32,837 nucleotides of DNA, from IMG/VR virus record IMGVR_UViG_3300020439_000041, positions 1 through 32,837 of that record; one strand, given 5' to 3'. The notes under the pieces are model-generated. The model had not been told where the DNA came from. It made no database searches and worked only from the letters and a program-made list of their open reading frames with translations. The position numbers and the translations under genes were made by a program. This stretch comes from a virus. Shown here piece by piece: positions 1 to 32,837 of the stretch (positions are counted from its first letter, which is position 1; each line of letters begins with the position of its first letter).

Positions 1-453
1 ATTGCAGTCAAGCAAAACAAAGAACGAGATAGAGTAGTGCCTGATGATATTATGATTGCAACTCACACAGGTGCCGCCACATCAATGTACAATGTAATTA
101 AAGGTAATTTACCAAGAGGTGTTGATGGACAAGTGAATATTGTGCTTAACAATAAAAATAACACAATCAAATTTAAGAGTAGTGATTTTGCAGATAAGAA
201 AGTAGAGAATGTACAAGACTTTGAGTATTTCAGAATAAAACGAGAGGGTCGGCCTATTGATACTTCTGAGAAAGCACTCGATAAAGTAATGACATGGGTG
301 AAGAGTAACATACCTAGAAATAGAAAACTTATAGATCTTTTCAGAGACAAAGAAGGTATCATAGTTAAAGAGCCTACAAAAGCAACAAGAGACCGAAGTG
401 AAGTTGAAAAGTTCGGTGTCGGCAGAAGAATTAAACAGAGACTTAGCGCCTAA
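1..453 (+). CDS. 3' part of an unrecognised phage protein (151 codons visible)
   Basis: The frame is open to the left edge of the window, so the GTG at 37 is not a convincing start and the gene is cut at its 5' end. The visible part is hydrophilic and basic, with a motif IATHTGAATSMYNVIKG near the left edge, a mixed beta/helix middle and a basic tail ending GVGRRIKQRLSA. I do not recognise the family. In T4 the gene just before gene 5 is 53, but I see none of the gp53 hallmarks (the PE..A...YG...YW segment), so I do not assign it. Its stop codon overlaps the start of the gp5-like gene as TAATG, which suggests translational coupling and a virion or assembly role. That role is inference from position only. 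Confidence 0.75.
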   Translation: MAVKQNKERDRVVPDDIMIATHTGAATSMYNVIKGNLPRGVDGQVNIVLNNKNNTIKFKSSDFADKKVENVQDFEYFRIKREGRPIDTSEKALDKVMTWVKSNIPRNRKLIDLFRDKEGIIVKEPTKATRDRSEVEKFGVGRRIKQRLSA

Positions 454-2561
454 TGGAAAATTTTGCTCAAGCATTTAGAGAATTTGATTCTAAATCATTC
501 TTAGGAAAGAATGGTTTTGTTTGGTGGTATGGTGTCGTAGAAGATAGGCACGACCCATTATATCTCGGTAGAGTCAAAGTAAGATGTATTGGATGGCATA
601 CAGATGATAAAACACCAGGTTCTGGAATACCTACAGAAGATTTACCATGGGCTGATGTAATCAATCCAATAACTTCTGCTTCAATGTCAGGTATTGGAAG
701 ATCACCTACTGGTATAGTCCCTGGCACGCATGTCTTTGGATTTTTTAGGGATGGTAATGAAGGACAAGAACCTGTAGTTTTAGGAACACTCAATGGTATT
801 CCTGAAAGACTTGCGAATCCTGAACGAGGTTTTTTTGATCCAAGATCTGCGAGACAAAGAGAACAAGAACCACATCCTCCTATGTTTATAGAGAGAACTG
901 CAGGTGTTGAAAAATCGAAAATAATAAATCATTTTCCTGTATTTTCATCTAACCTCAAGGATGGTACAAAGTTGCATAAAATTCAAGGTGCAAGTTCTTG
1001 GGCAAAACACAAATCATATCTTGAACTGCAAAGAGATGATATATCACAGAAAGCAGAGATTGTAGTTAAGGGTTTGAGAAAGGGTATTAATACAAGCAGT
1101 TATACTACATCATACGATCCTGGAGGTGATGAATTTGTAAGACTTGGGTCGTACATAAATTTTTCTGCTCATCCAAATGAAAACAGAACGCAATTTAATC
1201 AAAATGGATTTTTAGATTTTAGTTTACCTACAACAAATATTTTAGCATCAGCAAATCAAAAATCAAAAAACACAAATACCGATCAAAAAAATCCATTTAC
1301 GAGCATGATTTTTAGGACTCATAGAATAAATCAAGAGTTAGAAGATTATAGAAATGCTTTGCACACAAACGTTGAGACAACAAATCCAGACAAAAAAATA
1401 AATCAACCTGGTAGCACAGGTACACTAGGCGAGCCATCATATCCATTTAATCATGTGACTTATTCAGAAAGTGGCCACCTGTTTGAGATGGATGATACAC
1501 CTGGAAAAGAACGTGTAAGATTGATGCACCGATCAACATCCTATATTGAATACTTAAATGATGGTGACAGAGTTGATAATACTGTTGGTAAAAAATATGA
1601 TATGGTAGATTCTGATATGAGTATTCATGCACTTGGCAATTCTTTTACAAGTATTAACGGGTATTATGATTTATATGTTAAAGGCAATGCAAAAACTGTA
1701 TCACCAAGCCCAAATGATAGTACCGCATCAAGTGCATTTAATATCAAAGTGGGATCAGGTAATGCATCTTTAGTTACTGACAACGGAGACATTAACATTG
1801 TTGCAGGTGGTAATGGTAGAGTGATATTAAAAGGAACCGATGTTGTTTTTACATCAGGCGATGGTAAACCAATAGATCAAAAAACTTTTGGATTAGACAA
1901 TTATAATCTTAAAGGTGTGGGTATGGGTTCCGTCGAGTTGAGATCTAAGAGTATGAATTTACGTTCGGAAGGTGCTTTACAATTAAATTCATCAAATCAC
2001 AATATTGTGACAGGTGATTACACTATTAATGCAAATAAAACAATAAAAATGTCAGCCACTTTTGGGGCAAAGGAAACAATTAATGGTTTATTAACGTTAG
2101 GTATTCCTGGTGAACCAAATGTTGGAAAACAAGTCAACATACTTGGTGGCAAAATGGAAGTAAATTCTATTAATCCATTAGGTGGTTTTGATGTAAATGT
2201 AGGTCCTGTAGGATCATTAACTTCATCAAGTATGAATGCTCTTGGATATAAAGTAAACACATTAGGTCAGATCAAAATGGATGCTAAACTTGGAATGAAA
2301 TTTGACACATTGTTGACTTATAATGTTGATGCTAAAACAGCCTTGAGTCTAAAAACTGCTATGGGTGAAATGTCATTAAATCCTGCAGGTCAGATTACTC
2401 TTAAAGGACCAGCGTTTAGTTTGGGTGCACTTTTAGATGAATTGATGACTGCACTTGCTCAACTAACAGTTCCGACAGGAACTGGACCAAGCGGTCCTCC
2501 AATCAATGCGGCGGCACTGCAGGCCGTACAACAAAAATTAGGGACATTGTTATCAAAATGA
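453..2561 (+). CDS. 5: gp5-like baseplate central spike protein without lysozyme domain
   Basis: This is the trimeric needle at the centre of the baseplate that pierces the cell envelope. Residues about 20-115 form the gp5/VgrG-type OB-fold, shown by WWYGVVEDRHDPLYLGRVKV, then GIVPGTHVFGFF and GQEPVVLGTLNGIPE. The C-terminal region (about 400-660) is rich in short alternating strands with repeated polar and glycine turns, as expected for a beta-helix needle, and ends in an Ala/Gln-rich helix. T4 gp5 is 575 residues and has a lysozyme domain between OB-fold and needle. This protein is 702 residues, and I find no lysozyme-type catalytic segment in the 130-400 linker. The start at 453 overlaps the previous stop by one base. 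The fold call is confident; loss of enzymatic activity is inference. Confidence 0.9.
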   Translation: MENFAQAFREFDSKSFLGKNGFVWWYGVVEDRHDPLYLGRVKVRCIGWHTDDKTPGSGIPTEDLPWADVINPITSASMSGIGRSPTGIVPGTHVFGFFRDGNEGQEPVVLGTLNGIPERLANPERGFFDPRSARQREQEPHPPMFIERTAGVEKSKIINHFPVFSSNLKDGTKLHKIQGASSWAKHKSYLELQRDDISQKAEIVVKGLRKGINTSSYTTSYDPGGDEFVRLGSYINFSAHPNENRTQFNQNGFLDFSLPTTNILASANQKSKNTNTDQKNPFTSMIFRTHRINQELEDYRNALHTNVETTNPDKKINQPGSTGTLGEPSYPFNHVTYSESGHLFEMDDTPGKERVRLMHRSTSYIEYLNDGDRVDNTVGKKYDMVDSDMSIHALGNSFTSINGYYDLYVKGNAKTVSPSPNDSTASSAFNIKVGSGNASLVTDNGDINIVAGGNGRVILKGTDVVFTSGDGKPIDQKTFGLDNYNLKGVGMGSVELRSKSMNLRSEGALQLNSSNHNIVTGDYTINANKTIKMSATFGAKETINGLLTLGIPGEPNVGKQVNILGGKMEVNSINPLGGFDVNVGPVGSLTSSSMNALGYKVNTLGQIKMDAKLGMKFDTLLTYNVDAKTALSLKTAMGEMSLNPAGQITLKGPAFSLGALLDELMTALAQLTVPTGTGPSGPPINAAALQAVQQKLGTLLSK

Positions 2562-2716
2562 GTGAAGACGTAATATTCGAGGAACAAGAAATAAAAAATA
2601 AAGGTCTTGAAAACGTTTTACAAAAGACCTTAGAATTCAATCAAAAATATCTAGAATACTTAGAACAAAAATTAGAAGAAATGAAAACAAAAAGAGATGA
2701 GATATTAAATGGCTGA
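2558..2716 (+). CDS. small coiled-coil protein (52 aa)
   Basis: This short gene fills the gap between the gp5-like gene and the next large gene. Its ATG overlaps the gp5 stop as ATGA (2558-2561), and it ends at TGA 2714-2716, overlapping the next start at 2709 by 8 bases. The translation begins MSEDVIFEEQEIKNKGLENV. It is strongly charged and helical, with leucine/tyrosine spacing typical of a coiled coil over residues about 16-50. It contains no glycine-rich or beta segments. Double overlap with both neighbours and coding-like codon use support a real, translationally coupled gene. Function is unknown; a small trimeric helical accessory or chaperone of the spike is only a guess. Confidence 0.7.
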   Translation: MSEDVIFEEQEIKNKGLENVLQKTLEFNQKYLEYLEQKLEEMKTKRDEILNG

Positions 2717-5700
2717 TGCACCAGTAGAATTTGATCAAAAAAAGTTTTTCGATCAATCTGATCCATTGCTCAATGCGGTGCTACAGAATGTAGCATCATT
2801 CGCTGGAGATCTTTCTGGTGGTTTAGGAACGCTTGTAGAATTCTTAAATTTAACAAAAATATATTTACAGGCAATTGCCGATCCAATTGCTTTAATATTG
2901 ATACCAGCGATTGATCAATTAATCGATGCTATAGAAGATCTAAAGAATATTGGATTTGGAACATTGTCTGTATGGCCATGGGAGTCTGGTCAAGTTGAGT
3001 CAGGTATAGATTCAACAAAAGCATTAGAAGCAATACAAGCATTAATAGTTGCATTGAATGATATTAATCCAGATAAATTAAAATGGAACCCTAGTAAAAA
3101 TCAATTTGAGTCAATCAATGTATTAGGCGATAGTGATCAATTGCAACAACAAGGAGCAGGATTTTTAGATTCGCAACCTTTTGGTTTTTCGTCACATGAA
3201 CAAGTATCGATAAGAACGGAAGATGGACAAAAAATAGAAGCAAAGTCATTGAGTGATTCATGGATCAATAATACACTGAATACGTGCTATAATTATCTAA
3301 ACCCCAAAGAATGGGAAGAAGGAGACAATTCTGCAAAAAGAGCAATTGACAGTCTTAATGAATCTTTTAAGATAAGAACATTGACACCAGCACAATTTGT
3401 TTCTGAAGTGAATAGTTCGTTTGACGATTTTAATGATCCAGCAAGACCTGTTGGTACTGGAGAGTATGTAGCGTTTGTAGCGTTTTTTGCATTACCGACC
3501 CACCATGCTTTACGTGATATGATTAATGCTCTCTTGAAATTTTTCGCAAATTTTCTAAAAGGTATTCCTGATTTAGCGGATGATAAAGTATCTGACATTG
3601 AACTAGGTCATCCTCTTGTCATTGCTAATCTAGAAACAGATCTACGAATTGCTACTGGTGAAGCAATAAAAGAAGCGGATTCGGATATTGCAAAAGCGGC
3701 CGATGAATTGGCAACTGCACAAGATGCAGAATTTTCTGCTGGTGTTGATGTCATCTATGGTACTGGTACAGAGTCTACAAGATTAAAAAATAAGATGCAA
3801 AGTTTTAATGAAAAGGCGAATGAATTTGCAGGACAAATCAATGATTATAATTTTGAGATTTCAGCATTAACCAATCGTTTAGTATCATCACCAGAACCTG
3901 CCAAACTTTCAATACAAGCAGAGATTGCAAGATTATCTGATCTAAAGTCCAAAGCCTCTCAAGAATATAGACAGAATATATTAGTCAGTCAAGAATTTGG
4001 TAGGAGGTATGCAAATGAAATGACGAGAGAAAACAATCTTAACGAGTCATATAATAAATCAATAGAAACTGTAAAGCAGGCAGAATCCAGAAAAAATGAA
4101 TTTGAGAAAATAAGAGAATCAATAAGTTTTGATACAGCCGAATTGCAAAAAAAGTTTTATACATTAGATAGTACGTCACCTAGAGACCTATCTAGCATAG
4201 TCGAGCAAAAAACTTTTACACCTGAAAAAAATACTCATAATGGTGTTACAATTCCAATGTTTGAGGAAGGAACTTTAATACAACAAGGACATGTTTTTAA
4301 TGATTTTACTGCCGAGGTAGTTAGACATGTTGGTATTGTAGTTAAAGATGGTCAGGTTATTAGTAACAAAGTAAGAGTGAGAAAAGTCAGAGGTAGCATA
4401 AAAGAAAATACTGCTTCACCAAATCAACAAATAAACGTTCCTCCTATTATTGCACTTGATGGAAAACAATTAGATAGTTTTGGTATTCTTAAAACAGGTG
4501 AAGGAATACAAGGAGCAACTGATGCGTTAAATTATCCAATGTTCGCACCGACAAATCCTGATGTTCCACAATTACAATCATCATTAAAATTTAAGGCTTC
4601 AATTACTACAGGATCAAATATACTCAAAACAGTATTACCACTAAATGATGAACTTATTTCATATGGAGGTAAAGATGTTTATACAAATACTACACTGATT
4701 AATCAGAGCAATTTTCAATTAATGATGGAAAATTTTGTTGAGGGTCTTGTCATAGGCTCGCCTTTATCTCACAATTTTTTGTTGAATTCTAATACGGCAG
4801 TGAGTGATGTACCTGTTGATCCATTAAACAGGTTAGGTTGGTCTTTATTTCCTGGAATGGGATTTACCCCATGCATTAAAGATATAAAAATAAACGGTAA
4901 ACCAATACAACGTCAAGACATAAAAACACAATTATTTCAAGTCATAAAAACAGATTCTAAAGATATAGAATATGATAGAATGCATGAAATTACTATCGAG
5001 TTAGGTACGTTGGTTAAGGATGGTGATATTGAATCATTTGATACTCAATATGTCAAAGTACCAAACGGCACTGTAGTAAATGCAGATCTTGAAGTCCCTA
5101 TTACGATGAATAAAATAACAGGGGGGAGATCATCTATACCTAATTGGAAATTTACAAGAGTACAAGATATATTTCCTATATATGGACAAGTTTTGGATAG
5201 GATTATAGACAAGTTAGAATTTGCAAAAGATTTGGCATCAGGTGCATTAGAAGATATTAATAAATGGATTAAATATTTTGAGGATCTTGTAAGAGATCTA
5301 AAAAAATTAAATGAAGATATACAGTCATTGTTACAGTTTTTAACAAACGGACTTGACAAAGCAGGATTGTATTCCGCAAGATTTTCAGGCACTGGTGGTC
5401 CAGCAGGGTTTAAGAGAAAACTTAATAGTGCAAAAATTAAAAATGTGAATAGAGAACCAGTCAAAGAATTTTCATTAGAGCCTGTAACAATCACCAGACA
5501 AAGACAAAATCCAATAACAGGTGAACAAGAATCTTTTACTCAGGAAATTCTTAAACTTGTTCAGAAAGAAAATCCTGATAGACAATCGACAACAGAAAAT
5601 CCATATGAATTAATATCATGGTCTGATTTAGATGTTATGAAATACAGTGGAGGATTTGTTTTTTATGCACAAGGAAACGATAAGACATTGTTAGAAAAAT

Positions 5701-6332
5701 TTTTGGCAACTTCTGGTCTTACAAAACCTTCTGAAAAAGAAAATCCACCACCTCAAGTAGAGGGTTCTAATGTTGATTTTTCTGAAATAAATTCTTTAAT
5801 AGAAAATATACAACCTCAAGTCTCTAAAGTTCAAGTTAAACAAACTGGATTTCTTAATGATGAAATATTTGTAGATGCTGATGGTAGAGAAACCGTAAGA
5901 AAAAATACAGAGATAAAAATTATTTTTACAAATGATTCTTCTCTCTTGTCTACCGAAGAAAGAAATAAGATAAAAGAAGCAAAAGGAAATGATTTCATTT
6001 TTGACGTTGATATTCAATATGGTTCAATTCAACCTGCAACAACTGATGATGCCACTGCAGGTAATGTTATTTTATCAAAAGACGATTTCGTTACTGCCGA
6101 ACCTCTTGCTTTTTCAGTTCAACCAATCAGAACGGAGACTGAAGACGAAACTTTTATTGTATCTGAAGTTATATTAAAACCTAAAAATAAATTAGAGGCG
6201 CTTACTAATTATAAACTAAAAATCAAAAGAACTATTTCTAATTCCGCAAATCAATTATTAAAAGAAGAATTTGAGATGGAATTTGGATTTACTACATCTG
6301 CTACAACAATAATAGATATTGGAATTCAATAA
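2709..6332 (+). CDS. large virion structural protein with coiled coil and C-terminal Ig-like domain (1207 aa)
   Basis: I do not recognise a T4 homologue. The N-terminal 100 residues contain hydrophobic helices (for example ADPIALILIPAIDQLIDAIE), and another hydrophobic helical stretch lies near residues 255-290 (YVAFVAFFALP, then LLKFFANFLKGIPDL). Residues about 310-475 are a long Ala/Glu/Lys/Gln-rich coiled coil. The middle is mixed, with a second helical bundle near 840-910 (DRIIDKLEFAKDL, FEDLVRDLKKLNEDIQSLL). The last 170 residues look like a bacterial Ig-like domain of the Big_5/SbsA type: a strand with polar turns, then FVTAEPLAFSVQP and LEALTNYKLKIKRTIS before a final GFTT strand. The gene sits between the spike and the Ig-repeat protein, overlapping both neighbours. 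A baseplate or tail-surface role is inferred from position. Confidence 0.85.
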   Translation: MADAPVEFDQKKFFDQSDPLLNAVLQNVASFAGDLSGGLGTLVEFLNLTKIYLQAIADPIALILIPAIDQLIDAIEDLKNIGFGTLSVWPWESGQVESGIDSTKALEAIQALIVALNDINPDKLKWNPSKNQFESINVLGDSDQLQQQGAGFLDSQPFGFSSHEQVSIRTEDGQKIEAKSLSDSWINNTLNTCYNYLNPKEWEEGDNSAKRAIDSLNESFKIRTLTPAQFVSEVNSSFDDFNDPARPVGTGEYVAFVAFFALPTHHALRDMINALLKFFANFLKGIPDLADDKVSDIELGHPLVIANLETDLRIATGEAIKEADSDIAKAADELATAQDAEFSAGVDVIYGTGTESTRLKNKMQSFNEKANEFAGQINDYNFEISALTNRLVSSPEPAKLSIQAEIARLSDLKSKASQEYRQNILVSQEFGRRYANEMTRENNLNESYNKSIETVKQAESRKNEFEKIRESISFDTAELQKKFYTLDSTSPRDLSSIVEQKTFTPEKNTHNGVTIPMFEEGTLIQQGHVFNDFTAEVVRHVGIVVKDGQVISNKVRVRKVRGSIKENTASPNQQINVPPIIALDGKQLDSFGILKTGEGIQGATDALNYPMFAPTNPDVPQLQSSLKFKASITTGSNILKTVLPLNDELISYGGKDVYTNTTLINQSNFQLMMENFVEGLVIGSPLSHNFLLNSNTAVSDVPVDPLNRLGWSLFPGMGFTPCIKDIKINGKPIQRQDIKTQLFQVIKTDSKDIEYDRMHEITIELGTLVKDGDIESFDTQYVKVPNGTVVNADLEVPITMNKITGGRSSIPNWKFTRVQDIFPIYGQVLDRIIDKLEFAKDLASGALEDINKWIKYFEDLVRDLKKLNEDIQSLLQFLTNGLDKAGLYSARFSGTGGPAGFKRKLNSAKIKNVNREPVKEFSLEPVTITRQRQNPITGEQESFTQEILKLVQKENPDRQSTTENPYELISWSDLDVMKYSGGFVFYAQGNDKTLLEKFLATSGLTKPSEKENPPPQVEGSNVDFSEINSLIENIQPQVSKVQVKQTGFLNDEIFVDADGRETVRKNTEIKIIFTNDSSLLSTEERNKIKEAKGNDFIFDVDIQYGSIQPATTDDATAGNVILSKDDFVTAEPLAFSVQPIRTETEDETFIVSEVILKPKNKLEALTNYKLKIKRTISNSANQLLKEEFEMEFGFTTSATTIIDIGIQ

Positions 6333-9300
6333 TGGCATTCAATAGAGAAGTAATTGATTCAACTGCTACAGACTATAATGTTGACGAAATAAGTGAAAAT
6401 GATTTTGCATCAAATACAATTTTCGTACCTATTGATAGAAGTTTTACTGTTTCATTTGATGACAATATTGACGTAAACACAATAAGTGTATTCACGAATA
6501 ACACAGATATTGAAACGAGTGAAAGAGGAAAACGTGGATCTATACAATTATCATCGGTAGGTAATGATGGGTTAGGGTCTGATGCTGATTCGTTAAATTT
6601 GAGATTAAAAAAACAAACATCTTCACCTGATTTTGTAATAAGTTCTGATGGGCTGATAAAAGATGAGAATGCAACTATAGAAGTGGAAATGCTCAATGCT
6701 CCAGTATCCTCAAATGCAAATTCTAATTTTACATTTCAACCAGTAATTAATCTAGCAAGTAATTCTACATATGTTTTCAATATTACTGAAGATGTAAAAG
6801 ATGTTTTTGGAAGCAAGACAGATTTTACTGTAGGTACAGGATTTGTTACTGATAATTCAAGAAGTGTTATATTAAGTACAAATCCATTTAGAGGATACAA
6901 TGTAAATCTGTCTATTGATAATAAACTAAAATTTCTAAAAGATGAACAGGTTAAAAAGAAAGGTAGAAATTTACCTGTTGCGACAATTTTAGAACATGAA
7001 CAAATATCGAAAATAACTTATGACTTGAATCCTGTATGTTATTTTATAAATGTGGCGTTTACAGCCGCCAATCCGTGTGTAATTACAACTGCAACACCTC
7101 ATGGATTAGTTTCAGATAATAAGATTACGGTATATGAGATAGTTTCTGGTTCAGGATTATCATCAAGAACATATGATATAGCAAGTGTAGGAACAAATAC
7201 AATAACACTCGATGGTGTAAATTTACTCAATGGTACTGCTGGACGAATAAGTTTCTTTGTGAATTTTCATGCTGGTGATGAAATGATTTCTACTGGTAGA
7301 GATGATAATATACAAATAAAATTAGCATCGGCATCTACAAAAAATTTCGTTGAAATAGAAACTAATAAAGAATTATATCAATTTTTACCGACCACAACGA
7401 GTACAAATTATGCAAAGAGTATTAGATATGATGATGAAAATTCACAATTAAATTATGTTCCTGTAACAGGCGCAGACTCAAATGTAATTAAGGCTACCGA
7501 TAATTTTGCAAACAATATTATACTAAAACAAAAAACCGAGTCAGGTCCTATAACGATGTTTGTGAGTGCAAATACAAATCCTTTACATAATACACATCCT
7601 TTTAATACGTCTGCACCTACAGTAATTAATTTTGAGCCTGATGCTAATGATGCAATAACAAAAAAACTAGAAGTAGTTGAAATTTTAAGATCAGGTAGTA
7701 CCGCAATTGTAGTGACAAATTCTATTCACGCATTAGGAGTTGGTGATACAATACAGATTATTGGGTGCAACGAAACAGATTATAACAAAACAACTACAGT
7801 TCAAGAGATAATTGATTCAACAAGTTTCACCTATGAAGTATCAAACGATCCTAGAAGTCCAGCAACACCAACAAATAACAGAATTGAAATTAAAACTGGA
7901 TCGAGTCCATCTTCTCAGGCAACTGCGTTTCAAGTTCAATTTAGTCAATCTATGAATACAAGTACGATTAGCGTGGCAAATGCTTCACATTTCATTTATG
8001 CTAATGGTACTACAACGACAACCGGTTACAATAAAACACATGCTACAATACAATTATCTGATGACAATTTTGCCACAACAACTGGTTTAGTAAATTGTAA
8101 ATCTATATCTGCAAATACGGGTAATTCTTTATTTACAGTTATACCTGAAACTTTATTAAAAGGTAAATCATATAAGATAAAAGTGACAACAGGTGTTCAA
8201 GATTTAGGTGAGACAAATACAGATCTAGATTATATAACAACAAATACATTTGCCACTGGAACAAAAAGTTTAGATCCAAGAACTGGTAAGGAACTTGTAT
8301 TCGTTGATAATATACCTCCGAGAATTGAAAAGATATCATTAGGATCGAATGTTTTAGAAAGTGCAAATGTTGAAGAAATAACAAGTCCAGAATCTCTTGA
8401 TGCATTGGCAACAAACTTAGGAGGGGATTCATTTGTTGTACAATTTAATGAGAGCATGAACATAGCAACTGTCAATGTTAATTCGTCAAATACAGATCCA
8501 TTCGGAACTATACAATTGTCATGTGATGATTTTGTCACAGTTGTACAAATGTCTGCACAACCTGCAGTATCAACGACAGTAGAATTAAACGACACTTTTA
8601 CATTTGCTCCATCTCATAATTTATCTACAAATGCTAATTATACATTGAAAGTGACAAAAAGCGTAGCAGATGATTCACCAAATCAAAATTTTCTTGAGAC
8701 AGATAACGTATCATCAAATAAAGTATTAACTCTTACATCTGTTACTGGAACAGATTTTCCTGTAGGTGATACAGTCATAGGCACAAGAACTGCAAGCACA
8801 ACGGCAAATAGCGGAGCCGTTACTCTCAATGAAACCTTTTTAGGAACAACATCTTTAGCAAAAGGAATATTAAGAGCCCATACTCCTGGTAGTGGCACTC
8901 TTACGTCAATTGAATATACGGAAACTGCAAGTGAAGATGGCACAGTCAAAGAATTTGTTCCAGGTGAAGTTTTAACTGGACTCACATCAGGTCAAACTAT
9001 CACAACATCAAATGCGACTATAACACAGGCGGCATCAGGAGAGGTATTGTCATGGAACACCAGTACAAAAAAATTAACAATTAGACATACCAATACTGAC
9101 ATTGCATTTGATGCGACTGATGGTATATTGACAGGAGTGAAATACGGAGCAAAAGGTACAATAACTGCAACAACCAATGCAGGTATAAGCACTGCCGTTA
9201 CCTCTCTTACTGTAGACTCATTTATGAGAAAGTCAGATGACTCAATAGTTGATGTAGGTCAGCATGAAGGCGCCGCTGATGTTCCTGGAATAGATTTTGA

Positions 9301-10009
9301 CTCAAATTTAATAATAAAATTTACTCAAACAATGAATACTGATAGCATTGTAGTAAATTCAACTGATGATCGTGTTAATTCTTCTGACACTATTATTCTT
9401 TCTGCTGATAGTAGTTTTGGAAATTGTATACCTCTTTTAGCAAATCCTACTGTCTCTGAGAATGGTTCACGGTTTGAGTTTAAGCCAGTGATATTATCAA
9501 ATACATCTTTAGGATTAACAAGAGGTGATGAGTATTTCGTAAAAGTTACAAGAGGCGCAAAGACCAAAGGTGGATCAAACACGGCTTCAGAATATACAGA
9601 CGGTCATGCTATAATAGTTACTTCACCTGACTTTATTTCGCTGAATGCTAGTGTTTTTGATAACAACGGTAATGAAGTAGTTTTAGGAACAGATAATTCT
9701 GTTACACATACTAATATATCAAGATCTACACCTATAATATTTCATTTTTCTGATGCGATTGACATAAGTAGTTTTTCTATTGGTGCAGGAGCAGGAGGGC
9801 ATCTTTTCATATCTACTACATCTAATTTTAGTTCAGGAATGATCGATGGTACATTAAAAAAATCTGGTAGGTTTGGAACACAGATAATAGTAACACCAAC
9901 TTCAACATTAGCCGTTGATACATTTTATGTCAAGGCAAACGCTGGTGGTCATAATGAAGGTGGTGTTGATAACACGTTGCAAAATTTTGGAAACTTTACA
10001 ACTGCATAA
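6332..10009 (+). CDS. Ig-like repeat virion protein (1225 aa, about five Big_5-type domains)
   Basis: The protein is built almost entirely of beta-rich repeats. Five segments have the Big_5/SbsA pattern (F.V.F...MN...I.V, then IQLS.D.F, then L.....Y..KVT), at residues about 20-170, 525-645, 655-795, 970-1095 and 1100-1225. Between them lie two HGL-type modules (about 243-310 and 447-525) and a stretch of GE.LTG.TSG..ITTS repeats (about 800-960). Cysteines are few. It starts at the TAATG overlap with the preceding gene, and a good Shine-Dalgarno for the next gene follows its stop. Such repeats in phage tails usually serve display or carbohydrate/surface adhesion. That function is inference; the repeat architecture is seen directly. 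Confidence 0.85.
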   Translation: MAFNREVIDSTATDYNVDEISENDFASNTIFVPIDRSFTVSFDDNIDVNTISVFTNNTDIETSERGKRGSIQLSSVGNDGLGSDADSLNLRLKKQTSSPDFVISSDGLIKDENATIEVEMLNAPVSSNANSNFTFQPVINLASNSTYVFNITEDVKDVFGSKTDFTVGTGFVTDNSRSVILSTNPFRGYNVNLSIDNKLKFLKDEQVKKKGRNLPVATILEHEQISKITYDLNPVCYFINVAFTAANPCVITTATPHGLVSDNKITVYEIVSGSGLSSRTYDIASVGTNTITLDGVNLLNGTAGRISFFVNFHAGDEMISTGRDDNIQIKLASASTKNFVEIETNKELYQFLPTTTSTNYAKSIRYDDENSQLNYVPVTGADSNVIKATDNFANNIILKQKTESGPITMFVSANTNPLHNTHPFNTSAPTVINFEPDANDAITKKLEVVEILRSGSTAIVVTNSIHALGVGDTIQIIGCNETDYNKTTTVQEIIDSTSFTYEVSNDPRSPATPTNNRIEIKTGSSPSSQATAFQVQFSQSMNTSTISVANASHFIYANGTTTTTGYNKTHATIQLSDDNFATTTGLVNCKSISANTGNSLFTVIPETLLKGKSYKIKVTTGVQDLGETNTDLDYITTNTFATGTKSLDPRTGKELVFVDNIPPRIEKISLGSNVLESANVEEITSPESLDALATNLGGDSFVVQFNESMNIATVNVNSSNTDPFGTIQLSCDDFVTVVQMSAQPAVSTTVELNDTFTFAPSHNLSTNANYTLKVTKSVADDSPNQNFLETDNVSSNKVLTLTSVTGTDFPVGDTVIGTRTASTTANSGAVTLNETFLGTTSLAKGILRAHTPGSGTLTSIEYTETASEDGTVKEFVPGEVLTGLTSGQTITTSNATITQAASGEVLSWNTSTKKLTIRHTNTDIAFDATDGILTGVKYGAKGTITATTNAGISTAVTSLTVDSFMRKSDDSIVDVGQHEGAADVPGIDFDSNLIIKFTQTMNTDSIVVNSTDDRVNSSDTIILSADSSFGNCIPLLANPTVSENGSRFEFKPVILSNTSLGLTRGDEYFVKVTRGAKTKGGSNTASEYTDGHAIIVTSPDFISLNASVFDNNGNEVVLGTDNSVTHTNISRSTPIIFHFSDAIDISSFSIGAGAGGHLFISTTSNFSSGMIDGTLKKSGRFGTQIIVTPTSTLAVDTFYVKANAGGHNEGGVDNTLQNFGNFTTA
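7054..7256 (+). repeat. HGL-type beta module, copy 1 (protein level)
   Basis: This segment encodes VITTATPHGLVSDNKITVYE followed by a tyrosine turn and a T-I-T-L strand. It resembles three further segments of this window at the protein level (TxxxHxL..G..V...G...YN....V......FTY). Confidence 0.55.
7665..7890 (+). repeat. HGL-type beta module, copy 2 (protein level)
   Basis: This segment encodes AIVVTNSIHALGVGDTIQII, then a TDYNKTTTVQEI turn and STSFTYEVSNDPRSPAT. The order of motifs matches copies at 14855 and 19756, although DNA identity is low. Confidence 0.6.
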
Positions 10010-10013
10010 GGAG
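10008..10013 (+). promoter_or_regulatory. Shine-Dalgarno site before the small paralogue pair
   Basis: AAGGAG lies 4 bases before the ATG at 10018 and overlaps the stop codon of the preceding gene. It is one of the few clear ribosome binding sites in a window where most starts are coupled to the upstream stop, and it supports the chosen start. Confidence 0.7.
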
Positions 10014-10017
10014 CGTA

Positions 10018-10275
10018 ATGGCATTGGTACCAGCAACATTAGCGAGTCAACTTGAAGCCGCCATGAAGGCCGCACAAGCAGATCCTACACCGGCGGCACA
10101 AACTAAGATGGCACAAGACATGGCTACTGCAATTGACACTTTTGTTAAAACCGCATTGGTGACAACTCAAGTTACAGGAACTGCGGTAGGGGGAGTTTGC
10201 ACACCTTCAGGTCCAGTAGCGGGAGCGACAGTCACAGGAACAGGAACTGGAGCACCAGGAACAGGATTAAGTTAA
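10018..10275 (+). CDS. small alanine-rich virion-associated protein, paralogue 1 (85 aa)
   Basis: The N-terminal half is an amphipathic, alanine-rich helix pair (LASQLEAAMKAAQADPTPAA) and the C-terminal half is a low-complexity Gly/Thr/Val/Pro tail (VTGTAVGGVCTPSGPVAGA). It is clearly related to the next gene, sharing the QADPTPAAQT core and the VTGTAVGGV motif. Helix-plus-GTG tail proteins of this kind occur beside baseplate genes in large phages, but I cannot name a function. The start has a strong Shine-Dalgarno, and the stop overlaps the next ATG as TAATG. Position immediately before gp25 suggests a baseplate or spike-tip accessory, which is inference. Confidence 0.8.
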   Translation: MALVPATLASQLEAAMKAAQADPTPAAQTKMAQDMATAIDTFVKTALVTTQVTGTAVGGVCTPSGPVAGATVTGTGTGAPGTGLS

Positions 10276-10547
10276 TGGCATTAAATAAAGCAACGTTAGC
10301 AACTGAAATTGAAAATGCATTTAAGGCATCTCAAGCAGATCCTACACCGGCGGCACAAACAACATTGTGTACCGCATTGGCACAAGCAATTTATAATTAT
10401 TTAATTCAAGCATCCGTATCAACAACTGTTACAGGAACTGCGGTAGGAGGAGTCAATGCGAGTGTAATTACTCCTGGCGGTCCTGTACCTGGACCAATAA
10501 CTGCTCCTGCGACCGTTACTGCAACAGGAACTGGCACACTTTCATAA
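10275..10547 (+). CDS. small alanine-rich virion-associated protein, paralogue 2 (90 aa)
   Basis: This gene starts at the ATG overlapping the preceding stop (TAATG, 10273-10277), giving MALNKATLATEIENAF. A longer upstream reading in the same frame runs through the paralogue and is not credible. It keeps the helical N-terminus, the QADPTPAAQT core and the VTGTAVGGV motif of paralogue 1, and has a longer Pro/Gly/Thr tail (ITPGGPVPGPITAPATVTAT). The two copies have diverged most in the second helix and the tail. Its stop lies inside the region carrying a late-promoter-like octamer for gp25. Function is unknown; baseplate association is inferred from position. Confidence 0.82.
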   Translation: MALNKATLATEIENAFKASQADPTPAAQTTLCTALAQAIYNYLIQASVSTTVTGTAVGGVNASVITPGGPVPGPITAPATVTATGTGTLS

Positions 10548-10553
10548 TAAATA
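10546..10553 (+). promoter_or_regulatory. late-promoter-like octamer before gp25
   Basis: AATAAATA differs by one base from the T4 late promoter consensus TATAAATA and ends exactly 5 bases before the gp25 ATG (10559). It lies in an 11-base intergenic gap. The same octamer also occurs within coding sequence elsewhere, so the motif alone is weak. The shared spacing with the gp8 and minus-strand sites raises the confidence. Confidence 0.45.
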
Positions 10554-10558
10554 ATCAT

Positions 10559-11044
10559 ATGGCTACCTCAGATACAACAAGACAATATTACATTTCTCAA
10601 AGCGACAAATACAATTCTTTTGATGATGTTGCTAGAGAATATCTTGATAAAAAATTAAAGGCAACTCAATACGTAGATTTTGGTCTTAAATTTAATAAGA
10701 ATCCAAATACGAATGATTTAGCGGTATTACGAGGCGATAATGCAGTAAGACAAAGTATAAAAAATTTGATACGTACAAACAGGTTTGAGCGATATATGAG
10801 ACCTGATGTTGGATGTGATCTTACAAAATTATTGTTTGAGCCTTCTAATCAAATAACAGAAATTAGAATAAAAGAATTAATAAGTGAGACTGTCAAAAAT
10901 CATGAGAAACGAGCAATTCTCAAAAACATAGATGTAAAAAGTGTACGAGATGGTTTAGGTTATGATATAACAATTGTTTTTGCTATAAAAGGAAGTGACA
11001 AACCAGTAACATTTACGACTTTTTTAGAAACAAATCAAGGATAA
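10559..11044 (+). CDS. 25: baseplate wedge protein gp25
   Basis: gp25 is a small wedge protein that sits in the core bundle with gp6 and helps start sheath assembly at the baseplate. This protein is 161 residues against 132 in T4, the extra length lying at the N-terminus. The family pattern is clear: a helix with VRQSIKNLIRTNRFERYMRP, then DVGCDLTKLLFEP, then a helical pair and a final beta strand. T4-like and related gp25 proteins carry an E-P-R motif in the last third; here the matching position reads E116-K117-R118. It follows a late-promoter-like octamer and precedes gp6 with a 3-base gap. Confidence 0.92.
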   Translation: MATSDTTRQYYISQSDKYNSFDDVAREYLDKKLKATQYVDFGLKFNKNPNTNDLAVLRGDNAVRQSIKNLIRTNRFERYMRPDVGCDLTKLLFEPSNQITEIRIKELISETVKNHEKRAILKNIDVKSVRDGLGYDITIVFAIKGSDKPVTFTTFLETNQG

Positions 11045-11047
11045 TTT

Positions 11048-12928
11048 ATGGCCGCTCCATCAAATTTAAGATTGACTGGATTAGACTTTGACGAGTTAAG
11101 ATCAAATTTTAAGAACTATCTTGAAACTCAAGAAGAATTTACAGATTACGATTCTACTGGTTCAGCCTTCTCTGTATTGTTAGATGTTCTTTCATATAAT
11201 ACGCACATCAATTCTTTCTATCTGAATATGATTGCTAATGAAATGTTCATTGATACTGCAATTAAAAGAAATTCATTAATGTCGCTTTCTAAGATGTTGG
11301 GATATTTACCTAAATCAAGAAAGAGTGCATATGCTAACGTAACAATTTCTGTTACCCCTACTGATAATCCGTCTAATATAACAATAGCAAAAAATACCAG
11401 ATTTAAGTCTGAAATAAATGGAATCACTTTTACTTTTGTTACGGATCAATCTTATTCTGCAATAGCGAATGGAAATTCTACAGTAACTTTGTCAAATATA
11501 AAACTTGTGCAGGGTGAACCATTAACGTTCAGATATACCGCAAATACTTCAGATCATTCAATCAAATATAAAATTCCAAATCGAGGTATTGATACAGATT
11601 CTATAACAGTTAATTTGCAAGAATCTGAAGAAAATACAACTCAAAGTTCATATACATTAGCAACAGATTTACTCAATGTGAATTCATCAGCAAACGTTTT
11701 TTTTATTGAACCAGATGCAGATGATACGTATCAGATAAGATTTGGCGATGGTATCTTAGGTAGAAAAGAAAAAACTGGAAATATTGTAATAATAGGATAT
11801 AACCTTACTAATGGTGTATTGGGTAATGGCGCAAGAATTTTTTCTCCAGTATCAACTGTAGCAGGATATCCAGGCGCTACGGTAACAACAATATCGGCAT
11901 CAGTTGGTGGATCAGATGAAGAATCAAATGATAATATAAGATTCAATGCACCTAGACATTATGAGGTACAAAATCGTGCAGTAACGGCAAATGATTACAA
12001 AAGAATTATTACAAGAGAATATCCACAAGCAGAATCCGTTGTCGTATATGGCGGAGAAAATGCAGACCCTCCAGAATTTGGTAAAGTGTTTATAGGTATA
12101 AAACCTAAATCTGGATTAGCAATTACAACCTCCGTAAAAGATTTTATAAGCGAAGTATTAGCAAAATACAATGTAGGGTCTATCACTCCTGATTTTGTAG
12201 ATATAGATTACATCTTTCCTATCTTGACATTGACTGTAAATTATGATTCTAGATTTACGTCAAAAACGACATCGGTTTTACAGAGAGATGTACTAAATTC
12301 GATCACATCCTATTCAACAAATGAACTACAAGAGTTCTCAAAAGATCTAAGAATATCAAAATTAACACGAACTATTGATGATACGAATACATCAATAGTT
12401 GGTAACGAATTGTCTATCAAACTAAAAAAATCTTTTAATCCAACATTGAGTGAAAAATTAAATTACACAATACGATTTAGCAATAGAATTCATCATCCTC
12501 ATGCTGGTCATATGGGAGCAGTTACATCGACTGAATTTACTATACTTGATGGTGAAAATATATCAAGAAGTGGATGTAAATTTGATGATGTTGATGGAAT
12601 AATAAGAGTGTTTAGAATAGTTGATGGCAATAAAAAAATAGTGTATGAAAATCAAGGCACAATAGATTATGAAAAGGGTGAAATAATTCTAAATTTATTT
12701 AATCCAAGTGCTTATGTTGGATCAAGTTTAGACATAATTGCAAAACCAGAAAATCAAGATGTAAGGCCTTTAAGAGAACAGGTTGTATTAATTTCAGAAT
12801 CAAATATTAATATCACTATGAATGATGTTTCAAGTGTGAGAACAGGCTTGATAACTGAAACTCAAACTTCTACAACCACTACAACAAGTGCAACAAGCAC
12901 ATCAACATCATCAAGTTCAACTTATTAA
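11048..12928 (+). CDS. 6: baseplate wedge protein gp6 (baseplate J-like)
   Basis: gp6 forms the continuous ring that ties baseplate wedges together. The N-terminus shows the family signature: LRLTGLDFDELRSNFKNYL, then SVLLDVLSYNTHINSFYLNM and RNSLMSLSKMLGYLPKSRKS. A later block, RFNAPRHYEVQNRAVTANDY followed by YPQAESVVVYGGE, is typical of the baseplate J/gp6 core. Length is 626 residues against 660 in T4. A Shine-Dalgarno-like AAGGA (11037-11041) lies 6 bases before the ATG, inside the end of gp25. The C-terminus carries a tail of about 25 residues made almost only of Thr and Ser, which T4 gp6 does not have to my knowledge. Confidence 0.93.
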   Translation: MAAPSNLRLTGLDFDELRSNFKNYLETQEEFTDYDSTGSAFSVLLDVLSYNTHINSFYLNMIANEMFIDTAIKRNSLMSLSKMLGYLPKSRKSAYANVTISVTPTDNPSNITIAKNTRFKSEINGITFTFVTDQSYSAIANGNSTVTLSNIKLVQGEPLTFRYTANTSDHSIKYKIPNRGIDTDSITVNLQESEENTTQSSYTLATDLLNVNSSANVFFIEPDADDTYQIRFGDGILGRKEKTGNIVIIGYNLTNGVLGNGARIFSPVSTVAGYPGATVTTISASVGGSDEESNDNIRFNAPRHYEVQNRAVTANDYKRIITREYPQAESVVVYGGENADPPEFGKVFIGIKPKSGLAITTSVKDFISEVLAKYNVGSITPDFVDIDYIFPILTLTVNYDSRFTSKTTSVLQRDVLNSITSYSTNELQEFSKDLRISKLTRTIDDTNTSIVGNELSIKLKKSFNPTLSEKLNYTIRFSNRIHHPHAGHMGAVTSTEFTILDGENISRSGCKFDDVDGIIRVFRIVDGNKKIVYENQGTIDYEKGEIILNLFNPSAYVGSSLDIIAKPENQDVRPLREQVVLISESNINITMNDVSSVRTGLITETQTSTTTTTSATSTSTSSSSTY

Positions 12929-12929
12929 A

Positions 12930-15900
12930 ATGACTCAATATTTATCAGACGATACAAATAATAAAGTTGTTAATTCTATTGTTCCTCTTGTAGAACAACA
13001 GTTTCCTGAATTCATTCGTGAAGATGCAAAAACTTTCATAAATTTTATGAAAGAATATTATAAATGGATGGAATCAAGTGAAATTAAAATTACAAATTCG
13101 ACACAAAATGAATATAGATTCACTCTTGAAGATGATGATACAAATTTTGCTCTTGAAGATGGTACCAATCTTACTCTAGAAAGCACGAGAGAGACAGGTA
13201 ATACATCAATACTTAGTTCGTTTGAGAAGAATGAAAAAATTATTGGTCAAACTTCTGGAGCGGTAGGTATTGTTGATAGAAATATGACAACTTCTAATAC
13301 TGTTATTTTTGTAACAGGGTTAGAAAGATCAAAATTTTTAGCAGATGAAGAGATTATTGGAGAAAATAATAGAACAAAAGCAACCGTAACTTCATTTACT
13401 AAAAATCCTTTGTTCGCATCAAAATCATTATTGTCCGAAAGAGATATCGATTTAGTAGATAATAATATACTTGATTTTTTTAAGAAAGAATTTGCGGCAT
13501 CATCTGATAATATTATTGCCACTGAAAAAAGAGATTTATATAAAAGAATGTTTGATCTTTATAGATCAAAAGGCTCTGAATATTCTTATGATTTATTTTT
13601 TAAGTCATTTTTTGATGAGCAAAATTTAGAATATTATAAACCTAAAACAGATTTATTGAAACCTTCTTTTGGTGACTTCAGAAGAGAAAAAACACTCAGA
13701 ATTATAACAAGTGATACTAATGACAGATTTGAGTCAAGAATTATTACAGGTCAAACATCTTCCGCAACTGCCACAGTTGATAGGGTAGAAAATTTTCAAT
13801 CTGGTGCATTGACAGTAACAGAATTGTTTTTGACAAATATTGTTGGCACGTTTGTTGTAGGTGAAAATATTGTGTCATCTGAATTTGATGGTAATTCTGG
13901 TTCTGGAACTGCTCAAGGTGTTATAACAAATATCAATATTACAAGTGCAGGAACTAACTACAAGATTGGGGACACACTTACGATTACAGGTGGCGGTGGA
14001 CAAGATGCGGCCGCAAGAATATCTCAAATAGGTACTGGTGCTATTACTGGGTTTACAATTTTTGATGGTGGTGATGGTTATGTGAATACGGCCATTCTAA
14101 CTGTCAATAATTTTGCAACTGGTGGAACAGGTGTATCTGGTGATGTTAGTAACATAGCACACACATTTACTTTTTCTATCAACGAAGATATCATAGGTAA
14201 TTTTACCACGGTTGTTTTTAGTGATGCAAATTATGGTTTGTCTGGTCAAACAAGCACCCTTAAAACTACAAGATTGGTTGATGCTTTTGGTTTTTCCGCT
14301 TTACAGATTGGCACAATAGCAAATGTGAGAGCAACTGGTTTAGGCTCTGGTTATGAATTATCACCTTTAATATCAATTGTGCAAGATAATATATTAAAAT
14401 TTAATGAACCTGCAGTAGGTATTATAAATCTTAACGATGACCCAGATTCAATATCAGAAACAAATGCTATATCTGGAACTTTTAGAACAGGTGAAAGAAT
14501 TACTGCTAACTCTGGTAATAAGGTAGGAACTTTTTTAGGATTGGTAAGTAATACAACGACTTTAAGTGATCCTGCTAGATTTCGTGCTAGACCTATTGAG
14601 TATACTGGCACATTTGGTGTTGGTAGAAATGATTTGACTATTAACACAGATAATTATATTAATTCAACAATACCGACTGTTTATGATGTTCAATTTAATG
14701 CACCTACTGAAACTGGTGGACTAGAAGATACAAATACATTTGTATTTCGTAGAGGTATCAATGCCGCCAGTGTAACTGAATCAACAAACACAGATACGAC
14801 TATTCAATATACCTCATCATCGACTGCAATTACAGGTGCATTTCAGACATTACAATTTCCTGTTACAAGTGTTACAAGGTCAAGTACAACTGCAACTGTC
14901 ACAACACCTGTTAAGCATGGATTGGATGATGGACAAAAAGTAATATTATCAGGTGCTACACCCAGTGCATATAACGGAGAAAAAACAATTTCAGTTACAG
15001 GTGAGTCTACTTTTACATTTACTATATCTGGTAGTCCAACAACGCCTGCATCAGGAACGATAGTTTATGATGAAAACGTGGCAGTGAAATTCACATTACC
15101 TAAAGGTCACAAAGATGATGACAGGTTTTTATTTTCTGCAATAGATTTTACATCAAACGAAAAAATAACTGGATTTGATTCTTCTGCAAATGCAACGGTT
15201 AATACTGGTATTGCAATAGCAGATGGAGGTATCAAAGGAAATAATGCAGTTATTGATGTTGCTGGTTTGGCCGCTGGTTCTGTAAAAGAAATAGAACTTA
15301 TAAACTTTGGTGTTGGTTATACTAGCGCCCCTGCATTATCTCTTGCTAATAAAGGCGGTGGTAATGCTTTATTAACTGCTAATATTGGAGCGGTTGGTGA
15401 ACGTACAGGTGAATATCTTAATGAAGATGGAAGACCAAGTTCGTCAAAACGTATTGGAGATAGTAATTATTATCAAGATTATAGTTATTCATTACGATCC
15501 TCTAAACAAGTTTCTGAATATGAAGAAACAATTTTAGATCTTTTACATCCAGTAGGGACAAAACTATTTGGAGAGTATCGACCAACTCCTCCTACATTAC
15601 AAATGGGTTTTGATCATCTTCTTGCAAGCGAGGCAGGAGATATTTTAATTTTAGAAGATGGTGATAATATTTTAATGGAACAATATTATGATCCTTCTCA
15701 TAAAATAACTCTTGATAGATTACAGACATTAGAGACTGGAGGAACTGGACGCACAATTACAATTACTGGAAATTCGGATGTGATTATAGCAGATGAAGGT
15801 CTAACTGATGAAATGACATTAGAAGACGATAGTGGTGTAATGGTTCTTGAAACATTTGACAACTTTTTACTTGAAACAGGATTAACATCTACAGATTTCG

Positions 15901-17126
15901 AGGAAAATTTTATCGAAGGATCAAAAATAATTATTGATGATGAACAGGCATTTGAGATTACATATGGAGAATTACTTTTAGAAAAAACACTCACTGGAAC
16001 TATTAATAGTTCTTCATCTAACGTACTTTCATATCTTGTTCTAAACAATTCTAGTGCAAGTTTTGTTGTTGGTGAAGAGGTATTTCAAGGAGACACAGAT
16101 AGTTTCTTATTAGATAGTGATAATGGCACAAACTCTGCAAACATCGTTTCTAACTTTTTGACTCTTGAAACAGATACAAAATTTGTTTTAGAGGATAATT
16201 CATTATCGTTATTAGAATCAACTGATGATCCAATAAATGCAGATACGGGAGATTTTCTTTTAGAGACATCAAATTCTACTGTTTTCGATACAATGTTTTT
16301 AGAAACACAAAATACAAATTCTAATGGAACAGTACAAGAATATTCAACTGATGCTAGTAATAACAAAATTTTAATATTACATTCTACTAGCACGTTAGAT
16401 TTTAGTTTGTCATCTAATGCAAATGGTGTAACATCTGAAACAACTGCAAGTATATCGACATTCGATAAACATTTAATTCTTGGAGTCGATACAAATTTTC
16501 AAGATGAACTTACAATAAATGATGTCATTACACTACAGGGCGGAACGGAACAAATGCAAGTGTTAAGTATATTGAATTCAACCGCAATAATTTGTAATAC
16601 AACAATAGGTGATGGATCGACATCAAAATTTGATAATAATTTTGTAGATCACTTTATGCTTGAGACAACATTGAGAGGTACTACATCAGCAAATGGAATA
16701 AATGATGGTAATACTACGCTAATAGGCGTCAATTCTTTTTTTGATCAAGACTTGCTTATTGGTGATATTATTTGTTTAGCATCCAATACTACGATAAAAG
16801 CACAAGTGACATCTATTATTAATAGTACCGCTATTACTACTAATACTGTAATGGGAGATGGCACATCTAACGTTGGAATTGAATTAAAAAATTCTAGAAA
16901 CATGGATTTAGAACCATCAGAATTAACCATTACGTTATCAAATAAATATCAAGGAACAAACAATTTTATGGGTATAACCGACAATGATGGATTAGGGTTT
17001 ATTCATTTAGAAGACGGGGTTGGTTTGCTCAATGTTCTTTACACTGCATCAAATACAACATCTGGTAAAATACAGATGGAAGAACTATCGACATTTTCTA
17101 ATGTTGAACCAAAGATCATAATTTAA
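12930..17126 (+). CDS. giant modular virion protein in the gp7 position (1398 aa)
   Basis: The ATG at 12930 is chosen over an in-frame ATG at 12888 because the latter lies within the gp6 Ser/Thr tail; the product then begins MTQYLSDDTNNKVVNSIVPL. The first 60 residues contain FPEFIREDAKTFINFMKEYY, a motif I associate with marine T4-like baseplate-region proteins. The middle holds GE.I.G.TSGA.A.V repeats, two G-x-GY repeats, an HGL module (14855-15073) and a conserved-looking YYQDYSYSLRSSK then LLHPVGTKLFGEY block. The last third is a ladder of LE/LLE motifs and two GD.I.L.....IGDG modules. Position between gp6 and gp8 matches T4 gene 7, but I see no direct similarity to gp7. Confidence 0.85.
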   Translation: MTQYLSDDTNNKVVNSIVPLVEQQFPEFIREDAKTFINFMKEYYKWMESSEIKITNSTQNEYRFTLEDDDTNFALEDGTNLTLESTRETGNTSILSSFEKNEKIIGQTSGAVGIVDRNMTTSNTVIFVTGLERSKFLADEEIIGENNRTKATVTSFTKNPLFASKSLLSERDIDLVDNNILDFFKKEFAASSDNIIATEKRDLYKRMFDLYRSKGSEYSYDLFFKSFFDEQNLEYYKPKTDLLKPSFGDFRREKTLRIITSDTNDRFESRIITGQTSSATATVDRVENFQSGALTVTELFLTNIVGTFVVGENIVSSEFDGNSGSGTAQGVITNINITSAGTNYKIGDTLTITGGGGQDAAARISQIGTGAITGFTIFDGGDGYVNTAILTVNNFATGGTGVSGDVSNIAHTFTFSINEDIIGNFTTVVFSDANYGLSGQTSTLKTTRLVDAFGFSALQIGTIANVRATGLGSGYELSPLISIVQDNILKFNEPAVGIINLNDDPDSISETNAISGTFRTGERITANSGNKVGTFLGLVSNTTTLSDPARFRARPIEYTGTFGVGRNDLTINTDNYINSTIPTVYDVQFNAPTETGGLEDTNTFVFRRGINAASVTESTNTDTTIQYTSSSTAITGAFQTLQFPVTSVTRSSTTATVTTPVKHGLDDGQKVILSGATPSAYNGEKTISVTGESTFTFTISGSPTTPASGTIVYDENVAVKFTLPKGHKDDDRFLFSAIDFTSNEKITGFDSSANATVNTGIAIADGGIKGNNAVIDVAGLAAGSVKEIELINFGVGYTSAPALSLANKGGGNALLTANIGAVGERTGEYLNEDGRPSSSKRIGDSNYYQDYSYSLRSSKQVSEYEETILDLLHPVGTKLFGEYRPTPPTLQMGFDHLLASEAGDILILEDGDNILMEQYYDPSHKITLDRLQTLETGGTGRTITITGNSDVIIADEGLTDEMTLEDDSGVMVLETFDNFLLETGLTSTDFEENFIEGSKIIIDDEQAFEITYGELLLEKTLTGTINSSSSNVLSYLVLNNSSASFVVGEEVFQGDTDSFLLDSDNGTNSANIVSNFLTLETDTKFVLEDNSLSLLESTDDPINADTGDFLLETSNSTVFDTMFLETQNTNSNGTVQEYSTDASNNKILILHSTSTLDFSLSSNANGVTSETTASISTFDKHLILGVDTNFQDELTINDVITLQGGTEQMQVLSILNSTAIICNTTIGDGSTSKFDNNFVDHFMLETTLRGTTSANGINDGNTTLIGVNSFFDQDLLIGDIICLASNTTIKAQVTSIINSTAITTNTVMGDGTSNVGIELKNSRNMDLEPSELTITLSNKYQGTNNFMGITDNDGLGFIHLEDGVGLLNVLYTASNTTSGKIQMEELSTFSNVEPKIII
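14855..15073 (+). repeat. HGL-type beta module, copy 3 (protein level)
   Basis: This segment encodes ATVTTPVKHGLDDGQKVILS, a SAYNGEKTISVTG turn and STFTFTISGSPTTPASGT. It is the clearest representative of the module and closely parallels the copy at 19756. Confidence 0.7.
15610..16680 (+). repeat. LE/LLE ladder region
   Basis: Over about 350 codons the protein repeats short strands ending in Leu-Glu: ILILEDGDNILMEQ, MTLEDDSGVMVLET, FLLETG, FLTLETDTKFVLED, LSLLEST, FLLETS, MFLETQ, FMLETT. A shorter set of the same kind lies at 13112-13200, and another at the C-terminus of gp15. Confidence 0.6.
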
Positions 17127-17127
17127 T

Positions 17128-17135
17128 CATAAATA
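17128..17135 (+). promoter_or_regulatory. late-promoter-like octamer before gp8
   Basis: CATAAATA lies in the 14-base gap between the gp7-position gene and gp8 and ends exactly 5 bases before the ATG at 17141. It matches the T4 late consensus TATAAATA in seven of eight positions. No Shine-Dalgarno is visible before this gene. Confidence 0.5.
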
Positions 17136-17140
17136 ATAAT

Positions 17141-18943
17141 ATGCCTAATCTAGTTACAAATAAATTTAAGATACATAACGCTGAACAATTTATAGAATCT
17201 TTATCGGAAACTTCTGCTACAAATCTTTTTTTGTTTATAGGTAAAGTTAATGCATGGGGTGATGAGAATGATCCTCCTGCACCAACTGACTCTATCGCAA
17301 ATACTTCATTTGATTATTGGAGATCAATGATCTCATCAAAAAAAGTAACTTCTGCTGATGTGAGTCATATCATACCTAGAATTAATTGGGAATCAAATAC
17401 TGCTTATACGGCACATAGTCAAAAAAATAATGAGCAATCAGCAAATAATTTTTATGTTGTAACGGATCAATTAAATGTGTATAAATGCTTACAGAATAAT
17501 GTCGCAAATGGGGCATCTACTATCAAGCCTACAGGTACTGGAACTGGACTTATTGAGTTAGGAGATGGATATAAATGGAAGTATATGTACACAATTTCTC
17601 CACAAGATACATTAAAATTTACGACATCTGAATACATTCCTGTTAAAAAAGTTGGAAATGTAAATGATGGATCTAATCAGTACACGGTTGAACAGTCTGC
17701 AACAGATGGTGCGATTGATGTAATCAATAGAACATCGAACGGTAATTATCTCGTAACTTTTTCTGCAACACCAACTGACAGTACAGGTGTTGAGGTAAGA
17801 AATTTCGTTAATGGTGAAATTGTTACAGGACAAACAACTTCAAGTCAGGGTGTTGTAATCACTTATGAGTCAGGTGCTAATACTTTAGTTTATTTTCCTA
17901 ATGCAAATGCATTGTTTTCAGGTAGCGAAATTCTTGTTGGTAATACATCTGGTGCACAAGCAACAATAAATTCTGATATTGTTTCTACTTATAAGTTTGA
18001 GGAAAATGTTTTTTCTTCAGTTACAAATACTACAACATTACAATTGGCCACAGATGCTAATACAACATCTGATAGTGTGTATGTTGGTTCTACATTATAC
18101 ATAACAAACAATGCTGGTAGAGGAGAACAATCAGTCATTTCAGGTTATGATGCCGCCCTAAGACGAGTTACCGTATCTTCACCATTCACTATTACACCTA
18201 ATACAAGTTCTGGTTATACGATATCTCCTACCGTAACAATAAACGGTGATGGTATAGATGCAAAAGCAAGATCAATAGGAAATACAACATTTGGTGTAAA
18301 AGACATTTTAGTAACTAATAAAGGTCTGAATTATACAACCGCTTCAATCACTATAAGTGCCAATTCATCACATGGATCAGGAGCAAATGCTGAAGTTATT
18401 ATTGGTCCAGTGGGTGGACATGGTTTTAATGCTATTGAAGAATTGGCAGGAAATAGAGTATTAGTTGACTCAAGAATTACAGGAAATGAATCTGGATTTT
18501 TTACTACTGAGAATGAATTTAGACAAGTTGGTTTAGTAAGAGACCCATTACAAACTGCAAATTCTCAGGCATTTTATACATCTGATTTAGCAGATCAAGC
18601 AACTAAAATTACAGTTGCACAAGTTGCAGGTACATTTCAATCTGATGAAGTTGTATTTCAAGGAGATTCTTTAGCAAATAGTACAGCCAATGGAGTTGTA
18701 ATTGATTTTCTAAATAATAACAGGGTAAGATTAAATCAAGTATCTGGTTCTTTTGTGTCAAATTCTACAGTAAATTCTATTACAGGTAATACTTCAGGTG
18801 CAACTGCGGTTATCGTTGCAAATGGTGTTTCTGATCCAGACATGAAACCTTATAGTGGAGACATTTTGTATATTGAAAATAGAACAAACGTAACTAGAGC
18901 AACCAATCAAATCGAGGATTTCAAGATTGTTCTTGAGTTTTAA
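17141..18943 (+). CDS. 8: baseplate wedge protein gp8, enlarged
   Basis: gp8 is a dimeric wedge protein at the outer baseplate. Similarity to T4 gp8 is seen at both ends: YWRSMISSKKVTSADVSHII then PRINW, IELGDGYKWKYMYTISPQD, SEYIPVKK, then ENEFRQVGLVRDPL, and the final SGDILYIENRTNVTRATNQI block. T4 gp8 is 334 residues and this protein is 600. The extra length is two insertions of beta modules, at about 17660-18470 and 18580-18840, containing EIVTGQTTSSQGVVI, EILVGNTSGAQATI and SITGNTSGATAVIV repeats and a G-x-NY repeat. The gene follows a late-promoter-like octamer. Identity as gp8 is confident; what the insertions do is not known. Confidence 0.9.
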   Translation: MPNLVTNKFKIHNAEQFIESLSETSATNLFLFIGKVNAWGDENDPPAPTDSIANTSFDYWRSMISSKKVTSADVSHIIPRINWESNTAYTAHSQKNNEQSANNFYVVTDQLNVYKCLQNNVANGASTIKPTGTGTGLIELGDGYKWKYMYTISPQDTLKFTTSEYIPVKKVGNVNDGSNQYTVEQSATDGAIDVINRTSNGNYLVTFSATPTDSTGVEVRNFVNGEIVTGQTTSSQGVVITYESGANTLVYFPNANALFSGSEILVGNTSGAQATINSDIVSTYKFEENVFSSVTNTTTLQLATDANTTSDSVYVGSTLYITNNAGRGEQSVISGYDAALRRVTVSSPFTITPNTSSGYTISPTVTINGDGIDAKARSIGNTTFGVKDILVTNKGLNYTTASITISANSSHGSGANAEVIIGPVGGHGFNAIEELAGNRVLVDSRITGNESGFFTTENEFRQVGLVRDPLQTANSQAFYTSDLADQATKITVAQVAGTFQSDEVVFQGDSLANSTANGVVIDFLNNNRVRLNQVSGSFVSNSTVNSITGNTSGATAVIVANGVSDPDMKPYSGDILYIENRTNVTRATNQIEDFKIVLEF

Positions 18944-18946
18944 GGA
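18942..18946 (+). promoter_or_regulatory. Shine-Dalgarno site before the DUF4815-type gene
   Basis: AAGGA overlaps the gp8 stop codon and lies 6 bases before the ATG at 18953, fixing that start. Confidence 0.6.
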
Positions 18947-18952
18947 ATAGTA

Positions 18953-21900
18953 ATGCCTAAATTAACTACCGACTTTAACGTAACGCCATACTTTGATGAT
19001 TTTGATGAGGCGAAAAAATTTTTTAAGATATTATATCGTCCAGCATATTCTGTACAAGCAAGAGAACTTTCTCAAATGCAATCTATTTTACAGAATCAAA
19101 TCGAACAATTAGGTGATTATAATTTTTCAGATGGCGATAGGGTTTATGGTGGTGAAATTTCTCTCAATACGAAAATCAATGCTCTTAAATTAAAAACAAA
19201 TTATGCAGGTGTAGAAATCGATGTATCTAATTTTGAGGGTAGAATTGTTGAAGGTAATACATCAGGTGCGAGGGCCAAAGTTGTTAAAGCAGAAAAATTT
19301 ACGCAAACAACTCTTAACACATTAATGATTAATTATCTTGATGAAAAAACATTTCTCGATGATGAAATTATTCAATCCGTTGATACTGGAACCACATACT
19401 TTGCAAATGTTGCTGGAGAAGATGAAGGACTTGCAGATGTAACTACTCTTACGACATCTATAGCCTCGACAGTTGGTTCAATCGTTTCAATTGAAGAAGG
19501 TGTATTTTATGTTGGTGGATATTTTGTTTACGTAGGTCCTCAAACTATAGTTTTAGATCAGTATAAAAATGCACCCACCTATAGAATAGGTTTGCAAATC
19601 GTAGAAACTATAGTATCAAGTGTTGATGATACAAGTCTCTTAGACAATGCTTTAGGTTCACCGAATTATACTGCACCAGGCGCAAATCGTTATAAGATAG
19701 ATCTTACTTTATCCAAAAAAGATATTTTTCAAGGTGGTGTTCCAATAGTATCGTCTGGTTTAACTTTTACTGCATCTTCTAACACTGCCACGATTACCAC
19801 ATCAACAGATCATAACTTAAATAATGGTGATATAGTTGTTGTAAGTGGGTCAAATCAACCTGAATATAATGGCAGATTTCCAATTGCAAATGTAACAAGC
19901 GGAACAACTTTCACATATTTTGTTGCTGGCAAACCAGATACACCATCTACAGGAGTCCCAGAATATACGAAAGTGATAACAGATCCACTTGAAGCAAAAT
20001 CAGATGTAGATTTCATTGAATTGTTGAGAGTTGAAAATGGTATTATTACAAAACAAATAACAAATCCATTGTACGGTGCAATTGGTGATGTTCTTGCAAG
20101 AAGAACATTTGATCAGTCAGGTGATTTTACAGTAAAGCCATTTTCAATAGCATTTGAGACACATAAAATTGCTGGTGTTGCATCCTCAAGAACAAGTGCA
20201 AACGCATGTACAAATTTTACAGGTTCTGGCACAGGATTTGTATCTCAATTATCAGAGGGTGATACAATTTTTCTATCAGGAAACACAAACAAAACTGCAA
20301 CAATTTCCTCGATTGCAAATAATACAACTCTCACATTAACATCAGGAAGCACATTAGGTGATGGTTCTAATAATCAAAAAGTAGGTGTAGACTCTAAAGT
20401 GACGGCGGCCCTTAGTCAAGGCAAAGCATATATTAAAGGTTATGAATTTGAGACTGTAACTACTTCATTTATTGACATTGATAAAGGTAGAGATACAAGA
20501 ACTGTTTCTGGAGAGCAACAAGGAATGGATTTTGGTCCTTTCTTAAAAGTTACAGATCTATATCAAAAAGTAGGTTTTGATCTTAGTGTGGATCTAGGAG
20601 CATTAGGAACTGGTAGTGGTGGAGCAGGTTTAGATTTGATTGAATTGCATTGTGTTAAATGGGCATCTACAGATGCTATGAATAGTGAAGATAGATCTAT
20701 CTTGACAACTGCAAGTGACATAACAAATAGTACAAATAATAATATTGATTTTATAGGTATCGATCCAACAAGTGATCATACAAAAATAGGTACTGCTAGA
20801 ATACGACAACTTGATTACAGAGGCGGTAGAGATAGTTCTGTAACAACATTATATGATAGTAGCCCAGGATCAGAAGCAAATACCGCACACAAAATTTTTC
20901 ATTCAATTTACGATGCACATCTTTTTGATTTTAGATTTAACAAAACTACAGGAACTGTTTCGGCCGCAAATGCTAATACAAGTCAAGTCAATCTTGCAAC
21001 AAATAAATTTGGTACTGCCAATACATTATATGGTGTAGAGGTAACTGTAAATACGTCTTTTCTTGGTGTGACAACATCTGATACAAGAAAAATTGTAGCA
21101 TGGACTGGATCAGAAAACGGTGTATTTTCAGCGCCGATGGATGTACATTATGTGGCCGCTTTAGATAGTCCATTGTCACAACCGACAACTGCCACATCAA
21201 CATACAGTCTAAATTTTTCAATTAAGAATGTAAGATCTGGTGTGAAAATAGATTCTAATGCTATTACTGATGCGTTTAATATTGACCCAAGCGGTAAAGT
21301 GGGTGGTGTAGAAACTGGTGATACCATACTCTATAAAGCAAATGACGAAGAAAGAAGTTTAATCTTTCCATTACAAAATTCTACAGTAGCGAATCTAAAT
21401 CCAACAGGTTCAAGTTCAACAACTTATAGATTCAAGAGAACATTTACTGTAACTCTTAACTCTACTTCAGGTGGTACTGCAACTGCTCCTGCTGGAGAGC
21501 AATTTTATCCTGCTACAACCAAAACATTGTCTGCCTCAGAATCGGATGCAAACTATATTATCACTGCTGTTACTGGCACACATGAAGGAAGAGTAATAGA
21601 ATTCTCAAATACTTCTGGCACCGGATTAAATGGTGGTTCATCTTACACAAGAAGCATTGCACTTGAAAACAATGGTGGAACATTAGTTGTTCAAGCACGT
21701 TCGGATGCTACCGGTGCTCCTAATTTTGCTTCACATCAAGTTCAAGTCATTGCAACAATGCAAAGATCAAATGCTACGAATAGTGGTGCAGGATCACAAA
21801 TTGCGAAGAAAACACTTGTCACTGGTAATACAACTGTAGCAAACGTGGATCACAATTCATCAAACACAATACAAGCAGATTCAGGACAAATTGTATTTGG

Positions 21901-24900
21901 CACTTCAATGAACGTACAACCTGGTGCAAATAATTCATTGAAGATTGCAGACGTTAAAAAATTAGTTGCGGTTGTCGATTCACTTAATCCAGATGCTAAT
22001 GTAAAAACAACAATGGTGACAGGGGCAATTGCAGATACGGCAAATCAGCACAATATCACTTCACGATTTGTTTTTGATAATGGTCAAAAAGATAATTATT
22101 ATGATTATGGAAAGATTTCGTTAAAACCAGGTGAAGATAAACCAGTTGGTCAAGTAGTAGCAATAATTGATTATTATACTCATAGTGGCACAGGACCAAT
22201 GACAGTTGACTCGTTTATTTATAGTGGTTCAGGTAATACCCCATACACAGAAATTCCATCTTTCACATCACCTGTTACAGGAAATAAATTTCAATTAAGA
22301 GATGTGATTGATTTTAGACCAAAAAGAATAGGAATTGAAACCGCAAATACGGATGGTTCATCTTACATAAATGATATAACAACAACGGCAAATGTTTTTG
22401 CAGGCAAAGTTTTACCAGATTTTGACTATACATTTGATACCGATTATTCACATTATTTACCTAGAAAAGATAAGATTGTTTTAACAAGAGATAGGAATTT
22501 TAAGGTCATTAAAGGGGTGTCTGATATTGCTCCAGTATTACCAGCAGATGATGAAGATAGTATGACATTATACTCAATGGAAATTCCTGCATATACATTT
22601 ACTCCAAATGACATTCAAGCACGATATGTAGATAACAAAAGATTTACAATGAGAGATATAGGTACTCTCGAAAAACGTATTGAGAATTTAGAGTATTATG
22701 TATCTCTTAATTTGTTAGAAAAAGAGGCTGATGGTTTAACAATTACAGATACAAATTCTAATGATAGATTCAAGAATGGTATATTGGTTGACCCTTTTGC
22801 TGGTCATAGTATTGGAGATGTGTTTAATGATGACTATAATGTTTCAGTAGATTTTGATAAAAAACATTTAAGACCTCCTGTCAAAACAGATTTATATAAA
22901 CTAAAATTTGATTCCAATACAGAAAATAGTACATTAGTCAATAATGGTGGAATTTTGACTCTTCCATTCTCATCTAGTTCAATGATTGATCAGCCATTGA
23001 CTGGTAATCTTTTAGGTAAGAATCAACAGAAAAGAATAAATGTCAATCCATATTCATTCCAAAATTACATTGGTACATGTGATTTAGATCCTCCAACAGA
23101 CAATTGGTATGACAATTCTGCTCGACCACAAGTTGTAGTAAATCTTGAGGGACAATATGATAATTGGGCAGACATGGTTACATCTAATGGTCATGGTTCA
23201 CATTATAATGATTGGGAAGAAATATGGTCTGGAGTTCAAGTAATTGATGATGTAAAGGTTGGTTCGAGAGATGCTGGAGATGTTGCAACAAATGATAGGA
23301 GAGCAAAAACAACCACGCAGAATAAAACTCTCAGCGGTCTTAAAAAAGGAAATGTACCTGAAAAGATATTAAAAACTATAGGTAATAAAATCGTAAATGT
23401 TTCTGTAATCAATAAAATGAGAGAACAGACAATTACGTTTGTTGCAAAAGGATTGAAACCAAATCTTAATGTGTATGCATTTTTTGATGATGGTAGAATA
23501 ACAGACAAAGTAAAGCAAGCAAGTTTGATTTCTCTATCTAACGTAAGTACATCAAATGTTTTTAGAACAACATCATCTAATTTTGAGACAATAAGAATTA
23601 CTGGTTCTGGAGGCAATGCTGGTAATACTGCAAAAGTTGTTTATATGTCAGATAGAAATGATGTAAATTCATGCTCAGTTATGTTAGTTAATATGACAAA
23701 TGAAAATGCATTTAATATAGGATCTGTAATTCAAGGTATAGATACTGGAGCAAACGGTACAATTTCTGCGGTGACAAACTATCAACTTTCTGACGGACAG
23801 ATTACAGTATCAAATGAAGGTGTTACGGCTGGTGTGTTTAATGTTCCAGCAGGTCAATTTTCATCTGGAGAAACTGTTTTTAGATTATCCGATGAATCTG
23901 ACAATATTTTGTCAGCCACAACATCAGTAGCAGAAAGAATCTTTCATAATAAAGGTGCTATTGATTCTAATAGGGAAGATAACGTAGTTTCTGTTCGTCC
24001 TTTAATTAAAAAACGTGATGACATCAGTAGTGATAAAATTGTAAAGAGTTATGCGACACCAAGAAGATCTGAATCAAATAAATTTTTTGCTCCATTATCA
24101 CAATCCTTTTTTGTATCAGAAGATAATTATCCATCAGGTGTTTTCATAGACAGTATCGAATTGTATTTTTATAATAAAGAATCTTCTACTGGTTCTAAGA
24201 ATAGTATTTCTCTTGATTTAAGACCAATGGTAGATGGATCACCAAGTCCTTCAGTAGTGATTCCTGGATCACAAGTTACTTTATCTCCAGGTAGAGTTAC
24301 CGCAAATACAAGCACTCCTGTAGCAAATACATCAGGTGGATTTCCATCAGCAACATTAGGAAACTCTTTAACGGCAAATAAACAAGGAAATAACGTAGGA
24401 TCGAGAACAATTTTTAAGTTTGATTTTCCTGTGTTTCTAAACCCTGGAGAGTTTGCGTTTACATTGAATAGTGCATCAAGTGAATATGAACTTTATGGAT
24501 ATGATCTTGGTGCAAAACATACAGGAACGGATAGAAAAATAACTCAACAACCATACGTAGGAAAACTTTTTAAGCCTTCCAATGCTGAGGCAAGAAATCC
24601 AATTGCTACTGAAGGTTTGATGTTTAGAATTAATAGATGTAATTTTACAAGTGATTTAGGTCATGCTAGACTAACAAATATTGAAACATCATCAGGCAAT
24701 GCTACATCAAATACAATCATGGATAGTATGAAAGTTATGTCAGACCTAATGGAATTTTCTGAAACGTCTTCAATTTTTCATTATTATTCTACGGCAAAAA
24801 ATGCATCTGTAAAAGGTATAGCAACCGCTTTCACTGTCAATAAGAACGTAGATTTTAAGACACAACAACAAATTACATATGAAACAGATACCAATGTAGA

Positions 24901-25801
24901 TGCACATTCTAATTCATTTCAGTTGAATGTTTATTTTACAACTGCAAATACAATATTAAGTCCTGTGTATGATGAAACAAGAAGTGGTATTATAGGTGTA
25001 GAAAATGATGTAAACAATGCAGGATTGAGTAATAATAATTTACTTGTATTAAATACTGGTGCAGGTTTGTTGCAGTCAGAAATTGGAGGTGATACTGGTA
25101 GATACGCATCAAAGAATGCAGTGGATGGTAATACAAGTGTATTCACCGTATCTGCACCTGACGTTGGAACAAATACTGCAACTATTGCCGCTAATGTTTC
25201 GGGCGACGGTAAGATTAATGATATAAAAGTCGTAAATCCAGGCAGTGGATATCTCACTACACCAACAATAACATTAGCATCAATAACTAATTCAACAAAT
25301 CCTGTTGTTAAAATTATAGGCGAAGGTGCTAATGGCAGTAACATGCTTTCAGCAAATACTGAAAATTCAAGAGGTGGAAATATAACTGCAAGATATGTTT
25401 CTAGAAGAGTGACCTTGGAAGAGGGTTTTGATGCTTCTGATTTGAGGGTATACATGAATGCATATAAACCAAGAGGGTCTAACATCTATGTTTATTATAA
25501 AGTATTATCTGCTGAAGATTCTGAAAATTTTGATGATAAACCATATATCTTAATGTCACAAGACACATCAGAAGGTCTTTTCTCATTGAATGAAAATGAT
25601 TTCAAGGAGTATGTATTTAAGACTACTGATGAGAAGATAAACTATACATCAAATGATAGTACAACTGTTTATACAAATTTTAGAACATTTGCTGTAAAGG
25701 TTGTTTTCACAAGAGATTTGGATATACAAACAACTTACATTGGTATTCCAAAGGTTTCTGATCTTAAAGTTATTGCTCTCGATAGCGTAGGAAATCCATA
25801 A
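18953..25801 (+). CDS. giant DUF4815-type virion protein (2282 aa)
   Basis: The N-terminus (residues 1-60: FNVTPYFDDFDEAKKFFKIL, then PAYSVQARELSQMQSILQNQ) is the signature of the DUF4815 family of T4-like marine phages. It is followed by a GRIVEGNTSGARAKVV repeat, an HGL module (19756-19975) and a GD.IFL module (20176-20390). The conserved body continues with RDVIDFRPKR and DIQARYVDNKRFTMRDIGTL, which leads into a coiled coil. The C-terminal third has FFAPLSQSFFVSEDNYPSG then VFIDSIELYFYN, and ITQQPYVGKLFKPSNA, a pattern I know from similar proteins. It ends in a domain with VYYKVLSAEDSENFDD. It occupies the place of T4 genes 9-12. A peripheral baseplate or fibre-attachment role is inferred. 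Confidence 0.88.
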   Translation: MPKLTTDFNVTPYFDDFDEAKKFFKILYRPAYSVQARELSQMQSILQNQIEQLGDYNFSDGDRVYGGEISLNTKINALKLKTNYAGVEIDVSNFEGRIVEGNTSGARAKVVKAEKFTQTTLNTLMINYLDEKTFLDDEIIQSVDTGTTYFANVAGEDEGLADVTTLTTSIASTVGSIVSIEEGVFYVGGYFVYVGPQTIVLDQYKNAPTYRIGLQIVETIVSSVDDTSLLDNALGSPNYTAPGANRYKIDLTLSKKDIFQGGVPIVSSGLTFTASSNTATITTSTDHNLNNGDIVVVSGSNQPEYNGRFPIANVTSGTTFTYFVAGKPDTPSTGVPEYTKVITDPLEAKSDVDFIELLRVENGIITKQITNPLYGAIGDVLARRTFDQSGDFTVKPFSIAFETHKIAGVASSRTSANACTNFTGSGTGFVSQLSEGDTIFLSGNTNKTATISSIANNTTLTLTSGSTLGDGSNNQKVGVDSKVTAALSQGKAYIKGYEFETVTTSFIDIDKGRDTRTVSGEQQGMDFGPFLKVTDLYQKVGFDLSVDLGALGTGSGGAGLDLIELHCVKWASTDAMNSEDRSILTTASDITNSTNNNIDFIGIDPTSDHTKIGTARIRQLDYRGGRDSSVTTLYDSSPGSEANTAHKIFHSIYDAHLFDFRFNKTTGTVSAANANTSQVNLATNKFGTANTLYGVEVTVNTSFLGVTTSDTRKIVAWTGSENGVFSAPMDVHYVAALDSPLSQPTTATSTYSLNFSIKNVRSGVKIDSNAITDAFNIDPSGKVGGVETGDTILYKANDEERSLIFPLQNSTVANLNPTGSSSTTYRFKRTFTVTLNSTSGGTATAPAGEQFYPATTKTLSASESDANYIITAVTGTHEGRVIEFSNTSGTGLNGGSSYTRSIALENNGGTLVVQARSDATGAPNFASHQVQVIATMQRSNATNSGAGSQIAKKTLVTGNTTVANVDHNSSNTIQADSGQIVFGTSMNVQPGANNSLKIADVKKLVAVVDSLNPDANVKTTMVTGAIADTANQHNITSRFVFDNGQKDNYYDYGKISLKPGEDKPVGQVVAIIDYYTHSGTGPMTVDSFIYSGSGNTPYTEIPSFTSPVTGNKFQLRDVIDFRPKRIGIETANTDGSSYINDITTTANVFAGKVLPDFDYTFDTDYSHYLPRKDKIVLTRDRNFKVIKGVSDIAPVLPADDEDSMTLYSMEIPAYTFTPNDIQARYVDNKRFTMRDIGTLEKRIENLEYYVSLNLLEKEADGLTITDTNSNDRFKNGILVDPFAGHSIGDVFNDDYNVSVDFDKKHLRPPVKTDLYKLKFDSNTENSTLVNNGGILTLPFSSSSMIDQPLTGNLLGKNQQKRINVNPYSFQNYIGTCDLDPPTDNWYDNSARPQVVVNLEGQYDNWADMVTSNGHGSHYNDWEEIWSGVQVIDDVKVGSRDAGDVATNDRRAKTTTQNKTLSGLKKGNVPEKILKTIGNKIVNVSVINKMREQTITFVAKGLKPNLNVYAFFDDGRITDKVKQASLISLSNVSTSNVFRTTSSNFETIRITGSGGNAGNTAKVVYMSDRNDVNSCSVMLVNMTNENAFNIGSVIQGIDTGANGTISAVTNYQLSDGQITVSNEGVTAGVFNVPAGQFSSGETVFRLSDESDNILSATTSVAERIFHNKGAIDSNREDNVVSVRPLIKKRDDISSDKIVKSYATPRRSESNKFFAPLSQSFFVSEDNYPSGVFIDSIELYFYNKESSTGSKNSISLDLRPMVDGSPSPSVVIPGSQVTLSPGRVTANTSTPVANTSGGFPSATLGNSLTANKQGNNVGSRTIFKFDFPVFLNPGEFAFTLNSASSEYELYGYDLGAKHTGTDRKITQQPYVGKLFKPSNAEARNPIATEGLMFRINRCNFTSDLGHARLTNIETSSGNATSNTIMDSMKVMSDLMEFSETSSIFHYYSTAKNASVKGIATAFTVNKNVDFKTQQQITYETDTNVDAHSNSFQLNVYFTTANTILSPVYDETRSGIIGVENDVNNAGLSNNNLLVLNTGAGLLQSEIGGDTGRYASKNAVDGNTSVFTVSAPDVGTNTATIAANVSGDGKINDIKVVNPGSGYLTTPTITLASITNSTNPVVKIIGEGANGSNMLSANTENSRGGNITARYVSRRVTLEEGFDASDLRVYMNAYKPRGSNIYVYYKVLSAEDSENFDDKPYILMSQDTSEGLFSLNENDFKEYVFKTTDEKINYTSNDSTTVYTNFRTFAVKVVFTRDLDIQTTYIGIPKVSDLKVIALDSVGNP
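19756..19975 (+). repeat. HGL-type beta module, copy 4 (protein level)
   Basis: This segment encodes ATITTSTDHNLNNGDIVVVS, a PEYNGRFPIANVT turn and TTFTYFVAGKPDTPSTGV, matching copy 3 motif by motif with HNL in place of HGL. Confidence 0.7.
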
Positions 25802-26010
25802 TGAAAGTAAAAACTGATAATCCAAATTATCTAAAAGATTTGTCTAGCAATGCATTGTTAGCAAATGATAGGAGTGCATTGTTACTACATAGAAAAAAAT
25901 TATCAGAGTCACAACAAATAAATAATTTGAGATCAGAAATGAACGACTTAAAAAACAAAGTAGACTTGATATTATTTCATCTACAAGATATGAGAGGGTC
26001 TAATGCCTAG
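25801..26010 (+). CDS. small coiled-coil protein (69 aa)
   Basis: The ATG overlaps the stop of the giant protein (TAATG) and the end overlaps the next gene by 8 bases. The N-terminus reads MKVKTDNPNYLKDLSSNALL, and the second half is a charged helix with heptad spacing (QQINNLRSEMNDLKNKVDLI). Small proteins with an N-terminal NPN-type segment and a C-terminal coiled coil are common in T4-like marine phages, but no function is known to me. Its coupling to the giant protein and the fibre-like protein suggests a role in their assembly, which is inference. Confidence 0.8.
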   Translation: MKVKTDNPNYLKDLSSNALLANDRSALLLHRKKLSESQQINNLRSEMNDLKNKVDLILFHLQDMRGSNA

Positions 26011-27922
26011 TGTAAGCGTAGTAGAATTAACAAATACATTTGACGATTGGCGTAATAGAACAAATGACGTTATTACAGAAATTAATGGTGCTAATAGTGT
26101 AGACCCTACAAGTGCTATTGTCTATGCAAATTCAACATCAGGTTTTCAGGTAAATGAAGTTGTATCAGATTCCTTGACAGGAACCGCAATCTCAGGAACG
26201 AGACTTATATTTACTGGTGGTAATATAAATTTTACTTCTGCAAATACGACATCATTAGGTAATGTTCATCAAACTCATATTTTAGGCGGTACTGCAATAG
26301 ATGTCAGTACACCTGAAAATGCAGATACATCAATATCAAATACATTTGTATATAATAGTAAAATAAATCTCAATGGACAAAAATTCGTTAGTGGCGCCGC
26401 CGAAATAAATTTACAAGGTGCAACCGTAACAAATCTTGGTGCAGTGGCAAAATTTACAAGTACGGCTATTACAGATGATGACGTTGTTTTAACTAACCCA
26501 ACAATAAATGTTAATAGTGGTACGGTTGGGGGTCTTACAATATCTGCAGGTGTTCATGAATTTGGCGGTGCAACTGTAAATGGTGCATCAATGAACACGA
26601 TTACAATGAGTGGCAGTACAGTTCAAGGAGGTAATGTTGTAGTCAATGGTGCAGGATTTTTAGTAACGACAAATAGTGTGGCACTTGCAGTTGATGGAGA
26701 TGCTGATGCGAATGTTGCTATAGGTAAGTTTCCAGAAATTTCAACTGATATAGGTACAACTAAAAATCCAAGTTCTTCTAAAAGTCGATTGCATGTTAGA
26801 TCGGATTTTGCCGCCGGTAGTACAACTGCTACGGCAGTTGAATCGGTTGCTGATGAATTGATTTTAGAAAATATTAGTGATGCAGGAATGACTATATTAA
26901 CAGGTGCAACAAAAAATAATCATATTGCATTTGGAAATTCAGGTGATCCAGATGTGGGCGGAATTATTTACGACCACGACACAGAAGATATGCATTTCGT
27001 TACTGATAGTGCTAATACAGTTATTTTTTCACATAGTTTTGGAGGCAGTGTACAAATTGTAGGTGGTGATACAGTAGGGACACCTTCTGGTAAATTACAT
27101 GTTAATGTAGGATCAACTGACGGTGCGGCTGGTTTGCTTATAGATTCTAATGATGCTGATCAATATGGAATTTTTATATCTGCAAGTCAAACTACTCAGC
27201 ATGTTATGGAAATCGACACCTCGACTTTGAGTACAGGTTCTGCAATTTTTATAGACGATAATTCTGCTGAGTCAGGTCCAAGAAAAATACTTCATATTGA
27301 CCAAAGTCATGCTGATGCTGGAGGTACTGGTTTTCATATTGAAACATCAGGTATGAAGGCCGTAGATATTGTACAAAATACACTCGATCAAGTTGCATTA
27401 AATGTATCAGCATCTGGAATACAAACCGAACCATTAGTAAGTTTTATCAATTCAGGTGATGCTGATGATATGACGTTGTATATAAAAAATCAGAGAACTG
27501 ATGGTGGTCTTATAGCAGAGATTGCAAATAATTCATCTTCAGGAGTTTTTGCCGTATCTGCAAATGGTAATATAGGAGTAAACGATTCAACACCGACAAA
27601 AAAATTAGATGTTGTTGGTGATATAAGAGCAACAACTGATATGTTTGTTGGAAGTTCAATAATTCATGATGGGGATACAGATACATTTATTTCTTTTGGA
27701 ACAGATACGATAACATTTAAGTCCGCTAATGAATCTAAAATTTACATTGATGCTTCCGCAGTCACTTTATATCACGATAATAATCCAAAACTTGCTACCA
27801 CAAGCACAGGTGTAAGTGTGACAGGTAATATGACACTTACTGGCACAAGTGTTTGTGCTGGTGGCATACAATGTGCCGTAAGAGTTGAAGATACTAATGG
27901 CACATTACTCAACACATGTTAA
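26003..27922 (+). CDS. fibre-like virion protein with C-terminal cysteine cluster (639 aa)
   Basis: The N-terminus (VVELTNTFDDWRNRTNDVIT) is a helical attachment segment of a kind seen in marine T4-like fibre-like proteins. The rest is repeated beta strands: a NINFTSANTTSLGN region, then SRLHVRSDFAAGSTTATAVE, ELILENISDAGMTILTGAT and IIYDHDTEDMHFVTDSA, then LHVNVGSTDGAAGLLIDSND and KKLDVVGDIRATTDMFVGSS with HDGDTDTFISFGTDTITF. These segments resemble the region that precedes intramolecular chaperone domains in some tail fibres, but no such chaperone domain follows. All three cysteines (C618, C624, C639) are in the last 22 residues, the last being the final residue. Host-surface binding is inference. 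Confidence 0.82.
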   Translation: MPSVSVVELTNTFDDWRNRTNDVITEINGANSVDPTSAIVYANSTSGFQVNEVVSDSLTGTAISGTRLIFTGGNINFTSANTTSLGNVHQTHILGGTAIDVSTPENADTSISNTFVYNSKINLNGQKFVSGAAEINLQGATVTNLGAVAKFTSTAITDDDVVLTNPTINVNSGTVGGLTISAGVHEFGGATVNGASMNTITMSGSTVQGGNVVVNGAGFLVTTNSVALAVDGDADANVAIGKFPEISTDIGTTKNPSSSKSRLHVRSDFAAGSTTATAVESVADELILENISDAGMTILTGATKNNHIAFGNSGDPDVGGIIYDHDTEDMHFVTDSANTVIFSHSFGGSVQIVGGDTVGTPSGKLHVNVGSTDGAAGLLIDSNDADQYGIFISASQTTQHVMEIDTSTLSTGSAIFIDDNSAESGPRKILHIDQSHADAGGTGFHIETSGMKAVDIVQNTLDQVALNVSASGIQTEPLVSFINSGDADDMTLYIKNQRTDGGLIAEIANNSSSGVFAVSANGNIGVNDSTPTKKLDVVGDIRATTDMFVGSSIIHDGDTDTFISFGTDTITFKSANESKIYIDASAVTLYHDNNPKLATTSTGVSVTGNMTLTGTSVCAGGIQCAVRVEDTNGTLLNTC

Positions 27923-27930
27923 GAGAATAA

Positions 27931-28935
27931 ATGGCAAAACCTAGTTCACGAGAAGCATTAAAACAGTATTGCCTAAGAATGTTAGGTAAGCCAGTTGTTG
28001 AAGTAAATGTCGATGATGATCAATTAGAAGATCGTATTGATGAAGGTTTACAATATTTTCAAGAGTATCATTTTGATGGAGTAGAAAAAACTTATTTAAG
28101 ACATAAAATAACAGGTTCAACTATAACTGTTTCAAGTGTTGTTGGAGATTTTGAGCAAGGTGAAAAAATTACAGGAGGTACGTCAAATGCAACGGCAGTA
28201 GTACATGCCGCCAATTCAAGTGTAATAACATTTAAGGAACATAAAGACGGAACAGGAGTACAGAACAATAATACATCTTCTACTTTTACAAGTAGTGAAA
28301 CGATAACAGGATCACAATCAAGTGCAACTGCAACGGCAGGAACGGTCACGTTCGGAGATGTCGATAATCATTTTATACCAATTGACGATAGAATTATAGG
28401 CGTAGTAAACATTTTTGATATACACGATGCGGCAGGCGGACAAACTTCTGCCAACATGTTTAATTTTAGATATCAATTTCACCTAAATGAAATGCCTTTT
28501 CTTACTGGTGGATCTATTGCTCATTATCAAATGACTCAATCTCATTTGCAATTAATGCAAGATATGTTTGTAGGTAAAAAACCTATAAGATTTAATAGGC
28601 ATCAAAATCGTTTATATCTCGATTTAGATTGGGCAAACGATGATGTTAAGATTGATGAGTTTGTGGTGGCAGAATGTTTTGCGGTCGTAAATCCTGATAC
28701 ATTTACTGATGTTTACAACGATATATTCTTAAAAAAATATGTAACTGCACTTTTCAAGAGACAATGGGGAGCAAATTTAATTAAGTATGATGGTGTACAA
28801 TTACCAGGTGGTGTCAATCTAAATGGTAGACAACTATTTGAGGATGCTATCACAGAACTTAATCAGATTGAGGAAGATATGCAATTGCGTAATGAACTTC
28901 CTGTTGACATGATGATTGGAGCAGGACCTTTCTAA
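27931..28935 (+). CDS. 13: neck protein gp13 with beta-module insertion
   Basis: gp13 joins the filled head to the tail together with gp14. The N-terminus matches the family: SREALKQYCLRMLGKPVVEV, then DQLEDRIDEGLQYFQEYHFD. The C-terminal two thirds (FNFRYQFHLNEMPFLTGGSI, RFNRHQNRLYLDLDW, YVTALFKRQWGANLIKYDGV) also fit. Between them, residues about 61-145 are an inserted pair of GEKITGGTSNATAVV and SETITGSQSSATATA repeats, like those in other virion proteins here. Total length is 334 residues against 309 in T4, so the shared core is shorter than in T4. The stop overlaps gp14 as TAATG. Confidence 0.92.
   Translation: MAKPSSREALKQYCLRMLGKPVVEVNVDDDQLEDRIDEGLQYFQEYHFDGVEKTYLRHKITGSTITVSSVVGDFEQGEKITGGTSNATAVVHAANSSVITFKEHKDGTGVQNNNTSSTFTSSETITGSQSSATATAGTVTFGDVDNHFIPIDDRIIGVVNIFDIHDAAGGQTSANMFNFRYQFHLNEMPFLTGGSIAHYQMTQSHLQLMQDMFVGKKPIRFNRHQNRLYLDLDWANDDVKIDEFVVAECFAVVNPDTFTDVYNDIFLKKYVTALFKRQWGANLIKYDGVQLPGGVNLNGRQLFEDAITELNQIEEDMQLRNELPVDMMIGAGPF
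28111..28365 (+). repeat. ITG-TS module insertion inside gp13
   Basis: Two consecutive copies of F..GE.ITGG.SNATA.V followed by a strand are inserted between the conserved N-terminal helices and the conserved body of gp13. Related copies lie in the gp7-position protein, gp8, the DUF4815-type protein and gp14. Confidence 0.65.
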
Positions 28936-29795
28936 TGACCACAAGCGTATACTTCAATCATATTGAAAGCACACCAGAGCAAAATCTTCATCAAGATCTT
29001 ATCATAGAAGCAATAAAAAACTATGGTATAGATGTATACTATTTACCTAGAAAATATGTAAATGAAGATTTATTATATGGTGAAGATACAATATCAGAAT
29101 TTAATCAAGCACACCTTATAGAAATGTATGTAAAATCAGTAGACGGTTTTGAGGGTGAAGGGGATTTTGTATCTAGATTTGGACTAGAAATACGTGATCA
29201 AGTTGTATTTTCTGTAGCAAGAAGACGTTTTGATAACCTAGATATCACAGAACAAGACAGACCTTTAGAGGGTGATGTAATATTTTTTCCCTTAAACAAA
29301 AAATTATATGAGATAAGATTTGTAGAACATGAATCAATGTTTTATCAATTTGGTAAATTACCTATCTTTGATTTGACATGTGAATTATTTCAATATGATG
29401 ATCAAAGAATTGATACAGGCGTTGAAGTCATAGACGAGATTGAAGACAAACTCGCTTATTCTATTAATCTTGCCATGGGTGATGGATCAGGTGCTTATGT
29501 AGATGATGAAACAGTTTATGTTGGAGATTCTGTATCATCTGCAAATACAAAAGCAAGAGTAGTATCTTGGAATTCTACTGATAAAACATTAAAGATTACA
29601 GATATAGTTGGAACTTTTGGAGCGACATCAAATATTGTAGGAGACACAAGCGGTGCCTATTATAGTTTAAGCACTACTCCTGATACAAAAGTTTTTACAA
29701 ACGATACGATTGCTAACAATGTTACAATACAAACTGAATCTGATTCAATAATAGATTTCTCTGAATCTAATCCATTCAGTGAAGGTAATATTTAA
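28935..29795 (+). CDS. 14: neck protein gp14
   Basis: This is the partner of gp13 in the neck. T4 gp14 similarity is clear: IIEAIKNYGIDVYYLPRKYV with NEDLLYGED, then MYVKSVDGFEGEGDFVSRFG, DRPLEGDVIFFPLNKKLYEI and MFYQFGKLP, with an ending of ESNPFSEG that recalls the T4 SSPF end. Length is 286 residues against 256 in T4. The C-terminal region (about 29478-29690) carries a beta insertion with YVGDSVSSANTKARVVSW and NIVGDTSGAYYSL, again of the module type shared across this window. The stop overlaps the stop of the minus-strand gene within a TTAA palindrome. Confidence 0.92.
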   Translation: MTTSVYFNHIESTPEQNLHQDLIIEAIKNYGIDVYYLPRKYVNEDLLYGEDTISEFNQAHLIEMYVKSVDGFEGEGDFVSRFGLEIRDQVVFSVARRRFDNLDITEQDRPLEGDVIFFPLNKKLYEIRFVEHESMFYQFGKLPIFDLTCELFQYDDQRIDTGVEVIDEIEDKLAYSINLAMGDGSGAYVDDETVYVGDSVSSANTKARVVSWNSTDKTLKITDIVGTFGATSNIVGDTSGAYYSLSTTPDTKVFTNDTIANNVTIQTESDSIIDFSESNPFSEGNI

Positions 29796-30136
29796 GTCAC
29801 GCCTGGTGATAAAGTTATGATACCTTCCGCAATTCTTTCCACTTCTACAGAATCATGTGTCCATTCTATATCATAATAGTATCGGCCATGAGCAATAGAA
29901 GCGGTTTGAGTGGCGGTTGCTGAAATAGTGACATTAGATCCTTCTGTTGAAGTTGTAAAATCTAACCTCAATGAAGTATTTGATGTGTCATAAGATTTCT
30001 GCATTCTAGCGGCCACTGAGCCAGCAGTAATCGTTACGTTTGCATTATTTGCATTTTTTGCAGTAAAAGTTTTTGAGAAGGTACAACCCTGATCAATCTC
30101 AAAATTAATACCTTGTTTTTTAATAGATAAGGCCAT
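29792..30136 (-). CDS. lone minus-strand small beta-rich protein (114 aa)
   Basis: This is the only credible minus-strand gene in the window. It begins MALSIKKQGINFEIDQGCTF and continues with KTFTAKNANNANVTITAGSV, ARMQKSYDTS, SNVTISATATQTASIAHGRY and a VERIAEGIITLSPGVT end. The pattern (ligand-like N-terminal strand, G-x-T-F, RMRKSY, then ..T...I..GRY.YD..., then V.RI.EG...L.P.VT) is one I associate with short phage beta-sandwich proteins, but I cannot give a function. It lies between gp14 and gp15, genes that are adjacent in T4. It is tail-to-tail with gp14 (4-base overlap) and head-to-head with gp15 across a palindromic promoter-like element. No Shine-Dalgarno is visible. Confidence 0.85.
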   Translation of the reverse strand: MALSIKKQGINFEIDQGCTFSKTFTAKNANNANVTITAGSVAARMQKSYDTSNTSLRLDFTTSTEGSNVTISATATQTASIAHGRYYYDIEWTHDSVEVERIAEGIITLSPGVT

Positions 30137-30141
30137 ACTAC

Positions 30142-30153
30142 TATTTATAAATA
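30142..30153. promoter_or_regulatory. palindromic bidirectional late-promoter-like element
   Basis: TATTTATAAATA is a perfect 12-base palindrome containing the T4 late consensus TATAAATA on both strands: plus 30146-30153 and minus 30149-30142. It lies in the 25-base gap between the minus-strand gene (ATG ending at 30136) and gp15 (ATG at 30162). The octamer ends 5 bases before the minus-strand ATG and 8 bases before the gp15 ATG. T4 late transcripts start a few bases downstream of this octamer, so both messages would have almost no leader. Confidence 0.65.
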
Positions 30154-30161
30154 TATTTACT

Positions 30162-31091
30162 ATGCTAGGACAAACTTTTTATCATCAGACAATTAGAAAA
30201 TACGTAGTTCTTTTTGGAACTTTGTTTAACGATCTTAATATTGAAAAGAAAGATTCGTCTGGTAATGTTGTATCAAGACAAAAAGTTCCTATTGCATACG
30301 GTCCAAAACAAAAATTTCTTACACGCATAAGACAAGACCCAAATATAGATAGACAAGTTGCCATACAACTTCCACGTATGGGATTTGAGATGACATCTTT
30401 AACATACGATCCTATTAGAAAATTAAATTCTGTTGGTAAAATTATGGGTAGAGCATTACCGACAGAGGGTCAAGGTACATTAAGAAAAATGTTTAATCCT
30501 GTGCCTTATAATATGGATTTTCAATTATTCGTTTTCGTTGATAACGCTGAAGATGGCACTCAAATATTAGAGCAAATCTTACCCTTCTTTACTCCTGAGT
30601 TTAACGTGACAATAAATGCAGTTTCAGATCTTGGAATAAAATTAGATGTTCCTATTTCATTTAATTCTGCATCTTTAGAGGATACGTTTGATGGTGAATT
30701 CACTGCACGTAGAACTTTGATATGGACTCTCGATTTTTTTATGAAAGGGTTTTTATATCCAGACATAAAAGGTGGTGGTAAAATTATCAAAAGTGTTCAA
30801 GTCGATTTTCATGAATTTGATGGTCTTGCTGATAAGGTTCCTGACATAGATAAGATGAGATTAGAAACAAGTTCAGTAACTTCATCAGATTTTCTTAATC
30901 TTGAAACAGGCGATTCAGTATTATTAGAGACAGGAGATTTTGCTGGAGATACAATAAGTCGAATTACTGTAACACCTGTTGGTGGTAAAGATGTTGATGT
31001 GGATCTTTCTGGAGAAGTTGATGCTAATACAACAATCACAATATTTAATCCTGCAATAGACAGTGACCCAGAAACAGGAGTGGACTCATGA
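30162..31091 (+). CDS. 15: tail sheath stabiliser / tail completion protein gp15
   Basis: gp15 caps the finished tail and binds the neck. T4 gp15 similarity is seen in YHQTIRKYVVLFGTLFNDLN, VPIAYGPKQKFLTRIRQDP, IQLPRMGFEMTSLTYDP, NMDFQLFVFVDNAEDGTQIL then EQILPFFTPEFNVTI, and RRTLIWTLDFFMKGFLYPDI. Length is 309 residues against 272 in T4. The extra C-terminal part holds a short LE ladder (MRLETSS, FLNLETGDSVLLETGDF) and an acidic beta tail, resembling segments of the gp7-position protein. The gene probably begins a transcript from the palindromic promoter-like element. It ends in an ATGA overlap with gp16. Confidence 0.93.
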   Translation: MLGQTFYHQTIRKYVVLFGTLFNDLNIEKKDSSGNVVSRQKVPIAYGPKQKFLTRIRQDPNIDRQVAIQLPRMGFEMTSLTYDPIRKLNSVGKIMGRALPTEGQGTLRKMFNPVPYNMDFQLFVFVDNAEDGTQILEQILPFFTPEFNVTINAVSDLGIKLDVPISFNSASLEDTFDGEFTARRTLIWTLDFFMKGFLYPDIKGGGKIIKSVQVDFHEFDGLADKVPDIDKMRLETSSVTSSDFLNLETGDSVLLETGDFAGDTISRITVTPVGGKDVDVDLSGEVDANTTITIFNPAIDSDPETGVDS

Positions 31092-31492
31092 GTGGATTTG
31101 ATGATTTAGACAAGATATTAAATGTTGCAGAGAATGCAGTTATCGAAAGAGAGAAACCGCCAAAGATAGAACCACGTAAGAGTGATGATGAACTGGATAC
31201 TGATTATCAATATGCAAGAGAAAATTATTATAATGTGATTGAGCGTGGACATGATGCTCTCGATGAATTATTAATGGAAGCAAAAGAGAATGGTAACGCA
31301 CGTATGTACGAGGTTGTTGGTCAACTCATAAAAGTTATTGGTGATCAAAATCAAAATCTTCTCGGTCTTCATCAGCAAGTAAAAAACATAACAAAAGAAG
31401 TCAAGAACGTTCCTGAGAAAGTTACAAATGCTTTGTTTGTTGGTAGTACGGCAGAGTTGCAAAAACTTCTGAAGGGAAAGAAGGATGATTAA
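31088..31492 (+). CDS. 16: terminase small subunit gp16
   Basis: gp16 recognises DNA and stimulates gp17 packaging. The 134-residue protein (T4: 164) has an acidic N-terminus, a central helical hairpin (YARENYYNVIERGHDALDEL, then MYEVVGQLIKVIGDQNQNLL), and the family-typical ending ALFVGSTAELQKLLKG. That ending matches the T4 segment around FMGSPTELM. The start is the ATGA overlap with gp15, and the stop overlaps the next start as TAATG. Immediate linkage to the gp17 gene through one extra gene supports the call. Confidence 0.9.
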   Translation: MSGFDDLDKILNVAENAVIEREKPPKIEPRKSDDELDTDYQYARENYYNVIERGHDALDELLMEAKENGNARMYEVVGQLIKVIGDQNQNLLGLHQQVKNITKEVKNVPEKVTNALFVGSTAELQKLLKGKKDD

Positions 31493-32763
31493 TGCCTGGT
31501 GCGACTGGACAACAAAAATATATAAAATATTTTTCCTCACAAGATAGAGTTAAAACAGTCTTAAAATCTCCACAAAAAGAATCCTATATTAAAGCATTTG
31601 ACGTTGCCATGAAAGGTAAAACAGTGCTTAATGGTATACAATTACAAAAAGGAAAAGAAATTGAATATATTAATGAAGGAGAATATGTATCAAAGGCACT
31701 TATTGATTATGATGGAAAATTATATAGAGTAAAGTTTGATCAAATAGAAAAACCAAAAGGTAAAGGTGGAACTGCAGGTTCTCTCAAACCAAAATATTTT
31801 CCATTGGTTGTAGATAAAAAATTAACAAGAGACAAATATATAACAAATTTAATTCAAAATATAGATGAACGTGCAGATCTAAATCCTAAAGTTGCGTTAT
31901 ATCTAAAAGAATTGACACACGTTGTTTCAGGTGAATCCGCAAATACAAGTCAATTGAAAAAAATTTATACTGAACATCTGAATACAATCAAAGCAGTATT
32001 AAAAGATATCAATAAAGATTTTGCCGAATTATTAGGACCATTATATTTGATGAATGACAACCCTTTAAAATCTGCTAAAAATAAAGTTGACATTAAAACC
32101 ACACATACAATATTTTTACCTGAAGCGGCCAATTATCCTTTGGTTGATTTTATGTGTGGGCCTGCTAATAATATGTTTCAGTTCTCTTCTAAGGTAAAAG
32201 GTTCAACAACAAACGTTGTAAAACCAGCAGATTTATTGCCATTGTTAAAACCAGATATATCAAAATGGAGAAACACAGATCAATATAAAATTTTTGAGAT
32301 ATTAAATAAAAGTTCTATGGCATCAGGTTCTGCGATGGTAGGAAAATATTTACTCAAAAAAGGATATACAGAATATGAAGGTTTACCAGATAAATTAACT
32401 GATGCTGATCTAAAATCTACGAGATATGATAAAGATAAATTCGCAGATTTTATAAGCAATAACGAGTCGTTGAGTGAAAAGGGTGACCGATTGAGAGCAA
32501 CTATGATAACATATTTTTGCGATAAATTATTAGAAAAAATTTCTAAGTCTGGATATAGGGGTTCTAAACCTAGAATAAATTTTACTAAAATATTTTCTTC
32601 AGCAATAAGTAATAAAGTTATTTACGTTACGTATAAAACAAATTCAGATGGTACGCCTAATTTTGGTGTTTTAACTGATGAAGATTTTGAGACATCAGAT
32701 GTATATTTAAGAACTAAAAATTATAATACAGGACTATCTGATAAAATGGGAATACAAATATAA
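31492..32763 (+). CDS. unrecognised protein between gp16 and gp17 (423 aa)
   Basis: In T4 gene 16 is followed by 17; here a 423-residue gene intervenes, overlapped by one base on both sides (TAATG). The N-terminal 90 residues look beta-rich (KALIDYDGKLYRVKFDQIE), followed by a Lys/Gly linker and a helical region (about 110-185). Then comes a block with E179, D219 and S232-S-K234 (in YPLVDFMCGP, then FQFSSKVKGSTTNVVKPADL), and a charged helical C-terminus. The E...D...SxK spacing could fit a PD-(D/E)XK nuclease-like fold, but I cannot show this. Other options are a packaging or DNA-end factor, or a structural protein. No signal peptide or membrane segment is visible. Confidence 0.88.
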   Translation: MPGATGQQKYIKYFSSQDRVKTVLKSPQKESYIKAFDVAMKGKTVLNGIQLQKGKEIEYINEGEYVSKALIDYDGKLYRVKFDQIEKPKGKGGTAGSLKPKYFPLVVDKKLTRDKYITNLIQNIDERADLNPKVALYLKELTHVVSGESANTSQLKKIYTEHLNTIKAVLKDINKDFAELLGPLYLMNDNPLKSAKNKVDIKTTHTIFLPEAANYPLVDFMCGPANNMFQFSSKVKGSTTNVVKPADLLPLLKPDISKWRNTDQYKIFEILNKSSMASGSAMVGKYLLKKGYTEYEGLPDKLTDADLKSTRYDKDKFADFISNNESLSEKGDRLRATMITYFCDKLLEKISKSGYRGSKPRINFTKIFSSAISNKVIYVTYKTNSDGTPNFGVLTDEDFETSDVYLRTKNYNTGLSDKMGIQI

Positions 32764-32837
32764 TGGCAGGTGAAATATACTTAGGAAATCCTCTACTCAA
32801 AGCCGCCAACGTGGCCATGGAGTATGACGAGGAAACG
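32763..32837 (+). CDS. 17: start of terminase large subunit gp17 (25 codons, cut by window end)
   Basis: gp17 is the ATPase-nuclease that pumps DNA into the head. Only MAGEIYLGNPLLKAANVAME and five more residues are visible. YLGNP.LK.AN matches the segment of T4 gp17 reading YMGLPNLKRANI, which in T4 lies roughly 90 residues from the N-terminus, so this protein starts much later than T4 gp17. The ATG overlaps the preceding stop as TAATG. Position right after gp16 and the extra gene supports the call, although the catalytic domains are outside the window. Confidence 0.82.
   Translation, partial: MAGEIYLGNPLLKAANVAMEYDEET

Follow-up and report, generated by a model that had tools for sequence, protein, structure and literature searches.

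The motif F..GE.I.G.TSGA.A.V, which recurs in unrelated virion proteins encoded by a marine T4-like phage, marks what we regard, with a probability of roughly 0.75, as an ancient structural domain that is exchangeable among the virion proteins of tailed phages, a six-strand barrel that has been reused. The DNA analyzed (the window) is a virus contig of 33 kb (32,837 nt) consisting of the structural block of the phage, with genes for gp5, an Ig-repeat protein, gp25, gp6, a gp7-position protein, gp8, a DUF4815/VrlC-type protein, a possible fibre protein, gp13, gp14 and gp15. The cyanophages S-SM1 and ACG-2014b display the same order as the window, gp7-gp8-VrlC ... gp13-gp14-gp15.

The set searched for the motif comprised 1,528 ORFs: those of the window, of seven annotated phages and of 156 related contig loci. 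A strict regular expression produced 115 matches in this set and none once the same proteins had been shuffled; an HMM of 23 positions, derived from the strict motif, produced 358 matches at a limit of E<0.01, versus none in twice as many decoys (composition-matched shuffled and reversed). HMM-positive ORFs were found for gp13 (74/86), gp7 (54/79), gp8 (41/88), DUF4815 (15/118), gp14 (1/83) and the Ig protein (2/16), per-family counts that are no census, because the loci were fetched as relatives of window gp14 and gp8. One further match fell in an unassigned ORF of Cr30. Within the same set, gp5, gp6, gp25, gp15 and the fibre-like ORF gave no HMM match, and none of the T4 ORFs in the 50 kb fetched passed the E<0.01 limit. 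HMMs built with one family left out recovered 74/86 gp13, 41/79 gp7 and 32/88 gp8 ORFs with no decoy matches, as well as 21/118 DUF4815 relatives, the window's own DUF4815 copy not among them; the gp14 and Ig copies were essentially unrecovered by a short HMM built without their family. When profiles were compared by hhalign, gp7_A, gp7_B, gp7_C, gp8_A, gp8_B, gp13, gp14 and the first DUF4815 copy (Table 1) were each joined to a best partner at 94-98%, whereas the maximum in 360 control comparisons, which used segments of the same proteins, was 24%. The motif is therefore genuine and not a product of chance, and the copies proved significantly similar in profile, so that one of the two refuting outcomes named in the first-pass annotation of this DNA did not arise.

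Most of the places at which that annotation had put the motif were borne out: residues 112 (13221) and about 283 (13735) of gp7, residues 222, 259 and 547 of gp8, residue ~92 of the DUF4815 protein, residues 72 and 116 of gp13, and residue ~236 of gp14. Its list for gp7 was correct in both of the copies given, but overlooked a third, single half; in gp14 a copy is present as claimed, although only the second half had been noted and the first starts near 29490. The relaxed copy that it placed near 8950 in the Ig-repeat protein has moderate support from sequence comparison (about 90% to gp13), and the DUF4815 copy at 23710 is a weak, unproven candidate at 50%.

Table 1. Copies of the module and associated features in the window
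Feature	Residues	Window positions	Strand	Evidence
Ig-repeat protein, relaxed copy	800-905	8729..9046	+	hhalign 89.7% to gp13; HMM 0.002
gp7_A, first module	104-178	13197..13421	+	HMM 3.9e-7; hhalign 98.1% to gp8_A, 97.4% to gp13
gp7 anchor, YRSKGSE	212-260	13521..13667	+	common with T4 gp7 716-759, hhalign 94.7%, E 5.9e-8
gp7_B, second module	268-352	13689..13943	+	positional counterpart of T4 gp7 766-844; 96.5% to DUF4815 copy
gp7_C, single half-module	742-775	15111..15212	+	HMM 1.4e-7; hhalign 93.8% to gp7_A
gp8_A, inserted module	202-281	17744..17983	+	missing in L110 and T4 gp8
gp8_B, module near gp8 C-terminus	486-565	18596..18835	+	missing in T4 gp8
DUF4815 protein, first module	86-165	19208..19447	+	hhalign 96.5% to gp7_B, 94.7% to gp7_A
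DUF4815 protein, possible second module	1584-1675	23702..23977	+	best hhalign 50% to gp7_B; candidate
gp13 gene		27931-28935		
gp13 module	62-146	28114..28368	+	clean insertion
gp14 module, C-terminal tail	184-262	29484..29720	+	hhalign 96.4% to gp8_B; phrog_460 1.3e-9

Two other segments of gp7 were considered as extra copies and rejected: residues 1060-1115 failed in hhalign, and residues 520-575 reached 88% to gp7_B over 19 columns and 64% to gp13 over 13 columns, which is too little. The same proteins also harbor other repeats. A second shared beta module was observed in gp7 (14850-15092), the DUF4815 protein (19766-19969, phmmer 1.5e-12) and the Ig-repeat protein (7670-7873, 3.5e-7), and relatives also have it in their gp7, DUF4815 and Ig-type ORFs; a weak Pfam match to E1_FCCH, below threshold, overlaps its gp7 copy. 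Residues 1175-1326 of gp7 (about 16410-16865) contain two copies of a different small repeat (phmmer 1.6e-8), with a weak match to DUF4815 (0.0024). Another barrel, in gp8 residues 282-363 (17984-18229), has structural matches in 6tba_7A, a gene-transfer-agent protein (Z 12.2), and, among phages, in tail-tip/baseplate proteins of Chi and JBD30; by alignment it is absent from T4 gp8.

The domain spans 60-85 residues and is built from two similar halves of about 37, spaced 36-38 residues apart (45 in gp13). AlphaFold models were used for gp8 (mean pLDDT 90) and gp13, where the module itself lies near pLDDT 80 and the whole model is mediocre (pTM 0.44). The same six-strand order was predicted in all three modeled copies, gp13, gp8_A and gp8_B, so that the other refuting outcome of the first-pass annotation, different folds for the copies, was not seen among them; in gp13 the strands are E63-71, 79-82, 88-94, 98-102, 124-127 and 133-140. 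The motif corresponds to strand 2, a turn and strand 3, and then again to strand 5, a turn and strand 6. In each modeled copy, strand 6 begins 9 residues after the beginning of strand 5, and the corresponding distance from strand 2 to strand 3 is 9, 9 and 12. Conservation is highest at Phe 4, Glu 8, Ile/Val 10, Gly 12, Ser 15, Ala 19 and Val 21, columns for which the profile itself selects. Conservation of glycine, serine, an acidic turn residue and core hydrophobics suggests a role in the fold rather than in an active site.

Database searches gave the module no established name. For the four copies scanned, no Pfam model exceeded its curated cut-off and no Ig or Big family matched at the module; below threshold were CCL2-like, a lectin-like family (13.5 bits versus a cut-off of 27), and BclA_C (15 versus 38). 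Big_5 matches in the Ig-repeat protein lie elsewhere than the module. NCBIfam returned nothing for the seven proteins scanned, and a PDB sequence search with the module consensus returned PilE alone, a chance match. A viral fold search with gp8 retrieved relatives of gp8 along with further structural proteins of phages, at match ranges not resolved to the module. No description of the module, or of the T4 gp7 domain discussed below, was found in a literature search that left out most subscription papers.

Among solved structures, the closest folds are the six-strand barrels of T4 gp7 766-844, eIF2-gamma, EF-Tu and F1-ATPase. The gp13 module was matched to T4 gp7 766-844 (PDB 5hx2 chain A) with a VIA Z of 6.3 and an rmsd of 2.3 over 67 residues, a middling score, given that the EF-Tu, eIF2-gamma and F1-ATPase barrels reach 5-6.4; the T4 segment was nonetheless the best structural match outside gp13 and portal-adaptor proteins. 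Position and profile lead independently to the same segment: gp7_B and T4 gp7 766-844 each lie directly downstream of the anchor KR..K..DLYRSKGTE..Y..LFK.LYN. Residues 200-360 of window gp7 aligned with T4 gp7 716-843 at 96.7% (hhalign, E 4.5e-10), and the alignment ran through the domain, its score rising from 55.6 for the anchor alone to 75.3 for anchor plus module; deprived of the anchor, the T4 segment reached 17% against gp7_B. Among anchored gp7s, the short HMM formally matched after the anchor in 17/49, and the motif is visible by eye in most; aligning the gp7 family over its full length left too many gaps for the result to be of use. The T4 domain lacks the G.TSGA signature of the window copies, single T4 sequences did not match the module profiles, and the link was seen only by structural match and anchored profile. 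The claim that T4 core proteins are devoid of the motif thus holds for plain sequence comparison, but not for T4 gp7 when structure and position are taken into account. We conclude that gp7_B and T4 gp7 766-844 very likely represent one domain at one and the same site, which makes gp7 the oldest detectable site of the domain. Whether the gp7 core was also the ancestral home, from which the domain was repeatedly grafted into neck, wedge and fibre proteins, concerns the direction of transfer; the role of gp7 as source is a tentative reading to which we would give less than even odds. If it is correct, part of virion elaboration would consist in the reuse of the phages' own baseplate domain.

In gp13, gp8 and gp14, the module is a clean insertion with relatives that are free of it, and the matching sites of the three T4 proteins are empty. 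The gp13 insertion comprises about 83 residues and follows ITGS; gp13 of L084, L085, T4, S-SM1, HTVC008M, Cr30 and OC is without it. A gp8 that is 57% identical to that of the window (L110) does not contain gp8_A, and gp8_B is common within this gp8 group. In gp14 the module occurs in S-SM1, but not in T4, Cr30 or OC. In T4, domain II of gp13 (52-192) makes up a peripheral ring, and within the virion gp15 is bound by the C-terminal region of gp14 (178-256) (PMC12270204); the gp13 insertion site falls in the counterpart of this peripheral swing domain, and the gp14 module sits in the tail which in T4 binds gp15 (PMC12270204). Domain III of T4 gp13 (T4 residues 190-239) is fibritin-binding (PMC12270204), and by alignment window gp13 has no counterpart of it.

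The first-pass annotation had described a module that is exchangeable between virion proteins otherwise unrelated, and this is supported by the cross-family hhalign matches, the clean presence or absence and the strand order shared by the gp13 and gp8 models. It had also held that, within one phage, the unit was copied from one virion gene to another, and this was not supported. Copies group by protein and position, with a same-family median of 100-150 bits versus about 45 across families, so that same-site copies in other phages are far closer. A same-phage copy was the best cross-family match in 0/20 cases, a test skewed by the larger number of candidate copies that other phages supply; in the fairer gp13-gp8 pair test, same-contig pairs (n=12) averaged 23.5 bits versus 27.2 between contigs (permutation P 0.93), giving no excess within a phage. 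A direct-repeat search revealed no long DNA repeats joining copies. The copies are inherited in place, with no sign of recent intragenomic copying.

These results bear on the alternative that the module is a surface-decoration or adhesion unit, exposed, binding host or environmental glycans and spread by intragenomic copying. The placement of the gp13 insertion in the ring-forming domain, the occurrence of carriers elsewhere among tail fibres and a lambda-J-like protein, and the sub-threshold lectin-like match would all accord with such a unit, but same-phage copies are no closer to one another, DNA repeats between copies are absent, one copy is a conserved part of the gp7 core with a T4 counterpart, another lies in the gp15-binding tail of gp14, and the conserved residues are of a structural kind; we consider this alternative unlikely. 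A structural building block fits better, because the gp14 copy occupies the gp15-binding tail and gp7_B a conserved core stretch. Convergence on a low-complexity beta pattern with G/T/S/A-rich turns, common in virion proteins and without shared ancestry, might be entertained from the richness of the carriers in T, S, N and G, the loss of the gp14 and Ig copies when their own family was left out and the several other short beta repeats in the same proteins, but is strongly disfavored and very improbable in light of the empty composition-matched and reversed decoys, the leave-family-out recovery of gp13, gp7 and gp8, control segments at or below 24%, the two-half architecture with its regular spacing, and the identical predicted strand order in gp13, gp8_A and gp8_B.

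In the reading as a reused structural domain, one copy directly follows the YRSKGTE anchor of gp7, the wedge protein of the baseplate, where T4 gp7 has its counterpart; gp13, gp8, gp14 and the DUF4815 protein would have received the other copies as grafts in loops or tails and later passed them on in place. The module may act as an extra packing and interface block, presumably non-catalytic, that enlarges or bridges baseplate and neck subunits. On evidence of fold, position and inheritance, and judged from the descriptions of the T4 domains, such an interface or packing role is the most likely, with decoration or adhesion possible; surface exposure, as first proposed, is plausible, and the copies are probably located on the outside of the virion as well as at its joints.

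The domain extends beyond T4-like wedge and neck proteins. A search with the module consensus identified at least 401 confirmed viral-contig stretches and 17 bacterial-genome loci, and carriers include a lambda-J-like tail fibre (phrog_31), a podovirus-type tail protein (phrog_376), a gp9-like fibre connector (phrog_677), amidase-family proteins (phrog_5107) and a beta-helix protein. PHROG 460, the gp14 family, cross-matches gp7 and gp13. In HTVC008M, the ORF at the gp7 position that bears the gp7 anchor (L007:13435-16485) has been annotated as 'head closure Hc2', which is also the label of the phrog_3465 family that it matches; this label was probably carried over via shared domains. The module offers a likely reason for misleading labels of this kind. 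It is a small domain without a Pfam model, widespread in virions of marine and other phages and tied to a solved part of T4 gp7; a curated model would tidy annotation and make its function testable.

Against known systems, the barrels of EF-Tu and eIF2-gamma and the N-terminal barrel of F1-ATPase resemble the module at the scores given above over 56-76 residues, with no sequence similarity found, and the likeness probably reflects merely a common kind of six-strand barrel. Ig-like domains are likewise small beta domains common to unrelated virion proteins; they form the Ig sandwich, whereas the module has six strands in two similar halves. An N-terminal Ig-like domain is listed among shuffled tail-protein domains in PMC10684548, which, in the portion bearing on this point, describes homologous fragments as common to different functional classes of phage proteins. 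The emphasis there is on fibres, spikes, baseplate proteins and endolysins, whereas the fragment described here joins neck, baseplate wedge and DUF4815 proteins. Domain sharing among phage structural proteins is, on that account, already known (PMC10684548), and the module is a fresh instance of it.
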